Origin: Sandaracinus amylolyticus
GTDB taxonomy: Bacteria; Myxococcota_A; Polyangia; Polyangiales; Sandaracinaceae
NCBI RefSeq assembly: GCF_021631985.1
Contig: NZ_CP070225.1
Location: 5,084,001 to 5,148,000 of the forward strand
Length of the DNA: 64,000 nt
Direction of reading: 5' to 3'
Part shown: one piece after another, positions 1 through 64,000 of the stretch
Position numbering within the stretch: position 1 is the stretch's first letter
Layout of the letters: every line of letters begins with the position of its first letter
Notes under the pieces: model-generated
The model's input: the letters and a program-made list of their open reading frames with translations, nothing else
Database searches by the model: none
What the model was told of the DNA's origin: nothing
Made by a program: the position numbers and the translations under genes

Positions 1-1
1 G

Positions 2-889
2 CAGCGTCGCGGCGAGGAGTTCGCGGCGCGGCTCAACCTGCATCGCGGCATGCCCTTCGACGTCACGCTGAGCGAGCTCGTTCGCTGGTTCCGCGACTTC
101 GAGGAGAGCGCCGAGCCCCCGCGCGACACCGGCGACATCTACTGGGATCTCGCGAACGGACAGCGCGGCGTGTGCCGCCATCGCGCGTACGGGTTCGTGA
201 TCACCGCGCAGGCGCTCGGCATCCACGCGCGCTTCGTGCAGAACGAGGCGCACGCCTGGGTCGAGGTGCACCTGCCCGAGAACCGCGGGTGGCTGCGCAT
301 CGATCTCGGCGGATCGCCGCGCGGTCTGTCGCCGCACAACACCGACGAGCGCCCGCGCTATCGGCCCGAGGTGCCCGATCCGCTGCCGCGCCCCGACGCC
401 TACGTGCGCGCGTACCAGGAGGCGGCGCGGCTCAGCGAGGACGCGTCGTCGTCGTCGTCGGGCGGCGACGAAGGATCGTCGTCGAGCGGCGCCGAGGGCG
501 CTACCTCGACCGGTCGAGGTAGCGGTGGGCCGCCGCAGGGCGGCGCAGTGCAGGCGCAGGTCGAGGAGGGCACCGCGGGCCGCGAGTCGCGCGCCGCGCT
601 CGATCTGCGGCTCGATCTGCCGTCGACGATCGAGGTGCTGCGCGGTCGCACGCTCGAGGTGACGGGCACGGCGCGCTCGGCGGACCTCGGCATCGCGGGG
701 CTGCGCATCGAGGTGCTGCTCGCATCGGAGAGCAGCGCGGTGGAGCGCATGCTCGGCGTGACGGTGACGAACGAGCACGGCGCGTTCCGCGGCAGCTTCG
801 GCGTGCCGCCGGATCTCGCGGTCGGCGACTATCGCCTCGTCGTGCGCAGCCCGGGCAACGCGCAGGTGGGGCCCGCGGTGGCGCGGTGA
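2..889 (+). CDS. Transglutaminase-like domain protein, 5' end outside window
   Basis: The reading frame is open from base 2, so the gene starts upstream of the window; the ATG at 50 is only the first internal Met. Counting from that Met, a transglutaminase-like catalytic triad is visible: Cys42 in GVCRHRAYGF, His68 in NEAHAWVEV and Asp85 in WLRIDLGG. This fold catalyses amide transfer or hydrolysis, usually in secreted or envelope proteins. A Ser/Gly-rich linker (about 130-170) follows and contains a perfect DNA palindrome at 499-524. The last ~85 residues look like an Ig-like beta domain. The stop overlaps the GTG of the glycosidase gene (GTGA at 886-889), so the two are probably co-translated. 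Substrate unknown. Confidence 0.75.
   Translation, partial: QRRGEEFAARLNLHRGMPFDVTLSELVRWFRDFEESAEPPRDTGDIYWDLANGQRGVCRHRAYGFVITAQALGIHARFVQNEAHAWVEVHLPENRGWLRIDLGGSPRGLSPHNTDERPRYRPEVPDPLPRPDAYVRAYQEAARLSEDASSSSSGGDEGSSSSGAEGATSTGRGSGGPPQGGAVQAQVEEGTAGRESRAALDLRLDLPSTIEVLRGRTLEVTGTARSADLGIAGLRIEVLLASESSAVERMLGVTVTNEHGAFRGSFGVPPDLAVGDYRLVVRSPGNAQVGPAVAR
499..524. repeat. 26-bp perfect palindrome inside a coding linker
   Basis: Left arm CGCTACCTCGACC is followed by its exact reverse complement. It encodes part of the Ser/Gly linker of the transglutaminase-like protein and keeps the frame open. Confidence 0.75.
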
Positions 890-2733
890 AGCGCGCGGGC
901 GTCGTCGCGGCGATCGCGTGCGTGATCGTCGCGAGCGTGGTGCGCGCGGAGGACGGCGAGCTCGAGGTCGCGCCTCCGCCGACCGAGGTCGCGCTCGAGG
1001 AGCGGGTCGAGCCTCCTCCGGTCGACGATCGCTTCGTGCGGGTGTCGGGCACGCGCTTCGTCGCGGGCGGCGCGCCCTTCCACTTCGTCGGCGCGAACGT
1101 CGGCGTGGTGCACGGCCTGCCCCATCGCGCGGCGATGGAGCGCACGCTCGACGCGGTGCGCGCCGACGGGCTGCGGGTGATCCGCGTGTGGGCGCTCGGC
1201 GAGCGCGCCGAGGACGCGCCGGCGTGGGCCCGCGACTTCGCGTTCCGCACCGGCGAGGAGGGCTGGATCGCGACGTCGTTCGAGCACCTCGATCGCGTGA
1301 TCGATGCGGCGAAGGCGCGCGATCTGCGCGTGATCGTCGTGCTCGCGAACCGATGGCGCGACTACGGCGGGGTGCCCCAGTACCTGCGCTGGGCGGGCGT
1401 GCCCTTCGACGAGGGGAGCGCCGACGCGCCGGGCGGCCCGGGGCTCGCGCGCTTCTTCGACTGCACGCGCTGCGACGCGCTCTATCGCGCGCACGTGCGC
1501 CGGGTGGTGGAGCGGGTGAGCTCGACGAGCGGGATCGCGTACCGCGACGAGCCGACGATCCTCGCGTGGGAGCTGATGAACGAGTCGAGCGTGCCGGCGC
1601 GCTCCGCGCCCGCGCTCGTGCGCTGGACCCAGGAGAACGCGCGCTTCATCCGCTCCCTCGATCCGAACCATCTGATCGCGGCGGGCCACATCGGCTACGA
1701 GCGCGCCGCGGATCGCGACACCTGGCTCGCGATCCAGCGCCTGCCCGAGATCGACTACGCGGACGCGCACGCGTACCCCGCCGCGTACCAGCGGGTGCGC
1801 GACGTGCGCGAGCTGACGCGGTGGATCGACGATCGCGTCCAGCTCGCGCACCACGTCGCGCGCAAGCCGTTCGTGTTCGGTGAATTCGGGTTCAGCACGA
1901 GACAGCTCCGCGTGCTCGGTGTGCCGCGCGCGCGGTGGTACGACGCGTTCCTGCGCGCCGGGCATCGCGACGGCATCGCGGGCGCGCTGGTGTGGACGTA
2001 CCTGCCCTACGAGGATCGTCCGAGCGAGCACGGCATCCATCCCGACGGCGAGGGCGAGCGACGAACCCGCGACGTGCGCGCGGTGCTCGCGCGTCATGCG
2101 CGCAGGTGGACGATCACGCCGCCCGAGGAGCGCAACCCACGGCTCGGCGAGGCGTTCGGCGAGGCGCCGATCCACCCGGCGTCGCGCGAAGCGCGCGGCA
2201 CCTCGCAGGTGCACGACACGTGGGTCGACGGCGTGCTGCGGATGCCGATCGAGGGGTTCCGCCGCGCTGCGTTCGAGGGCGTGGGGCGCTGGGACGGCGG
2301 CGCGGTCATGCACCTCTGGGGCAGCGGTCGCGGTTGGGTGCGCTACGAATTCCGTAGCGATCGTGGCGCTGCACCGTCGCGGCTCGTGGTGCGGATGCGC
2401 GCGTCGTCGGAGCTGCCGGGCCTCGGCATCGGCGCGACGTCGGAGGACGGAGCGCGCGCGTCGGTGTCGATCGACGAGATCACGATCGGCACGATCGACG
2501 TGCCGCCCGACGATGGGATCGGGCGCGTGGTGGAGCTCGTCGTCGACGACGTCGAGCTGCTCGCGCGTCTCTTCGCGCGACCGCGCGCGCGTCACTCGCT
2601 GCGCCTCGAGGTCGTGCCCGGCGTGGGCGCGGAGGGACTCTGTCTCTACGGCGCCGCGACCGGACACGAGACGCTCGCGCCCGAGGTCCTCGCGGAGCTC
2701 CCGGGCGCGATCGAGCTGACGTACGAGCGCTGA
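886..2733 (+). CDS. Secreted GH5-type glycoside hydrolase (cellulase/mannanase-like)
   Basis: 615 aa beginning with GTG, with an N-terminal signal peptide ending near residue 21. The central TIM-barrel region shows clan GH-A catalytic features: the acid/base in ILAWELMNESS (Asn232-Glu233) and the nucleophile in FVFGEFGFS (Glu333). This pattern is typical of family 5 endo-glucanases and beta-mannanases acting on plant or microbial polysaccharides outside the cell. Residues ~440-615 form an extra beta-rich region that could bind carbohydrate. It overlaps the preceding transglutaminase-like gene by 4 nt. The stop is the left arm of the palindrome TGACCGCGGTCA shared with the opposing gene. The exact substrate cannot be told from sequence. 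Confidence 0.8.
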   Translation: MKRAGVVAAIACVIVASVVRAEDGELEVAPPPTEVALEERVEPPPVDDRFVRVSGTRFVAGGAPFHFVGANVGVVHGLPHRAAMERTLDAVRADGLRVIRVWALGERAEDAPAWARDFAFRTGEEGWIATSFEHLDRVIDAAKARDLRVIVVLANRWRDYGGVPQYLRWAGVPFDEGSADAPGGPGLARFFDCTRCDALYRAHVRRVVERVSSTSGIAYRDEPTILAWELMNESSVPARSAPALVRWTQENARFIRSLDPNHLIAAGHIGYERAADRDTWLAIQRLPEIDYADAHAYPAAYQRVRDVRELTRWIDDRVQLAHHVARKPFVFGEFGFSTRQLRVLGVPRARWYDAFLRAGHRDGIAGALVWTYLPYEDRPSEHGIHPDGEGERRTRDVRAVLARHARRWTITPPEERNPRLGEAFGEAPIHPASREARGTSQVHDTWVDGVLRMPIEGFRRAAFEGVGRWDGGAVMHLWGSGRGWVRYEFRSDRGAAPSRLVVRMRASSELPGLGIGATSEDGARASVSIDEITIGTIDVPPDDGIGRVVELVVDDVELLARLFARPRARHSLRLEVVPGVGAEGLCLYGAATGHETLAPEVLAELPGAIELTYER

Positions 2734-2742
2734 CCGCGGTCA
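2731..2742. other. 12-bp palindrome made of two opposing stop codons
   Basis: TGACCGCGGTCA is a perfect palindrome. Its left TGA is the stop of the plus-strand glycosidase and its right TCA is the stop (TGA) of the minus-strand barrel protein. It leaves 6 bp between convergent genes and no room for a classical terminator. Confidence 0.7.
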
Positions 2743-3642
2743 GAAATCCGCGCCGCCCGAGACGTACACGGCCCAGACGCCGCCGTCGTCGAACGCGAAG
2801 CCGTAGGGATCGTCGAGGTTCATCACGAAGCGGCCCTCGACGAAGCCCGCGCCGATCTCACCGCGCACGAACGGCACGAGCGCGAGGTAGCCCTCGGTCT
2901 CCATGTCCTCGCCGGTCGGCGCGAGCATCACGGCCTGGAAGCGCGCACCGATCGCGAGCTCGGGGATCGGGCGTCCCGCGGCCCACGCCGCGCCCTGCAG
3001 CGCGAACGTCGTGTCGCCGGTCTGCCCCTCGTACTCGACGGGAAGCAGCGCGCCGAAGCCCGCCTCGGCACCGACGTCGAAGTACTCCTGACGCCACTCG
3101 ACGTCGCCGCGAGCGACCACCGCCATGTTGAGCGGCGTGCTGAGCCACGCGTCCCACGCTCCTTGCATCGCGGCGCCGAGCGCGAGCGTGAAGATGCCGA
3201 CGAACCCGTCGCCGAAGAGACCGTCGCGATAGTCGTCGTAGAGGTTCGTCAGCGGTGCGGTGAGGCCGAGCCCACCGCGCACGCGGAAGCCGTTCTCTCG
3301 ATCGTGCATGCCGGCGCGCACGCCGACGTACGGGTTGCCGGCGCGGAACGCGGAGCCGTCACCCGCCGATCCCGTCGCGCGCCACGCGACGTCGAGATCG
3401 ACGAAGGTCGTGTCGGTCGGCGCCGCGAGGCGGAAGCTTCCGTAGAAGCTCGGCTGGAAGAGCTCGACGTCCGACATGCCGACGCTCCAGTGATAGAAGC
3501 CGAGCTCCACCGCGACCCGTGATGTCGACTCGTGATCGCGCAGCTCGCCGGTGCTCGCCTGTGCCTGCGCGAGCGTGGTCGAAGCCAGGACCGATGCGAA
3601 GAGAAGCGTGGACGCGAGAGCGTGTGAACGAGCGATCACCAT
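2740..3642 (-). CDS. Putative outer-membrane beta-barrel protein
   Basis: 300 aa. The start at 3642 is chosen because a strong Shine-Dalgarno (GGAGGAACA) lies directly upstream and a signal peptide follows (cleavage near AQAQA). A further in-frame extension to 3672 is unlikely. The mature protein alternates aromatic and polar residues with many Gly turns and ends in Gly-Gly-Ala-Asp-Phe, a C-terminal Phe typical of barrels inserted by the BAM complex. No specific porin or transporter family is recognised. It is convergent with the glycosidase and divergent from the short-chain dehydrogenase. Function unknown. Confidence 0.65.
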   Translation of the reverse strand: MVIARSHALASTLLFASVLASTTLAQAQASTGELRDHESTSRVAVELGFYHWSVGMSDVELFQPSFYGSFRLAAPTDTTFVDLDVAWRATGSAGDGSAFRAGNPYVGVRAGMHDRENGFRVRGGLGLTAPLTNLYDDYRDGLFGDGFVGIFTLALGAAMQGAWDAWLSTPLNMAVVARGDVEWRQEYFDVGAEAGFGALLPVEYEGQTGDTTFALQGAAWAAGRPIPELAIGARFQAVMLAPTGEDMETEGYLALVPFVRGEIGAGFVEGRFVMNLDDPYGFAFDDGGVWAVYVSGGADF

Positions 3643-3755
3643 TGTTCCTCCGAAGCGACGCACGACGTTCACGCAGCGGTTCGAATCGCGAGCGCGTCGT
3701 GTGTGGAGGAGCGCGTGTGCACCGAGCGTGCCCGCTGCTGCTACGCTCGCGCCCC

Positions 3756-4697
3756 ATGGCGACGACCTGGACGGCGAGCAACGTGCCCGATCAGACGGGC
3801 AAGACCTTCGTGATCACCGGATCGAACAGCGGCATCGGCTACGAGGCCGCGACGATCCTCGCGCAGCGCGGAGGCGAGGTCATCCTCGCGTGCCGCAGTC
3901 AGGACAAGGGGCGCACCGCGCTCGAGCAGCTGCGCGCGGCAGCGCCCGGCGCGAAGACGAAGCTGATGAAGCTCGACCTCGCGAGCCTCGCGAGCGTGCT
4001 TGCGTTCGCGGATCAGGTGAAGAGCGAGCACGGGCGCATCGACGCGCTGATCAACAACGCGGGGCTGATGGCGATCCCGCGCACGACGACCGAGGACGGG
4101 TTCGAGATGCAGCTCGGCACGAACCACCTCGGGCACTTCGCGCTGACGGGGCTGCTCTTCGGGCGGCTGCTCGAGACCGGCGCGGCGCGCGTGGTGAACG
4201 TCGCGAGCCAGGCGCACCGCATGGGCAAGATGCGCTTCGAGGATCTGATGGGCGAGAAGCGCTACGAGAAGTGGGCCGCGTACGGGCAGAGCAAGCTCGC
4301 GAACCTGCTCTTCACGTTCGAGCTGCAGCGCCGCACCGAGAAGAAGTGGCCCGGCAAGGTGCCCGTCGCGGCGATCGCGTGCCACCCCGGCTATGCGGCG
4401 ACCGAGCTGCAGGGCAAGGGACCCGAGCTCGAGAAGAGCCGCTTCAACGCGATGCTGATGAAGATCGGCAACGGCGTGTTCGCGCAGACCGCGGCGATGG
4501 GTGCGCTGCCGACGCTGCGCGCGGCGACCGATCCCGACGCGAAGAGCGGCGACTACTACGGTCCCGCGGGCCTCGGTGAGATGGCGGGCCCGCCGGTGAA
4601 GGTCGGCTGCACGACGGCAGCGCGCGACCCCGAGGTCGCGAAGCAGCTCTGGCAGCGCAGCGTCGAGCTGACGAAGGTCGACTTCGGCGGGCTGTGA
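3756..4697 (+). CDS. Short-chain dehydrogenase/reductase (retinol-dehydrogenase-like)
   Basis: 313 aa. The classical SDR fold is clear: cofactor loop TGSNSGIG at ~21-28, NNAG near 100, catalytic Ser near 151 (VNVASQ) and YGQSK with Tyr176 and Lys180. Arg after the beta2 strand (LACRSQ) suggests NADP(H). The closest general group is the retinol dehydrogenase/WW-oxidoreductase-like SDRs, cytosolic NAD(P)-dependent alcohol/ketone oxidoreductases of broad specificity. The start at 3756 is chosen over an upstream in-frame extension because the domain begins a few residues later. A lipoprotein gene follows after 4 bp. Confidence 0.88.
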   Translation: MATTWTASNVPDQTGKTFVITGSNSGIGYEAATILAQRGGEVILACRSQDKGRTALEQLRAAAPGAKTKLMKLDLASLASVLAFADQVKSEHGRIDALINNAGLMAIPRTTTEDGFEMQLGTNHLGHFALTGLLFGRLLETGAARVVNVASQAHRMGKMRFEDLMGEKRYEKWAAYGQSKLANLLFTFELQRRTEKKWPGKVPVAAIACHPGYAATELQGKGPELEKSRFNAMLMKIGNGVFAQTAAMGALPTLRAATDPDAKSGDYYGPAGLGEMAGPPVKVGCTTAARDPEVAKQLWQRSVELTKVDFGGL

Positions 4698-4701
4698 TCG
4701 C

Positions 4702-5577
4702 ATGCGCGCGCACGCCTGCTGGGTCGCGCTGCTGCTCGCAGCGTGCGCTCCATCGCTGACGCTCGACGACGGGGGGACATCGTCGTCGGATCGAGACGGA
4801 GGCGGGCTCGACGGTGGTGGGTCGTCGGGGCCCGACGCGGGGGATCCCGGGGAGACGATCCCGGTGATCGTCGCGGCGGGCTCGAACCACGCGCGGTGGG
4901 TGAGCATCGACCAGGGGCGGACGTGGTGCTCGGTGCGCGGTGAAGCGCCGGGCACCACGGACTTCGACAATCCGAACCTGCTCCGGAACATCACGTACGC
5001 GAACGGTCGATTCGTGACCGGCTCGGCGACGGCGATCTTCGTGTCGGCGAACGGATACGAGTGGACCGACGTCGGTGCGCCGGCGTTCGATCAGTGGGTC
5101 GGACAGATCGACTTCGGCAACGGGTGGTGGGTCGCGACCGGCGGCTACGGCACCGCGATGCGCTCGCGCGATCTGAGCGCCTGGGAGAACGTCTCCGACG
5201 CGCTGCCCGGCAACGAGGCATCGCGCACGCTCGCGTTCGGCGCCGGCACGTTCGTGACCGCGCGCGACGGGGTCGGCTGGTGGTCGAGCGCCGACGGGAC
5301 CGGGTGGACGCAGCTCGACGCGGGCGGCGGCACCGAGGTGGTCTTCGACGGGACGCGCTTCGTCGCGCGCCCTGGATACGATCGCGGTCACGGCGTGCGC
5401 CTGCGCAACGGATGGCCCGACCGCATCGAGCGCGCGGAGGATCGCGACGGGGCCGCGTTCGCCGCGGTCGCGACGGTCGAGGAGTCTCCGACGCGCTTCG
5501 CGTTCGGCGTCGCGCCCGCCGCGGACTACCAGCGTGAGCGGCTGCCCGCGTCGCTCGCCGACTGCCTCGGTCTCTGA
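4702..5577 (+). CDS. Lipoprotein with BNR/sialidase-like repeats
   Basis: 291 aa. A type II signal ends in LLLAAC, followed by a Gly/Asp/Ser-rich tether (residues ~20-50), so the protein is probably anchored to a membrane facing the periplasm or the outside. The rest contains repeated short motifs of the type D-x-G-x-x-W/T-W (for example SIDQGRTW, SADGTGW, SANGYEW), as in sialidase/BNR beta-propellers, which often act as non-enzymatic binding surfaces. Catalytic sialidase residues are not recognisable. It lies 4 bp downstream of the SDR gene and converges on the exonuclease gene with 4 bp between the stops. Confidence 0.65.
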   Translation: MRAHACWVALLLAACAPSLTLDDGGTSSSDRDGGGLDGGGSSGPDAGDPGETIPVIVAAGSNHARWVSIDQGRTWCSVRGEAPGTTDFDNPNLLRNITYANGRFVTGSATAIFVSANGYEWTDVGAPAFDQWVGQIDFGNGWWVATGGYGTAMRSRDLSAWENVSDALPGNEASRTLAFGAGTFVTARDGVGWWSSADGTGWTQLDAGGGTEVVFDGTRFVARPGYDRGHGVRLRNGWPDRIERAEDRDGAAFAAVATVEESPTRFAFGVAPAADYQRERLPASLADCLGL

Positions 5578-5581
5578 GCGA

Positions 5582-6103
5582 TCAGCGCCACCGGATCTTC
5601 AGGCCCAGCTCGTCCTTCATGCGCAGCAGGGCCTCCGCGTTCCCGCGCGCGTCGTCCACCGGATGATGCGTGTGCTCGGTGCGCCGCAGGTGCTTGAAGC
5701 TCTGGAAGGTGTCCTTCACGAGGCCCTTGTAGAGCGAGCCGAGGTTCTGCGAGCTGTGGCCGAACGGGTTCTTCCCGAGGAAGTGGTGGAAGTACCAATT
5801 CACGAATTGCCAGTCGAATCCGTTGTTGTCCGAGACGAACACGATTCGATTGCCACCCTCGCGAGCGAGCCAGTCGGAGAATCGCGACATCGACTCCGTC
5901 GGATCGTCGAAGGTCAGAGTCTCTTCGCGCGAGAACCCCGAGACCTTCAGCGCATCGGGGATCCAGCGCTCCGAGATCGGACGCAAGCGCGCGTAGAAGG
6001 TGCGCTCGAGGCCGGGCTCCACGATCACCGCACCGAGCGCGATCATCGAGTAGTCGCCGGGGATCGGTCCGTCGGCCTCGATATCGACCATCACGTACGT
6101 CAT
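5582..6103 (-). CDS. DEDD-family 3'-5' exonuclease
   Basis: 173 aa. The exonuclease motifs are in order: VDIEADGP (Asp7, Glu9) as Exo I, GFDWQF with Asp97 as Exo II, and HTHHPVDDARGNAEA (His146/147, Asp150/151) as DEDDh-type Exo III. The family includes RNase T, oligoribonuclease and the DNA polymerase III epsilon proofreading domain. The small single-domain size and the motif spacing fit stand-alone exoribonuclease-like members. The two-metal-ion site would remove nucleotides from 3' ends of RNA or DNA in the cytoplasm. It lies 42 bp downstream of the ECF41 sigma gene on the same strand. The natural substrate is not deducible. Confidence 0.78.
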   Translation of the reverse strand: MTYVMVDIEADGPIPGDYSMIALGAVIVEPGLERTFYARLRPISERWIPDALKVSGFSREETLTFDDPTESMSRFSDWLAREGGNRIVFVSDNNGFDWQFVNWYFHHFLGKNPFGHSSQNLGSLYKGLVKDTFQSFKHLRRTEHTHHPVDDARGNAEALLRMKDELGLKIRWR

Positions 6104-6145
6104 CCACGCTCTCCCATCGACGAAAATCGGCTCGCCCGCCGGCCC

Positions 6146-7060
6146 CTACCGTCCGCGCGCTTCGCGCGCTCCCGTCCGAGACCTGCGGGACGAGCACTCC
6201 TGCAGACCCATCGACGCGCGCAGCTTGTCGGGATCGAGCACCCGGTGCACGGCACGCACGCGCGATCCTTCGAGCTCGAGCGCGGAGATCGAGACGACGA
6301 CGCCGTCGACGTACGTGACGATCCCCGGCTCGCCTCCGACGAAGACGACACGCTCCTCGACGACGCCCGCACGGGCCCGCTTGCGCGCGATCCCCGCGAG
6401 CGCACGTGCGACGCGATCGCGCCCGACGATCCAGCGCCGCGCCGCGCCGCGCACGCCACGACCATCGGTCGCGAGCCGTGCGTCCTCGGTGAGCAGCTCG
6501 ACGAGCGCGCCATCGTCCTTCGCGCGCAGCGCCGCGGCGAAGCGGTGCGCGATCTCGGCGTGGGCCTCGGGCGAGGCGACGGCGCGAGGACGCTCGGTGC
6601 GCACGCGCTCTCGCGCCCGATGCACGACCTGCCGGCACGCCGCCTCGCTGCGCCCCAGCGCTCCTGCGATCGCCGGATAGTCCACGTCGAACACGTCGCG
6701 CAGCAGGAACGCCGCGCGCTCCTCGGGCGCGAGCCGCTCGAGCAGCAGCAGGAACGCGACCGAGAGATCCGACGCGAGCTCGAGGGCGCGCTCGGGTGAC
6801 TCGGTCACGATCGGCGTGGGCAGCCAGGGATCGACCTCCGCGCTGCGCTCGGTGCGTCGCGCGCGGAGGCGATCGATGCAGAGGCGCGTGATCGTCGTGA
6901 CGAGCCACGCCTCCGGCGTCCGCACCACCTCGTCGGCGTCGCGACGATGCCAGCGCAAGAACGTCTCCTGCACCATGTCGTCGGCGTCGTCGATCGAGCC
7001 GAGCATGCGATACGCGATGCCCCAGAGACGGCGGCGGTGCGGCTCGAGCTCGTCGCTCAC
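6146..7060 (-). CDS. ECF41-group RNA polymerase sigma factor (SigJ-like)
   Basis: 304 aa from a GTG that overlaps the upstream stop (GTGA). Region sigma2 (ADDMVQETFLRWHRR, ~26-40) and sigma4 (DYPAIAGALGRSEAACRQ, ~128-144) are followed by a SnoaL-like C-terminal domain. The ECF41 signatures are visible: WLPTP linker at 79-83, DGRG near 199-202 and DPDKL at 276-280 (family NPDKL). In ECF41 proteins this fused C-terminal domain, rather than an anti-sigma factor, is known to modulate activity. The last ~18 residues after DPDKL are encoded in part by a short repeat also found at 9109-9138. The partner gene upstream and its promoter make a full ECF41 unit. Confidence 0.9.
   Translation of the reverse strand: MSDELEPHRRRLWGIAYRMLGSIDDADDMVQETFLRWHRRDADEVVRTPEAWLVTTITRLCIDRLRARRTERSAEVDPWLPTPIVTESPERALELASDLSVAFLLLLERLAPEERAAFLLRDVFDVDYPAIAGALGRSEAACRQVVHRARERVRTERPRAVASPEAHAEIAHRFAAALRAKDDGALVELLTEDARLATDGRGVRGAARRWIVGRDRVARALAGIARKRARAGVVEERVVFVGGEPGIVTYVDGVVVSISALELEGSRVRAVHRVLDPDKLRASMGLQECSSRRSRTGAREARGR
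6176..6205 (+). repeat. Dispersed 30-bp repeat, copy 1
   Basis: A 30-bp stretch matches 9109-9138 at 26 positions, including an identical 16-bp core GCGGGACGAGCACTCC. This copy lies inside the 3' end of the ECF41 sigma gene; the other lies between two convergent genes. Confidence 0.55.
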
Positions 7061-7503
7061 GGCGTCTCCGGTGCTCCTTGTCGGAACGCGATCGCGACGC
7101 GGTTCCACGCGTTCATCGTCGCGATCACGAACGTGAGCTCGGCGCGCTCGCGCTCGTCGAAGTGACGCGCGACCTCGTCGTAGAGCGCATCGGGCGCGCC
7201 GTCGCGATCGACGCGCGTGAGCGACTCCGCCCAGGCGAGCGCCGCGCGCTCGCGCGGAGAGAAGAACGGAGTCTCGCGCCATGCGGCCACGGCATTGATC
7301 TTCCGCGCCGCGACCCCGCCCGCCAGTGCCTCGCGGAAGTGGAGATCGACGCAGTAGGAGCACCCGTTGATCTGCGAGATGCGCAGGTCGAGGAGGTGAC
7401 GCAGCGCGGGCTCGATCGCGCCCTCGGACAGGGTGCGCGAGACGGTGCCGAGCGCGCGGTACACGTCGGGAACGATGCGGGGATAGGCGAGACGCTGGTC
7501 CAT
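7057..7503 (-). CDS. Carboxymuconolactone decarboxylase/AhpD-like protein
   Basis: 148 aa. The start at 7503 is supported by AAGGAG seven bases upstream; the longer frame to 7569 would run through the promoter. The CMD/AhpD signature INGCSYCVDLH carries Cys48, Cys51 and His55, the redox/proton-relay residues used by AhpD-type peroxidase reductants. Proteins of this family are the known genomic partners of ECF41 sigma factors. The stop overlaps the sigma factor start by 4 nt, so the two are co-translated. A likely role is reduction of peroxides or reactive organic compounds under ECF41 control. Confidence 0.88.
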   Translation of the reverse strand: MDQRLAYPRIVPDVYRALGTVSRTLSEGAIEPALRHLLDLRISQINGCSYCVDLHFREALAGGVAARKINAVAAWRETPFFSPRERAALAWAESLTRVDRDGAPDALYDEVARHFDERERAELTFVIATMNAWNRVAIAFRQGAPETP

Positions 7504-7527
7504 GTGGATTGGCTCCTTCGCAGCGAA

Positions 7528-7553
7528 GACGGGCGAGCCGGCGCGCTGTGACA
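7528..7553 (-). promoter_or_regulatory. Predicted ECF41-dependent promoter
   Basis: On the minus strand TGTCACA (7553-7547) is followed after 15 nt by CGTC (7531-7528). These match the -35 and -10 elements described for ECF41 target promoters. The site sits 24 bp upstream of the ATG of the CMD gene, which is coupled to the ECF41 gene, implying positive autoregulation. Confidence 0.75.
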
Positions 7554-7650
7554 GGTGACTCGCCAACACGGTTGGCGCGGCGAGGGAACGAGCGCGCGAG
7601 ATGTCCGCGAGATGCGCGCGCGGCGTGTCGCTTGCTCCACGCTCGCCGCC

Positions 7651-9096
7651 ATGCGCCGACTCCTCGCTGCTCTCGCGTCCTCGCTCGTCCTCGCGTGCAC
7701 CCCAGTCGACGTCACTTCATCGACCCCTTGTCTGCACACGGACCGCGAGCTCCGCCGGACGCTCGAAGGTCATCCCGAGACCGTCGACTTGCTGATCGTG
7801 CTCGATGACTCGAGCCTCGGCCGCATCGACGAGGTGAACGGCGCGATCGCGCGCCTGACACGCTCGCTCGCCACGGGCGATCGCGACGGCGACGGGCGCC
7901 GAGAGGTGCCCGCTCTTCCGCTGCGGGTCGCGGTGGTGACGAGCCATCTCGGCGTCGCGGGGCACGACGTGCCCTCGTGCACCGACGGGCGCTTCGGGGC
8001 CCTGGGCGACGACGGCGTGCCGCGGTCGGGCGATCCCTCGTGCGGCGGGAGCTCGCCCGTGATCACGTTCGAGCCGGGCGACGACGCCGACGCGTTCGTC
8101 GAGGCCGTCGCATGTGCGGCGCGCGTGGGCACCTCCGGCTGCGGTTGGGAGCAACCGCTCGAGGCCGCGCTCAAGGCGCTCATGCCGACGCACGATGCGG
8201 CCGACCTCGTGTTCCCCCGCGGCTTGCCGATGTTCCGCGAAGGCGCTGGCCACGGCTTCGCCGAGTACGACGACTTTGCGGTGCCCTATCCGCCGCTGCT
8301 CGCGGCCGTGATCGTCACCGACGAGGACGACTGCTCGGTCGAGGACGTCTCGCTCTTCGATCCTGCGGCGTACGACGGGGAGCCGCTCGAGACGCGCTGC
8401 CGTGATCACCGCGACGCGCTGCACGCGATCGCGCGTTACGTCGAAGGCGAGCACGGCGAGAGCGGCCTCCTCGGGCTGCGATGGCAGCCCGACGACTTGT
8501 TCATCGCGGCGCTGGTCGGCGCACCGCTCGACGCGCTCGAGCCCGACGCCGGCGGAGACTACGACGGCGTCCTCGCGCACGAGCGCATGCAGCTCGTGCC
8601 GGATCCGACGCAGCCGTCGCGCGTCCTGCCCTCGTGCAGTGGCCCCGGCATCACCGCGTTTCCCCCGCGGCGGATCGTGGAAGCGCTCGACGACCTCGAC
8701 GACGCGCGCGTGCCGACGTTCCTGCGATCGATCTGCGCGCCCGATCTCGAGCCCTCGTTCGACGCATTGGGCGAGGCGCTGGGCAACCGCATTCTCGGTG
8801 CGAGGTGCCAGTACGGCATCACCTCGGGCTGCGTCGTCGAGGAATCGCTTCCCGAGGGGATGACGTGCGACGCGCTGCCGGGGCGGACCCGACGCACCAT
8901 CGAGGATGGACGCCAGGTCTGCGAGCTCGCGCGCGTGCCGTACGGCTCGGGAGAGCCGGGGTGGGCGCTCGTCGACGCGTTCTGTCCCCCGGGCGCGAGC
9001 ACGATCCATCTCGAGCTCGCGCCCGTGCCAGGGGCCTACTACGAGGGCACGTGCCCGCACACGCTCGGGCCCGACGGCGGGACGTGTTTCGAGTGA
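7651..9096 (+). CDS. Large Cys-rich lipoprotein with degenerate VWA-like domain
   Basis: 481 aa. The signal ends in LVLAC (Cys16), so it is probably a lipoprotein. From residue 45 a VWA-like strand (VDLLIVLDDSS) begins, but only a partial MIDAS (Asp52, Ser54) is present instead of DxSxS, so metal-dependent adhesion is uncertain. About fourteen further Cys suggest extracytoplasmic disulfides. The AAVIVTDEDDCS segment (~220) resembles the third VWA strand with its acidic loop. Related proteins are common in myxobacterial genomes but have no defined function. It diverges from the ECF41 operon, and the 30-bp repeat lies just downstream. Start by the ATG preceding the lipoprotein signal. Confidence 0.62.
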   Translation: MRRLLAALASSLVLACTPVDVTSSTPCLHTDRELRRTLEGHPETVDLLIVLDDSSLGRIDEVNGAIARLTRSLATGDRDGDGRREVPALPLRVAVVTSHLGVAGHDVPSCTDGRFGALGDDGVPRSGDPSCGGSSPVITFEPGDDADAFVEAVACAARVGTSGCGWEQPLEAALKALMPTHDAADLVFPRGLPMFREGAGHGFAEYDDFAVPYPPLLAAVIVTDEDDCSVEDVSLFDPAAYDGEPLETRCRDHRDALHAIARYVEGEHGESGLLGLRWQPDDLFIAALVGAPLDALEPDAGGDYDGVLAHERMQLVPDPTQPSRVLPSCSGPGITAFPPRRIVEALDDLDDARVPTFLRSICAPDLEPSFDALGEALGNRILGARCQYGITSGCVVEESLPEGMTCDALPGRTRRTIEDGRQVCELARVPYGSGEPGWALVDAFCPPGASTIHLELAPVPGAYYEGTCPHTLGPDGGTCFE

Positions 9097-9108
9097 CTCG
9101 AGGCGCGG

Positions 9109-9138
9109 CCGTGACCGGCGGGACGAGCACTCCGGCAA
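9109..9138 (+). repeat. Dispersed 30-bp repeat, copy 2
   Basis: Second copy of the element at 6176-6205 (26/30 identical). It fills most of the 46-bp gap between the convergent lipoprotein and argG genes. Confidence 0.55.
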
Positions 9139-9142
9139 GGAC

Positions 9143-10486
9143 TCAGTCGCCGTCGGTCAGCAGCTTGTCGAGCTGGGTCGACGTGCCCGGCCCGAGCTTC
9201 CGCACGTTGTCCATCCAGTGCAGGAGCAGCGCGCGGTTGTCGCCGACGTTGAGGTTCTGCATCTCGAGCGCGCCGATGCGATCCTCGGGCGTGAACGCGG
9301 GCTGCTCGACCTTCTCCATCGAGAGCTTGTCGGGGTCGTACGCCATGTACGGCGCGCGCGTCTCGAGGATCGTGTAGTCGTCGCCGCGGCGCAGCTCGAG
9401 GGTGACCGAGCCGCTGATCGCCGGCGCGATCCAGCGCGTGAGGCCGTCCTTCAGCATCATCGCCTCGGGATCGAACCACTTGCCCTCGTAGAGCAGGCGA
9501 CCGAGGCGACGGCCGAGCGTCGCGTAGAGATCGGTCGTGCTCTCGTTGTGGATCGCGCTGAGCAGGCGCTCGTAGGCGATGTGCAGCAGCGCCATCCCCG
9601 GCGCCTCGTAGATGCCGCGCGACTTCGCGTCGATCACGCGGTTCTCGATCTGGTCGCTCATGCCGAGGCCGTGGCGACCGCCGATCTCGTTGCACTGCAC
9701 GAAGAGCTCGAACGCCGACGCGAAGCGCTTGCCGTTCAGCGCGACCGGCAGGCCCGCCTCGTACTCGACGGTGATCGTCTCGGGCTCGATCGCGACGTCC
9801 TTCTTCCAGTGCGCGACGCCCATGATCGGCGCGACGATGTGCATGCCGGTGTCGAGCCGCTCGAGGTCCTTCGCCTCGTGCGTCGCGCCGAGCACGTTCG
9901 CGTCGGTCGAGTACGCCTTCTCGGTGCCCATCTTGTACGGCAGGCCGATCGACTCGAGGTACTCGCTCATCTCCTTGCGGCCGCCGAACGCGCTGACGAA
10001 CGCCTGGTCGAGCCACGGCTTGTAGATGCGCAGGTCGGGGTCGACGAGGATGCCGTAGCGATAGAAGCGCTGGATGTCGTTGCCCTTGTGGGTGCTGCCG
10101 TCGCCGAAGACGTGCACGCCGTCCTCGCGCATCGCGCGCACGATCGCGGTCGTCGTCACCGCGCGGCCGAGGGGCGTCGTGTTGAAGTACTTCTTGCTGC
10201 CCACGCTCAGGTGGAACGCGCCGCACTGGATCGCGATCAGGCCCTCGCGGACCATCGCCTCGCGGCAGTCGAGCAGGCGCGCGAGCTTCGCGCCGTGCGT
10301 CATCGCGATCGGCGGGATCTCGCGCGGGTCCTTCTCGTCGGGCTGCGCGAGGTCCGCGGTGTAGCAGTGGACGTCGAGGCCCTGTCGCGACATCCACGCG
10401 ACGGCGGCACGCGTGTCGAGGCCGCCCGAGAAGGCGAGGCCGATCTTGGTTCCGGCGGGAGGCAGCGAGCGGTAGATGCGGCTCAT
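9143..10486 (-). CDS. argG: Argininosuccinate synthase
   Basis: 447 aa, the same length as the E. coli-type enzyme. It joins citrulline and aspartate using ATP in the penultimate step of arginine synthesis in the cytosol. The PP-loop AFSGGLDT (~18-25) binds ATP. The segments [16 protein letters not shown] and [17 protein letters not shown] match the E. coli-like subclass rather than the shorter common bacterial form. The start ATG at 10486 precedes [12 protein letters not shown]. No other arginine gene is adjacent; an HTH regulator is transcribed divergently from a 105-bp gap containing an inverted repeat at 10547-10564. Confidence 0.95.
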
Positions 10487-10546
10487 GGCGGGCGCGGGTG
10501 TAGCACGGGGCGTCGGGCACACGTACTCGCAGCGTTGGCACGCGCT

Positions 10547-10564
10547 CGTCACGTCGCCGTGACG
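10547..10564. promoter_or_regulatory. Inverted repeat between argG and HTH gene
   Basis: CGTCAC and GTGACG arms of 6 bp are separated by 6 bp in the divergent gap. The site could be an operator for the adjacent HTH protein, but so short a repeat can occur by chance in GC-rich DNA. Confidence 0.3.
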
Positions 10565-10591
10565 CACGCGCGACGTACGCTCTCGGTCCAC

Positions 10592-11569
10592 ATGGCGAGC
10601 AGTTCCGCCGAGACGGCCTGGAAGCGAGTCACGCGCGCGACGGTCCGAGCGCTCCGGGGCAAACGCTCGCAGCGCCTCGCGAGCGAGCGGCTCGGGTACG
10701 AGACGAACGTCCTCTACGACTGGGAGCGCGGCCGGCGCAGCCCGGTCACGACCGAGGTCGTGCGGCTCGCCGCGCTGCGTGCCGCGCCGCGATGGGAGAA
10801 GGAACCGGTGCGGCTCCCGGTCGCGTTCGCCGACGTGCGCACGCTCGCCGACGTCGACGGAGTCGCGTCGTACCTCCGCGCGATCACGTCGGGCCACGCG
10901 GTCACGCGTGTCGCGAGCGCGATCGGCGTCACGCGGGCCACGCTCGGGCGCTGGCTGCGTGGGCTCTCGGAGCCTCGCTTCCACGAGTTCCTCGGGCTCG
11001 TCGACGCGTGCGGGGCGCTGCCCGATCTCGTGATCGACGCGCTCGGCGTCGACGCGTCGTCGCTGCCGCTGCCCGAGGGACCGCGCAAGCGCCGGAGCAT
11101 CGAGGACGCGTTCGAGTCCGAGCCGCTCCTCGCAGTGCTGATCCCCGCGCTCTCGGTGCGCTCGGTCCAGCGCGCGAAGGATCCGGTCGCGGAGCTCGCG
11201 CGCGGGCTGGAGGTCCCGGAGCCGCGCGTGCGCGCCGCGCTCGAGCTGTGCGCCGCGCTCGGGATCGCGCGCAAGACCCGTCAGGGCTGGACGTTGATCC
11301 CCGACGACGGTCCGCGGGTCGTCTCGGCGCGGCGGACGAAGCGGTTCGGCGTCGCGTTCCGCGAGATGGCGCGCTCGCGCGCGCTGCGGCCCGGGTTCGA
11401 AGGGCCGATCGTCGTGCTCCAGGTCGATCGCGAGCGCTACGAGCGACTGCAGGAGCACCGCCGGGCGATCCAGCAGATGTTGATGGAGCTCTCGGCTCCA
11501 CTGCCCACCGCGGATCGACTGGTCATCGTCTCCGTCGAGCTGCACGCGCTCTTCGGCGATGCGCCCTGA
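10592..11569 (+). CDS. HTH transcriptional regulator, DUF4423/TIGR02147-like
   Basis: 325 aa. An N-terminal Xre-like HTH (residues ~15-55: [20 protein letters not shown]) is followed by a second HTH-like stretch ([19 protein letters not shown], ~100-120). The longer C-terminal region has the feature order of the DUF4423/TIGR02147 group (a mid winged-helix [19 protein letters not shown], then a helical end [23 protein letters not shown]). Such proteins are expanded in Fibrobacteres, Bdellovibrio and myxobacteria and are presumed DNA-binding regulators. Start ATG at 10592 gives a compact N-terminus; the longer open frame upstream is antisense to argG. Target genes unknown. Confidence 0.68.
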
Positions 11570-11662
11570 TCCGGCAGATCTCGACCACGAGGATCGATCG
11601 TGCGCGACGCCGCGCGTGTCACCTGGATTGCGACTGCGTCGCGCCGCCGCGACGCTCTGGTG

Positions 11663-12400
11663 ATGCGATTCGAACACGCCGTGCGCTCGGCGATCGCCGG
11701 GCTGCTCGTGTCGTGCAGCGCAGCGCCGGACGAGAGGCCGGACGCGACGCTCTCGGACTCCGGAGCTCCGATCGACGTGGTGCCGGTCGACGAGCTCTGC
11801 GTGCGCGCCGCGACGGTCGTCTGCGACGCGATGTTCGCGTGCTGCACGCTGCGCGAGGAGCTGCCGCCGACGCTCGAGGCGTGCGTGTCCGATCAGCTGG
11901 CGCTGTGTCGCGCGGTCTACTTCCACACCGACCAGAACGACGGCCTGCTCTCGATCGCGACGCGCCCCTACGACGGCGCCGAGGCTGCGCGCGTGCTCGA
12001 CGAGATCCGCGCGCGCGCGACGACGTGCGAGGTCGCGCGGCTGGTGCTCGACCCGCAGCGCTTCGTCGACGGTCCGCTCGCGCAGGGCGAGCTCTGCCCG
12101 CTCGGCGGCTCGGCGCGCGTCGCGTGCGAGGACGGGCTCGGCTGCACGATCGACGAGCCGGGGAGCGTGTGCCAGCCGGTCCATGTCGCGGGCGAAGCGT
12201 GCGGCGATGGGGTCGCGCACTGCGAGCGCGGCACGTTCTGCGAGCGGCGCGGCGCGTCGGGGACGTGCACGGCCGGGCGCGCGAACGGCGCGGCGTGCGC
12301 GACGTCCGACCAGTGCGCGAGCGAGAGCTGCCAGGGCGGCGCCTGCGTGCCCTTGATGCCCGGCCAGGTGTACTGCGCCGGGGCGGAGTGGAGCGGGTGA
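11663..12400 (+). CDS. Cys-rich lipoprotein, first gene of surface-protein operon
   Basis: 245 aa. The start at 11663 is chosen because the lipoprotein signal MRFEHAVRS...GLLVSC follows at once. The N-terminal half has paired Cys with CDAMFACC and resembles small helical Cys modules repeated in myxobacterial lipoproteins. The C-terminal half (~150-245) holds Cys clusters ([29 protein letters not shown]) like short EGF/dickkopf-type disulfide modules. The stop overlaps the next ATG by 1 nt (TGATG). It heads a run of seven secreted proteins. No catalytic motif is seen; a structural or binding role outside the inner membrane is likely. Confidence 0.65.
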
Positions 12401-14301
12401 TGCACCGACGAAGTGCGTTCGTGGCGGCGCTGCTCCTCGTGAGCAGCGCGTGCACCGTCGAGGACGATCGCGAGGAGCTCGTGCCGTGCCGCGTGGATCG
12501 CGACTGTCCCGGCGGCAGCTGCCGCGCCGGGCTCTGCTCGCCGATCCCGTGCATCGATGCCGACGCGGACGGTCGAGGCGACGGGTGCTCGATGGGGCCC
12601 GACTGCGACGACGGCGATCCGATGCAGACCGGCGCCGAGGTCTGCGACGGTCGCGACAACGACTGCGACGGCGATGCCGACGACGGTCTCGTCATCACGG
12701 CCTGCGGCTCGTGCATGCCGGGCTGCACCGAGCTGCGCCTCGGCGCCGGAGGCACGCCGTTCGACGCGCCGCCCGCGCAGCTCGACGGCGTCTCGATCGG
12801 CGACGACGGCGTGCTCTCGATGGAGGCGCCCGAGCCCGCGGCCGAGCACCTCATCTGGATCCCGAGCACTGGCGACGGGACGATCGTGAAGGTCGACGTG
12901 CGGACGTTCGAGCCGCTCGCGCGCTATCGCACCGGACCGGAGGCGCTGCTCGACGAGCCCTCGCGCACCGCGGTCGACGTGCGCGGCGACGTCTACGTGA
13001 CGAACGTCCACGGCGAGAGCGTCACGCGCATCGCCGCGCGTCCTGCGCTCTGCCCCGATCGCGACGGCGACGGAGCGGTGCGGACCTCGAGCGGTCCCGA
13101 CGACGTGCTGCCGTGGGGCGAGGACGAGTGCGTGCTCTGGAACCATCCGATGCCGGGCGCGCGACCGACGGCGATCGCGGTGCGCGACCAGGCGATCCTC
13201 GGCGGGTACGCGCCGCGCGTGTGGGTCGGCGGCATCGACACCGAGCTCGTCTACCAGCTCGACGGCGACACCGGCGAGGAGCTCTTCCGGTTCTCGACGC
13301 CCGAGCACCAGCCCCCGACGGTCTTCGCGTTCGACGAGCACGGACAGCTCTTCTCCGCGCCGCACCAGACGGGGATCGCGCGAGGCTTCTATGCGCGCAT
13401 CGACACCACGCGCTGCGTCGACGAGCCGAGCTGCGTCGCCGCGGCATGTGGGCCCTCGGGCGACGACTGCGTGCGTCAGGTGCTCGACATCCCGGGCTGC
13501 AGCGTGATCGCGATCGGGCTCGAGGGCGTGCTGCACCTCGGCTGTCCCTATCACACGATGTGGGATCCGCGCGCACCGCTCGGCCGGCGGCTCGGCGAGC
13601 CGAACGGGGAGTCGTCGTACGTGCGCAACTTGGTCGCGGACGCGCGCGGCAACGTCTTCGTCGCGGACGCGGCCATCAACGGCGTGGGTGTCGTGCGCGT
13701 CGACCCCGCGACCGGCGAGGCGGTGAGCGTCACGCCGTGGCCCTACGCCGGCGGAGCGGAGCCGCAGGGCCTCTCGGTCGACGACGAGGGCAAGGTGTGG
13801 GCGATCAACTCCGCGACGGGCGACGCGACCGTGATCGCGCCCGGCGAGGCGCTCGACGACAACACGGTGTGGTCGGGCGTGGTGCCGATCCTGCGCCGGC
13901 CCGACGCGTGGACCGACATGACGACGCGGCCTGGCGCGACCCCGCGCGCGCGCGGTCTCTATCGCTACCGGCTCGACACCTGCGACGGCGGCGTCGCGAC
14001 GATCACGCCGGAGCTCGGCCGCCTCACGTGGGAGGCGGGCATCCCGGTCGACGCGTCGATGACGGTGCGCGTGCGCACCGCCGCGTCGCAGAGCGCGCTC
14101 GCAGGGGCGCGATGGATCCTCGTGGCGACGATCGCGCCCGACGCGCCGCCGATCGATCTCGGTGAGGTGCTCGCGTTCCGCGGTGAGGACCCGCAGCAGA
14201 TCGTGGAGCTCGAGCTCGCGCTCGACGGCACGGCGCGCGCGCTGCCGCGCGTGCTCTCGGTGCGCCTCGCGTTCCGCGCGGGCTGCGAGGTGCCGCAGTG
14301 A
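12400..14301 (+). CDS. Lipoprotein with MopE-like metal-binding motif and beta-propeller
   Basis: 633 aa. The lipobox is LLVSSAC (Cys18). Residues ~45-95 hold two Asp/Cys blocks of the MopE-type putative metal-binding motif: DADGRGDGC...DCDDGDP and [17 protein letters not shown], where Asp clusters likely bind Ca2+. From ~120 the sequence is a repeated beta-propeller of NHL/SMP type, with blades such as [17 protein letters not shown] and [20 protein letters not shown]. The last ~130 residues form a beta-sandwich-like end with two Cys. It is coupled upstream by TGATG and downstream by GTGA. No enzyme active site was recognised. Confidence 0.68.
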
Positions 14302-16115
14302 CGATCCGCGTGCTCGCGGTCGCGCTCGCGCTGGTCGCGTGCAGCGAGGACCCGCGCCCACCGGGACGCGACGCGGCGGCCGACGACGCGCCCGAGTCGA
14401 TCTGCGGCGAGCCCGACACGCTGCGGTGCGAGGGCCTCGTCCACTACCGCTGCAGCGAGGACGGCCGGACGCGCGAGGACGAGACGCGCTGCGACGAAGC
14501 GTGCAGCGCGTCGCTGGGCTGCGTCGCGTGCGTACCGGGCCAGCGCCGCTGCGACGGCGATCGCTCCGAGGTCTGTCTGCCCGACGGGAGCGGCTACGCG
14601 CACGTGCGCGACTGCGCCGACTGGGGCGCGGTCTGCAGCGGCAACGGCGACTGCGGCGACGAGTGCGCGATCGCCGAGCGTCGCAACGGGTACATCGGCT
14701 GCGAGTACTTCGCGGCCCCGCTCGGCAACCACCTGCTCGATCTCGCGACGTTCACGTTCCGCATCTCGATCGCGAACCCCGGCGCGGCGCCCTCCCGCGT
14801 GCGCATCCAGCGCGGCGGCGAGGACGTGCACGCGCTCGACGTCGCGGCGGGCGGGCTCGAGGTCGTCACGCTGCCGTGGACCGAGTCGGCGTGGGTCGGC
14901 GAGCAGCCCGAGAGCGTCGCGAGCCCGGACGCGGCGTACCGCGTGATCGCCGATCGGCCGGTCGTGGTGACGCAGTTCAACCCCTACGAGTACGCCACCC
15001 CGGCGGGCGCGCAGTTCAGCTACTCGAACGACGCGTCGCTGCTGCTGCCGGTGCACGCGCTCGCGGGTCGCTACGTCGGTCTCTCGTTCGCGCCCTTCAA
15101 CATCCTCGATCCGCTCGCGGGCGTGGTGCAGTGGACGGGCGCGATCGCGCTGGTGGGCGTGAGCCCCGAGCCGGTGCGGGTGCGCATGCACCTGCGGGCG
15201 CCGATCGAGGCCGAGCGCTCGGGCCGCTGGCCCGCGCTCACCACCGGCGACGTGCTCGAGCTCGATCTCGCGCGCGGCGAGGTCGTGCAGGTGTTCGCGA
15301 AGCGGCCGCCTCCGTGCGGCGCAGGGCGCGACGGCGCGCGCACGGTGCTCGGCTCCAACGCGATCGCCTGCGACGATCCTGCGCACGACCTCACGGGCTC
15401 GACCATCGAGGCCGACGGGCCGCTCGCCGTCTTCGCGACGCACCCCTGCCTCTACGCCCCGTTCTACGCGCCCGCGTGCGATCACGTGGAGGAGCAGCTC
15501 GCCCCGGTGCGCGCGTGGGGCCGCTCGTTCGCGTCGACCGCGCTCGTCCAGCCCGGTGTCGACACCGCGAACCTCGTGCGCATCGTCGCGAGCGCGCACG
15601 ACACCGAGGTCACGTTCGATCCTCCGCCGGTCGACGGCGCGACGTTCGCGCTGCCGAGCCGTGACCACCGCGATCTCGTCGTGCGAGGTCCCTTCGCGAT
15701 CGAGGCGACGCACCCGGTGCAGGTCTCGGTGCTCACGCTCGGCGCGGGTTACGCCGAGCCCGAGACGCCGGTGGGCGACCCCGCGCTCACGATGCTCGTG
15801 CCGCGCGAGCAATACCGCGCCGACTACACCTTCGTCGCGCCGGAGACCTATCGCTCGACGCTCGACGGGCAGAGCTACCTCAGCGTCGTGCGCGCGCGCG
15901 AGGTCGAGATCCTGCTCGACGGCGCGCCGCTCGACGTGCCGTTCCGCAGCATCGGGAGCGAGCAGGTCGCGACGTTCCCGATCTCCGGCGGCGTCCACAC
16001 GCTCGTCGCGACCGATCCCGAGGCGCGCATCGGCGCCCTCGTGTTCGGGCTCGCTCGCTACACGTCGTACGCGTACCCGGCTGGCCTCGACCTCGACACG
16101 GTGGATCTCGAATGA
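14298..16115 (+). CDS. IgGFc-binding-like domain lipoprotein
   Basis: 605 aa from a GTG overlapping the previous stop by 4 nt. The lipobox is ALVAC (Cys15). A Cys-rich stretch (~36-130) precedes a long region with features of the IgGFc_binding N-terminal domain: ...NPYEYATPAGAQFSYSND, SLLLPVHALAGRYVGLSF, FATHPCLYAPF and HVEEQLAPVRAWGRSF. This domain occurs in mammalian FCGBP and in many myxobacterial surface proteins, where it may mediate protein or glycan adhesion. Immunoglobulin binding should not be assumed. The gene overlaps the VWA gene by 4 nt. Confidence 0.72.
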   Translation: MTIRVLAVALALVACSEDPRPPGRDAAADDAPESICGEPDTLRCEGLVHYRCSEDGRTREDETRCDEACSASLGCVACVPGQRRCDGDRSEVCLPDGSGYAHVRDCADWGAVCSGNGDCGDECAIAERRNGYIGCEYFAAPLGNHLLDLATFTFRISIANPGAAPSRVRIQRGGEDVHALDVAAGGLEVVTLPWTESAWVGEQPESVASPDAAYRVIADRPVVVTQFNPYEYATPAGAQFSYSNDASLLLPVHALAGRYVGLSFAPFNILDPLAGVVQWTGAIALVGVSPEPVRVRMHLRAPIEAERSGRWPALTTGDVLELDLARGEVVQVFAKRPPPCGAGRDGARTVLGSNAIACDDPAHDLTGSTIEADGPLAVFATHPCLYAPFYAPACDHVEEQLAPVRAWGRSFASTALVQPGVDTANLVRIVASAHDTEVTFDPPPVDGATFALPSRDHRDLVVRGPFAIEATHPVQVSVLTLGAGYAEPETPVGDPALTMLVPREQYRADYTFVAPETYRSTLDGQSYLSVVRAREVEILLDGAPLDVPFRSIGSEQVATFPISGGVHTLVATDPEARIGALVFGLARYTSYAYPAGLDLDTVDLE

Positions 16116-17197
16116 GCGCTCGACTCGCCATCACGATCGCCGCGCTCGCGGCGCTGGTCGCTTGCACCGAACGCAGGCCTCCGCAGACCGACGGCGGCCC
16201 GCCGCCCGACGCGCCCGCGCGCCCCGACGCCGGCGCGATGCACGACGCCGGTCCCGAAGATCCCTTCGATCCGGGCTCGTCGTGCGTCGCGTGGGTCGAG
16301 CCGCTCGAGAGCACGGTCGGCTCGCTGCTGCTGCTCGTCGATCAGTCGGTGAGCATGCAGCTCGCGGGTCGCGAGGCGACGCGCTGGGAAGAGATCCAGG
16401 AGGGCGTCGCGTCGTGGATCGAGCAGGCGCCCGCCGAGCTCGAGGTCGGGCTCGTCCGCTTCCCGGAGCACGCGACCGGGTGCGGCACGCCGGTCGAGCC
16501 GACGGTCGCGATCGCACCGCTCTCCGCGGAGCACCGCGCACAGATCGTCGGTGCGCTCGGTGAGCTGCCGTTCAGCAGCGAGACGCCGCTCACCGCCGCG
16601 GTAGAGTCGGGCTTCGCGCTGCTCGATCGACTGCCGCCGTCCGAGCCGCGCGGGATCGTGCTCCTCACCGACGGGCTCGACACCTGCCATCCCGACGGTC
16701 CCGGCGTGCCCGACCGCCTGGTGCGTCTGGTGCGCGATCGCGCGACGCAGCAGCAGCAGCCGACGGTGACGATCTCGCTCGGTGGCGATCGCGGCGAGCT
16801 CTCGGTGCTCGCGGCGAACGGCGGCGCGCCGAGCTTCGAAGGATGCGCGGCGGTGTGTCGCTGGGACACGCCGATCGAAGCGTGCTGCCAGTTCCTGATG
16901 GTGCGCGCGGGGCTCGACGAGGCCGAGCGTCTGCTCGGCGAGTCGTGCTCGTTCGATCTCCCGTGGCCGAGCGCGCCGAGCGAGGGGGATCTCGAGCTGG
17001 TCAACCTCGGTCTGCGTCGCGACGACGGATCGATCGAGCGCCTCCGCATCGTCACGCCGGGCCGTCCCGGCGGCGAGGCGCGGCTCGGTGACGACGGAAC
17101 ACACGTCGTGATCACGGACGCCGCGCGCTGCGAGCGCGTGCGGCGCGGCGAAGCGACGCTGATCGGCTCGTTCGGATGCGCCCAGGAGCGTTGGTGA
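16112..17197 (+). CDS. VWA-domain lipoprotein
   Basis: 361 aa. The lipobox ALVAC gives Cys18, followed by a Pro/Asp/Ala tether (~22-50). A von Willebrand factor A domain spans ~70-250 with an intact MIDAS start DQSVSM (Asp77-x-Ser79-x-Ser81), the Thr-bearing loop near SSETPLTAAV and GIVLLTDGLDTC as the acidic strand. Such domains bind ligands through a divalent metal. The C-terminal ~100 residues contain further Cys. ATGA and TGATG overlaps on both sides tie it to the IgGFc-like protein and the first Cys-rich paralog, supporting one surface complex. Confidence 0.78.
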   Translation: MSARLAITIAALAALVACTERRPPQTDGGPPPDAPARPDAGAMHDAGPEDPFDPGSSCVAWVEPLESTVGSLLLLVDQSVSMQLAGREATRWEEIQEGVASWIEQAPAELEVGLVRFPEHATGCGTPVEPTVAIAPLSAEHRAQIVGALGELPFSSETPLTAAVESGFALLDRLPPSEPRGIVLLTDGLDTCHPDGPGVPDRLVRLVRDRATQQQQPTVTISLGGDRGELSVLAANGGAPSFEGCAAVCRWDTPIEACCQFLMVRAGLDEAERLLGESCSFDLPWPSAPSEGDLELVNLGLRRDDGSIERLRIVTPGRPGGEARLGDDGTHVVITDAARCERVRRGEATLIGSFGCAQERW

Positions 17198-19356
17198 TGA
17201 GGACGACGAAGCTGATCGGCGCGCTCGTGATCGCGTGGAGCGTCGCGTGCGGCGACGGAGATCCCCCTCCAACCCCCGAGGGCGACGCCGGCCAGCGCGC
17301 GTGCGTCGCGCCCGGGCTCACGCACGGGCAGCTCTGCACCCACGACGCGACGTGCGACGACGGCTGCTTCTGCAACGGCGTCGAGCAGTGCGTCGAGGGC
17401 GTGTGCGCCGCGGGCGAGCGCGCCGCGTGCGACGACGGTGTCGCGTGCACGGTGGACACGTGCGACCCCGCGACCGACGCGTGCACCGCGACCGCCGCGG
17501 ACATCGAGTGCGACGACGGCGATCCCTGCAACGGCATCGAGATCTGCGACCTCGTGCGTGACTGCGTGCCCGGCCCCGATCCCTGCGACGACGGCGACGA
17601 CTGCACCGTCGACTCGTGCACCGGCGAGGGCGAGTGCGAGCACGAGATCGCGGATCGCGACGACGACGGATTCGTCGACCGGCTCTGCGGCGGCACCGAC
17701 TGCGACGACGCGCCCGGCGCCGGCGCGACGCGTCATCCGGGCGCGCCCGAGGTCTGCGGCAACGAGCTCGACGACGACTGCAACGGCAACCCCGACGCGC
17801 TCGAGTCGTGTCCGGCGACCAACGACGGCTGCGACGACGCGAGGGCGATCGACGCATCGACGACGCTCCTCGGGACCACGCTCGGCGCGACGCTCGACGT
17901 GCCGTCGCCCTGCGTGGTCGGCGCGAACGAGCCCGGCGACGTGATCTACCGCGTGCACCTCGCGGCCGAGAGCGACCTCTCCGTGAGCGCCGCGAGCGTG
18001 ACCCCCGACGATCCCTACGCCACCGCGGTCGCGCTCGCGCTGCGGCCCTGGGCCCAGTGCGGAACGCCCGACGCGGAGCCGCTCGCCTGTCGCGTGGCGG
18101 ACGCGCCCACCGTGCTCACGGCGCGACGCCTCGCGCCCGGCGACTACGCGCTCGTCGTCACGTCGTTCGCGGCGCGCGGTCCCTTCGAGCTCACGGTCGA
18201 GATCGCGCCGCCCGAGGACGGCATCGAGGGCGATGGCTGCGGGACGCCGCGCACCATCACGGCGTCGGGCACGTACTCGCTGCCGCTCCTCGATCTGCGC
18301 GCCGACGTCGCCGACCACTGCCGGTTCGGAGATCGCGGAGGCAGGGACGCGGTCTACCGGCTCGTGCTCGACGCGCCGCGCGACGTGACCATCGAGGGCG
18401 CGAACGCGCTCATCGCGGTGACCTCGGTGTGCGACGACGACGGGCGCGACGGCGACGTGCGCGGGTGCGGCGCGGGCGCGCTCACGATGCGCGCGCTGCC
18501 CGCCGGTGAGCACTGGATCGTCGTCGACGACGCACGCACCGATCCCTCCGCGATCTCGCTGGAGATCGACGTCACGATCGAGCCGGTGGCCGACGACGCG
18601 CACGAGGGCGACGTCTGCGCCCGCGCGGTCGAGCTCACCGAGGACGTCGCGACGACGATCGATCCGCTCGCCTTCGGCTACGAGCTCGGCGCGGCGTGCG
18701 AAGACCCGACGATCCGACCCGCCGACGATCTCTTCGTGCGCTTCACGCTCGACGAGGCGCGCGACGTGATCATCGGCGCGAGCAGCGGCTGGGGCCCGCC
18801 GTGCGCGGTGGCGATCACCGACGACTGCAGCACGCGCGGCGCGCTCGCATGCCGCCGGACCGGTCTGCTGCGCGTGCCCTCGGTCCCCGCAGGCCCGCAC
18901 TTCGCGGCGATCTCGTGCATGGAGAACACCGGGCCCGTCGAGGTCACGTTCCGCACCGAGACGCCCGCGACGCCGCCCACCAACGATCGCTGCGCCGACG
19001 CGGACCCGCTCGAGCCCGGCGCCGCCGCGCGCGTCGTGCTCACCGCGTATCGCGACGACCGGCGCTGCGGCAACGAGCGCCCCGACGCCGACGCGTTCTA
19101 TCGGCTCACGCTGGGCGCGCGACGGCGCGTGCTCTTCTTCGTGACCCCCGAAGAAGGCTCGGGCCCGATCACCCTCGGTGTCCTCGACCGATGCGACGAC
19201 GCCGCGCCGACCTGCCGCACGGCGGAGGCGTCCGCGAGCGGCACGATCGTGTTCGAGGAGACGCTCGACGCGGGCGAGCACCTCGTGATGCTCGAGGGCG
19301 ATCCCGGTGCGATCCCGGCCGCGCGACTGCGCGTGCAGACGACGGAGCCGCGATGA
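17197..19356 (+). CDS. Cys-rich lipoprotein with four PPC-like domains, paralog A
   Basis: 719 aa. The signal ends at SVAC (Cys18). Residues ~36-155 are a dense Cys array (CDDGCFCNGVEQCVEG and following CDDG units). A MopE-like block (RDDDGFVDRLCGGTDCDD, ELDDDCNGNPD) precedes four domains of ~125 residues starting near 208, 343, 468 and 594. Each opens with a short motif of the form N/G-D-x-C and later has a D-x-x-Y/F-R-x-x-L strand, resembling prepeptidase-C-terminal beta-sandwiches. No enzyme motif was found. The next gene encodes the same architecture, so this is a tandem duplication. Coupled by TGATG upstream and ATGA downstream. Confidence 0.7.
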   Translation: MRTTKLIGALVIAWSVACGDGDPPPTPEGDAGQRACVAPGLTHGQLCTHDATCDDGCFCNGVEQCVEGVCAAGERAACDDGVACTVDTCDPATDACTATAADIECDDGDPCNGIEICDLVRDCVPGPDPCDDGDDCTVDSCTGEGECEHEIADRDDDGFVDRLCGGTDCDDAPGAGATRHPGAPEVCGNELDDDCNGNPDALESCPATNDGCDDARAIDASTTLLGTTLGATLDVPSPCVVGANEPGDVIYRVHLAAESDLSVSAASVTPDDPYATAVALALRPWAQCGTPDAEPLACRVADAPTVLTARRLAPGDYALVVTSFAARGPFELTVEIAPPEDGIEGDGCGTPRTITASGTYSLPLLDLRADVADHCRFGDRGGRDAVYRLVLDAPRDVTIEGANALIAVTSVCDDDGRDGDVRGCGAGALTMRALPAGEHWIVVDDARTDPSAISLEIDVTIEPVADDAHEGDVCARAVELTEDVATTIDPLAFGYELGAACEDPTIRPADDLFVRFTLDEARDVIIGASSGWGPPCAVAITDDCSTRGALACRRTGLLRVPSVPAGPHFAAISCMENTGPVEVTFRTETPATPPTNDRCADADPLEPGAAARVVLTAYRDDRRCGNERPDADAFYRLTLGARRRVLFFVTPEEGSGPITLGVLDRCDDAAPTCRTAEASASGTIVFEETLDAGEHLVMLEGDPGAIPAARLRVQTTEPR

Positions 19357-21554
19357 CGAAGCGCTGGTCGATCTCGATCGCTCTGATCCTCGCCGCGTGC
19401 GGCGAGCCCGGTCCCGCTCCGCTCGGCGACGCAGGTGCGCTGCCCGACGCGTCGCCGCCCACCACGTGCGGAGCGCCCGGCGCGACCGTCGGCGCGGCGT
19501 GCACCGTCGCCGCGGAGTGCAGCGACGGCTGCTTCTGCAACGGCGAGGAGGCGTGCGTGGAGGGCCGCTGCGAGGCGGGCACGGCCCCCTGCACCGACGA
19601 GCACGAGTGCACCGACGACGTGTGCGTCGAGGCCGCGCGCACCTGCGTGTTCGGCCCCGACTCCGAGCGCTGCCAGGACGACGATGCCTGCAACGGCCGC
19701 GAGGTGTGCTCCGCCGATCTCGGCTGCCTCCCCGCGCCCGCGCTGCTCGACTGCAGCGACGGAGATCCGTGCACCGTCGACGAGTGCGATCCGACCACGG
19801 GCTGCGGCTCGAGGACCGTGCTGCGCGACGCGGACGCGGACGGCGCGCCCGACGCGCGCTGCGGCGGCGACGACTGCAACGACGCGCTCGCCTCGATCGG
19901 TCCCGCGCGCGAGGAGATCTGCGACAACGGCATCGACGACGACTGCGACGGGCTGCGCGACTACGCGGAGCCGAGCTGCGTCGCGACGAACGACACCTGC
20001 GCGACCGCGCGCGCGGTGCCGGGCTCCGGCTCGTACTCGGGGACCACGGTCGGCCTCGCCGCCGACGGAACGTCGAGCTGCGCAGCGCTGGGCACCGACG
20101 CGTTCTACTCGTTCCGCATCGACGCACCGCGACGCGTCCGCATCGCGGTCTGGACGCCCGTCGACACGGTGGTCTCCCTGCGCCTCCGCAGCGAGTGCGC
20201 CGACCCCGATCCCACGCGCGACGTCCGCTGCGCGAACAACGGCGGAGGGGGCGCGATCGTGGTCGACGAGCCCGAGCTCGCGGCAGGCGAGTACGTCATC
20301 CGCGTCGCCACCGCGGTGCCCGTCGCGTTCGGCGTGGAGCTCTCGATCACCGCGCCGGGCACGCCGGTCCGCGGCGATCGTTGCGACGCCGAGCTCGTCG
20401 ACATCACGGGCTCCACCGTGATCGCCGGCGACTTCGCGCTCTACGACGACGACCTCGCGACCACGTGCGGCGAGGCGGGCTCTCTCCCCGAGGTCGTGCA
20501 TCGGCTCCGCCTCGATCGACCGATGGACGTGGTGCTCGAGGCCAGCCTCGGGATGACACCGATCGTCTTCCGAGGCGTGACGCTCGAGGTGCGTCGCACC
20601 TGCGACGACGAGAGCACGTCGCTGGGCTGCGCGATGCCCGACGCGCAGCACGATCCGCTCTTCGAGGACCAGGGCGTCTCGCGGCTGCGCTACGCACCGC
20701 TGCCCGCGGGCGATTACTTCGTCATCATCGAGCGGCGGCAGAGCTTCCCGACGTACGAGCTGCGCGCGACGATCACCGAGCCGGTCCCGCGGCTCGAGGG
20801 CGATGCATGCGGGACCGCCGTCGACATCACGAACCGCACCGCCACGCTGGAGGCGCGACGCCTCGTCGGCTCGGGCTCGCACGGCACGCGCTTCGAGGCG
20901 GACTACCTCTCGAATTGCGGCGGTCAGGGCACGCTCTTCTATCCCGACGCGGTCTTCCGCTTCGAGGTCGAGACCACGTCGGACGTGATGCTCGACGTCG
21001 ACTGGCTCGGCGACAACGCGCACCTCTTCGTGCAGGCCGACTGCGGCAGCGTCGCGTCCGAGCTCCTCTGCCTCGACACGCCACGCTCCTACGGGCCGCC
21101 GCTCCTCCACAGCCTGCCGCCCGGCGACTACTTCGTGATCACCCGCGCCGGCGCGTACCACGCGCCGATCAGCGCCCGCGCGACGCTCCTGCCGCCGACC
21201 CCGCGGCCCGACAACGATCGGTGCGAGGACGCGATCGAGATCGGCGACGGCGCGTCGCGCATCGATACGCTCTACGGCTTCCAGGACGACGTCGAGGCGT
21301 GCTGGGCCGGCAGGGACGCGCTCTACCGGCTCACGCTCGATCGCGAGAGCGCGGTGAGCGCGCTGGTCGAGTCGTTCGACCCCTTCTCGCCCGTGACGAT
21401 GGGGCTGCTCGAGAGCGACTGCGCCACGCCGGTCGCGGACGAGTGCGTGCCGCGCGCGCTCGATCGCGTGCTCCCCGCCGGCACGTACTTCCTCGCGGTG
21501 CAGGGCTATCAAGAGACCGACTTCCGGCTCGACGTGTTCGTCGATCCGATCTGA
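19353..21554 (+). CDS. Cys-rich lipoprotein with four PPC-like domains, paralog B
   Basis: 733 aa, lipobox LILAAC (Cys16). It repeats the plan of paralog A: Cys array with CSDGCFCNGEEACVEG, a MopE-like Asp/Cys block ending NGIDDDCDGLRD, then four beta domains beginning near residues 210, 339, 480 and 618, each opened by a Cys preceded by N-D or G-D. The two differ strongly at residue level, so the duplication is old or the copies have diverged in ligand. It overlaps paralog A by 4 nt and is followed after 12 bp by the MYXO-CTERM gene. Probably exported and lipid-anchored; function unknown. Confidence 0.7.
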   Translation: MTKRWSISIALILAACGEPGPAPLGDAGALPDASPPTTCGAPGATVGAACTVAAECSDGCFCNGEEACVEGRCEAGTAPCTDEHECTDDVCVEAARTCVFGPDSERCQDDDACNGREVCSADLGCLPAPALLDCSDGDPCTVDECDPTTGCGSRTVLRDADADGAPDARCGGDDCNDALASIGPAREEICDNGIDDDCDGLRDYAEPSCVATNDTCATARAVPGSGSYSGTTVGLAADGTSSCAALGTDAFYSFRIDAPRRVRIAVWTPVDTVVSLRLRSECADPDPTRDVRCANNGGGGAIVVDEPELAAGEYVIRVATAVPVAFGVELSITAPGTPVRGDRCDAELVDITGSTVIAGDFALYDDDLATTCGEAGSLPEVVHRLRLDRPMDVVLEASLGMTPIVFRGVTLEVRRTCDDESTSLGCAMPDAQHDPLFEDQGVSRLRYAPLPAGDYFVIIERRQSFPTYELRATITEPVPRLEGDACGTAVDITNRTATLEARRLVGSGSHGTRFEADYLSNCGGQGTLFYPDAVFRFEVETTSDVMLDVDWLGDNAHLFVQADCGSVASELLCLDTPRSYGPPLLHSLPPGDYFVITRAGAYHAPISARATLLPPTPRPDNDRCEDAIEIGDGASRIDTLYGFQDDVEACWAGRDALYRLTLDRESAVSALVESFDPFSPVTMGLLESDCATPVADECVPRALDRVLPAGTYFLAVQGYQETDFRLDVFVDPI

Positions 21555-21566
21555 CGGAGAGCCACG

Positions 21567-23381
21567 ATGGGACAGCCGACTCGATCCCGCGCTCGAGCCC
21601 TCGCGCTCGCGATGCTCGCGACGGCGCTCGCCGCGCCCGCCGCCGCCCAGCCCGGCCACCGCATGCAGACCGAAGAGGGCTTCTACTTCTTCGTCGATCA
21701 CGTGCCCGGCGAGTGGAGCGACGATCCCAACCAGGGCACGGGCGCGCTGCTCTCGGTGTTCGGCTCGGACACCCGCACCCTCGAGCTCGGCGTGCGCTCC
21801 GACGGATCGCGCTTCTGGTACCGGCAGGACGGCACCGCGACGACGTTCTCGCTCGGCGATCGACAGATCGATCTCGCCGACGTGCGGAGCGGCGTGGTGC
21901 AGCTCCGCCGGAGCGTGTTCGTGCCCGCCGAGGGCCCGTCGGTCGCGCGCATCGTCGACGTGATCACGAACACCAGCGACGAGTCGCTCGCGATCACGCT
22001 CGACGAGCGCGTCCCCGCGAACCAGCTCGCGAGCTCGAGCGGCGACACCACGATCGACGCCGCCGACACCTGGTCGGTCTCGGGCTTCTCGTGGATCCAG
22101 GAGATGACGGGCCTCGTGTGGGGCTCGGCGTCGGCGCCCGTGCCGGGCGTGAGCACGAGCGAGGGCTACGTCCGGATGATCTCGCGCACGGTGCGGATCG
22201 GTGCGGGCGAGCGCGTGGTGCTCGTCCGCTTCGCGACCAAGTCGCGCACGCTCGAGGGCGCGCGCGACCTCGCGACGCAGCTCGCCTCGAGCCCACCGCC
22301 CGAGGTGATGGTGGGGATGGACGCGCTGATCCCCGACGTCATCAACTTCGACTGGGTGCTCCCCGGCGCGCCTCGCGTGCAGATCGAGGCCGACGTGATC
22401 GTGCCGGAGGGCGCTGCGATCCCGGTGCGCGCCCTCGCGCAGCCGGAGGACGTGACGTGGAGCTGGGACCTCACGGGCACCGGGGAGCTCGTGCCGATGG
22501 GCACCACGCGCGAGGTGAGCGTCCCCGGCGACGTGCTCGACGGCCCCGACGTGATCCGCGTCGGCGCGCAGGCGACCGCGGACGGCCAGAGCACCCGGCG
22601 CTACTGGACGATGCGCGTCGAGAACGTCGCGCCCACGTTCGTCGACCTGCCCGAGCACCTCGAGCTCCGCGTCGGCGAGGCCCACGAGATCGTGCTCCGC
22701 GCGCAGGATCCGTCGCCGCTCGATCGGCTCTCGTTCGAGCTCGTCTCGGCGCCCGAGGGCGTGACGCTCGAGCGCGATCGCGTCCGGGTGCGGCCGAGCG
22801 AGGCGCAGATCACGCACGGAGGTCGCGAGCTGATCATCGCGGTCCGCGCCCTCGACGACGACGGCGGCGCGACCGACGCGTCCATCGGTCTGGCGGTACG
22901 ACCGAACCGCGCGCCCTCGGTGCCGATCCCGATCGCGCCGGTGCCGGGATCGAGCATCGAGGACCGGACGCCGGACCTCGTCGTCTCGAACGCGATCGAC
23001 GAGGACGGCGACGCGCTCCGCTACGAGATCGAGATCGACACGTCGTCCGACTTCGACGCACCGATGCGCGTCGTGGATCTCGCCGCCGGCACCGCGGTGA
23101 CGTCGTGGACCGTTCCCGAGGCGCTCGCGCCCGGCAGCTACGTGTGGCGCGCACGCGTGACCGACGGTGCGTTCACGAGCGACTGGGCGACGGCTTCGTT
23201 CCGCGTGAGCGCGCCCACCGACGCGGGGGCTCCCTCCGACGCGAGCGCGCCTCCGCCGACCGCGCGCAGCTCGGGCTGCTCGGTGGGAGGTGACGCGCGC
23301 ATCGATGGCAGTGCCGCCGTGATCGTGCTCGGCGCGATGGTCGCAATCCGCGCTCGGCGTCGCCGGCGACTCCAACGCTGA
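21567..23381 (+). CDS. MYXO-CTERM-anchored surface protein, last gene of operon
   Basis: 604 aa. A Sec signal ends near AAPAAAQ. The body contains beta-rich and Ig/cadherin-like segments, with a fibronectin-III-like final domain (~450-550, PSVPIPIAPVPGSSI...GSYVWRARVTDG). The C-terminus is a MYXO-CTERM sorting tail: Cys571 in SSGCSVGG, a hydrophobic stretch and an Arg-rich end (RARRRRRLQR). In myxobacteria this tail leads to processing and retention at the cell surface. GGAGAGCC upstream of the ATG is the ribosome site. It is the only protein in the window with this tail and may display or anchor the complex of the six lipoproteins encoded upstream. Confidence 0.8.
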   Translation: MGQPTRSRARALALAMLATALAAPAAAQPGHRMQTEEGFYFFVDHVPGEWSDDPNQGTGALLSVFGSDTRTLELGVRSDGSRFWYRQDGTATTFSLGDRQIDLADVRSGVVQLRRSVFVPAEGPSVARIVDVITNTSDESLAITLDERVPANQLASSSGDTTIDAADTWSVSGFSWIQEMTGLVWGSASAPVPGVSTSEGYVRMISRTVRIGAGERVVLVRFATKSRTLEGARDLATQLASSPPPEVMVGMDALIPDVINFDWVLPGAPRVQIEADVIVPEGAAIPVRALAQPEDVTWSWDLTGTGELVPMGTTREVSVPGDVLDGPDVIRVGAQATADGQSTRRYWTMRVENVAPTFVDLPEHLELRVGEAHEIVLRAQDPSPLDRLSFELVSAPEGVTLERDRVRVRPSEAQITHGGRELIIAVRALDDDGGATDASIGLAVRPNRAPSVPIPIAPVPGSSIEDRTPDLVVSNAIDEDGDALRYEIEIDTSSDFDAPMRVVDLAAGTAVTSWTVPEALAPGSYVWRARVTDGAFTSDWATASFRVSAPTDAGAPSDASAPPPTARSSGCSVGGDARIDGSAAVIVLGAMVAIRARRRRRLQR

Positions 23382-23394
23382 CTCCGATGCTCGC

Positions 23395-23420
23395 GGCCAG
23401 CACGCAGACGCGCGCTGGCC
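23395..23420. terminator. Possible bidirectional hairpin between convergent genes
   Basis: GGCCAGC (23395-23401) can pair with GCTGGCC (23414-23420) across a 12-nt loop. It lies in the 51-bp gap between the convergent MYXO-CTERM gene and the small membrane protein gene. No T-run follows, so termination is uncertain. Confidence 0.35.
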
Positions 23421-23432
23421 ACGCTCACCCGA

Positions 23433-23825
23433 TCACCCGCGCGCGAGCATCCGCGTCGCGACGACGCCGAAGAGCGCGAGCGCGCCGAGCGCCGCCACGC
23501 CACGCCCGCCGCGCAGACGGTGCTCCCACACGTCCACGCGGTCGGCGAAGAGCAGCAGCATCCAGTGCCGCGTCCAGTGGTCCGGGTACGAGTACGCCAG
23601 CTTCCGAACGCGCCCCGAGAGTCCCTTCGGCGGCTGCGCGGTGCCGTACACCGGCGGGATTTCCTTGTACGGCCGCTCGTTCTTGAACACCGTCACGTCC
23701 GACGACTGCTGCGCCGGGATCTTCGCGCCCTCCACCGGCCGCGGCTCGCGCTCCTTCGGGTACCCGGGGCGGCGCGAAGGATCCGCGTCGACTCCGTATC
23801 CGACGATCTGCCTCGGATCGATCAT
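23433..23825 (-). CDS. Small protein with one C-terminal membrane segment
   Basis: 130 aa starting at 23825, preceded by AGAGGAGAG. The first ~90 residues are polar and rich in Arg, Lys and Pro (RPGYPKEREPRPVEG). A single hydrophobic segment lies at about 108-126 (GVAALGALALFGVVATRM), predicting a cytoplasmic or periplasmic domain tethered to the membrane. It is 14 bp downstream of the alcohol dehydrogenase gene on the same strand and probably co-transcribed. No family recognised. Confidence 0.55.
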   Translation of the reverse strand: MIDPRQIVGYGVDADPSRRPGYPKEREPRPVEGAKIPAQQSSDVTVFKNERPYKEIPPVYGTAQPPKGLSGRVRKLAYSYPDHWTRHWMLLLFADRVDVWEHRLRGGRGVAALGALALFGVVATRMLARG

Positions 23826-23839
23826 GATCGTCTCTCCTC

Positions 23840-24997
23840 TCACGCGCTGATGGTGCTGGTCCCGGGAGTGAGCACGCACTTCACACAGCCGTCCTTCTTC
23901 TGCGCGAAGAGGTGATAGGCAGTCGGCGCGTCCTCGAGCGAGAAGCGGTGCGTGATGATGCCCTTCGCATCGATGCGCCCCGCGCGGATGTGCTCGAGCA
24001 GGTGCTCCATGTAGCGCTTCACGTTGCACTGGTTCATGCGCAGCGTGAGGCCCTTGTTCATCGCAGTGCCGATGTCGACGAGGTTCCACGGCGGGCCGTA
24101 GACGCCGACGATCGACACGTTCCCGCCCTTGCGCGTCGCGTGCACGCACCAGTTGATCGCGGTCGCACTGCCACCCTCGAGCTTCAGCCCGAGGCCCACC
24201 ACCTTCTGCATCACCGAGCCCGAGGCCTCGCAGCCGACCGCGTCGATCGTGGAGTCTGCGCCGCGCCCTTCGGTCATCTCCTTGATCGCAGGGATGATGT
24301 CGACGTCTTCGAAGCTCAGCGTCTCGACCTGCGCATATCTCTCGGCGAACTCGAGTCGATAGTCGACATAGTCGACACCGATCACCCGCCCTGCGCCCAT
24401 CAACCATGCGCTCTTCATCGCGAAGAGGCCGACGGGCCCGCAGCCGAACACGACGACGGTGTCGCCCGGCGTGATCTCCGCCATCTCCGCGCCCTGATAG
24501 CCGGTCGGGAGGATGTCGCTGAGGAAGAGGACGTCCTCCTCGTCCATGTCCTCCGGGATCTTCATCGGACCGACGTTCGCGTACGGAACACGCACGTACT
24601 CGGCCTGTCCGCCCTCGTATCCGCCCGTCGTGTGCGAATATCCGAACACGCCACACGCGACGTCGCTCGTCGGATTCGAGTTCTCGCAATTCGCGAAGAG
24701 CCCGCGCTGGCAGAAGAAGCACGTGCCGCACGAGATCGGGAACGGCACGACGACGCGATCACCGACCTTCAGGTTGCCCACGCCGGGGCCGACCTCCTCG
24801 ACGATCCCGGTGAACTCGTGTCCGAACGTGTGCCCGACGCGGGTATCGGGGATCAGGCCGTGCAGCAGGTGCAGATCCGATCCGCAGATCGCACTGCGCG
24901 TGATCTTGAGGATCGCGTCCTGCGGGTGCTCGATCCGCGGGTCCGGCTTGTTCACCACGGACACGCGATAGGGGCCCTGATAGCTGAGTGCTCGCAT
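23840..24997 (-). CDS. Zinc-dependent alcohol dehydrogenase (formaldehyde dehydrogenase-like)
   Basis: 385 aa. The medium-chain dehydrogenase fold is complete. Catalytic zinc ligands are Cys38, His60 and Glu61 (ICGSDLH, GHEFTG); the structural zinc loop is Cys90, Cys93, Cys96 and Cys104 (SCGTCFFCQRGLFANC). The NAD(H) loop FGCGPVG sits near 187-193 and an acidic residue after beta2 (GVDYVDYR) favours NAD. The extended C-terminal part with FGYSHTTGG is like glutathione-independent formaldehyde or threonine dehydrogenases. A GGAG motif lies 13 nt upstream. Substrate not certain. Confidence 0.88.
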   Translation of the reverse strand: MRALSYQGPYRVSVVNKPDPRIEHPQDAILKITRSAICGSDLHLLHGLIPDTRVGHTFGHEFTGIVEEVGPGVGNLKVGDRVVVPFPISCGTCFFCQRGLFANCENSNPTSDVACGVFGYSHTTGGYEGGQAEYVRVPYANVGPMKIPEDMDEEDVLFLSDILPTGYQGAEMAEITPGDTVVVFGCGPVGLFAMKSAWLMGAGRVIGVDYVDYRLEFAERYAQVETLSFEDVDIIPAIKEMTEGRGADSTIDAVGCEASGSVMQKVVGLGLKLEGGSATAINWCVHATRKGGNVSIVGVYGPPWNLVDIGTAMNKGLTLRMNQCNVKRYMEHLLEHIRAGRIDAKGIITHRFSLEDAPTAYHLFAQKKDGCVKCVLTPGTSTISA

Positions 24998-25127
24998 TCG
25001 AGTTCCACGCTCCTCGGAAGGTGACGTGGGGACTCGCGCGAAGGGTCACAAGCGCGATGTCGTGATTCGTGATCACGGCAGAATCTTGCGCGCGCAGTCG
25101 CGCACGGCGTGGCGCGCGACCACGCGA

Positions 25128-26330
25128 TCAGATCGTCGATGCGCCGACGTGGAAGACGTCCGCGCTCTCACCGATCGCGGCGAGCACCTCGGCGCTCGGC
25201 TCACCGACGACCTCGACACGCGCCAGCGCCGCGCGACCGCCCGAGAACACGACGTTCTCCATGCCCTGCACGTTGTGTCGCGCTTCGCTGAGGATGCGCA
25301 GCACGTGCGCGAGCACGCCGACGCGATCGGCGTGGCGCACGACCACGACGTGCGTCGCCGCGCTGCGCACTGCGAGGTTCACGCAGTTCGGGATCGGCTC
25401 GGCGCGCTGGTACGCGCCGACGATGCGCACGACCTCTTCGCCGACCGCTTCTTCCGCTTCGTCGGTGCTCGCGCCGACGTGGCAGGTCCCGTAGACGTTC
25501 GGGTGATCCGCGATCGGCTCCTCGAACGGCGCCTGTCCCGCGGCGGGCTCCTTGGCGAACACGTCGAGCCCGGCGCGGATCCCGCGCGACGAGCACGCCT
25601 CGAGCAGCGCGTCCTGATCGACCACCTCGCCGCGCGACGTGTTCACGAAGTACGCGCCGGGCTTCATCGCGGCGAACACGCTCGCGCCGATCCGCTTCTC
25701 GGTCTCCTTCGTGAGCGCGAGGTGCACGCTCACCGCGTCGGCGTGCGTGACCGCGGCCTCGGGGGTCGCAGCCCGGACGATGCCGAGCTCCTCCGCCTGC
25801 GCCTCGGTCAACCGGCGCGACCAGCCGACGACCCGCATGCCGAGCGCCTGCGCGCGCACGATCACCTCGCGCGCGATCGCGCCGACGCCGAGCACCGCGA
25901 GGGTGCGACCCCTCAGGCCGCGGGCCTCGCCCAGCGTCTTCTTGTCCCAGCGATGCGCGCGCAGGCTCGCGACGTTGTCGGCGATGCGGCGATCGAGGTT
26001 GATCAGGTGTCCGATCGTGAGCTCTGCGACCGCCGCCGCGTTCTTGCCCGGGCAGTTCGCGACGTAGACGCCGCGCGCCGAGGCAGCGCCCATGTCGATC
26101 GTGTTCACGCCCGCGCCCGCGCGGATGATCAGCGAGAGACTCTTGCCGGTCTCGACGTGCTGCGCGGTGACCTTGGTGCTGCGGACGATCAGGACCTCGG
26201 GGTCGAGCTCGCGCATCGCCGCGACGAGCGTCTCGCCCTCGAGCTTGGGATCGACGTCGAGTCGAGCGCCGAGATCCTGGAGGCGACCGGGGACGAACGA
26301 AGCGAGCTTGTCGGCGACGAGGATGCGCAT
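25128..26330 (-). CDS. D-3-phosphoglycerate dehydrogenase-like 2-hydroxyacid dehydrogenase with ACT domain
   Basis: 400 aa. The D-2-hydroxyacid dehydrogenase fold is intact: Rossmann motif LGVGAIA (~147-153) and the catalytic residues Arg233 (NTSRGE), Glu261 (FAKEP) and His284 (GTCHVGAST). A C-terminal ACT-like region (~330-400, VVVRHADRVGVLAHVLRIL) suggests feedback by serine or another amino acid. In SerA it oxidises 3-phosphoglycerate to start serine synthesis; related enzymes act on other hydroxyacids. The CHVGAST wording and the truncated N-terminal half resemble the shorter SerA group. It stands alone, without serB or serC nearby. Confidence 0.82.
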   Translation of the reverse strand: MRILVADKLASFVPGRLQDLGARLDVDPKLEGETLVAAMRELDPEVLIVRSTKVTAQHVETGKSLSLIIRAGAGVNTIDMGAASARGVYVANCPGKNAAAVAELTIGHLINLDRRIADNVASLRAHRWDKKTLGEARGLRGRTLAVLGVGAIAREVIVRAQALGMRVVGWSRRLTEAQAEELGIVRAATPEAAVTHADAVSVHLALTKETEKRIGASVFAAMKPGAYFVNTSRGEVVDQDALLEACSSRGIRAGLDVFAKEPAAGQAPFEEPIADHPNVYGTCHVGASTDEAEEAVGEEVVRIVGAYQRAEPIPNCVNLAVRSAATHVVVVRHADRVGVLAHVLRILSEARHNVQGMENVVFSGGRAALARVEVVGEPSAEVLAAIGESADVFHVGASTI

Positions 26331-26387
26331 GCGCCCACGATACCGGCGCGTGACGCGCGGCGATCGTGGCGCTGTGCGCTTCCTCGT

Positions 26388-27428
26388 TCACGGCACGGTC
26401 ATGTCGCGGACGCGCCAGAACCACTGGCCCTGATCGAGATCGATGTGCACCACCGGACAGCCCTGATCGTCGACGCCGATCAGCTGCTGCACGCGCGCCT
26501 GACGACCGACGAACGGATCCATCTCCGCCGACCAGTTCTCGTCGCCGTTCACCGGGCGATGACGACCGATCGTCACGCTCGCGCCGACCGCGATCGGGCC
26601 CCACTGCACCGTCGCGTCGGTGAGGCCGCACTCCTGCGGCGTCGGGCTGCCACCGGTGCCGAAGAGACCGCCACCACCGCCGCCGCCCGAGCCCCATGCG
26701 ACCACGCTCGCGGGACGACCGTGATCGCTGCTCACACCGGTGCTCGCGACGAGCCCGCCGCCGCCCGCGCCCGCTTCGCCGCCGCTCCCGAGGCGCAGGT
26801 CGCGCACGCGCCAGAACCACTGCCGACTGTCGATGTCGACGCGCACGCCGGGACAACCGACTCCGTCGATCCCCGAGAGCTCCACCACGCGCGCGCGGCG
26901 TCCGACGAACTGCTGCATCTCGTCGGCCCAGTTGTCGTCGCCATCGACCATCCGATGGCGCCCGAGCACGACCTCGGTGCCCGTCGAGATCGGCCCGTAG
27001 TTCGGGCGCATCTCGTCCTGTCGACACTGCTGGGGGATCCCCGCTGCGCTCGGCGCGCGCGTCTCGGGGCGCGGCTGCGGGCCGGTGCCGATGCCGAGGT
27101 CGCGCACGCGCCAGAACCACTGGCCACCATCGACGTCGACGCGCACGCCGGGACAGCCCGCAGCGTCGACACCGCTCACGCGCGTCACCCGCGCAGCGCG
27201 TCCGAGCCAGCGCGCCATCTGATCGTCCCAGTTGTCGTCGCCGGACACGAAGCGATGGCGCTGCAGCGTCACGACCGTCCCCGGCTCGAGCGCGCCGTAG
27301 CGCGCCGCCTCCTCGGTCATCCCGCACTCTTGCGGCGGGCGTCCTTCGGTCGACTGCGCGGACGCGTGTTGAACGGTCGCGAGCGCCGACACCACCAGCG
27401 CGAGCGTGAAGAGGGGGCGAGCGATCAT
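26388..27428 (-). CDS. Secreted protein with three tandem WFWRVRDL repeats
   Basis: 346 aa with a Sec signal (cleavage near ASAQS). Three copies of a ~77-residue unit lie at 35-111, 135-211 and 267-342, each with a Cys near its start, the block V-x-x-x-R-H-R-x-V-x-G-D-x-N-W, then V/L-G-R-x-A-R-V, GCP-x-V-x-[VI]-D and a terminal QWFWRVRD. The third unit is set off by a long Gly-rich linker (220-260). The strict repetition points to small beta-rich domains, perhaps SH3-like, with one disulfide each. No named family is recognised. The start overlaps the upstream stop by 1 nt, so the lipoprotein gene and this one are coupled. Confidence 0.68.
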   Translation of the reverse strand: MIARPLFTLALVVSALATVQHASAQSTEGRPPQECGMTEEAARYGALEPGTVVTLQRHRFVSGDDNWDDQMARWLGRAARVTRVSGVDAAGCPGVRVDVDGGQWFWRVRDLGIGTGPQPRPETRAPSAAGIPQQCRQDEMRPNYGPISTGTEVVLGRHRMVDGDDNWADEMQQFVGRRARVVELSGIDGVGCPGVRVDIDSRQWFWRVRDLRLGSGGEAGAGGGGLVASTGVSSDHGRPASVVAWGSGGGGGGGLFGTGGSPTPQECGLTDATVQWGPIAVGASVTIGRHRPVNGDENWSAEMDPFVGRQARVQQLIGVDDQGCPVVHIDLDQGQWFWRVRDMTVP

Positions 27429-28561
27429 CAGTCGCGCATCGTACCACCCGGGCAGTGGCTCGGCAGTGCGTCGAGGTCGCGCACGAAGGTGCGGAAGCGA
27501 CCCTCGACGCGCAGCGCGCCGGGCGCGAGCGGGAGCTCGGCGTGGAACGTCCCGGCGAACGCGCCGCCCAGCGTGCGGTCGAGCGTGGTGATCGTGAACG
27601 TGCCCTCCCCTCCGCCCGCGCGACCGACGCGCGGGACGGCGACCTCGATCGACGCTCCCAGCGGGCCGATCGCGCGCTCGAGAGGCAGCGTCGCGTCCGA
27701 GGGCAGATCGAGCTCGGCGCGCAGCCCGGCGCGCGTGGTGGAGAGCACGTCGGGGGCGCCGCGCTCGTCGAGCATCACGCGGTGCGTGCATCCGTCGGCG
27801 CGCAGACGCACGCCGCGCGCGAGCTGCGGGAGATCGATCGCGATCGGGGCCTGCGTCACGGGCGCACCACCCGACGCCGGAGGTGGGAGCACGCGCGTCA
27901 CGTCGAGGTGGAGCTCGGCCGGCTCGCGTGCCTCGCGCGACACGCGCTCGGTGCCGAGCGCGCGCGCGTAGCGCCGCACCCACGCCTCGCAGCGAGCACG
28001 GTCACGCGGCGGGCAGCGCGACGCCTCGCCCGCGAGCACGGCCACGCACGTGGCCCGATCGGCGATCGCCTCGGCATCGCAGAGCGAGGGATCGCGCGCC
28101 GCCCACGCGACACAGCGCGGCTCGCGTCCTTCGATCGCGAGATCCTCCGGGCACACGGTGGGATCCCCCGCGATCATCGCGAGGCGTCGCCGACAGCCGC
28201 GACGCGCGGTGGAGACCGAGAGCGCGTCGCACGCGGCGGCATCACGACGGTGCACCGCGTCGAGCGCGCGGCACGCATCGTCGAAGAACGCGTCGTAGCC
28301 GAGGTCACCCAGCGCCTCGGCCGCGAGCGTGGGAGTGTGCGCACGAAGATTCGCGAGGCACTCGGCCACGGACTCGAAGTGCTCGATCGCCGTGCTCAGG
28401 TCCTCGACATCGGTGGGCCACGAAGCAGGCAGAGGCGCGGGCGTCTCCTCCGCGTCGCTCGGCGCGGACGGCGCGGGCGCGATCGGCTCGGGCGCGGGCG
28501 CGGGATCGCTGCACGCTGCGCAGGCGAGCAGCACGCCGAGGAACGACCACGAGCGACGCAC
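27428..28561 (-). CDS. Cys-rich lipoprotein
   Basis: 377 aa from GTG at 28561, chosen because the signal VRRSWSFLGVLLACAAC starts there; the in-frame ATG at 28609 would add a non-signal head. An acidic/Pro tether (~20-50) precedes a Cys-rich helical region (~75-210, with units like DPSLCDAEAIADRATC and ASRCPPRDRARC). A beta-rich C-terminal domain (~225-377) follows. It lies upstream of, and is coupled to, the triple-repeat protein gene and diverges from the barrel gene at 28620. No enzyme motif is visible. Confidence 0.6.
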   Translation of the reverse strand: MRRSWSFLGVLLACAACSDPAPAPEPIAPAPSAPSDAEETPAPLPASWPTDVEDLSTAIEHFESVAECLANLRAHTPTLAAEALGDLGYDAFFDDACRALDAVHRRDAAACDALSVSTARRGCRRRLAMIAGDPTVCPEDLAIEGREPRCVAWAARDPSLCDAEAIADRATCVAVLAGEASRCPPRDRARCEAWVRRYARALGTERVSREAREPAELHLDVTRVLPPPASGGAPVTQAPIAIDLPQLARGVRLRADGCTHRVMLDERGAPDVLSTTRAGLRAELDLPSDATLPLERAIGPLGASIEVAVPRVGRAGGGEGTFTITTLDRTLGGAFAGTFHAELPLAPGALRVEGRFRTFVRDLDALPSHCPGGTMRD

Positions 28562-28619
28562 GGCGCGAGCATACGCGCACCTCGCCCACCCGGCCTCGCC
28601 CTGGTACAAAGGCCCACTG

Positions 28620-29783
28620 ATGCGCTACGAACGCCGGCTCGGAACCGTCGCTGCGCTCTCCGCGCTCCTGCTCGCCGTCGCGCTCGAGCCTCCATGCGCG
28701 AGCGCGCAGGACGTGCCCGAGACGACGACGACGCCCGAGACGACGACGACGCCCGAGACGCCCGAGACGCCGCCAGCCGAAGCGGGCACCACGCCGGCCG
28801 AGACGGTGACGGCACCCGTGCTCCCGCAGGCCTCGCGACGTTTGATCGTGATCGACGCGGCGACCTACGGGATCGATCCCGTCGTCGGTCGGGTCGTCAC
28901 CGAGCGCGTCCGCCGCAGCGCGGTGGAGATCGGCTACGAGGTGCTCGACGGGAGCGCGACGATCGCGGCGGCCCAGCGCCTGCGCATGCCCTATCCGCCC
29001 GCGCCTGCCGATCTCTGGCGCGTCACCTGGGTCGCCCAGGCGCATCGCGGCGCGTTCGCGCGCATCTGGGCGTCCGAGGGTCGCTACGTGATCGAGATGA
29101 CGGTCGCGAGCCTCGACGGCACCGGGCCCTTCTTCGCGCGCGAGACCGCGGGCTCGGGGGATCTGCGCGAGGTGATCGATCGGATGGTGCGCGCGACGCT
29201 TCCGCCGCCGGAGCAGTGGCAGCAGCAGGCCACCGCGGCGGTCGGTGCGACGCCGACCGCGCCCGCCGCCGTGCCGCGGCGATGGCGTGAGCGCCCGCGC
29301 GAGGAGCTCGCGCATCCGGGTGGCATCGGGGTGCGACTGCCCGAGCCGCCGCTGCGCCGACTGCAGCTCAGCGTGCAGACCGAGGCGGTGATCGGCACGA
29401 CGCAGGGCGGCTTCTACAATCACCTCGTCGGCGCGCGCGTCGACGTGCGCATCACGCGCGACCTGATGTTCGGCGCGTACGTCGGATACGCGAACCTCCA
29501 GGGCCGCAACGAGCGCGCGAACAACCTGCTGCTGATGATCCAGGGCGAGCAGCGCATCCGCGTGAGCCCTGCGCTCGGCCTCACCATTCCGCTGCGCGTC
29601 GCGGCCGGATACCTGCCCTTCAACGGCCCGGTGATCCGACTGGCGGCGGGCGTGAATTACGCGATCTCCGAGGACTGGGAGATCGGCGCCGACATCGTCG
29701 CTCCGACGTTCTGGATCCTGCCCGACGACGTCGCGGTCTCGCTCGACATCGCGGTCGAGGCGACCTACCGCTTCCCGTTCTGA
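28620..29783 (+). CDS. Outer-membrane protein with Thr/Pro-rich linker
   Basis: 387 aa. A Sec signal (to ~ASAQ, residue 30) is followed by a low-complexity PETTTTPE linker (~32-65). Residues ~70-190 form a mixed domain (RRLIVIDAATYGI...). The last ~150 residues look like a beta barrel with alternating aromatic residues and end in TYRFPF, with a C-terminal Phe. The ends of this gene and the opposing radical SAM gene overlap by 19 nt. The 58-bp gap upstream must hold two divergent promoters. Role unknown. Confidence 0.6.
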   Translation: MRYERRLGTVAALSALLLAVALEPPCASAQDVPETTTTPETTTTPETPETPPAEAGTTPAETVTAPVLPQASRRLIVIDAATYGIDPVVGRVVTERVRRSAVEIGYEVLDGSATIAAAQRLRMPYPPAPADLWRVTWVAQAHRGAFARIWASEGRYVIEMTVASLDGTGPFFARETAGSGDLREVIDRMVRATLPPPEQWQQQATAAVGATPTAPAAVPRRWRERPREELAHPGGIGVRLPEPPLRRLQLSVQTEAVIGTTQGGFYNHLVGARVDVRITRDLMFGAYVGYANLQGRNERANNLLLMIQGEQRIRVSPALGLTIPLRVAAGYLPFNGPVIRLAAGVNYAISEDWEIGADIVAPTFWILPDDVAVSLDIAVEATYRFPF

Positions 29784-30958
29784 CTTGCCTGCACGCGCGG
29801 GCACTCGGGATCGGGGGCCCACGCATCGCCGGCGACGAACGCCGCGACGACGCGACATCCGCCGCGACAGGCGATGCGCACCGGGCACGACGCGCAGGGC
29901 TCGGGCGCGCGCGCGACGTGATCGCGGAAGCGCTCGAGCGCGTCGTTGTCGTCCCACGCGAGCGGTCCCGCCTGCGCGTCGTCGCGCACGAAGCTGCAGC
30001 CCGACGTGCGGCCGTCGGCGCGCACCGCGAGCAGCGAGCGCCCGGCCTCGCACCCCGACACGCCGAGCCGCACCAGGTCCTCGCCGCGCATCGCGCCGTG
30101 CGACGCGACGAAGGGCAGGAGCGCGCAGTCGATGCGCACCCCGATCGCGCGCTCGCCCGAGATGCGCCGCAAGAGCTCGGGGAGCGCGGCGACCCGCGCG
30201 GGATCGAGCCGTCGCGCGAGGTACTCGAGGCGGCCCCGGCCCGACGGCTTGAGGCGCACGAGCTGGAGCTCGACCGCGCCCAGCGCCTCGACGTGCGCGG
30301 CCGTCTGCTCGAGCCGATCGAAGCTCTCGCGCGTCAGCACGGTGTTCACACCGACGGTCACGCCCGCGGCGCGAAGGTGCGCGATCGCGCGCTCCGCGAC
30401 GTGCTCGCCCGCGAACCCTCGCACTGCGCGATAAGCACCGTCGACGCCGTCGTGACTGACGTTCACCTGCTCGAACACCCGCATTGCGATCGCGCGCTCG
30501 CGATCGATGCCGAGCCCGCTCGTCGTCACGCTCGGGGTCATGCCCAGCTCGCGCGCGAGCGCACCGAGCGCCGGTAGATCCGCGCGCAGCGAGGCTTCGC
30601 CGCCTCCGAATGCGATCGAGAGCGTGCCCATCGCGGCGAGCGCGCGCAGTCGCGCGGCGAGCTCGTCGAACGAGGGCTCGAGACCCTCACGCGTCGCGTC
30701 CGCGTAGCACCCCGAGCAGCCCGCGGGACAGCGCTCGGTGACGGCGACGTGCACCTCGTTCGGGCCGCTCAGCGCGCGCACCGTCGCGGGCGCGGGCGCA
30801 TCGCCGGCCCACAGCGCCCCGCCGTCGACACCGAGCCGTCGCGCGAGCACGCGATCGACCGAGACGACCGCCGCGGGCGCGCGCATGGCGACCGTCGCGC
30901 CGAAGCGCTCGGCGCGCACGCGTCGCGCCGACATCCCATCGAGCACCATCCGCCGCAC
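29765..30958 (-). CDS. Radical SAM/SPASM-domain protein
   Basis: 397 aa. The radical SAM cluster CPAGCSGCY gives Cys77, Cys81 and Cys84 for the 4Fe-4S centre that cleaves S-adenosylmethionine. The GGGEASLRADL segment is the SAM-binding glycine-rich motif. The C-terminal 75 residues hold a SPASM-type set of extra Cys (SGCEAG, TSGCSF, CASCPVRIACRGGC). SPASM proteins often modify peptides or proteins. An RAERFGA motif near the N-terminus is typical of that group. The start is uncertain (GTG 30958, ATG 30949 or 30934). It is divergent from the porin operon, which contains a 68-aa Cys-bearing protein; a link is speculative. Confidence 0.8.
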   Translation of the reverse strand: MRRMVLDGMSARRVRAERFGATVAMRAPAAVVSVDRVLARRLGVDGGALWAGDAPAPATVRALSGPNEVHVAVTERCPAGCSGCYADATREGLEPSFDELAARLRALAAMGTLSIAFGGGEASLRADLPALGALARELGMTPSVTTSGLGIDRERAIAMRVFEQVNVSHDGVDGAYRAVRGFAGEHVAERAIAHLRAAGVTVGVNTVLTRESFDRLEQTAAHVEALGAVELQLVRLKPSGRGRLEYLARRLDPARVAALPELLRRISGERAIGVRIDCALLPFVASHGAMRGEDLVRLGVSGCEAGRSLLAVRADGRTSGCSFVRDDAQAGPLAWDDNDALERFRDHVARAPEPCASCPVRIACRGGCRVVAAFVAGDAWAPDPECPRVQASQNGKR

Positions 30959-31069
30959 CGCGGGCAGCTTCGCACGACACCTGCGCGGCCGACGGCGACT
31001 GTTCTGTCACACGAACGGCGCAATCCAGTCACGTCGGCGGGTCCTCGAGAGAGGAACATCCGCCCCCGC

Positions 31070-32704
31070 ATGTGTCGCTCTCGCTCGGTGTGTGTCGCGC
31101 TCGCGATTGCGCTCCTTCTCTTGCTTCCGATCCCCGGCGCCCGCGCCGACTTCCGCGTGTACGAGGAGAACGCGCCCGGCTCGACGCCACCCGTCGTCGC
31201 GAGCGAGCCCGCGCCCGCCGAGACACCGAGCGAGCCCGCGGCGCCGCGCACCGAGCTGCGCTGCACGGTGTGTGACGGCGCGACGTGCGAGGCGGCGGCG
31301 CCGACCTGCGCCGAGGGCGAGCAGGCCTCGGTCGTCGACGGCTGCTGGTCCGCGTGCGTGCCGGTCGCGCAGTGCGGGCGCTGCGAGATCTACCTCGTCG
31401 AGACGCCGCCCGAGCCGATCGATCAGCCCGTCATGCCCGAGCCTGCGCCGGCCGCACCGGTCGCCGCGGCGCCCCAGGGCGATCACCGATGGCTCGATCT
31501 CACGGGGTTCGTCCAGCCCGGGTTCATCTACCGCGAGGACGGCGGCGAGGAGGTCAGTCGGCCGCCGCAGGACGACGCGTTCTATCTGCAGCGCGCGCGC
31601 TTCGGGCTCCGCACCCAGCTCGCGTGGTGGCTGCGGGCACGCCTCGAGGTCGAGCTGGTGCCGTCGCCGAACCTCCAGGACGGCTTCGTCGATCTCGCGC
31701 TGCACCCCGCGTTCAACGTGCGTGGTGGGCAATTCATCGTGCCCTTCCTGCGCGCGTTCTCGTTCAACGAGGTCAATCTCGCGTTCCTCGATCGCCCGCT
31801 CTACACGCCGCTCGGACAGGACCGCACGGTGGTTCGTTATCTCGCGCCGCGCGACATCGGAGCGATGGTGTTCGGCATGGTGGGCGATCCCTCGCCGGGC
31901 TCGCACGATCCGGTGTTCGAGTACGCGCTCGGCGCGTTCGTCGGGCGCGGGCCGAACGTCGCGGTCAACAGCGACGGAGTGCTGCTCTGGGCGCTCCGCC
32001 TGCAGCTCCACGTGCTCGGCGTCCCCGAAGGTGCGTCGGCGGAGTCCGATCTCGCGCGCAACGAGACGCCCCGTGTCTCCGTCGCGACCGCGGCATATTC
32101 GAACTGCGACGATCGCGGGAACTGGAATCGCGGATTCACCGTCGACACGGAGTTCCGATTCATCGGCCTCTATGCGTCGGCGGGGTTCGTGTGGTTCCGC
32201 AACGGGCGGGCCGACTCCGATGGCCTCGGGTTCCTCGCGGGCGGCGGCGACAACGCGCAGTGCCAGGGCGCAGTCCGGATTCCGGACCCCTCGAATCCCT
32301 CGGAGCAATTGCCGCTCGACTTCGTCTCTCGCGGCGCGCACCTGCAGATCCACTACACGATTCCCGAGATCGACGTCGACATCCTCCGCGACATGGATCT
32401 CGAGCTCCTGGCGCGCGTCGACTGGGTCGATCCCTTCGCGATCTACTCGGACTCCGATCCGCTGTTCGGCACCGGCCCGGAGGCGGCGACGTTCCAGCCC
32501 TCCGACTACGTCGACTCGGACAACGGATACGACCGCTGGCGCCTGACGTTCGGGCTCAACTACTTCCCGACCGGCCATCAGACGCTCCGGATCGGCCTGA
32601 ATTACTTCCTGCAGTACGAGCTGGAGCGCGTCGTCGCGAGCACCGGCACGTACCGCGGGATCAAGAACGACGTGCTCTGGCTCCAGCTCACTGCCGCCCT
32701 CTGA
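31070..32704 (+). CDS. Phosphate-selective porin O/P-like outer-membrane protein
   Basis: 544 aa with signal peptide to ~GARA (26). A Pro/Glu/Ala linker with a small Cys-rich patch (~65-105) precedes a barrel of about 400 residues. Features of OprO/OprP-like porins include FVQPGFIYRED, FYLQRARFGLRTQLAWWLRARLEVEL, a GGQFIVPFLRAF-type segment and the final strands GLNYFPTGHQTLRIGLNY. This family forms anion channels, some selective for phosphate. The next gene encodes a phosphatase, fitting an uptake pair. The ATG at 31070 is the first with a signal peptide; GAGGAA lies 14 nt upstream. Confidence 0.76.
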   Translation: MCRSRSVCVALAIALLLLLPIPGARADFRVYEENAPGSTPPVVASEPAPAETPSEPAAPRTELRCTVCDGATCEAAAPTCAEGEQASVVDGCWSACVPVAQCGRCEIYLVETPPEPIDQPVMPEPAPAAPVAAAPQGDHRWLDLTGFVQPGFIYREDGGEEVSRPPQDDAFYLQRARFGLRTQLAWWLRARLEVELVPSPNLQDGFVDLALHPAFNVRGGQFIVPFLRAFSFNEVNLAFLDRPLYTPLGQDRTVVRYLAPRDIGAMVFGMVGDPSPGSHDPVFEYALGAFVGRGPNVAVNSDGVLLWALRLQLHVLGVPEGASAESDLARNETPRVSVATAAYSNCDDRGNWNRGFTVDTEFRFIGLYASAGFVWFRNGRADSDGLGFLAGGGDNAQCQGAVRIPDPSNPSEQLPLDFVSRGAHLQIHYTIPEIDVDILRDMDLELLARVDWVDPFAIYSDSDPLFGTGPEAATFQPSDYVDSDNGYDRWRLTFGLNYFPTGHQTLRIGLNYFLQYELERVVASTGTYRGIKNDVLWLQLTAAL

Positions 32705-32717
32705 CCGCGAGGTTCCA

Positions 32718-34163
32718 ATGATCAAGACGTGCACGGCAACGCTCCTCCTCATGCTCGCGCTCGCGATCGTCGGCTGTCAGGACACAGGCCTCGTCGAAGA
32801 GGACGACGCCGGCACGTCCCGGACCGACGCATTCGTCCCGCCCGAACAGTCGTACTCGTACGAGCCGGCGGGCTGCGGATACCAGGTCTCGACTCCGCCC
32901 CTCGGTGAGGCCGGCGCGTCGGAGGACGTGTTCGGCGCGACGCCCACGATGGACCACGTGCACGTCAGCTGGGCCGGTCCGACCCACGGCACGTTCGCGG
33001 TGAACTGGCGCAGCGATCGCGAGACGCTCGCGTCGCGCGTGCTCTACGGCACCGATCGCGCGGCGGTCGAGGCTGCCGACGCGGCAGGCGAGGCGGTGCT
33101 CGAGGCGGTCGGCCACCACATGCTCTTCCGCGATCTCGCGCGCCGCGAGACCCGCGTGCACGAGGCGCACGTGTGCGGCCTCGAGGCGAACACCGAGTAC
33201 TTCTACAAGGTCGGCGGCACCGGGCACTGGACCGAGGTCTTCTCGACGTCGACCGCGCCGACGCCGGGCACGACCGATCCGTTCACCTTCGCGGTGACCG
33301 GCGACTCGCGCGGCAACGAGGAGGACGCCTGGGCGATCTCGCAGCGCCGGGTGCGCGACGCGATGGCGGACTTCGAGCTCTTCAGTGGTGACGCGGTGAT
33401 CCTCGGCACCGCGCAGGACCAGTGGGACGAGTTCTGGTCGGCGGGCGATGGTGCGGAGTTCACCGTGCAGGACCTCTTGTCGTCGGTGCCGCTGATGATG
33501 GCGAACGGCAACCACGACGCGCTCGCCGTGAACTTCGTCGCGCAGACCGCGTTCCCGCAGGACGTGTTCATGAACGAGCGCGCGCAGGGCGAGGAGTGGT
33601 ACTCGTTCGACTACGGCAACGCGCACTTCGTGATGCTCGACGACAACGATCGCGAGCTGTGGGGCACCACCGAGGCGATGTGGCTCGAGCAGGATCTCGC
33701 CGCGGCGCGCGCGAACCCGGCGATCGACTGGGTGTTCGTGACGCACCACCGGCCCTTCTACACGTGCATGAGCACGCACCAGCCGGACACGTCGCTGCGC
33801 GCGTCGTGGCAGGAGATCTTCGATCGCCACCACGTCGACATGGTGTTCACCGGGCACAACCACGTGTACGAGCGCTCGCGCCCGATCCGTGGTCTCACCG
33901 GCGGACAGGGCGTCGTCGCGGCGGAAGGCACGAACGGCGCGCCGCAGGTGAACGCGGGCGTCGCGTCGGGCACCGTGTACCTCGTCGCGGCGGGCGTCGG
34001 CGCGCCGCTCTACGAGGTCTCCACGGCGTGCGCATCGACGTACTCGGCGCGCGCGGAGCGCACGTACGTGACGGTGCGCGTCGCAGGCAGCGCGATCGAG
34101 GTCACGGTGCGCAACGTGATGACGGACTCGATCGTCGATCAGTTCGGCTGGTCGAAGGAGTGA
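32718..34163 (+). CDS. Purple-acid-phosphatase-like metallophosphoesterase lipoprotein
   Basis: 481 aa, lipobox AIVGC (Cys20). A fibronectin-like N-terminal domain (~75-165) is followed by a calcineurin-type metallophosphoesterase: TGDSRG near 194, GNHD near 264, THHRPFY near 342 and GHNHVYER near 379, which supply the ligands of the dinuclear metal centre. These enzymes hydrolyse phosphomonoesters at the cell surface. It lies 13 bp behind an OprO/P-like porin, suggesting release and uptake of phosphate. The stop overlaps the next gene (GTGA). No Pho box was confidently located. Confidence 0.82.
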   Translation: MIKTCTATLLLMLALAIVGCQDTGLVEEDDAGTSRTDAFVPPEQSYSYEPAGCGYQVSTPPLGEAGASEDVFGATPTMDHVHVSWAGPTHGTFAVNWRSDRETLASRVLYGTDRAAVEAADAAGEAVLEAVGHHMLFRDLARRETRVHEAHVCGLEANTEYFYKVGGTGHWTEVFSTSTAPTPGTTDPFTFAVTGDSRGNEEDAWAISQRRVRDAMADFELFSGDAVILGTAQDQWDEFWSAGDGAEFTVQDLLSSVPLMMANGNHDALAVNFVAQTAFPQDVFMNERAQGEEWYSFDYGNAHFVMLDDNDRELWGTTEAMWLEQDLAAARANPAIDWVFVTHHRPFYTCMSTHQPDTSLRASWQEIFDRHHVDMVFTGHNHVYERSRPIRGLTGGQGVVAAEGTNGAPQVNAGVASGTVYLVAAGVGAPLYEVSTACASTYSARAERTYVTVRVAGSAIEVTVRNVMTDSIVDQFGWSKE

Positions 34164-35131
34164 GCGCGCTCCGGGCAGCCGCGCTGCTCGCGATCCTGGC
34201 GATCGCGACGGCTGCATCGGCGCAGGACATCGTGGAGCGAGCGACGCGCGCCGAGCGCGAGGGCGATCCGATCGCGGCGCGCGACGCGTGGCGCGCGGTG
34301 CTCGACGAACGTGCGGGCTCGCGCATCGCCGCGCGGGCGCGCACGCGGCTCGCGTGGATCGAGGCACGCGCCGAGGGCGACTACGCGCCGCTCGCCGCGC
34401 TCTGGCGATTCCAGAACCTCGCGCTCGACGCGCGCACCCGCGAGGTGGTGATCGAGTTCGCGACGGCGACCGACGGGATGCCCGCGGGACCGGTGCGGCG
34501 AGAGGCGCGCGTGGTCGTCGGCGAAGACCTGCTCCGGGTCGGCGAGATCGCACGTGCGCAGGCGTCCTTCGAGGCGCTCCTCGGCGATGCGGACGCGACC
34601 GAGCCCGAGCGCGCCGCAGCACGTGACGGAATCGCACGGGCGATGGCGCGCACCGGAGATCGCCGCGCGGCGATCACGTACCTCGAGCGGAGCGGGCTCG
34701 AGGGAGGCTCGACCCACGCGTCGCTCGCGCGCGCCGAGCTCGAGCGCCGCACGACGCCGATCGCCGTCGCGATCATCGCGCTCTTCGGCGTGATCACGAT
34801 CGGTCTCGGGGCGCACACGCTGCGGCGCGCGGGCGCGGGCGTGCTGCGCGCGACGTACTCCCCGGCGCGCATGCTCGGCGCGCTGTGGATCGCGCTCGGG
34901 CCCGTGGCGCTCGCGACGCGGTACGACGACGAAGCGACCGACACGTTCCTCGCGCTCGCGACCGGCACGCTCGTCGTGGTCGCGCTCGCGGCGCTCGCCG
35001 CGGCCGGCGTCACGCAGACGCGAGCGCGGATCGGTCTCGCGACGCTCGCGGTCGCCGCCGAGCTCGCGGTCGCGTGGCTGGTGCTGCTCCGCTCCGGAGG
35101 GCTGATCTCGTTCGTGGGAGAGAGCATGTGA
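34160..35131 (+). CDS. TPR-like membrane protein
   Basis: 323 aa from GTG overlapping the phosphatase stop by 4 nt. The signal ends near ASAQ (22). Residues 25-190 are helical and resemble tetratricopeptide repeats (ERATRAEREGDPIAARDAWRAV, ARAQASFEALLGD). Four hydrophobic segments follow (~200-320). The topology suggests a periplasmic helical domain joined to a membrane bundle, perhaps a scaffold for the neighbouring small proteins. The 3' end overlaps the next gene by 4 nt. No family recognised. Confidence 0.55.
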   Translation: MSALRAAALLAILAIATAASAQDIVERATRAEREGDPIAARDAWRAVLDERAGSRIAARARTRLAWIEARAEGDYAPLAALWRFQNLALDARTREVVIEFATATDGMPAGPVRREARVVVGEDLLRVGEIARAQASFEALLGDADATEPERAAARDGIARAMARTGDRRAAITYLERSGLEGGSTHASLARAELERRTTPIAVAIIALFGVITIGLGAHTLRRAGAGVLRATYSPARMLGALWIALGPVALATRYDDEATDTFLALATGTLVVVALAALAAAGVTQTRARIGLATLAVAAELAVAWLVLLRSGGLISFVGESM

Positions 35132-35334
35132 GCGACGCGGACGACGGCGAAGGCGAGGTGCTCTCGGTCCATCTCGGGACGAGCGCGAATTGCTCGTCGA
35201 TCGGGAGCTACGTCGACTACCTGTTCCTCTCGGCGACCGCGTCGGGCGCGATCCTCGCCGCGGTCGCGGTCGCGCTCGCGCGCCCCTCGACGCCGGCACC
35301 GGACCCCGAAGACGACGAGCGGAGCGATGACTGA
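35128..35334 (+). CDS. 68-aa Cys-containing small membrane protein
   Basis: 68 aa from GTG overlapping the previous stop. An acidic N-terminus (SDADDGEGE), a patch SANCSSIGSYVDYLF around residue 22 and one hydrophobic helix (~33-51) precede an acidic tail. The single Cys followed by Ser-Ser and Gly-Ser lies just before the membrane. The size and position would also suit a modified peptide precursor for a radical SAM enzyme, but there is no leader or GlyGly cleavage site, so this is only a possibility. Translationally coupled on both sides, hence probably a real gene. Confidence 0.5.
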   Translation: MSDADDGEGEVLSVHLGTSANCSSIGSYVDYLFLSATASGAILAAVAVALARPSTPAPDPEDDERSDD

Positions 35335-35641
35335 TCGCCGCGAGCGCATCGCGATCACGTCCGCGATCGCCGCGATGGCGGGCGCGCTCGCGTACGTCGG
35401 GCAGCGGCTGTGGGAGCACACCCGCGGCGGCGGCGCCGATCCGCTCTTGGTCCTCTACGATCCGCGCATCGCGTTCCACGGTCGTGCGCTGGCCGCGACG
35501 TGGTGGGCCGGTGTCGCGTTCGCGCTCGCGTACGCCGCGACCGCCGATGCGCGAAGGCGTGCGCGCATCATCGAGCTCGTCGCGCGCTCGGTCGTCCCCT
35601 TCGCGGTCGTGCTCGCCGTGCTCACGCTCGTGTGGCCCTGA
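35327..35641 (+). CDS. Small membrane protein, three hydrophobic segments
   Basis: 104 aa; the ATG lies 8 nt inside the previous gene's end. Hydrophobic stretches at about 8-24, 52-70 and 82-102 with an Arg-rich loop (DARRRARII) fit an inner-membrane protein. The coupled arrangement phosphatase / TPR-membrane / 68-aa / this / His-membrane protein suggests one functional unit. Family unknown. Confidence 0.5.
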   Translation: MTDRRERIAITSAIAAMAGALAYVGQRLWEHTRGGGADPLLVLYDPRIAFHGRALAATWWAGVAFALAYAATADARRRARIIELVARSVVPFAVVLAVLTLVWP

Positions 35642-35642
35642 C

Positions 35643-36077
35643 GTGAGCTGGCGACTCCTCGAGAGCGTGCACGGACACGTCGGGGTGCTCGCGCTCGCGC
35701 TGCTGATCCATCCGGCGGTGCGGCTCTGGCGTGGTGCGCCGCTCGCGCGCGGATCGCGATGGGCGATCGCGCTCTCGGCGATCGCGACCGCGCTCGCGTT
35801 CGCGCTCGGGCTCGTGATCTACGGCCCGTATCGCACGCTGGTGAAGCGCGATCTCTTCGTCGCCGACGCGCGCGCGGGATGGCTCTTCGAGACGAAGGAG
35901 CACCTCGGGTACGTCGCGGTCGCGCTCGCGCTCGGTGCCACCGCGCTCGCGCTGCTCGCACCTCCCCGCGCGGCGCCGCTCCGTCGCGCCGCGGCGCGGA
36001 TGTACGTGGGTGCCGCGCTCGCCGCGCTCGGCGCAGCCTCGATCGGCACGTGGGTCGCCGCGATCGCGGGGTTCTGA
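35643..36077 (+). CDS. Four-segment membrane protein with conserved-looking His
   Basis: 144 aa from GTG 1 bp after the preceding stop. Four hydrophobic segments (~10-24, 38-58, 88-106, 118-140) carry His at HGHVGVLALALLIHP and in KEHLGY, a spacing that recalls haem-binding four-helix membrane proteins (cytochrome b561-like). This is suggestive only. It ends the phosphatase-linked cluster. Its stop abuts the opposing lipoprotein stop in the palindrome TGATCA (36075-36080). Confidence 0.5.
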   Translation: MSWRLLESVHGHVGVLALALLIHPAVRLWRGAPLARGSRWAIALSAIATALAFALGLVIYGPYRTLVKRDLFVADARAGWLFETKEHLGYVAVALALGATALALLAPPRAAPLRRAAARMYVGAALAALGAASIGTWVAAIAGF

Positions 36078-36482
36078 TCAGGTTCCGTCCTCGCGCCAAT
36101 AGCGCGTGGGATCGGGTCGATCGCAGGGATCGAGCGCGTCGATCACGTCGAGCTCCTCGCACGTCTCCGCGCTGCGCACGCGCGACCAGTGCGACACCGC
36201 GCGCGCGTAGTCGCACGCTCCGTCGATCGTCCACGACGCGCGAGGGCCCACGAGCGCGCAGCCCAGCTCGACCCGGCGCGCGAGGAGCTCCTCGTCGGTG
36301 CGCAGCGCGTTCTCGCAGGCATGGATGCGGCCGCGCGGCCGAGGCACATCGGCGCGCCACAGATACGCGGGCGACTCGTGCGGCGCGCACTGGATCTGGA
36401 GCGGCGCGCGCTCGTGCGAGCGCTGACAGGCCGAGAGCACGAGCGCGAGGAGGATCCAGCGAGGCACGCCGAGCGATCGCAC
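36078..36482 (-). CDS. Small Cys-containing lipoprotein
   Basis: About 134 aa if started at GTG 36482; other GTG codons at 36488 or a longer frame to 36560 are possible. The signal VPRWILLALVLSAC marks a lipoprotein. The mature part has several Cys (CAPHESPAY, HACENALR, LGCALVG, GACDYARAV, ETCEEL, DPCDRPD), probably disulfide-bonded. It is antisense to, and convergent with, the His-membrane gene. Unknown function. Confidence 0.45.
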   Translation of the reverse strand: MRSLGVPRWILLALVLSACQRSHERAPLQIQCAPHESPAYLWRADVPRPRGRIHACENALRTDEELLARRVELGCALVGPRASWTIDGACDYARAVSHWSRVRSAETCEELDVIDALDPCDRPDPTRYWREDGT

Positions 36483-36598
36483 CCGCACGCATCGCGCGCG
36501 TGACGCCCGCGCGACGTCTCTGATGCGCGCTCCGGCCAGTGCAGCGGCCGCGCGAGACACGATCCGCGAGCTGCCAGCTCCGATACCATCGGTTCGTG

Positions 36599-38221
36599 AT
36601 GCGCAATCACGCAGCGGCGGCGCTCTGCGCGCTCTCGATCATCGCGTGCGGCGGGGACGACGCCGGCAGCGCGGACGCCGGAGCCGACGCGGGCGCGCAG
36701 GCCCACGACTCGGGCAGCGACGCGGGCCCGCCGATGCGCACGCCGTTCTGCGATCCCAGCGCCGCTGCGCCGGGGCCCTACCCCGCGCCCGATGCGTTCC
36801 CCGCGCCGCACGGCCCCGGTGTGCCCGCGCTGACCTTCGACGAGAGCGCGCTCGGGACGAGCTGCGCGTTCCTCGACGGCGGCGAGTGGGACGTCACCGA
36901 CCACCACAACCTCGGCGTGATGTACGACGGATATCTGCTCATGCCGATCGCGCCGGAGTTCGGCGGCGGCGGACTGGCCTTCTTCGATCTGAGCGATCCG
37001 TGCGCGCCGGAGCGCGTGGGATCGGGCAGCTCGCGACAGATGCGCGAGTCGCACTCGATCGGGTTCTCGTCGCACGGTGGGCGCTGGGCGGTCGTCGACG
37101 GATTGCGACGCGCGCTCCTCCGCGACGGGGGCGGCGTGCAGTTCTGGGACGTGTCGGATCCGACCGCGCCCGAGGCGGTGTCGAGCCTCGATCTGCCGGG
37201 GTTCCTCTATCCCGATGCCTATGCGCGCGTGACGCTCAGCGTGTTCTGGCAGGTCCCGTACGTGTACGTCGCGGGCGCGGACAACGGCGTGTACGTCGTC
37301 GACGCGACCGATCCCCGCAATCCGGTGCTGGTGCGACAGCTCTCGTTCGAGCCGACGCTGCGGGCCGGACAGGTGCAGGCGATCGGCAATCTGCTGATCG
37401 TCACCGCCGCGGAAGGCCCGCGCACCGTGCTCCTCGACATCTCGGATCCCGAAGATCCGCAGCCGATCCCCGGCGGCGACTTCGACGCAGTCGACGAGAA
37501 CGGCAGAGCGCGAGAGGCGTACTTCACCACCGCGACCGGCGGATACGTCTGGTACGCGAAGAAAGAAGACGGCGGCGGATTGATGGTGATGGACATCCAC
37601 GATCCGACGCAGCCGCGATATGCAGGCTCCTATCGCAGCGGAGGGAACGGCGGATACGTGTTCCTCCACGAGCAGTACGCGTTCGTCGGCGAGTCGAGCG
37701 TCGCGCGCATCTACGACGTGTCGGATCTCTCGAACATCCGGGTGGTGCGCGAGCTGAGCCTGCCGGGCGACCTCGACACCATCGTGCCGCTCGGGAATCT
37801 GGCGCTGCTCAGCGTCGATGCGCTGCCCGACGGAGTCGATCCCAACGATCAGGGCAGTGCGATCGCGCCCTGGCGCGCCGAGCCCGACACCGACGCGCCG
37901 CGTGTGACGTGGGCATGGCCCGAGGCCGGCACGGAGGGACTGCCGCCCACGTCGCGGTTCGCGGTGACGTTCGACGAGATGATCGACGTGCAGAGCGCGT
38001 GGGAGGGCTCGGTGCGCTTGTATCGCGCAGGCGGGACGCCGGACGAAGGGCGCATCGCAGGCGTCGTGAGCGTGCAGGAGACGATCGTCACGTTCTCGCC
38101 GTTCTGTGCGCTCGAGGCCGGCGAGTACGTGCTCGAGATCCCCGCGGGCGGCGTGCGCGACGTGTCGGGCAACGCGGTGAGCGAGGCGTTCACCGCGACG
38201 TTCCGCGTGGGCGTGCCGTGA
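36599..38221 (+). CDS. LVIVD-repeat lipoprotein with C-terminal Ig-like domain
   Basis: 540 aa; lipobox SIIAC (Cys17) and an Ala/Asp/Gly tether (~20-45). Residues ~80-410 contain LVIVD-type propeller units of the kind G-x-x-F-[WF]-D-[VL]-S-D-P (FFDLSDP, FWDVSDPTAP, VVDATDPRNP, LLDISDPEDP, VMDIHDPTQP, IYDVSDLSN). A Big_5/SbsA-like domain closes the protein (~425-540). Such propellers are secreted proteins, generally of unknown ligand. The last base pairs overlap the cytochrome gene by 4 nt (GTGA at 38218-38221), so the two may function together at the envelope. Confidence 0.76.
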   Translation: MRNHAAAALCALSIIACGGDDAGSADAGADAGAQAHDSGSDAGPPMRTPFCDPSAAAPGPYPAPDAFPAPHGPGVPALTFDESALGTSCAFLDGGEWDVTDHHNLGVMYDGYLLMPIAPEFGGGGLAFFDLSDPCAPERVGSGSSRQMRESHSIGFSSHGGRWAVVDGLRRALLRDGGGVQFWDVSDPTAPEAVSSLDLPGFLYPDAYARVTLSVFWQVPYVYVAGADNGVYVVDATDPRNPVLVRQLSFEPTLRAGQVQAIGNLLIVTAAEGPRTVLLDISDPEDPQPIPGGDFDAVDENGRAREAYFTTATGGYVWYAKKEDGGGLMVMDIHDPTQPRYAGSYRSGGNGGYVFLHEQYAFVGESSVARIYDVSDLSNIRVVRELSLPGDLDTIVPLGNLALLSVDALPDGVDPNDQGSAIAPWRAEPDTDAPRVTWAWPEAGTEGLPPTSRFAVTFDEMIDVQSAWEGSVRLYRAGGTPDEGRIAGVVSVQETIVTFSPFCALEAGEYVLEIPAGGVRDVSGNAVSEAFTATFRVGVP

Positions 38222-40440
38222 GGCGCGCGCTCGCGATCGCACTGTGGCTCGGGGCGTGCGGGACGCCGCGCGCCGAGCCCGACGCGGGCACGACGATCCT
38301 CGAGGACGCGTCGCAGTCGATCGACGCGCCGGTCGAGCTGCGCGCGATCGCCGGTGCGTCGCGCTACGCGCTGGTCGGTGAAGACGTCGTGCTCGACGGA
38401 TCGGGGTCGACCGGTGCGATCCGATACCAGTGGTCGCCCGGCGGTGGGCTCGCGACCGGGCCGATCTCCGAGGATCCGGTGCTGCGCGTGCGCTACGACG
38501 TGCCGGGTCGCGAGCAGGCCGTTCTCACGGTGTGGGACGCGAGCGGGCGGCGGCGCAGCGCGAGCATCGTGATCAGCGTGACGCGCGCGGCCACTCACGT
38601 GCCGCGGCAGTCGAGCTCGATCGCGGTGGTGGGCGAGCATCTGGTCGCCGTGGTGAGCCCCGACTCCGACGAGCTCGTGATCGCACGATGGAGCGACGAC
38701 GCGACGCTCGAGGTGGTTCGGCGCGCGAGCGTGTGCGACGAGCCGCGCACCCTCTCGCCCTGGCGTGGTCGCATCGTGGTGGCGTGCACGGGAGACGTGG
38801 TCTCGGTGGTCGAGATCGAGAGCGGTCTCGCCCAGGAGCTCGCGTTGCCGCGCGGATCGCGACCCTTCGGCGTCGTCGGCACGGACGATTCTTCGTGGGT
38901 ATCGCTGCAAGCGACTGGCATGCTCGCCGAGATCACGCTGGAGGGTGCCAATCCGCGACTGGCACGCTCGATTCGCGCGATCGACGACGCACGCGGCGTC
39001 TCGGTGCTGCCCGATGGGCGCATCGCGGTGACCCGCTGGCGCTCGCCCGACGATCACGGAGAGATCGCCGCGGTCGACGTGACGAGCGGGGATGTCGAGA
39101 CCTGGACGCTCGCCTCCGATCCCCAGCCCTCGAGCGACACCGAGGTCGGCGGGGTGCCCAGCTATCTGGAGCAACTGCTGGTCTCGCCCGACGCGACGAT
39201 CGCCTTCGTGCCCTCGCTGCAGGCCGCGATCGGCGAAGGGCTCTTCGTCACCGAGGGCGCGCGTCCGCTCACGTTCGAGACGACGATGCGCGCGGTGATC
39301 TCGTTCCTCGATCCCAGCACCGGCACCGAGGACGTCGAGCGCCGCCGTCAGCTCGACAACCGCGGGTTCACCCACGCCGGCGTGCTCTCGTCGCGCGGCG
39401 ACTACCTCTTCGCGCTCACGCGCGGCACGCGCACCGTGGAGCGCCTCGACGTGCTCGAGACGCGCCTCGCCGGGTCGATCCAGGACGTGGGGCTCGCACC
39501 GAACGGGCTCGCGCTCTCTCCCGACGATCGCTTCCTCTTCGTCGACGCGTACCTCTCGCGCGAGATCGTGATGTACGACGTGCGCGACTTCGACACCGAG
39601 CCGGCCGCGCTCGCGCGGGCGCGCATCCCGACGACCGAGCCCCTCTCCGAGATGCTCCTGCGCGGCAAGATCCTGTTCAACGACAGCCGCGATCCCCGCC
39701 TCTCGAGCGATGGCTACATCGCCTGCGCGCACTGCCACCTCGACGGGCTCGACGATCATCGAGTGTGGGACTTCACCGATCGCGGCGAGGGACTGCGCAA
39801 CACGACTTCGCTCCTCGGATTCCCCACCACCGGCGCGATCCACTGGACCGCGAACTTCGACGAGGTGCAGGACTTCGAGCACGACATCCGCGGTCCGTTC
39901 CGCGGCGCCGGACTGATGGACGACGCGTCGTTCCACACCGGCACGCGCGACACGACGCTCGGTGATCGCAAGGCCGGGATCAGCGGGGATCTCGACGCGC
40001 TCGCCGCGTACGTGGCGTCGCTCGCGACGTTCGCACCGAGCCCGTTCCGCAACTCCGATGGCTCGCTGCCCGAGGCGGCCCAGCGCGGTCGTGCGCTCTT
40101 CGAGGCGAGCACGACTGGATGCACCGACTGCCACGCTGACGACCGCACGACCGACAGCGGGTTCGACGAGCGCGGCAGTCCGCGACTGCACGATGTCGGC
40201 ACGCTCGGCGCGGGATCGGGACAGCGCCTCGGCGCGACGCTCTCCGGGCTCGATACGCCAGCTCTCCACGGCGTGTGGTCGACCGCGCCCTATCTGCACG
40301 ACGGCTCGGCCGCGACGCTGCGCGAGGTGCTCCGTGAGCGCAACGCCGGCGACGCGCACGGCCACACGTCGTCGCTGAGCGACGCGGAGATCGACGACCT
40401 CGTCGCGTATCTGCGCTGCCTCGACGGCCGCCGGGACTAG
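38218..40440 (+). CDS. Di-haem c-type cytochrome lipoprotein, MauG/CCP-like C-terminus
   Basis: 740 aa from GTG. The lipobox is LGAC (Cys14). A PKD-like domain (~35-120, LDGSGSTGAIRYQW) is followed by a beta-propeller (~125-470) and a C-terminal region with two haem sites: CAHCH near 503 and CTDCH near 635, with the peroxidase-like motif HDIRGPFRGAG between. CCP/MauG proteins use two c-haems to reduce peroxide or oxidise proteins. The fusion to PKD and propeller is common in myxobacteria and planctomycetes. Coupled to the LVIVD lipoprotein, suggesting an electron-transfer complex. Haem ligation cannot be verified from sequence. Confidence 0.78.
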   Translation: MRRALAIALWLGACGTPRAEPDAGTTILEDASQSIDAPVELRAIAGASRYALVGEDVVLDGSGSTGAIRYQWSPGGGLATGPISEDPVLRVRYDVPGREQAVLTVWDASGRRRSASIVISVTRAATHVPRQSSSIAVVGEHLVAVVSPDSDELVIARWSDDATLEVVRRASVCDEPRTLSPWRGRIVVACTGDVVSVVEIESGLAQELALPRGSRPFGVVGTDDSSWVSLQATGMLAEITLEGANPRLARSIRAIDDARGVSVLPDGRIAVTRWRSPDDHGEIAAVDVTSGDVETWTLASDPQPSSDTEVGGVPSYLEQLLVSPDATIAFVPSLQAAIGEGLFVTEGARPLTFETTMRAVISFLDPSTGTEDVERRRQLDNRGFTHAGVLSSRGDYLFALTRGTRTVERLDVLETRLAGSIQDVGLAPNGLALSPDDRFLFVDAYLSREIVMYDVRDFDTEPAALARARIPTTEPLSEMLLRGKILFNDSRDPRLSSDGYIACAHCHLDGLDDHRVWDFTDRGEGLRNTTSLLGFPTTGAIHWTANFDEVQDFEHDIRGPFRGAGLMDDASFHTGTRDTTLGDRKAGISGDLDALAAYVASLATFAPSPFRNSDGSLPEAAQRGRALFEASTTGCTDCHADDRTTDSGFDERGSPRLHDVGTLGAGSGQRLGATLSGLDTPALHGVWSTAPYLHDGSAATLREVLRERNAGDAHGHTSSLSDAEIDDLVAYLRCLDGRRD

Positions 40441-40460
40441 CGGCATACCGCGCGTTTCCC

Positions 40461-42647
40461 GTGCGCGCCTTCGTCGTCGTCCTCGCGATCCTCTTCGCGC
40501 TGCCCGCCCTCGCGCGCGCCGACGAGCCACCACGCGTGCGCGCCGCCGCGCGCGGTGAGACGCCGATCGACGTCGATGGTGCGCTCGACGAGGACGCGTG
40601 GTCGCGCGCCGAGATCGCCTCGGGCTTCACCGAGCGCACGCCCCACCCCGGCGCGCCCGCCCCCGTGGGCACTCGCTTCCGCGTGCTCTACGACGCGAGC
40701 GCGCTCTACGTCGGCATCGAGCTCGACCTCGCGGAGGGCGAGTCCCCGCGCGCGCTCTCGATGACCCGCGACTCCGAGGACATCTGGAACGACGACGCGA
40801 TCAGCGTGAAGATCGACGCGCGCCGCGATCACCGCACCACGCTCGGCTTCGTCGTGAGCGCGTCGGGCGCGCAGCTCGACTACCTCGTGCTCGACAACGG
40901 CCGCGCGTTCCGGCGCGAGGTCGACATGGTCTGGCAGAGCGCGGTGCGCGTGCACGAGGATCGCTGGATCGTCGAGCTGCGCATCCCCGCGATCTCGCTC
41001 GGCCTCGCCGACGCCGAGGGCCCCCGCGCGATCGGCATCAACCTGAGCCGCGATCACAACGCGCGCGCCGCGACCTACGACTGGGCCCCGATGTCGCCGG
41101 AGTTCGGTTCGTTCTCGGCGCTCCACTACGGCGTCGTCGAGGGCGTCGAGATCGGCGGCGCGGGCGCACCGCTCGCGGTCACGCTCTACTCGCTCGGCGC
41201 GTACGAGTCGCCGGAGAGCGGCGATCCCGCGGACGCGTTCCGCGGCGCGATCGGCGCCGACGCGCTGATGCGCATCGACGGCGACGTGTGGGCCGAGGCG
41301 ACGGTGCTCACCGACTTCGCACAGGTCGATCTCGACGACGCGCTGGTCAACCTCGATCGATTCCCGCTCTTCTTCCCGGAGCGCCGCCCCTTCTTCCTCA
41401 ACGGGCTCGACGTGTTCGACGCGGGCGTGCCCGAGACGCTCGTGCCGTTCTATTCGCGTCGCATCGGGCTCGACCCCGCGGGCGACCCGATTCCCGTGCT
41501 CGGCGGGCTCAAGCTCTACGGGCGCGCCGGCCCGGTGAGCTTCGGCGTGATCGACGTGCTCACCGACGACGAGGGCGACGTGCCCGCCGCGAACCACACC
41601 GCCGCGCGTGGTCGCTTCGCCCTCGATGAAGGCGCGTCGTACGTCGGTGCGTTCGTGGTGTCGCGGCAGCCGTTCCGCTGGGACGGCGGCCCGCTCGATC
41701 GTGGTCCTTCCGTGACCTACGGCGGCGACGCGCTGGTGCGCGCGGCCGACGATCGACTCGAGCTCTACGGATTCGCGTCGGGCACCGCGCTCGACGGACA
41801 GCTCGAGACCGGCCGCGAGGGCGAAGGCTTCGCGAGCGCGGCCTCGGCGCGGTGGCGCGGCGAGGTCTGGCAGCCCGTGCTCTCCGGTCTCTACGTCGAT
41901 CACGACTACACACCGGAGCTCGGCTTCGCGCGCCGTCCCGGCGCGGCGCGGCTGACGTTCGAGTCGCCGGTGATCGCGCGTCCTTCGGGCTTCTTCCGTC
42001 GTATGCAGATCGGCCCACGGCTCGAGCTGCAGGCGAGCGACGACTTCGGGCGCGCGCTCTACGGCAGCGGCGGCGTCGTCGCCGAGGTCGAGGGCGACGC
42101 GGGATGGATCGCGAGCTTCGTCGCCGACTATCGCGAGGATGTCGTCGACGAGGACTTCGAGATCGTGCCCGGCGTGACCGCGCGCGCGGGCACGTGGCGC
42201 GGCGTGTACCTCGAGGCGTACGTCGCCTCGCCGTCGGCGCGGAACCCCTACGTCGAGCTCTATTATTCAGTGAGCAACGCGTACTTCGGCGGTGTGCTGC
42301 ACAACCCGTATGCGCGCTTCGCCGCGAGCCTCGGGCCCTTCGTGCGCATCGATCTGCAGGCCGACGTCTACTACGTGATGCTGCGCGAGCACGATCCGTT
42401 CTGGACCTACGCGCTCAATGCGCTGCTCCGCGTCACGCCGACCACCGCGCTGCAGATCGATCTGATCGGCCGCGTCGACGGCGAGAACGAGCGCGCCACC
42501 GGCCTCCTGCGGGTGCGGTGGCGCTACGCGCCGGGGAGCGATCTCTTCGTCGTGTGGCGCGAGAACGTGGACTGGGACGCGACGAACGTCGTCGTCGAGC
42601 ACGAGGTCACGCTGAAGATGACCTATCGATTCGATCTCTCGCTCTGA
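40461..42647 (+). CDS. DUF5916-like outer-membrane protein with N-terminal CBM9-like domain
   Basis: 728 aa from GTG with a clear Sec signal (cleavage ARA-DEP). Residues ~25-220 resemble the CBM9-like carbohydrate-binding fold (GALDEDAWSRAEIASGF, YVGIELDLAEGESP, NDDAISVKIDARRD). The rest is DUF5916-like, with the signature LNLDRFPLFFPERRPFFLNG-type segment at ~295-316 and a beta barrel, ending in TYRFDLSL. Members are TonB-independent outer-membrane proteins of uncertain role, possibly in polysaccharide handling. It follows the cytochrome gene after 20 bp but has its own signal; co-transcription is possible. Confidence 0.78.
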   Translation: MRAFVVVLAILFALPALARADEPPRVRAAARGETPIDVDGALDEDAWSRAEIASGFTERTPHPGAPAPVGTRFRVLYDASALYVGIELDLAEGESPRALSMTRDSEDIWNDDAISVKIDARRDHRTTLGFVVSASGAQLDYLVLDNGRAFRREVDMVWQSAVRVHEDRWIVELRIPAISLGLADAEGPRAIGINLSRDHNARAATYDWAPMSPEFGSFSALHYGVVEGVEIGGAGAPLAVTLYSLGAYESPESGDPADAFRGAIGADALMRIDGDVWAEATVLTDFAQVDLDDALVNLDRFPLFFPERRPFFLNGLDVFDAGVPETLVPFYSRRIGLDPAGDPIPVLGGLKLYGRAGPVSFGVIDVLTDDEGDVPAANHTAARGRFALDEGASYVGAFVVSRQPFRWDGGPLDRGPSVTYGGDALVRAADDRLELYGFASGTALDGQLETGREGEGFASAASARWRGEVWQPVLSGLYVDHDYTPELGFARRPGAARLTFESPVIARPSGFFRRMQIGPRLELQASDDFGRALYGSGGVVAEVEGDAGWIASFVADYREDVVDEDFEIVPGVTARAGTWRGVYLEAYVASPSARNPYVELYYSVSNAYFGGVLHNPYARFAASLGPFVRIDLQADVYYVMLREHDPFWTYALNALLRVTPTTALQIDLIGRVDGENERATGLLRVRWRYAPGSDLFVVWRENVDWDATNVVVEHEVTLKMTYRFDLSL

Positions 42648-42658
42648 TTGCGACGCGC

Positions 42659-43147
42659 TCACGCTTCGGGACAGAGCTCGAGGCACTCGTCGCGGCGCGC
42701 CTCGCACGCCGCTTCGTCGCCTGCGTGCCCGACGTCGTGACACTGCGAGATCGGCCCGCCGTCCTCGGGGTCGAGCTCGTGGCAGCGGCGCGCGATCGAA
42801 CGGCACACGCTCGCGCCGCCATCGACCGACGCATCGGGCTCGTCGTGAGGGTCGCCCGCATCCGTCTCGATCACACCGCCGTCGGCGACGCAGATGCCGA
42901 GGCAGCGCTCGAGGCTCGTCACGCACGCGGCCTCGACCTCGTCGTGACCGATCGCGTGGCACTCCGGGATCGGTCCTTCACCGCCCATGTCGAGCGGGTG
43001 GCACGCCTCGATGATGCGCCCGCACGGGTCGTCGCCCGACTCGCGCGGTCCCGCATCACCCGCGTCCCCATCGCTCGGCTCGCACGCGACCAGCGCGAGC
43101 GTGATCAGCAGCACACAGCATCGCCACATCGAGCGTCGTCCTCTCAT
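42659..43147 (-). CDS. Cys-rich lipoprotein with duplicated ~45-aa module
   Basis: 162 aa if started at 43147, where ATGA overlaps the preceding stop; ATG 43129 with GAGAGGA upstream is an alternative. The lipobox is TLALVAC. Two copies of a module are obvious, starting CGRIIEACHPLD and CRSIARRCHELD, each with GP-I-x-x-CH near residue 18 and a final CxxxC/CLELC block. Six Cys per copy with paired His suggest disulfides or a metal site. The Asp/Gly/Glu linker joins them. Convergent with the DUF5916 gene (11 bp between). Unknown function; part of the YcnI-like operon. Confidence 0.6.
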   Translation of the reverse strand: MRGRRSMWRCCVLLITLALVACEPSDGDAGDAGPRESGDDPCGRIIEACHPLDMGGEGPIPECHAIGHDEVEAACVTSLERCLGICVADGGVIETDAGDPHDEPDASVDGGASVCRSIARRCHELDPEDGGPISQCHDVGHAGDEAACEARRDECLELCPEA

Positions 43148-43386
43148 CGCAACGTCGGCGGACGCAGATCGCACGGCAATCGGCCCTCCGCCGGGGGCCA
43201 CGCCAGATCGGTCGGTCGCTCCAGCGTCGCGCACGGGTCGACCTCGACCGCGGCATCGGTCCCCGCGTCGACCTGAGCATCCACGCCCGCGTCCATCGCG
43301 ATCGCGGCGTCGATCGCGGGCGCGTCGTCGTCACCACATCCGCCGAGCACGGCGGCCGCCAACAAGGCGATCCTCAGCGCACGCAT
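43144..43386 (-). CDS. 80-aa lipoprotein with Asp/Ala tether
   Basis: 80 aa. The signal LLAAAVLGGC marks the lipidated Cys17. About 30 residues of Asp/Ala/Gly-rich tether follow, then a short Cys-containing end (DPCATLERPTDLAWPPAEG...PCDLRPP). It lies 12 bp downstream of the YcnI-like gene and overlaps the Cys-rich lipoprotein by 4 nt. With so little folded sequence it may act as an anchor or partner. No family recognised. Confidence 0.5.
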   Translation of the reverse strand: MRALRIALLAAAVLGGCGDDDAPAIDAAIAMDAGVDAQVDAGTDAAVEVDPCATLERPTDLAWPPAEGRLPCDLRPPTLR

Positions 43387-43398
43387 CTGCGCTCCGCC

Positions 43399-44112
43399 TC
43401 AGTACCGCACCCACACCGCGGCGGGTGCGGCGGCGGTGCTCTCGATCGCGGTGAGCGGCTCGGCCGCCGGGTCCGACTCGATCAGCGCGCGCGTCGTCGC
43501 GTTGGGGCTCCACGCACGGCGATCCAGCCACACGATCGCAGCATCGCCGAAGTACGCGGCGATCGCGTCGAGATCGTAGGTGCCCTCGGGCATCGTGATC
43601 TGGTTCCACCCCGGCGAGCGCGGCGGGAGCACGCGCAGCGTCGGCGCGTCCTCGCCCTCCCAGCGGTGCTCGCGACCGTCGAAGCACGTCTGCACCGACG
43701 GGAACTGCAGCGCGGTGAACGGCGCGGTCGGCGCGCGCATGCGGATCGAAAGCTCGTGGTACAGCTCGTCCGGAGGCTGGCTCGCGTCGTCGGGCCGCGT
43801 GTACTCGACCGCGACGATCGCCTCGCTCGCGTCGCGGATGATCGTGGGACGCCCGAACACGCCGCCGTGCATCGGCCTGACCGCCGTCACGCCCGCAGGC
43901 AGCGAGATGCGCACCGTCCGGGTGTCGCTGCTCGGCACCGCGGGCATGCTCGGCATCTCGGCGACCGCCGCGCAGCTGTGCCCGACCGTGAAGGTCGCGA
44001 CGAACGTCGTGTTCGCGATCGCCGGGCCCCGCGCGCCCATGTGTGCGTGCGCGCTCCCCGCGACGCCGATCACCGACATCACCACGAGCGCCGGAAGAAC
44101 CCGATTCTGCAT
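43399..44112 (-). CDS. YcnI-like DUF1775 protein, putative copper-binding
   Basis: 237 aa from ATG 44112 with GAGGGAG upstream. The signal ends AHA, so the mature protein would start with His24 (HMGARGP), as in YcnI where an N-terminal His helps bind Cu(II). The DUF1775 beta-sandwich body is seen in FVATFTVGHSC, TRTVRISLPAGV and LYHELSIRMRAPTAP. YcnI-type proteins are periplasmic copper chaperones, often near CopC/CopD; here the neighbours are Cys-rich lipoproteins instead. A copper role is inferred by family only. Confidence 0.72.
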   Translation of the reverse strand: MQNRVLPALVVMSVIGVAGSAHAHMGARGPAIANTTFVATFTVGHSCAAVAEMPSMPAVPSSDTRTVRISLPAGVTAVRPMHGGVFGRPTIIRDASEAIVAVEYTRPDDASQPPDELYHELSIRMRAPTAPFTALQFPSVQTCFDGREHRWEGEDAPTLRVLPPRSPGWNQITMPEGTYDLDAIAAYFGDAAIVWLDRRAWSPNATTRALIESDPAAEPLTAIESTAAAPAAVWVRY

Positions 44113-44191
44113 GTGATCCACGCTCCCTCGAAGCACGAGCGCGTGGATAGCGGCGGGTGTGCGCCGCGACAATGCGGCATTTCGTCGCGCG

Positions 44192-45412
44192 TCAGCCGAC
44201 CGATTCGCTCTCGCCCGAGAGCGCTTCTTCGAGGGCGGCCATGCCCGCCGCGACGTCGAGCTTCACGCCTTCCTTCCGGAACGCCATGCCCATCGCGTAG
44301 AGCACCTTGAACAGGTTGTGCGAGCGGCACTGCTCGCCCATCTGCCCGATGCGCACGACGTCGAGCCCGAACGCGCCGGAGATCTCGACGTTGTACTGGG
44401 TGCTCATCGTCTTGCGGACACGCGCGCCGTCGACGCCCTTCGGGATCGTGATCGCGACCACCGAATTCAGCCGGTGCGACTTGGGCACGAAGAGCGTGAG
44501 CCCCATCGCCTCGATGCCGCGCTGCAGCGCCTCGCTGCTCACGCGGTGCCGCTCGAAGCGACGCTCGAGGGTCTCCTCGCAGATGAGCCGCAGCGCCTCG
44601 TGCAGCGCGAGGATGCCGGGCACCGGCGCGGTGTAGTGGTACTGCTGGTAGCCCCAGAAGCGCCATGCGCGCTCCGCGTCGAAGCACCAGTGCGGTCGCG
44701 GCGAGGGACGCTCGCCGACCACCTTCCACGCGCGATCGCTGAACGCGATCAGCGACACGCCGGGGATCGACGAGAGCCCCTTCTGCCCGCCGGTGACCGC
44801 CGCGTCGATGCCCCAGTCGTCCATGCGCATCGGCATCGTCGAGAGCGTCACGACCGCGTCGACCACCACGATCGCACCGTGCTCGCGCGCGATCGCCGCG
44901 ATCTGCGGGAGCTCGACGTTGAGCAGGCCGCACGACGTCTCGCCCTGCGCGATGGTCACGACGTCGAAGCGCTCGCGCTTGAACGCGTCCGCGACGGCCT
45001 GCGCGCTCACCGGCGTCGCGACCTCGGGCTCCAGGAACTTCACGGTGCCGCCGAGGCCCAGCGCCATCTCGCCGAGGCGCCCGCTGAAGGTGCCGCTCTT
45101 CAGGCAGAGCACCTTGCGACCCGGCCAGACGAAGCTGGCCATCGCCATCTCCATCGCGCCCGAGGCCGGCCCGCCGACGCCGAGCACCTTCTCCGCGTTC
45201 GTCTGGAACGCGTAGCGGCTCATCGCCTTCACCGCGGCGATGACCTTGTCCATCGTCTCGCCGAGGTGGTTGATCACGACGCCGTTCGCGCGCGCCACCG
45301 CGTGCGGGATCGGCACCGGGCCCGCGCCCATCAGGAGCAGCGGCTCCGCGGGCAGGAGCGTGGAGAGCGGGACGAGCGGCGGAGGAGGCACGCGAGACGG
45401 CATCTCGTTCAC
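44192..45412 (-). CDS. Class V aminotransferase (alanine-glyoxylate family)
   Basis: 406 aa. PLP-dependent fold: the Schiff-base Lys is Lys211 in VTGGQKGLSS and the Asp binding the PLP ring nitrogen is Asp185 (VVVDAVV). N-terminal LLLMGAGPVPIPHAV and GETMDKVI, and the GGPASGAMEMA phosphate-loop region, match the alanine-glyoxylate/serine-pyruvate group, which transfers amino groups between small amino acids and keto acids in the cytosol. It is a stand-alone gene. Substrate specificity is not deducible. Confidence 0.88.
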   Translation of the reverse strand: MNEMPSRVPPPPLVPLSTLLPAEPLLLMGAGPVPIPHAVARANGVVINHLGETMDKVIAAVKAMSRYAFQTNAEKVLGVGGPASGAMEMAMASFVWPGRKVLCLKSGTFSGRLGEMALGLGGTVKFLEPEVATPVSAQAVADAFKRERFDVVTIAQGETSCGLLNVELPQIAAIAREHGAIVVVDAVVTLSTMPMRMDDWGIDAAVTGGQKGLSSIPGVSLIAFSDRAWKVVGERPSPRPHWCFDAERAWRFWGYQQYHYTAPVPGILALHEALRLICEETLERRFERHRVSSEALQRGIEAMGLTLFVPKSHRLNSVVAITIPKGVDGARVRKTMSTQYNVEISGAFGLDVVRIGQMGEQCRSHNLFKVLYAMGMAFRKEGVKLDVAAGMAALEEALSGESESVG

Positions 45413-45490
45413 GTCACGCTGCGGATCTAGAAGGAGGCCGCAGCGGGCACGCGAGTATGCCCAGCGATCGCCCCTCGCGCGAGCCGAGGG

Positions 45491-46561
45491 TCACTCCGGC
45501 GCGGGCAGCTCCTGCGAGACGAGCCGGTACGTGCCCGCGCCGCCGACCGCGCTCTCGCCGTCGACGACGACCCAGTACACGCCGGGCGCGAGATCGAGCG
45601 CGACCCGCGACTGCCTCCATCCTCCGGGCAGTCCCACGGTGCTGCGACATCCGAGCTCGTCGCCGTTCTCCGAGAGCAGGTAGAGCGCGGAGTCGAAGCG
45701 GCTCGCGAGACGGAACGAGAAGCGCGCCGCGTGATCGACGCGCAGCGCGTAGAGGTGCTCGGGCGCCTGCGTGCCCCCGCAGCTGCCGTGGTAACGCGAG
45801 GCGGCGGGCACGAGCTCGCTCTCGATCGCGTCGCGCGCGTGCAGCTCGCCGTGCGGTGCGCTCTCGATCGCGCGGGGATCGACCGGGTCGTAGAACGAGA
45901 CGAGGCGATAGCGCCCGAACCCGTGGGTGCCGTCGACCGCGACGAAGTACGTGCCCGCCGGCAGGTGCATGTCGAACGTCTCGAGCCGCGCCCTGCGATC
46001 GCGGCACGCGACCTCGGGCCCGTCGATCGCGCCCTCGCGCACGTAGATCGTCGCGTCGAACTCGGACACGAGTCGCAACGAGAGCCGCGCCGGCGACGCG
46101 AGGTGCACGACGTACCACTGCTGCGGCCCGCCCTCGCCTCCACAGCTCGCGGAGTCGTCGGGCCCGTGGGTGATCGTCGCGCCGAAGAACACGCGCCCCG
46201 GCACGAGCTCGATCACGCCCTCGGGGGTGCCGTGCGGCAGCGTTCGCCCACACGCGAGCTCCGCCGTGTCGCGCAGCACCGCGCGCCCGGTCGCGCGCTC
46301 GACGATCTCGTACTCGATGCGCATCGACGCCGAGCGCACCGTCCACCCGTCGCTCTCCGCGTCGACGTGCGAGCCGTCGCCCACGGTGCGCAGCTCGTAG
46401 TCCTGCGGCGTCGCTCGCACGTGCTCGCCGGTGTATGGGTCGGCGAAGTACGGACGGATCGACAGGTTGCACTGGAGCTCGACGCCATGCGTCTGAGCGC
46501 TCGCGCGCGGTGCCGCGACGAGGACTCCGATCACGCACGACAGCACCGCGAGATCACGCAT
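45491..46561 (-). CDS. Secreted PPC-domain protein
   Basis: 356 aa with a Sec signal (to ASAQ, ~23). A central region and C-terminal part contain two prepeptidase-C-terminal-like beta domains (~150-240 and ~255-350), with paired strands such as ARLSLRLVSEFDATIYVREG and ARFSFRLASRFDSALYLLSENG and the closing GTYFVAVDG / GVYWVVVDG. Such domains usually accompany secreted peptidases or act as binding modules; no protease site is present. Diverges from the AraC gene at 46658. Cys pairs suggest an extracytoplasmic protein. Confidence 0.66.
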   Translation of the reverse strand: MRDLAVLSCVIGVLVAAPRASAQTHGVELQCNLSIRPYFADPYTGEHVRATPQDYELRTVGDGSHVDAESDGWTVRSASMRIEYEIVERATGRAVLRDTAELACGRTLPHGTPEGVIELVPGRVFFGATITHGPDDSASCGGEGGPQQWYVVHLASPARLSLRLVSEFDATIYVREGAIDGPEVACRDRRARLETFDMHLPAGTYFVAVDGTHGFGRYRLVSFYDPVDPRAIESAPHGELHARDAIESELVPAASRYHGSCGGTQAPEHLYALRVDHAARFSFRLASRFDSALYLLSENGDELGCRSTVGLPGGWRQSRVALDLAPGVYWVVVDGESAVGGAGTYRLVSQELPAPE

Positions 46562-46657
46562 GCCCCGTCCCTCCGCGCGTGAGAGGAACTTGTCACCCGC
46601 GCGCGCCCATCGCCATCCCACACGACGAGGACGTGCGCTCCCCGTTACCCTCGATCG

Positions 46658-47485
46658 GTGCGCGCTGCTCACGTCGACGTCGATCGCGTCACCGCTCCGG
46701 CGTTCGCGCTCGCGGACGAGCTCTCGCCGGGCGCGGGCGCGTGGCACGCACATCGACGGCACCAGCTGCTCTTCGCGGCGGAGGGCTCGATGCGGCTCGA
46801 GCTCGAGGAGGGCGTGTGGGTCCTTCCTCCGCGACGTGCGGCGCTGATCCGCGCGCGGGTCGCGCATCGTGTCGACGTCGATCACGCGTCGAGCCTGCGC
46901 ACGATCTACTGGGCTCCGCGGTTCGCGCCCGCGCCTCGCGCGGACTGTGCGGTGTTCGCGATCGACGTGCTCGCGCGCGAGATGATCCTGCACGCGATGC
47001 GATGGCCTCCGCGCGAGGCCTCGCGCGATGCGAGCGGTCGTCGCTTCCTGCGGGTGCTGATCGAGCTCGCTCACGCACGCGCGACGAACGCGCTGCCGAT
47101 GCACCTGCCACCGCCGCGCAGCGACGAGCTCCGTCGTGCGCTGTCGATCGTGCACGCACGCCTCGGCGATCCGCTGCGCGCCGCGGAGGTCGCGCGCGGG
47201 GCCGGCATGTCGGAGCGCACGCTGGCGCGACGCATGGAAGTCGAGCTCTCGCTCGGCTTCCGCGACTACCTCCACGCGGCGCGCATGCTGCGCGCGATGG
47301 AGCGCCTCGCGGTGCCGGGCACGCGCGTCGCGGAGGTCGCGACCGAGCTCGGCTTCGCGACGCCCTCGGCGTTCACCCATGCGTTCGCGCGCTTCGCGGG
47401 CGAGACGCCGCGGGACTACTCCGCGCGCTCGAGCGCGACCGTCCTCCACACCGCGGGCAGCCCGACGCGCAGGAAGACCGGATAG
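46658..47485 (+). CDS. AraC-family transcriptional regulator
   Basis: 275 aa starting at GTG. The N-terminal ~100 residues form a cupin-like sensor (HRRHQLLFAAEGSMRLELEEGVWVLPP). The C-terminal domain has the AraC double HTH: AAEVARGAGMSERTLARRME (~178-197) and AEVATELGFATPSAFTHAFARFAGETPRDY (~228-257), the signature of the family. It probably controls the divergent PPC-domain gene or itself. Its last 70 nt overlap the end of the opposing metallo-beta-lactamase-fold gene. Confidence 0.86.
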   Translation: MRAAHVDVDRVTAPAFALADELSPGAGAWHAHRRHQLLFAAEGSMRLELEEGVWVLPPRRAALIRARVAHRVDVDHASSLRTIYWAPRFAPAPRADCAVFAIDVLAREMILHAMRWPPREASRDASGRRFLRVLIELAHARATNALPMHLPPPRSDELRRALSIVHARLGDPLRAAEVARGAGMSERTLARRMEVELSLGFRDYLHAARMLRAMERLAVPGTRVAEVATELGFATPSAFTHAFARFAGETPRDYSARSSATVLHTAGSPTRRKTG

Positions 47486-48306
47486 CCGTACCCCGGATGT
47501 TCGGCCTCGATGCGCGCGCGCAGCGCGTCGATCGCGCCCTCGGGCGCCGGCAGCGCCGGCGACGCCTCGCGGGTCATCGCGCGCACTCGCTCGAGGTACA
47601 CGCGCTGCGCCGCGACGCGCTCCGTCCCACCGCTCTCGCCGCGACCCGGATGCACCCACCGAGGACGCATCGCCTCGATCTCGTCGAGCCGCTCGAGCCA
47701 CGCCTCGAGGTGGCCGAGCTCGAGCCACGCATGCGCACGATGCGCGATCAGATCGCCGGTGAACACGTGGCCGTTCCACTCGATCACGACGTGCGCGTCG
47801 CTGCAGCCCGCGCCGAGCACGTGCGCGCGCAGCGTGAGCCCCGCGGCGTCGATCTCGGTGCTCGCGTCACCGAACGACTCGAGCTCGGGCATCGCGCTCG
47901 GATAGTCCGGCGCGTAGCGCTCGTAGAACCATCGCCGGCGCAGCGCGTCGACCTCGGGGATGCGCGCGCGCACCTGCTCCGAGGTCACGACGCGCACGCC
48001 GCGCCGCCGCATCACCTCGGCACCGTTGAACTTGTCGGGGTTCGCGTGGAGCACGATCGCGAGCACCACGGGCTTGCCGGTCTCGCGCTCGATCACGTCG
48101 AGCAGTCGCTCTGCCTCCGAGGGCATGAACTGGGTGTCGATCACCACGACACCCTCGGGCCCTTCGATCCAGTACGAGCGCGTGTGGAACCCGCGCGGCA
48201 CCGACACGAACGTGCCGACACCATCCACGTCCCGCGCGCGGGGCGCGAGCGGCGCGCCCCCACACGCCGCGATCAGGCACACCCACGAGACCAGCCGACG
48301 CGCCAT
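47416..48306 (-). CDS. Metallo-beta-lactamase-fold lipoprotein with altered metal site
   Basis: 296 aa; the signal LIAAC marks a lipoprotein (Cys15). The MBL fold is visible but the HxHxDH motif reads HANPDK (His87, Asn89, Asp91, Lys92), losing two ligands. The third site is GAGCSDAH with Cys168 where His is usual. Asp185 (FTGDLIA) and His219 (VHPGRGES) remain. The protein may bind one metal, use other ligands or be non-catalytic. Family members include secreted hydrolases and beta-lactamases. Convergent with the AraC gene with a 70-nt overlap. Confidence 0.78.
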   Translation of the reverse strand: MARRLVSWVCLIAACGGAPLAPRARDVDGVGTFVSVPRGFHTRSYWIEGPEGVVVIDTQFMPSEAERLLDVIERETGKPVVLAIVLHANPDKFNGAEVMRRRGVRVVTSEQVRARIPEVDALRRRWFYERYAPDYPSAMPELESFGDASTEIDAAGLTLRAHVLGAGCSDAHVVIEWNGHVFTGDLIAHRAHAWLELGHLEAWLERLDEIEAMRPRWVHPGRGESGGTERVAAQRVYLERVRAMTREASPALPAPEGAIDALRARIEAEHPGYGYPVFLRVGLPAVWRTVALERAE

Positions 48307-48389
48307 CGCACCGCCTCCCGAGACACGGTGCGATCCTGGCGCGACGCGCGATGGCGGACCGTCGACGATCCGCCGGAGAATTGCTCGAA

Positions 48390-49253
48390 TCAGCCGTCGA
48401 GACGGCCGATGCGCTCGAGGTACGCGCGAGCCAGCGCGTAGTCGTCCTTCTGATCCGGATGGAAGTCGCGGCGCAGGTAGTCGGCGATCGCCCCGCGGAA
48501 CATGACGGTGCGGTGCTTGCGCTCGCGCTCGAGCACCGGGTCCGCCTCCGCGGCGCGACGATGGGCCGCGAGGTCGGTGCCCATCGCGGCCTCCTGGCGG
48601 AGCAGCTCGCGCGCGCCGAGGATCCAGAACGCGACGATGCTCGCGCTCGCGAGCGCGATCCCCGCGGCGCGCACGCCCCAGCGCGGGTCGACCTTCTGCA
48701 GCACGTCGTACGCGACCGACTTGTGCTCGATCTCCTCGGCGGCATGCCAGCGCAGCAGGTCGCGCATCAGCGGGTGCGCGTGATCGAGCATGTCGCTCTT
48801 CAGCGCGTTCTCCGCCATCGTCGCGGTGTAGTGCTCGAGCGCGGCGGTCGCCGAGAGGCGCAGCACGGGCGGCGTGTTCTTCTCGAGCACCTCGAACGCC
48901 CAGTGCCGGTAGAACGCGAGGAAGGGCTCGAGGTCGTAGCCCTGCTCCTGCAGCAGCTTGTTATACCGCTCGTGCTCGTGGCCGTGACGACCCTCCTGGC
49001 CGAAGAAGCCGCGCACCCGCGCGAGCAGCTCGGGGTCGTTCTCGACGACGTGCATGTAGTGCTTCACCGAGCGGATGAAGAAGCGCTCGCCGTCGGGGAA
49101 GAGCAGGTTCAGCGCGTTCGAGATGTGGGTCGGGATCGGGTTCTCGAAGAACCACCAGCGCGGGACCGCGGCCTCGCGGAACGCGAAGCCCATCGCGCGC
49201 ACCGGGATCGACCGCTTGCTCTTGGTGCTCTCCGCGCTCGCCGTCGCGCTCAT
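48390..49253 (-). CDS. PF10118-type predicted metal-dependent hydrolase
   Basis: 287 aa. The predominantly helical sequence carries His/Glu sets typical of the COG3687/PF10118 group: HGHEHERY near 92-99, HWAFEVLE, ALEHYTATM and WHAAEEIEHKSVAYDV near 160-175, giving a ferritin-like four-helix pattern that could hold a di-metal centre. A hydrophobic stretch near 197-211 may be a buried helix. The reaction is unproven for the family. The divergent TetR gene starts 90 bp away across a near-palindromic site at 49289-49303. Confidence 0.74.
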   Translation of the reverse strand: MSATASAESTKSKRSIPVRAMGFAFREAAVPRWWFFENPIPTHISNALNLLFPDGERFFIRSVKHYMHVVENDPELLARVRGFFGQEGRHGHEHERYNKLLQEQGYDLEPFLAFYRHWAFEVLEKNTPPVLRLSATAALEHYTATMAENALKSDMLDHAHPLMRDLLRWHAAEEIEHKSVAYDVLQKVDPRWGVRAAGIALASASIVAFWILGARELLRQEAAMGTDLAAHRRAAEADPVLERERKHRTVMFRGAIADYLRRDFHPDQKDDYALARAYLERIGRLDG

Positions 49254-49288
49254 GAATTCCTCCCTGTTCTGCGAGCATCTAGCATCTG

Positions 49289-49303
49289 TTGAACTTCGGT
49301 CAA
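49289..49303. promoter_or_regulatory. Candidate TetR operator
   Basis: TTGAAC TTC GGTCAA is an inverted repeat with half-sites TTGAAC and TTGACC (one mismatch) in the 90-bp gap between the divergent TetR and PF10118 genes. The location fits repression of both. Confidence 0.45.
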
Positions 49304-49343
49304 TAGCGCTGGACGCGGGTCCGGGTCATGCTCGGCGATCCCT

Positions 49344-50042
49344 ATGAGCGCTCCGATCGCCCGCCATCGTCTCGCGCTCGACGAGCGACGTGCACAGCTC
49401 CTCGAGCTCGGCGCGCGCCTCTTCGCCGAGCGCTCGTACGACGACGTGTCCATCGACGACATCGCGGAGGCGGCGGGGATCTCGAAGGGGCTGCTCTATC
49501 ACTACTTCGGCAGCAAGCGTGCGTTCTACGTCGCGACGGTGAGGCAGGCCGCGGAGCAGCTGCAGCTGCGGACCGAGCCCGACAGCTCGCTGCCGCAGCC
49601 GGCGCGCGCCCGCGCCGGGCTCGACGCGTACCTGAGCTTCGTCGAGGAGCACGCCGCGCCCTACGCGTCGCTGATGCGCAGCGGCATCGGCAACGATCCC
49701 GAGGTCGCCGCGATCGTCGACGAGACGCGCGACGCGATCGTGCGGCGCATGATGGGCGAGCTCGGGCTCACCGAGCCTCGTCCCGTCGTGCGCTTCGCGC
49801 TGCGCAGCTGGATCGGCCTGGTCGAGGCCGCGAGCCTCGACTGGCTCGATCGTCGCGAGGTCGCGCGCGAGACGGTGCTGCAGATGCTGCTGGAGTCGCT
49901 CTACGCGACGCTGGTGCTCGCGTCGCGCCTCGATCCCGAGGCTGGCGTCACGGTGTCCGCGTCGCCGCCGACGATGGGCGACTCGAGCGCGGTGATCGAC
50001 ACCAGCGAGGCCGAGCGCAGCGCTCGCCCGCGGCGTCGCTGA
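49344..50042 (+). CDS. TetR-family transcriptional regulator
   Basis: 232 aa. The N-terminal HTH is canonical (LFAERSYDDVSIDDIAEAAG and SKGLLYHYFGSKRAFY, ~27-62). The C-terminal part is helical (LDAYLSFVEEHAAPYASLMR...), the ligand-binding and dimer domain. It probably represses the divergent PF10118 gene and itself. The stop abuts the stop of the opposing gene in the palindrome TGATCA (50040-50045). Ligand unknown. Confidence 0.88.
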   Translation: MSAPIARHRLALDERRAQLLELGARLFAERSYDDVSIDDIAEAAGISKGLLYHYFGSKRAFYVATVRQAAEQLQLRTEPDSSLPQPARARAGLDAYLSFVEEHAAPYASLMRSGIGNDPEVAAIVDETRDAIVRRMMGELGLTEPRPVVRFALRSWIGLVEAASLDWLDRREVARETVLQMLLESLYATLVLASRLDPEAGVTVSASPPTMGDSSAVIDTSEAERSARPRRR

Positions 50043-51047
50043 TCACAGCACTGCGACGCCGCGCGGAGCGGGATCGTCGCCGAGCATCTCGAACGCAGCG
50101 CGGTGCGTGGTGCGCAGGGTGAGCGGGGCGCGCCCATCGCGCTCGAGCACGATCTCGCAGCGCGCGAGCTTCGAGTTGAGGCAGGTCTTGGTGCCCCCCG
50201 GCGGGTTGCCGTAGGGCAGCGCGACGAACGTCGACGACGGCGCGTCCATCCGTCCGTGCAGGCGCGCGCCCTTCGCGCGCACGTCGAAGCGCCACTCGAA
50301 CGGGCGGAACGACGCGCGGGCCGCGAAGCCGCGCGGGACCGAGTCGAAGCGCAGCTCCTCGTCGCCGAGGCGGAGCACCGCGACGGTCAGCGGCGGCGCG
50401 AGCACCGGGCCCACGGCGACGCGCGCGGTCGCGAGCTCGAGGAAGGCCTCGGGCGCGTCGTCGAAGCCCGCGACCTGGCCCCACGCATAGCGGTCGGTGT
50501 GTCGGCTGCCCCAGTTGTGGTTGTGGCTGCCGATCCATCCGTCGATCGCGAGCGGCTCGCCGTCGACCTCGATCGTGCCGTCGAAGCGCGCGAACGGCGC
50601 GCTCGTGAGCACCTTCGCGCGCGGCAGCGGCGCGTCGTAGAGCGCGCGCGGGAAGAGCAGGAGCGGCGAGGCCGCGCTCGTGTACCGCAGCGACCATCGC
50701 AGCGAGTGCGACGCGCTCTTCGCGCCACCCTCGAGCGAGCGCGCGTCGAGGCGCGATCCCGCGACCTCCACGTCGAGCCCGCGCGCGCCGAAGCGGCACG
50801 ACGCGATCGGGAATTCCTCGCGCACCGCGACCACGCGCTCGCGCTCGCCGTCGAACACGATCGCCCACACCTCGCCGAGCGCTTCGTCGGGCGCGGCACC
50901 GCGACGCGCGAGGATCGTCGAGCGGATCCAGAACGCGAGCGGGCGCGTGGGATGGTTCGCGCGCTGGAACCAGCTCTCGTAGTGCCCGCCGCGATCCGAG
51001 GCGACGAAGCGAGGGGTGTCGAGGGCGTCGCGATCGAGCTCGATCAT
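50043..51047 (-). CDS. Unassigned enzyme-like protein with HNHNWG motif
   Basis: 334 aa without a signal peptide. Mostly beta strands with a distinctive central block SHNHNWGSRHTDRYAWGQV near residue 172, rich in His, Trp and Asn that could form an active or binding site. The overall look, an N-terminal half and a C-terminal half of similar size, recalls lipocalin-like two-domain proteins such as CrtC or AttH, but this is not certain. It ends exactly against the TetR gene and lies upstream of a dispersed repeat copy on its own 5' side. Confidence 0.55.
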   Translation of the reverse strand: MIELDRDALDTPRFVASDRGGHYESWFQRANHPTRPLAFWIRSTILARRGAAPDEALGEVWAIVFDGERERVVAVREEFPIASCRFGARGLDVEVAGSRLDARSLEGGAKSASHSLRWSLRYTSAASPLLLFPRALYDAPLPRAKVLTSAPFARFDGTIEVDGEPLAIDGWIGSHNHNWGSRHTDRYAWGQVAGFDDAPEAFLELATARVAVGPVLAPPLTVAVLRLGDEELRFDSVPRGFAARASFRPFEWRFDVRAKGARLHGRMDAPSSTFVALPYGNPPGGTKTCLNSKLARCEIVLERDGRAPLTLRTTHRAAFEMLGDDPAPRGVAVL

Positions 51048-51098
51048 GCGTCTTACCTCTGCGCCGTCGGGGAACGCGAGGCCATGACGTCCGAGGTC

Positions 51099-51142
51099 AG
51101 TGCTCGCTGGCGGAGGGGCGAGCCGATCTCGGACACGCTCTC
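51099..51142 (+). repeat. Dispersed repeat element, copy 1
   Basis: Starts AGTGCTCGCTGGCGGAGG and ends near CGGACACGCTCTC. The same left 18 bp and a closely similar right end occur at 55507-55577 on the other strand, where they flank an extra hairpin. This copy sits in the 93-bp gap and ends on the MarR stop codon. Confidence 0.6.
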
Positions 51143-51614
51143 AGTCCTCTTCGCCGGCCTCGCGCGCGAGCTCGTCGATCACCGCGCGCAGCACGCGGCG
51201 GGCGCCCTCGATGTCGCGCGCATCGACCTGACGCAACGCGCGCTGCACCGCGGCCTCGACCGTGCCGCCGCGCTCGCGATCGAGATCCTTGCCCGCGCTC
51301 GCGAGATAGAGGTGCATGCGGCGCGCGTCCTCGGGATCCGGCTCGCGACGCACCGCGCGGCGCTCCTCGAGCCTGCGCAGGATGCCGGTCAGCGTGCTCG
51401 GGTGGATGCGCATCGCGCTCGAGAGCTCGCCCGCCGCGATGCCCGGCCGGCGCCCGATGATGCGCAGCGCGAGGCGCTGCGGACCGGTGATGCCGATCGC
51501 GCCCTCCATGCGCTTGCTGAGCGACTGGAGCGCGTGCGTGAGCTCCCACAGGAGCTGCATGAACTGGAGCGTCTTGCCGAGCTTCGGCTCGAGCGGCGCG
51601 TCGGACGTCGACAT
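51141..51614 (-). CDS. MarR-family transcriptional regulator
   Basis: 157 aa. A winged-helix core: GPQRLALRIIGRRPGIAAGELSSAM and HPSTLTGILRRLEERRAVRREPDPEDARR (~43-97), with the wing and DxRR-like motif of MarR proteins. It is the downstream gene of the KamA-family gene (82 bp gap). The 24-bp palindrome upstream of kamA is a strong candidate for its operator, giving an autoregulated operon. Ligand unknown. Confidence 0.87.
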   Translation of the reverse strand: MSTSDAPLEPKLGKTLQFMQLLWELTHALQSLSKRMEGAIGITGPQRLALRIIGRRPGIAAGELSSAMRIHPSTLTGILRRLEERRAVRREPDPEDARRMHLYLASAGKDLDRERGGTVEAAVQRALRQVDARDIEGARRVLRAVIDELAREAGEED

Positions 51615-51696
51615 CTCGGGGGCCAGGTCTGGCAGCGGCCGCGCGCACGCGCCAGTCGTCTCCGGAGGTCGGAAGAGAGGCGAAGCGAAGGAACGA

Positions 51697-53112
51697 TCAC
51701 CACCGCTCGCCGGCGAGGACCGGCAAGCGACGGCGGCGCAGCGTGCGGAATTCGGTCCGCGTCGCGTCGGGGTCCTCGCGGACGCGACGCATCTCGGGCT
51801 CGAAGAAGAACTCCGGCTCGTCGAACGCGGGCTCGAGCTGATCGAGCCAGGTCGCGCGTTCGTCGTACTTCGCGAAGAACGGGCGCCCCACCCAGTCCGG
51901 CTCGCGCGCTTGCAGGAAGCGGAGCGCCAGCACGCGCTCGCCGCGGATGTGCGCGGGGCCGTCGACCGTGACCTTCCCCGGCGTCGCGCTCATCGAAGGA
52001 CCGCGCGCGGTGCGCGCGAGACCGGACACGCGCGCGAGCGCGTCCCGCACGATCCGCCACGCCTCGACCAGGGGCACCTCGAACCAGTGGCTCGCGCCGG
52101 TGTCGCGCTCGACGAACGCGTAGTACGGCACGGCGCCGAGCTGGGCCTGCAGCCGCCACATCTCCGCCCACGCGAGCGCGGCGTCGTTCACGTGGCGCAG
52201 GATCGGCGCCTGACACCGCACCACCGCGCCGGTGCTCCGGACGCGCTGCACCGCGCGCTGCGCGATCGCGCTCTCGAGCTCGCGCGGGTGCGAGTAGTGC
52301 GCCATCAGCGCGAGCGTGCGGCCCGAGCGCGTCACCTGCTCGAAGAGGCGCAGCAGGTCGTCGGCGTCGGCGTCGGTGACGAAGCGGTACGGCCAGTAGG
52401 CCGGCGCCTTGGTGCCGATCCGGATCGACGCGAGGTGCGGCAGGTCGGCCTCGAGGAGCGGCTCGACGTAGCGGCGCAGCACCGACGTCTTCATCAGCAG
52501 CGGATCGCCGCCCGTGATCAGGACGTCGGTCACCTCCTCGTGCTCGGCGAGGTAGCGCACCAGCTCGTCGGCCTCGCGCGTCGCGAACTTCATGTCGTCG
52601 AGCCCGACGAATTGCGGCCAGCGGAAGCAGTAGGTGCAGTACGCGTGACAGGTCTGGCCCTGCGCGGGGAAGAAGAGGACCGTCTCGCGATACTTGTGCT
52701 GGAGGCCGCGGGTGCGGCGATCGTCGAGCAGCGGGGTGTTGAGCTCCATCTGCCCGGCGGGATGCGGGTTGAGCCGGTGCTGGATCTCGCGCGCCGCGTC
52801 GCGGATCACGTCGCTGCCCGCGCCGCTCGCGAAGAGCCGCTCCATCTGCGCGAAGTCGTCGTCGCGCAGCATGCCGCGCTGCGGGAACGTGAGCTGGAAG
52901 ATCGGGTCGTCGGGCACACGCGCCCAGTCGATCAGCTCGCTCGTCACGTACTCGTTCACGCGGAACGGGAGCACGGACGCCACGATCTCCATCGCGCGGA
53001 TCTCGCCCTCGCCGAGGCGTGCGAGCTGCGGAATCGAGGAGAGATCCTTGCGCTCGAGGGCCTTGAACCGGCGGGGAACGAGGGTTCGACTGGCGAACAC
53101 CACATCGTTCAC
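51697..53112 (-). CDS. KamA-family radical SAM aminomutase-like protein
   Basis: 471 aa from GTG at 53112, the only in-frame start, since TGA lies upstream within the palindrome. The radical SAM cluster CHAYCTYCF gives Cys155, Cys159 and Cys162; LITGGDPLLM is the SAM-binding segment. The family moves amino groups of lysine or related substrates using PLP. Here the usual GGGGK around the PLP Lys reads SATPGKV near 378, an unusual form. No AblB acetyltransferase or EpmA is adjacent. The lack of a ribosome site and the 8 bp between palindrome and GTG suggest a leaderless mRNA. Confidence 0.82.
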   Translation of the reverse strand: MNDVVFASRTLVPRRFKALERKDLSSIPQLARLGEGEIRAMEIVASVLPFRVNEYVTSELIDWARVPDDPIFQLTFPQRGMLRDDDFAQMERLFASGAGSDVIRDAAREIQHRLNPHPAGQMELNTPLLDDRRTRGLQHKYRETVLFFPAQGQTCHAYCTYCFRWPQFVGLDDMKFATREADELVRYLAEHEEVTDVLITGGDPLLMKTSVLRRYVEPLLEADLPHLASIRIGTKAPAYWPYRFVTDADADDLLRLFEQVTRSGRTLALMAHYSHPRELESAIAQRAVQRVRSTGAVVRCQAPILRHVNDAALAWAEMWRLQAQLGAVPYYAFVERDTGASHWFEVPLVEAWRIVRDALARVSGLARTARGPSMSATPGKVTVDGPAHIRGERVLALRFLQAREPDWVGRPFFAKYDERATWLDQLEPAFDEPEFFFEPEMRRVREDPDATRTEFRTLRRRRLPVLAGERW

Positions 53113-53120
53113 GCGAACGG

Positions 53121-53144
53121 AATTAGTTTGAGCTCAAACTAATT
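53121..53144. promoter_or_regulatory. Perfect 24-bp palindrome, probable MarR operator
   Basis: Half-site AATTAGTTTGAG is followed by its exact reverse complement. It covers a promoter-like pair on the minus strand: TTGCAA (53148-53143), 17 nt, TAATTC (53125-53120), directly upstream of the kamA-like GTG. AT-rich symmetry of this length is unusual in this GC-rich window. The core TTTGAGCTCAAA resembles MarR/OhrR-type operators. Confidence 0.8.
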
Positions 53145-53219
53145 GCAAGAACTACCCGCGCGAGCTCTCACGAATTCGCGATTCGACGCTGGCGCGCCCC
53201 GCGAGCAGAATCCGCGGCC

Positions 53220-53741
53220 ATGCGCGCCCGGAGCCTCGTCGCCTTCGTCCTGCTGGTCTCGCTCGCCGCGTGCGGCGAGGATCGTCCTGCGTCGAGCCCG
53301 GGGACGCAGGGCGGCGCGAGCGCGACGAAGAGCGAGCCGGCGCGGGTGCCCCGTCGCGAGCAGGAAGAAGGACTCGCGCGCTGCGGCGAGGTCCTGGCGC
53401 GCATCGAGGGGCCCGAGACCGCGCCGACCTTCGCGCGCCTGATGCGCGAGTGCGGCGGGATGTTCGCGCGGCGCCGGTGTCGCGACGCGCTCGCGGCGGA
53501 GCCCTTCTCGCGCGAGGGCGTCGCCGAGGCATGCCGCGCCGACTACTGCGACGAGCTCCGCCCCGCGCCGTCGTTCTGCACCACCGACATGCCGACCGAC
53601 GCCGAGTTCCTCGAGCAGTTCGCGCGGTTCTCGCGCGCCGCGCTGCGCCGCGATCTGCGCCGGCTGATGGATCGCGAGGGCGCCGACGAGATCGCCGATC
53701 TCTTCGCCGATCTGATCGAGACCCAGGCCGCGCTGCAGTGA
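53220..53741 (+). CDS. Small helical lipoprotein
   Basis: 173 aa, lipobox SLAAC (Cys18). A Ser/Pro/Arg tether (~20-50) precedes helical segments with Cys (GLARCGEVLARI, MRECGGMFARRRC, EACRADYCDEL, SFCTTDMP). Six or more Cys in a helix-rich frame suggest disulfides outside the cytoplasm. It diverges from the KamA/MarR operon across a 107-bp gap that holds the palindrome, so it might also be under MarR control. A GC-rich hairpin (53784-53812) lies between it and the next gene. No family recognised. Confidence 0.55.
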   Translation: MRARSLVAFVLLVSLAACGEDRPASSPGTQGGASATKSEPARVPRREQEEGLARCGEVLARIEGPETAPTFARLMRECGGMFARRRCRDALAAEPFSREGVAEACRADYCDELRPAPSFCTTDMPTDAEFLEQFARFSRAALRRDLRRLMDREGADEIADLFADLIETQAALQ

Positions 53742-53783
53742 TCCCGGTTGTTGCCGCCGAGTCGGGCGTTCGGGCACGCTGAT

Positions 53784-53812
53784 CCGGGGGGCGTCAGGGA
53801 AGCGCGCCCCGG
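53784..53812. terminator. GC-rich imperfect hairpin
   Basis: CCGGGGGGCG and CGCGCCCCGG pair at 8 of 10 positions around a short loop, located between the small lipoprotein and the Sel1 gene. No T-run, so only weak support for termination. Confidence 0.3.
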
Positions 53813-53823
53813 GTGGGGAAAAC

Positions 53824-55506
53824 ATGCGATTGCGGAGCGCGGGGGCGTTCGGCGCGTGGCTGATCACGGTCACGTGCGGGCTCGGGTGCGGCGCGACGGC
53901 GAGCAACGGCGAGAGCGGCGCGGGGACGACGGCGGCCACCGCGCAGCCGAACCGCGCGGTCGACACCCGCTGCGACGTGCCGCACGCGCCGGCGCCGATC
54001 GAATTCGAAGAGGGCATGCGCGCGGCGGCGGAGGGCGACCTCGAGCAATCCCGCCGCCTGCTCGCGGTCGCGTGCGACAGCGGCAATCCGTGCGCGTGCA
54101 CCGAGATCGGCGAGTCGTTCGTCGATCCGCCCGACGGTCTGCGCGACGTCGAGCGCGGCGCGCTGCTGCTCGAGCGTGGCTGCGCAGGCGGCGACATCTG
54201 GGGCTGCTACGCGCTCGGCTCCGCGATCTTCCGGTTCATCCCGGATCGCATCGAGCACGCGCGCGACCTCTTCGAGGACGCGTGCGAGGATGGAGTGCCC
54301 GAGGCGTGCCTCGAGATCGGGCGCTTCCGCATGACCGGCGTCGACGGCGATCGCTCCGCGCTCGACGCGCTGCAGTTCTACGAGCGCGCGTGTCGCGACG
54401 GCGTCCACCACGCGTGCGTGGTGCTCGGCGAGGCGTTCGCCGAGGGCGTGGGCACGCCGCGCGATCCCGAGCGCGCCACCGAGCTGCTCACGTGGGCGTG
54501 CGAAGAAGCGAACGTCGGGCAGGCGTGCACCGCGTGGGCGCAGCACCTCGACGTCGAGGACGAGCAGCGCAGCGCGCTCTTGCGGCGCGGGTGCGACTCC
54601 GGGGATCCCCTCGCGTGCGACGCGCTCGATCCCGAGGCGGCGCGTCGTGGTGGCGAGCCCGCGCTGCGCGCTCTCGCGGCGCGCGTGCCCTCGGCGCGAC
54701 CGGTCGAGAACGGCAGCGCGGAGATCGAAGCGACGATCGGCGGAGGCGTGGATCTGAGCACGCTCGGTCTGCGTCCGTCGTGCGTGGGATTCGTCGACGC
54801 CGAGCCCGACGCGGTGCTCTCGGTGCCCGAGGGATCGAGCGAGCTCAACGTGGCGGTGCGCGCCGCGGCCGACGCGGTGCTCGCGATCCGCGATCCCGCG
54901 GGACGCTGGATCTGCGCCGACGACGGGATCGCGGGCGACTACGATCCGTCGATCGCGATCGGCGATCCCGTGCAGGGCGACTACCTCGTGTGGGCCGGCA
55001 CGCTCGATCGCGAGCCGAACATCCCGGCGCGCCTCGTGGTCCTCGCGGTGGCCCCGGTCGTGGTCGCGCCGCCCGTGACCTACGAGAGCCTGCCCGAGCC
55101 GACGCCCGAGACGATCACGATGCCCGACGCGCGGCTCCGCTACTACCAGCTCGACGTCACCGCGATGCCCGGCATCACCGGTCGCGTGCGCATCGACGGC
55201 AACCAGGTGTGGTCGTTCGAGGGCCGCGGCGGCCACGCGACGCTCGACGAGGTGCAGTGCGCGCTGCAGCCCGGTCGCCACACGATCGACATCGAGGTGG
55301 TGCAGCGCGGGCGCGACGCGCGTCTGCTCGGCGGTGCGACGAACCTGCTCACGGTCTCGCTCCACGGCGCGGTGCGACGCTCGCTGCTCACCGAGGACGA
55401 GAGCCGACTGCATCGCCTCGAGTGGACGCCCGAGGAGCCGGGACGGCGCCAGCTCGTGCTCGACGTCGAGCGCCGTCAGGCCGGCGATCGCGCCGGCTGC
55501 GACTGA
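53824..55506 (+). CDS. Sel1-repeat lipoprotein with beta-rich C-terminus
   Basis: 560 aa, lipobox CGLGC. Six to seven Sel1-like ~36-residue repeats (~60-270) are visible: CDSGNPCACTEIGESF, CAGGDIWGCYALGSAIF, CEDGVPEACLEIGRF, CRDGVHHACVVLGEAFAEGVG and others, with Ala/Gly/Cys at the helix contacts. Sel1 repeats usually scaffold protein complexes. The rest (~300-560) is beta-rich with two PPC-like segments. The dispersed repeat with a hairpin starts directly behind its stop codon. Confidence 0.75.
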   Translation: MRLRSAGAFGAWLITVTCGLGCGATASNGESGAGTTAATAQPNRAVDTRCDVPHAPAPIEFEEGMRAAAEGDLEQSRRLLAVACDSGNPCACTEIGESFVDPPDGLRDVERGALLLERGCAGGDIWGCYALGSAIFRFIPDRIEHARDLFEDACEDGVPEACLEIGRFRMTGVDGDRSALDALQFYERACRDGVHHACVVLGEAFAEGVGTPRDPERATELLTWACEEANVGQACTAWAQHLDVEDEQRSALLRRGCDSGDPLACDALDPEAARRGGEPALRALAARVPSARPVENGSAEIEATIGGGVDLSTLGLRPSCVGFVDAEPDAVLSVPEGSSELNVAVRAAADAVLAIRDPAGRWICADDGIAGDYDPSIAIGDPVQGDYLVWAGTLDREPNIPARLVVLAVAPVVVAPPVTYESLPEPTPETITMPDARLRYYQLDVTAMPGITGRVRIDGNQVWSFEGRGGHATLDEVQCALQPGRHTIDIEVVQRGRDARLLGGATNLLTVSLHGAVRRSLLTEDESRLHRLEWTPEEPGRRQLVLDVERRQAGDRAGCD

Positions 55507-55577
55507 GAGAGTGTCCAACATCGGCTCGCTGGCGGAGGGCCCTCCCGTCCGCGTGCGCGCCTCCGCCAGCGAGCACT
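55507..55577 (-). repeat. Dispersed repeat element, copy 2, containing a 15-bp-stem hairpin
   Basis: Read on the minus strand it starts AGTGCTCGCTGGCGGAGG, like 51099-51142, but carries an insertion forming a perfect 15-bp inverted repeat (55524-55538 with 55560-55574, loop 21 nt). Its other end resembles the right end of copy 1. It may act as a terminator after the Sel1 gene. Confidence 0.6.
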
Positions 55578-55590
55578 CCAGCTGGATCGC

Positions 55591-56148
55591 TCAGGCCGCG
55601 AGCACGAGCAGCAGCGTGGCGACCGCGACGATCCCCGCGGCGCGCCACGCGCGCGCGTCGAGGAACGCCACGCACGCCACCGCGATCCACACCGGGATGA
55701 TCGCGAGGAATCCGATGGTCAGCCGGGTCGACTCCTCGAGCGGCAAACGCGCCGCGAGCACCGTCCCGAGCAGCACGCTCACGGGCAGCGTGCCCACCAT
55801 CGACACCAGCGCCCGCGCGACCGCGCGCCACGCGCCGGTTCTCGGCTCGACCGCGGCTCGCTCGCGGGCCGGTCGAGCGGTGATCGCGATCACCCGCGCG
55901 CTCGCCGACGCGCGCCTCGCGAGCGCGGGAACGATCGAGCCCGCCGCGGTCCACGCGGCGATCGCGAGCAGGATCGCGACGCCGATCCCTTCTCGCTCCG
56001 CGCCCACGCCGACCGACGCGGCGAAGAGCACGACCGATGCCGCCCGCCCGAGCCAGCGCGCGCGCGGCCGCGTCCCGTCGATCGACAGGCCCGCGTAGAG
56101 CGCGACGTACGAGAGCGCGCCGAGCGCGACGGTGACGAGCTCAGGCAT
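55591..56148 (-). CDS. Small integral membrane protein of PepSY operon
   Basis: 185 aa with about six hydrophobic segments and few charged loops. The start ATG lies 8 nt inside the PepSY gene end, so it is co-translated. Similar small membrane proteins (DUF3325/DUF3649 type) accompany PepSY transporters in iron-acquisition loci; a specific match is not certain. It would sit in the inner membrane with the PepSY protein. Confidence 0.55.
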   Translation of the reverse strand: MPELVTVALGALSYVALYAGLSIDGTRPRARWLGRAASVVLFAASVGVGAEREGIGVAILLAIAAWTAAGSIVPALARRASASARVIAITARPARERAAVEPRTGAWRAVARALVSMVGTLPVSVLLGTVLAARLPLEESTRLTIGFLAIIPVWIAVACVAFLDARAWRAAGIVAVATLLLVLAA

Positions 56149-57703
56149 CGGCCTCTCGCGGCACGTCGATCGCGGCGCTCACGGTCGAAGGCGCGCGCGC
56201 CGTCGCCACTGCGCCGGCCACACACGCGAGGCCGAGCACGAGCAGCCCGAGATCCACGGCCGCCACGCTCCACGCCCCGTTCCGAATTGCCGCCGCGAGG
56301 TGCAGCGGCGTGCACGCGACACCGAGCAGCGGCGTCGCCACGAACATCGCGCCCGCGGTCGCGAGCACACCGCGCACCGCCACCCGTGCGCTCGGCGCGA
56401 CGAGCGCGAAGCCCACCGCGATCGTCCACGCCGCGAAGAACGCGCCCACCTCGATGTGCCAGTGCGCGTCCCAGCTCACCGGCACCGCGCGGTTGGCGGC
56501 GAACATCGCGCCCACCGCGCACGCCACACCGAGGCCCGAGCCGATCGTGAGCCGCTCGAGCAGGTGCGTGGAGCGCCGCGCTCGCTGCGGATCGCGTCGC
56601 TCGATCCAGATCCAGTTGCCGCTGAGGATCGTCACGCACCCCGCGAGCCCGAGCAGCGCGTAGAGCCAGCGCGCCGCGAGCCCTCCGAACCACCCGAAGT
56701 GCAGCCCGTAGGTCCACCGCTCGACGGTCTGGAGCACCCGCTCCTCGCGCGGGCTCCACGCGTGGATCACGCGCCCGGTCGCCGCCTCCATGTGCGCATC
56801 GCCGTAGGCGAGCGGCGTCCCGTCGACCCGCCCACCGACCGTCGCGATCGCGGCCGCATCGCCCGGGTGCTCGACCATGAAGAACGAAGGTCGCAAGCCC
56901 GGCACCACGTCGCGCGCGTCCGCGATCAGCGCGTCGATCGATCGCTCCTCGCGGGCCTCGCCGGTCGCCGGCGGCGCAGGATCGTGGCCCTCGGTCACGC
57001 GCGCCGCGCGCGCCGCGTCGCCCTCGAAGAGCACCTCCGTCCAGAGCCCGAAGACCAATCCCGCGATGCAGATCATCGCGCCGGTCAGCGCCATCGACAC
57101 CTGGAACGGGATGCCCATCACGCCCGCGACCTTGTGCAGGTCGGACCACACGACGCGCGGCTTCGCGTCGTGGCGCACGCGATGGAGCTGGCGAACGAGA
57201 TCCTTCAGGTGGATGAGCACGCCGGTCACGAGCACGAGCAGCAGCACCCACGCGACGAGCCCCGCGACGTACATCCCCGCGAGCCCGATCACCGAGGGCT
57301 CGTAGAGGAAGTGGAAGTACACGAGGAAGCTCGCGACCACGGAGCGCTCGGGCAGCACCTCGCCGCTCCGTCGATCGACGAGCCGCGTGTGCTCGGCACC
57401 GCCCGCCGCGTGCACGTGCACCGGCAGCGGCGCGCACCCGTAGTCGAGCCCGCTCACGTAGTAGAGCTCGAGCGGGCCATCGCTCTCCATCGTCGCGAGC
57501 GCGCCGCGCACCGCCGGATCGATCGGCGCATCACACGGCGCGCCGATCGCGTGACCGCACACGTCCTGCCAGATCGTGATCTCGCGGCGGAACAGCGCGA
57601 ACACGCCGGCGAAGAACATCGCGTTCACGAGGAGCGCGACGATCACGCCGGCCCACGCGTGCACGTCCCAGAACGTCACGAACGCGCGAGGCGGGAGCTT
57701 CAC
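56141..57703 (-). CDS. PepSY-domain membrane protein (PepSY_TM-like)
   Basis: 520 aa from GTG 57703, one base after the upstream stop. The first membrane segment with FWDVHAWAGVIVALL matches the start of PepSY_TM proteins, followed by further segments carrying His (VYFHFLYEP, GVLIHLKDLV, DLHKVAGVMG, LHFGWFGG). Such proteins are linked to siderophore use, often as ferric-siderophore reductases in the inner membrane. It sits between the DUF4374-like lipoprotein and a small membrane protein. A Fur-box-like site lies upstream of the first gene. Confidence 0.78.
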   Translation of the reverse strand: MKLPPRAFVTFWDVHAWAGVIVALLVNAMFFAGVFALFRREITIWQDVCGHAIGAPCDAPIDPAVRGALATMESDGPLELYYVSGLDYGCAPLPVHVHAAGGAEHTRLVDRRSGEVLPERSVVASFLVYFHFLYEPSVIGLAGMYVAGLVAWVLLLVLVTGVLIHLKDLVRQLHRVRHDAKPRVVWSDLHKVAGVMGIPFQVSMALTGAMICIAGLVFGLWTEVLFEGDAARAARVTEGHDPAPPATGEAREERSIDALIADARDVVPGLRPSFFMVEHPGDAAAIATVGGRVDGTPLAYGDAHMEAATGRVIHAWSPREERVLQTVERWTYGLHFGWFGGLAARWLYALLGLAGCVTILSGNWIWIERRDPQRARRSTHLLERLTIGSGLGVACAVGAMFAANRAVPVSWDAHWHIEVGAFFAAWTIAVGFALVAPSARVAVRGVLATAGAMFVATPLLGVACTPLHLAAAIRNGAWSVAAVDLGLLVLGLACVAGAVATARAPSTVSAAIDVPREADA

Positions 57704-57704
57704 G

Positions 57705-58928
57705 TCACTCGCCCAGACGAGCGAGGCCGTTGAAGAGGCCGTCCATCTCGAACACGGCGTGCGCGCCGTTCGTGTCGGGATCGATCTCGTAGACCGTGCT
57801 GACCGAGTAGTCGGGGCTCTGCCCTTCGTAGAACAGCCCGTCCACCGAGCTGCCCGCGAAGCCCATCGACGAGAACGGCGTGCCCTCGACCGCCTCCGCC
57901 GTCGGCGTCTCACCGAGCGTGATGCGCCACGTGCGATAGACCGGCTGCTGCCAGAACCCGAAGGCGAGATCGGGCTCGGTGCCCTCGGGCAGCATGCCCT
58001 CGTAGAACACGCGCGTGAACGCGATGCCGCTGCCCTGCGACGCCGCGTCGAGCTCGCCGATCGACTCGAGCCCATCGGTGAGCGAGGGGATCTCGACCAT
58101 CCACGACTCGTCGAAGTCGGTCGCGCCGGGCGCGATGCGCAGCAGGCAGTTGACCGGACGCTCCTCGCCGCGCGAGCTCGCGAAGAGCTGCGCCGACCAG
58201 TTGCGACCGTCGCCCATCACGTAGCCGTAGCCGTCCTCGTCGAAGACGATGCGGCCGCCGCTCGTGCAGCGCGCGTCCTCCGCGACGCCGACCACCGAGA
58301 GCGCCTGCGGATCGAGGATCGCGGTGACCACGCCGGGGCGGATGCGCGCGCCGGTCCAGTCCGACCAACGCGCCGGGACGTAGACGCGACCGTCGTGCGC
58401 GACCGTCGTCCAGACCTCGACCTCTTCGTAGTCGCCGCGCTCGAGGTGCGGCAGCGGGATCGTGCCGCGCACCGTCATCGTCTCGGGGCTCCACACGATC
58501 GCGAGCTGCAGCTCGGCCGCGACCGTCACCGCGCTCGTCGGGTCGATGATCGCGTTGCCGTAGCCGATCGCCGTGAGCCCGTAGCTGCCGAAGTGGATGC
58601 GGCCGGTCTCCGCGATCGCGCCGTCCTCGCCGACCGTGTAGCGCACCCACTCGGGCGACTCGGAGAGGCCGAGGAAGATGTGGCGACCGTGGGTGAGCAA
58701 CACACCGTTGCCCGCGACCTCGATCGCGTGCTCGTTCGTGACGTGCTCCTCGATGTCGAGCGAGGGCAGCGTCTGCACGTACATCGTGCGGCCCTCGGGC
58801 GTGATCACGATCGACGACAGCACGTAGCGCGCCTCGGTGGGCTCGCCCGCGGGCTCGTCTGGCTCGCCGCACGACGCGATCAGAACGCCGGTCAGCACTG
58901 CTCCCACCCACACCACGGGCCTCATCAC
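57705..58928 (-). CDS. DUF4374-like lipoprotein
   Basis: 407 aa, lipobox VLIASC. A repeated beta-strand body of a propeller kind (YVLSSIVITPEGRTMYVQTLP, NHLIGLSES-like units, YGYVMGDGRNW) is similar to DUF4374 proteins, which occur with PepSY proteins and TonB receptors in iron uptake. No receptor gene is visible here. First gene of a three-gene operon. A double Met start; MMRP at 58928 or MRP at 58925. Confidence 0.65.
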   Translation of the reverse strand: MMRPVVWVGAVLTGVLIASCGEPDEPAGEPTEARYVLSSIVITPEGRTMYVQTLPSLDIEEHVTNEHAIEVAGNGVLLTHGRHIFLGLSESPEWVRYTVGEDGAIAETGRIHFGSYGLTAIGYGNAIIDPTSAVTVAAELQLAIVWSPETMTVRGTIPLPHLERGDYEEVEVWTTVAHDGRVYVPARWSDWTGARIRPGVVTAILDPQALSVVGVAEDARCTSGGRIVFDEDGYGYVMGDGRNWSAQLFASSRGEERPVNCLLRIAPGATDFDESWMVEIPSLTDGLESIGELDAASQGSGIAFTRVFYEGMLPEGTEPDLAFGFWQQPVYRTWRITLGETPTAEAVEGTPFSSMGFAGSSVDGLFYEGQSPDYSVSTVYEIDPDTNGAHAVFEMDGLFNGLARLGE

Positions 58929-58965
58929 GCCACCTCCGACACCGAGAACGATTCCCAGTCGCGGC

Positions 58966-58984
58966 GATAGTGATTCTCACAAAC
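58966..58984. promoter_or_regulatory. Fur-box-like site
   Basis: GATAGTGATTCTCACAAAC matches the classic GATAATGATAATCATTATC at 13 of 19 positions, centred on TGATTCTCA. It lies 38 bp upstream of the DUF4374-like gene in AT-richer DNA. Function is inferred from operon content. Confidence 0.5.
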
Positions 58985-59062
58985 ATTCCGCGCAACGTGA
59001 AAATGCGGAACTTTTCGCGGTGGTGTCCTATTGATGGGCTAGTCGCGGCGCCCGCGTGAAGG

Positions 59063-59923
59063 TCACGGCGGAGGACCGAGCACGCAGCGCGCGACGTGCG
59101 GGACGTCGCCGAGCTCGTCCGCGTAGGTCTGCCCGTCGAGGAAGTCGACGGTCCACGGCTGCGCGTCGCCGGCATCGCGAATGGTCGACGTCCAGTGGCG
59201 CTCCGAGGGCGTGTCGGGGAAGAGCGCGGGATCGATCGCGGGCGCGCGGCGCGACTCGTCGACGATCGTCTGGAGCTCGCGGATCGTCGGCAGTCGCGCG
59301 CCGATCGCGATGCACGCGTCGCGCGCTTCGCTCCACGTCGTCGCGTCGATCATCGCGCGCGACCAGGTGAGCCCGGTGCCGCGATCGTGCACGCCGTCTC
59401 CGCGCACCTCGTGCTGCGCGCCTTCGATCGGCGCAGGACCACCCGCGACGCAGCGCACGCGCGCCGAGGGACGCGATGCGAGCCCGAGCGTGGTCTCACC
59501 CGCGCCGAGATAGACGCTGAAGGCCGAGCCCGGCGCCTCGTCGGGCTCGCTCGTGGTCCAGTGGTACTCGGCGAGCGCATCGGGGAACGCGCTCCCGTCG
59601 ATCGTCGGGCTGCGCGCCGGCGCCACGATCGAGACCCACTCGACGCGCGTCGGCAGCCGAAAGTCCTCGCGCCCCTCGAGCTCGAGCGCAGCGCACTCGG
59701 CGCGCGCCTCCTCGAGCGTGCGCAGCGCGCCGGTGTCGCCACGCTGCCAGATCAGACCGGTGACGAGATCCTCGACCACGTCGCTACGGATTCCGTAGCG
59801 CTCGCCGCCGAGCTCCGGCATCGCGAACGCCGCGTATCCGCTCGGTGTGCTCGCATCGATCGGCGCGACGTCGTCCGACCCACACGCGACGAGCAGCAGC
59901 GCGAGCGCGACCGTTCGGATCAC
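59063..59923 (-). CDS. DUF1566-like lipoprotein
   Basis: 286 aa from GTG 59923 overlapping the DUF1552 stop by 4 nt. The lipobox is ALLLVAC. Two DUF1566 units are seen (~50-155 and ~165-280): DLVTGLIWQRGDTGALRTLEEA...FRLPTRVEWVSIV and DRGTGLTWSRAMIDATTWSEA...ARLPTIRELQTIV, the TGL-x-W ... RLPT pattern of the Lcl C-terminal/DUF1566 family. Usually surface-exposed, ligand unknown. It ends the first DUF1592/DUF1552 operon. Confidence 0.8.
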   Translation of the reverse strand: MIRTVALALLLVACGSDDVAPIDASTPSGYAAFAMPELGGERYGIRSDVVEDLVTGLIWQRGDTGALRTLEEARAECAALELEGREDFRLPTRVEWVSIVAPARSPTIDGSAFPDALAEYHWTTSEPDEAPGSAFSVYLGAGETTLGLASRPSARVRCVAGGPAPIEGAQHEVRGDGVHDRGTGLTWSRAMIDATTWSEARDACIAIGARLPTIRELQTIVDESRRAPAIDPALFPDTPSERHWTSTIRDAGDAQPWTVDFLDGQTYADELGDVPHVARCVLGPPP

Positions 59924-61365
59924 ACGAGGAGCTCGGGCAGCGTCCCGCGCAGCGAGAGCGTCCCGCCGCCGACCAGCGGCGTGCTCTCCATGCCGAACGC
60001 GTCCACGTCCATGCCGAGCGCGCGCATCAGCGTGACGTAGAGCTGGTTCTGCGCGGGCCCGACCGAGAGGTCGCTGTAGCCCTGGCGCACCCGGTTCGAC
60101 CGCGCGTAGCGCACGTATTGTCCGGTGCGCAGCGCGCCGTTCGCGCCGCCCGCGATCACCACCGGCATGTCGTGCAGCCAGTGGGTGCCGGTGCCGAGCT
60201 CGCTGATCCACACCACCGCGGTGTGATCGAGCAGCGTGCCGTCGCCCTCGGGCACCGAGTCGAGCTGCTCGAGCAAGTACGCGAAGCGCTGCGCGTAGAA
60301 GAGGTTGTACTCGATCATCCCGCGCTCGGCCTCGGCGGTGAACGCTGCGTCGGGCCCGGCGACCGAGTTGTGCGCGTAGTCCTGGTGCACGTTCGTGCCC
60401 ACCGGCAGCCCGAATTCCTCGGGCCGCAGCGGCATCGTCACGAAGCTCACCATGCGCGTCATGTCGCAGCCGAGCACCAGCGCCATCACGCGCGCGAAGC
60501 GATCCATCTCGTGACCGAGCGCTTCGTACGTCGGCGAGCACGACGCGCCGGGCGTGGTGCCGCGGAACGAGATCTCGAGGTCGCGCAGCAGCTGCGCGTG
60601 GCGCTCGAGCTTCTGGCGATCCGCGGTGCCGAGCCGCGGCGCGACCGCATCGTACTCGCGCGCCGCGAGATCGAGCGCGCTCGCGCGGCCTCGCATGATC
60701 GCGGCGACGCGCGGATCGCCGCCGTCGTCGGGCGGCACGTAGACGCCCATGAGGTCGTCGTAGGCCTGTCGCGCCGCGGTCACGCGCGGTGCGGCCTCAC
60801 CCGCGGCGACGAAGTTGTACGGGTGCTGATGGTTCGCGCCGTACACGCGCGACGCCCAGCGCCCCGGCTGCGCGAGCGCGCGCGCGATCACCTGGTCGAC
60901 CGACTCGCCGCCGGCGATGCACGTCGAGCCCGCGCGCTGCAGCGGGTCGACGCACGTCAGCAGCGACGCCTGACCGAAGTGATGGCGGTTGAGATCCCAG
61001 CCGCTCGTCGCCGCGCCGCGCCGCTCGTAGTCGATCGCCGACGTGCGGGCGATGCCCTCGACGATCGAGAGCTTCTGCTTGAAGGGCGCGAGCGGCGCGA
61101 GGATGCGGCTCCACGCGGCGTCCTCGAGCGTCGCGATCGACGCCACGCCGGTGCCGCTCGCAGGCAGCCCGGGAGGATTCATCGCCCACGCGTTCGGCAC
61201 CGTGCCGTGGGGTGTGATCCAGAAGAGCAAGCGGGTCGGCGTGGTCGCGCCACCCGCCTGCGCGCGGCTGCCCCAGCCCACCGCGCCGGGCAACATCAAC
61301 CCACCGCCGATGCTCGCAGCACCGAGACCGAGCGCGGTGAGGAACTGACGCCTCTGCATCGTCAT
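59920..61365 (-). CDS. DUF1552 protein with Tat-like signal
   Basis: 481 aa. The N-terminus MTMQRRQFLTALGLGAASIG has a twin-Arg-like export signal. The DUF1552 body follows, e.g. RLLFWITPHGTVPNAW, YAHNSV, AERGMIEYNLFYAQRFAYLLEQLD and LLDHTAVVWISELGTG, an alkaline-phosphatase-superfamily-like fold of unknown activity. In many myxobacteria and planctomycetes it is paired with DUF1592 cytochrome proteins, as here (5-bp gap). A second DUF1552 gene is at 63302. An alternative start is the ATG at 61359. Confidence 0.85.
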   Translation of the reverse strand: MTMQRRQFLTALGLGAASIGGGLMLPGAVGWGSRAQAGGATTPTRLLFWITPHGTVPNAWAMNPPGLPASGTGVASIATLEDAAWSRILAPLAPFKQKLSIVEGIARTSAIDYERRGAATSGWDLNRHHFGQASLLTCVDPLQRAGSTCIAGGESVDQVIARALAQPGRWASRVYGANHQHPYNFVAAGEAAPRVTAARQAYDDLMGVYVPPDDGGDPRVAAIMRGRASALDLAAREYDAVAPRLGTADRQKLERHAQLLRDLEISFRGTTPGASCSPTYEALGHEMDRFARVMALVLGCDMTRMVSFVTMPLRPEEFGLPVGTNVHQDYAHNSVAGPDAAFTAEAERGMIEYNLFYAQRFAYLLEQLDSVPEGDGTLLDHTAVVWISELGTGTHWLHDMPVVIAGGANGALRTGQYVRYARSNRVRQGYSDLSVGPAQNQLYVTLMRALGMDVDAFGMESTPLVGGGTLSLRGTLPELLV

Positions 61366-61370
61366 CGCGG

Positions 61371-63071
61371 TCACTCCGAAGCCAGCGGGCGGTTGCGGAA
61401 CTCGGGGCTCGTCACGATGTCGACCAAGAGCTCGCGCACGTCGCCACCGCTCTCGTGGAACGAGCGCGCGAGGCGGCTCGTCAGGCACTCGTCCTCACGC
61501 TCCGGGGCACGGCCGAGCGCGTAGCGCATCCACATCCGCGTCGCGCACACCTCGACGCGCGCGCTCTCCGCGAGCGCCTCGCTGAGCTCGATCGCGCCGA
61601 CGTACGCGCCGTCGACGTCGGTGCCGGTGAGGTTGCCCGACGCATCGACGGGCAGGCCGTGATCGAGCGTGCGATAGCCGCCGACCGCGTCGTAGTGCTC
61701 GAAGCCGAACCCGAAGCCGTCGATGCGCGTGTGGCACGCGATGCAGCCCGGCGGCGACGTGCGCTCCTCGAAGAGCTGACGGTTCGTGCGCGGCTCCTCG
61801 CCCGGTCGCACCACCGGCGGCGTGAGATCGGCGTCGGGCGGCGGCGAGGGACGCGGCTCGCAGAGCAACCTCTCCATCACGAACACACCGCGCAGCGGCG
61901 GCGAGCCGTTGCCCGAGTGCGCGTGCGACGCGAGGAAGCCCGCGCGCGTCAGCAACCCCGCACGCTGATCGTGCGGGAGCGTCACCTCTTCCCACGTCGT
62001 CGCGTCGCCGGGGCCGTTCACGCCGTAGAGCGTCGCGAGCGGACCGTTCACGTACGCGGTGCGGCTCGTGAGCAGCGCGCTGAGCGTGCCCTCGCCCTCG
62101 AAGAGCACGCCCTCGACGAAGCGATCCTGCTCGTCGCGCACCGACTGGCGCAGCGTCTCGTTCCACGTCGGATAGAGCTCGGGCACGCGGCCCTGGTGCT
62201 CGTCCAGCTCGATGCGATCGAAGTCGAGCCACTGGCGGTGGAAGTCGACCACCGCCTCGCGCGCACGACCGTCGTCGAGCATGCGTCGCGCCTGCGCCTC
62301 GAGCTGCGCGTCGCTCGCGAGCTCGCCGCGCGACGCGGCCTCGAGCAGCACGTCGTCGGGCGTGCTCTCCCAGAGGAAGTACGAGAGGCGCGACGCGAGC
62401 TGGTACGCGTCGAGCGGCACCACGCCGTCGCCGCCGCCCTCCCCCGGCAGCTCGATGCGATACAGGAACCACGGCGACTGCAGCAGCGCCATCGTCGTCA
62501 GCTGCACCGCACCGGCGAAGTCGATCGCCTCGCGCTGCGACTCGAAGAACGCGACGTAGCGCTCGACCTCTTCGTCGCTCAGCGGACGTCGATGCGTGCG
62601 TCGACCGAGCTCGCGCACGAGCGTCTCGCCGCACGCGCGCTGCGCGCCCGCATCGCCCGCGCTCGCCGCGCACGGCAGGAACGCAGCGAGCCGATCGGGC
62701 GTCGACGTGACCTCGCCCGCGTAGCGGAACGCGATGTCCTCCCAGCGTGCGACGCGCAGGTCGGACGGGCCGAGCGAGCGCGCGTCGTTCTCGAAACCAC
62801 CGACCTCGGTGTCCTCGGGCAGCTCGGGCAGCGCCGGCGCCACGCCCGGGAAGAGATCACGCAGCGTGTGCAGGTACTCGGCGTTGCTCAGGCGCCGCAT
62901 GGGCGCGGTGCCGAGCACGATCGATCCGTTGCCGCAGCTGACTGGACCGCCACCACGTCGACCCGCGCCGGTTGGACCGGCTGCGCCGTCGAGCAGGACT
63001 CCGTCGCACGCAAACAGCGCGAGCGACACGAGCACTGGAGCGATCCGCCCCCAGTCGTTCGGTCGGCTCAT
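61371..63071 (-). CDS. DUF1592/DUF1588-type cytochrome-like lipoprotein
   Basis: 566 aa, lipobox LALFAC. The multi-domain order of this family is visible: DUF1587/1595 N-terminal (RRLSNAEYLHTLRDLF, RPLSDEEVERYVAFF), DUF1592 (ASRLSYFLWESTPDDVLL), DUF1588 (GLLTRAGFLASHAHSGNGSPPLRG) with a CIACH c-haem motif near residue 441, and DUF1585 (VRELLVDIVTSPEFRNR). These proteins are predicted to take part in electron transfer or polymer attack, function unproven. First gene of the operon with the DUF1552 protein. Confidence 0.85.
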   Translation of the reverse strand: MSRPNDWGRIAPVLVSLALFACDGVLLDGAAGPTGAGRRGGGPVSCGNGSIVLGTAPMRRLSNAEYLHTLRDLFPGVAPALPELPEDTEVGGFENDARSLGPSDLRVARWEDIAFRYAGEVTSTPDRLAAFLPCAASAGDAGAQRACGETLVRELGRRTHRRPLSDEEVERYVAFFESQREAIDFAGAVQLTTMALLQSPWFLYRIELPGEGGGDGVVPLDAYQLASRLSYFLWESTPDDVLLEAASRGELASDAQLEAQARRMLDDGRAREAVVDFHRQWLDFDRIELDEHQGRVPELYPTWNETLRQSVRDEQDRFVEGVLFEGEGTLSALLTSRTAYVNGPLATLYGVNGPGDATTWEEVTLPHDQRAGLLTRAGFLASHAHSGNGSPPLRGVFVMERLLCEPRPSPPPDADLTPPVVRPGEEPRTNRQLFEERTSPPGCIACHTRIDGFGFGFEHYDAVGGYRTLDHGLPVDASGNLTGTDVDGAYVGAIELSEALAESARVEVCATRMWMRYALGRAPEREDECLTSRLARSFHESGGDVRELLVDIVTSPEFRNRPLASE

Positions 63072-63263
63072 CAGGTACGTGAGTACCAGACCCCCGGCGC
63101 GATGGCTCAGGGGTTCGACGAAAATCGTACGAGCGCGTGCGACCTGTAGGCCGCACGCGCTCGCACCGTCGAAGGACTCGCAGTGCTCACGAGAGCAAGC
63201 GGGGCTGGGGCCCCGCGCGCAGCGTTCGGGGCGGGGGGCCCCGAGCCGGCTCCGCCGGTCGGG

Positions 63264-63290
63264 GGGAGGGGTCTTCCCAAGACCCCTCCC
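63264..63290. terminator. Strong GC-rich hairpin downstream of second DUF1552 gene
   Basis: GGGAGGGGTCTT (63264-63275) pairs perfectly with AAGACCCCTCCC (63279-63290), loop CCC. It is placed just after the stop of the minus-strand DUF1552 gene at 63302. Another palindrome GAGCCGGCTC is at 63243-63252, and GC-rich stems continue to 63210. No T-run is visible. Confidence 0.55.
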
Positions 63291-63301
63291 GGAAGCACAG
63301 C

Positions 63302-64000
63302 TCAGCCGTTCATGATTTCAGGGATCACGCCGCGCAGGGAGACGGTCCCGCCGCTCGCCGTCGGCGAAGACTCGATGCCGAACGAGTCGTTCTCCATCCC
63401 CATGGCGCGCATCAGCGACACGTACAGACGGTTCTGCGCGGGGCCGACCTGGTTGAAGTGACCCCAGCCCGCGCCGATGCGCGTGTCACGCGCGAGGCGG
63501 ATGTACTGCCCCATGCGGAACGAGCCGCCCGCGCCGCCGGCGATGACGATCGGCAGGTCGTGCAGGTCGTGGTTGCCGGTGCCGAGCTCGCTCATCCACA
63601 CGACCGCGGTGTGATCGAGCATCGTGCCGCCCGCCTCGGGGATCGAGTCGAGCTGCTCCAGCAGATACGCGAAGCGCTGCGCGTAGAATCGGTTGTACTC
63701 GATCATCCCGCGCTCGCCCTCTTCGCGGAACGTGCCCGAGCCACGCACCGACGTGTGCGCGTAGTCCTGATGGATGTCGGTCGCCGCGGGCAGACCGATC
63801 TCCACCGGCGCGAGATCCGGCGTCACGTACGTCATCACGCGCGTGAGGTCGCAGCTCAGGCCGAGCGCCATCACCCGCGCGAAGCGATCCATGTCGTGCC
63901 CGAGATCGCTCCACGTCGGCGAGCACATCGCGGGCGAGTCCTCGGGCGAGTCGGCGAACGAGATCTCGAGCTCGCGGATGAGCTCCTGGTGACGCTGGAG
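63302..64000 (-). CDS. Second DUF1552 protein, 5' end outside window
   Basis: The last 232 residues are present; the frame is open to base 64000, so the gene starts beyond the window. It matches the DUF1552 protein at 59920-61365 along its length: DMDRFARVMALGLSCDLTRVM, IHQDYAHTSV, GERGMIEYNRFYAQRFAYLLEQ and LLDHTAVVWMSELGTGNH. The upstream part LQRHQELIRELEISF aligns too. The two copies are separated by a DUF1592 gene and a hairpin-rich gap, so two successive modules lie in tandem on the same strand. Confidence 0.85.
   Translation of the reverse strand, partial: LQRHQELIRELEISFADSPEDSPAMCSPTWSDLGHDMDRFARVMALGLSCDLTRVMTYVTPDLAPVEIGLPAATDIHQDYAHTSVRGSGTFREEGERGMIEYNRFYAQRFAYLLEQLDSIPEAGGTMLDHTAVVWMSELGTGNHDLHDLPIVIAGGAGGSFRMGQYIRLARDTRIGAGWGHFNQVGPAQNRLYVSLMRAMGMENDSFGIESSPTASGGTVSLRGVIPEIMNG

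Follow-up and report, generated by a model that had tools for sequence, protein, structure and literature searches.

A 24-bp perfect palindrome, AATTAGTTTGAGCTCAAACTAATT, found at positions 53121-53144 of the 64,000-nucleotide stretch of Sandaracinus amylolyticus DNA analyzed here (the window), is quite likely the operator through which a MarR-type regulator, encoded downstream in the same operon, represses kamA and marR and, probably, at least two genes for fused trehalose-phosphate synthase/phosphatase (OtsBA) enzymes, with the KamA-like enzyme itself most likely acting in compatible-solute or osmotic-stress metabolism. The palindrome, which is strand-neutral, is regarded as a putative MarR operator on the basis of its sequence, its conservation, and the co-occurrence of site and MarR gene.

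The palindrome and the candidate kamA promoter

An earlier note on this DNA had reported a 24-bp perfect palindrome in AT-rich sequence, overlapping TTGCAA-N17-TAATTC and ending 8 bp before a GTG without a ribosome-binding site. The sequence is as described there, and the interval originally named (53112-53148) consists of the perfect dyad together with the GTG and the -35 box. The core of the palindrome, TAGTTTGA-GC-TCAAACTA, occupies 53124-53141. Read along the minus strand, a candidate -35 box (TTGCAA, 53148-53143) is followed by a 17-bp spacer, filled by the palindrome, by a candidate -10 box (TAATTC, 53125-53120), by 7 nt, and by the GTG start of kamA (53112-53110); 8 bases (53113-53120) separate the palindrome from this codon, and inspection of the sequence ahead of it found no Shine-Dalgarno. 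Both hexamers are weak matches, and the candidate promoter was not called by a strict sigma-70 scan; we propose it on the basis of its conservation. The kamA-like radical SAM gene (51697-53112, minus strand, 471 aa) belongs to a distinct KamA clade, and marR (51141-51614, minus strand), encoding a winged-helix regulator of 157 aa, follows 82 bp after it in the same operon. On the other side, a divergent lipoprotein gene (53220-53741, plus strand, 173 aa) starts 75 bp from the palindrome, and is a possible but unsupported second target. Adjoining marR, the window also encodes an Rv3169-like protein, a TetR regulator with weak FasR similarity, and a Metal_hydrol protein (48390-51047), which possibly form a lipid-related cluster.

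The length of the palindrome, taken alone, is weak evidence because shuffles of the GC-rich window match it (among 100 dinucleotide shuffles, 18 contained one of 24 or 26 bp) and a 26-bp palindrome is present in a coding region; given that shuffles equal 24 bp, length was dropped as evidence. The longer palindrome, CGCTACCTCGACCGGTCGAGGTAGCG, lies within a reading frame at 499-524 and is probably a product of chance in coding DNA. The A/T-rich sequence of the operator candidate itself (75% A+T, vs. a G+C content of 72% for the window) is not due to chance. No shuffle of the window contained AATTAGTTTGAGCTCAAACTAATT at 3 or fewer mismatches, and the core GTTTGANNTCAAAC occurs in 5 copies in the 10.96-Mb genome vs. 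approximately 0.03 expected from composition, with 0 copies for the reversed control of the core pattern. There are 22 further single-mismatch core sites in the genome, mostly GTTGGAGCTCAAAC, and these look like chance matches in coding sequence.

Conservation of the site and its association with MarR genes

In a second genome of the same genus (G001), where KamA is 92% and MarR 96% identical to the proteins of the window, ATAGTTTGAGCTCAAACTAT is intact and the DNA from the lipoprotein gene to the site has diverged. The site again sits in a 17-bp spacer (between TTGACG and TATTTC) and again 7 bases before a GTG, and the lipoprotein gene adjoins it in this genome as well. The leaderless kamA mRNA predicted by the earlier note remains plausible, and is compatible with the comparison because the distance from the -10 box to the GTG is the same 7 nt in G001. 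An aminotransferase gene stands between kamA and marR in G001 (L057, 7077-8588) and is absent from the corresponding 51615-51696 of the window; because kamA-aminotransferase pairs recur in other phyla, the gene was probably lost from the window genome. In Polyangium fumosum, one of the two sites found upstream of kamA also fills a 17-bp spacer (TTGCAT, TATATC; boxes read by eye).

When the best match to the site was sought upstream of kamA in about 88 orthologues, these fell into two groups, one with 0-2 mismatches (4 loci), and the rest with at least 5. A site with at most 4 mismatches lies ahead of the kamA-marR or marR-kamA operon for 7 of the 8 MarR-linked kamA genes, a count that takes in operons with marR first, degenerate sites, and one divergent KamA (L110, L197, L198). 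Among the roughly 80 orthologues not linked to a MarR gene, only P. fumosum has the site, in two copies, and this organism encodes a strong MarR homologue that is unlinked to kamA. The association between site and MarR linkage among kamA orthologues is significant by Fisher test (9e-9). Nonetheless, one MarR-linked kamA pair (L117) has only a degenerate site, a clear site is missing near several MarR homologues, and the majority of kamA orthologues have no MarR neighbor. The placement of the site, its conservation, and the enrichment described here and below are all read directly from the sequences, and the idea, already advanced in the earlier note, that the palindrome is a MarR operator with autoregulation finds strong support, at the level of sequence comparison, in this conservation and in the way the site and a MarR gene occur together across phyla.

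From these data we infer binding by MarR, repression, and a releasing signal as follows. With a MarR dimer on the palindrome, the DNA separating the -35 and -10 boxes would be covered and RNA polymerase blocked; kamA and marR would then be repressed, the latter by its own product, until release by a signal that is most likely tied to osmotic or desiccation stress. The same MarR probably represses at least two fused OtsBA genes of the genome.

MarR relatives, trehalose genes and competing explanations

The window MarR carries a MarR winged-helix domain (PF01047, 51.5 bits vs. a cut-off of 24.6), and no other close member of its clade turned up in the window genome. Searches of three phyla gave close homologues (E up to 1e-15) in the window's own (27 of 377 genomes), in that of the Planctomycetota record L126 (6 of 392 genomes), and in that of the Acidobacteria record L071 (21 of 396 genomes). 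We compared 56 MarR loci (393 kb) with 75 background loci (832 kb, more A/T-rich). Trehalose-type genes, meaning OtsA/OtsB, GH15 trehalase-like, TreS and TreZ, were present in 19 of the MarR loci vs. none of the background loci (Fisher 1e-8), and ClC channels in 16 vs. 2 (Fisher 4e-5), numbers that are to be read as indicative, given that the MarR loci are phylogenetically non-independent and many span just 3.4 kb. Pfam and NCBIfam models confirmed Voltage_CLC, Glyco_hydro_15 with TREH_N, Trehalose_PPase, Glyco_transf_20, TreS and TreZ, the last two with matches above the curated cut-offs. With up to 3 mismatches allowed, the MarR loci contain 16 sites and the background 0. At up to 4 mismatches, all 24 sites are intergenic, most of them no more than about 150 bp from a start codon, and the genes concerned include otsB-marR (L271), otsA-otsB-marR (L297, L303), OtsBA (L310), treS (L195) and a ClC gene (L297). 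In a MarR tree (a single FastTree run on a short alignment), the kamA-linked and trehalose-linked regulators interleave in one clade, and ectoine-linked MarRs fall outside it, as does a smaller and more distant group of homologues (L272, L273, L289-L295) that touches trehalose and ClC genes. Two small proteins, each encoded after the putative operator near marR in a different genome (L194, 3771-4172, 133 aa; L236, 2054-2416, 120 aa), share an LDTFEKLE motif, and a Pfam search of one of them returned no match. In the open-access literature, we found no description of a comparable MarR protein acting on trehalose, ClC or kamA genes. These MarR-site pairs at trehalose and ClC genes in several phyla suggest, as far as sequence can tell, control of protection against water stress.

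Within the window genome, two of the four other exact core sites are found upstream of fused OtsBA genes, at distances of 74 and about 145 bp; the product of one of these genes scores above the NCBIfam cut-off for the bifunctional enzyme. A third (L008) precedes a gene for a lipoprotein with thrombospondin-type repeats, and the fourth lies where a permease-like gene ends, 50 bp ahead of the gene that follows. G001 retains both the first OtsBA site and the one at the L008 lipoprotein gene. It could be argued that the palindrome is a local autoregulatory operator of kamA-marR only, and that the trehalose-gene sites serve a different regulator with a similar half-site. The half-sites of MarR proteins are in fact often alike, and the TCG-flanked sites of the window genome (L008, L009, L065) are similar to a repeat-like element seen in a different family of the same order. 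In one genome of that family (G391; L217-L230), GTTTGANNTCAAAC is present in 15 copies, mostly flanked by TCG/CGA and intergenic, often just past stop codons or between converging genes, and looks like an interspersed repeat-like palindromic element. Because the TCG-flanked versions of the core form such an element in G391, three of the five core sites in the window genome, including the second OtsBA site, may be something other than an operator. We nevertheless hold a separate regulator to be unlikely, as the first OtsBA gene has a TAG-type half-site in the window genome and a full TAG/CTA palindrome in G001, clade MarRs are physically linked to trehalose genes with sites upstream in many genomes, and a single close clade member was found in the window genome.

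It is also very unlikely that MarR works as an activator from this site, or that the site chiefly controls the divergent lipoprotein gene. Some MarR proteins are activators, and the lipoprotein gene is conserved beside the site in G001; the site, however, overlaps the kamA promoter elements, a classical place for repression, and the gene on its other side differs elsewhere (a ClC gene in L077, unrelated genes in L126 and L067). Least credible of all is a repeat or transcription terminator, a reading that draws on the 15 occurrences of GTTTGAGCTCAAAC in G391 and that we rejected for the window palindrome, which stands between diverging genes, lacks a GC-rich stem with its own T run, falls exactly in the promoter spacer, and shows conservation together with promoter and MarR presence, even though the caveat stays in place for the TCG-flanked sites.

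The KamA-like enzyme and its probable place in compatible-solute metabolism

The protein encoded by kamA conserves the CxxxCxxC motif (CHAYCTYC) and the PLP lysine (SMSATPGK), and its best solved structural match is 2a5h (E 3e-17), which identifies it, by sequence and by structural match, as a KamA-fold radical SAM protein and as a KamA-type aminomutase in the wide sense. It resembles lysine 2,3-aminomutase in fold, in these two motifs, and in an Arg after the cluster motif, but differs in its longer N-terminal region, in Arg and Ser in place of two Asp, and in its scores, which lie under every KamA-family cut-off (TIGR03820 of NCBIfam, 106 bits vs. 525). The two replaced residues are the lysine-binding aspartates, which we take to be Asp293 and Asp330 in the numbering of the Clostridium enzyme, and Arg and Ser take their place in the 16 clade members compared (by-eye reading against the own-genome paralogue L261). 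On cut-offs and pocket residues we rejected an identity as lysine 2,3-aminomutase and, because the cut-offs failed and the Asp positions hold Arg and Ser, we consider lysine an unlikely substrate. A pocket with Arg and Ser would be well matched to an acidic side chain. Our literature search found no assigned substrate for the KamA clade, which is present in many phyla.

The kamA orthologues are followed by an aminotransferase gene in 12 loci, including that of G001. In Polyangium and Nannocystis, the next gene encodes an asparagine-synthase-type amidotransferase, and in P. fumosum the kamA-amidotransferase pair (L067, 7453-9219) sits behind two putative operators. Because trehalose genes, ClC channels and kamA are the recurrent partners of its MarR clade in several phyla, the enzyme most likely belongs to compatible-solute or osmotic-stress metabolism. 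Beta-amino acids are known compatible solutes in methanogens, where beta-lysine produced by lysine 2,3-aminomutase (KamA/AblA) feeds the osmolyte N-epsilon-acetyl-beta-lysine (PMC1224877). As for the product of the enzyme, a bolder reading, less likely than not, is that a previously undescribed, multi-phylum MarR clade regulates compatible solutes and that, in addition to trehalose, a beta-amino-acid osmolyte which is new or unassigned, possibly beta-glutamate or one of its derivatives, would be made by the KamA-like enzyme; the pocket would fit an acidic side chain, and an aminotransferase or asparagine-synthase-like gene comes after kamA elsewhere.

MarR proteins such as OhrR, HosA, HcaR and SlyA are dimeric, have a winged helix, and recognize a palindromic operator; their similarity to the window MarR amounts to roughly 23-38 bits, and their targets are other ones. 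A closer parallel is EctR, which controls its own gene in one host and whose A/T-rich operator, a pseudo-palindrome, consists of two half-sites of 8 bp each, set 2 bp apart, and overlaps a -10 box (PMC5924519). The same 8-2-8 geometry is seen in the candidate promoter spacer of the window, and MarR-type repressors of the EctR/CosR kind act on genes for ectoine and other compatible solutes, a class of genes which the window clade neighbors too. Unlike EctR/CosR, however, the window clade is linked to trehalose, ClC and kamA genes, not to ectABC, and is seen in Myxococcota, Planctomycetota and Acidobacteriota; neither the operon of the window marR nor the neighbors of this gene included ect genes. 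The ectC-linked MarRs of Planctomycetota form a clade of their own (0.99), apart from that of the window, in the same single run and short alignment, which included no characterized EctR sequence, and this tree placed the window MarR outside an EctR subgroup. A related half-site, ATTGAGTACAAAGTATT, is found downstream of the MarR genes in Planctomycetota ectoine loci (L325, near 2325; L326, near 2552), and is perhaps an EctR operator there. The best reading of these comparisons is that of an EctR/CosR-like yet separate MarR clade, which would repress compatible-solute genes and into whose control an orphan KamA would have been drawn for osmoadaptation.

Beyond what the earlier note contained, the site recurs upstream of trehalose genes, loci with trehalose, ClC or kamA genes contain relatives of the window MarR, and the lysine-binding residues of lysine 2,3-aminomutase are absent from the enzyme. 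The main addition to the operator reading is a proposed osmolyte regulon, and this wider picture is new. To our knowledge, the switching of trehalose and related protectants in myxobacteria and other soil bacteria is poorly known. A common operator would tie the trehalose genes and the KamA clade to one regulator and one stress, and reading them as a regulon gives an uncharacterized aminomutase-like enzyme a testable role.
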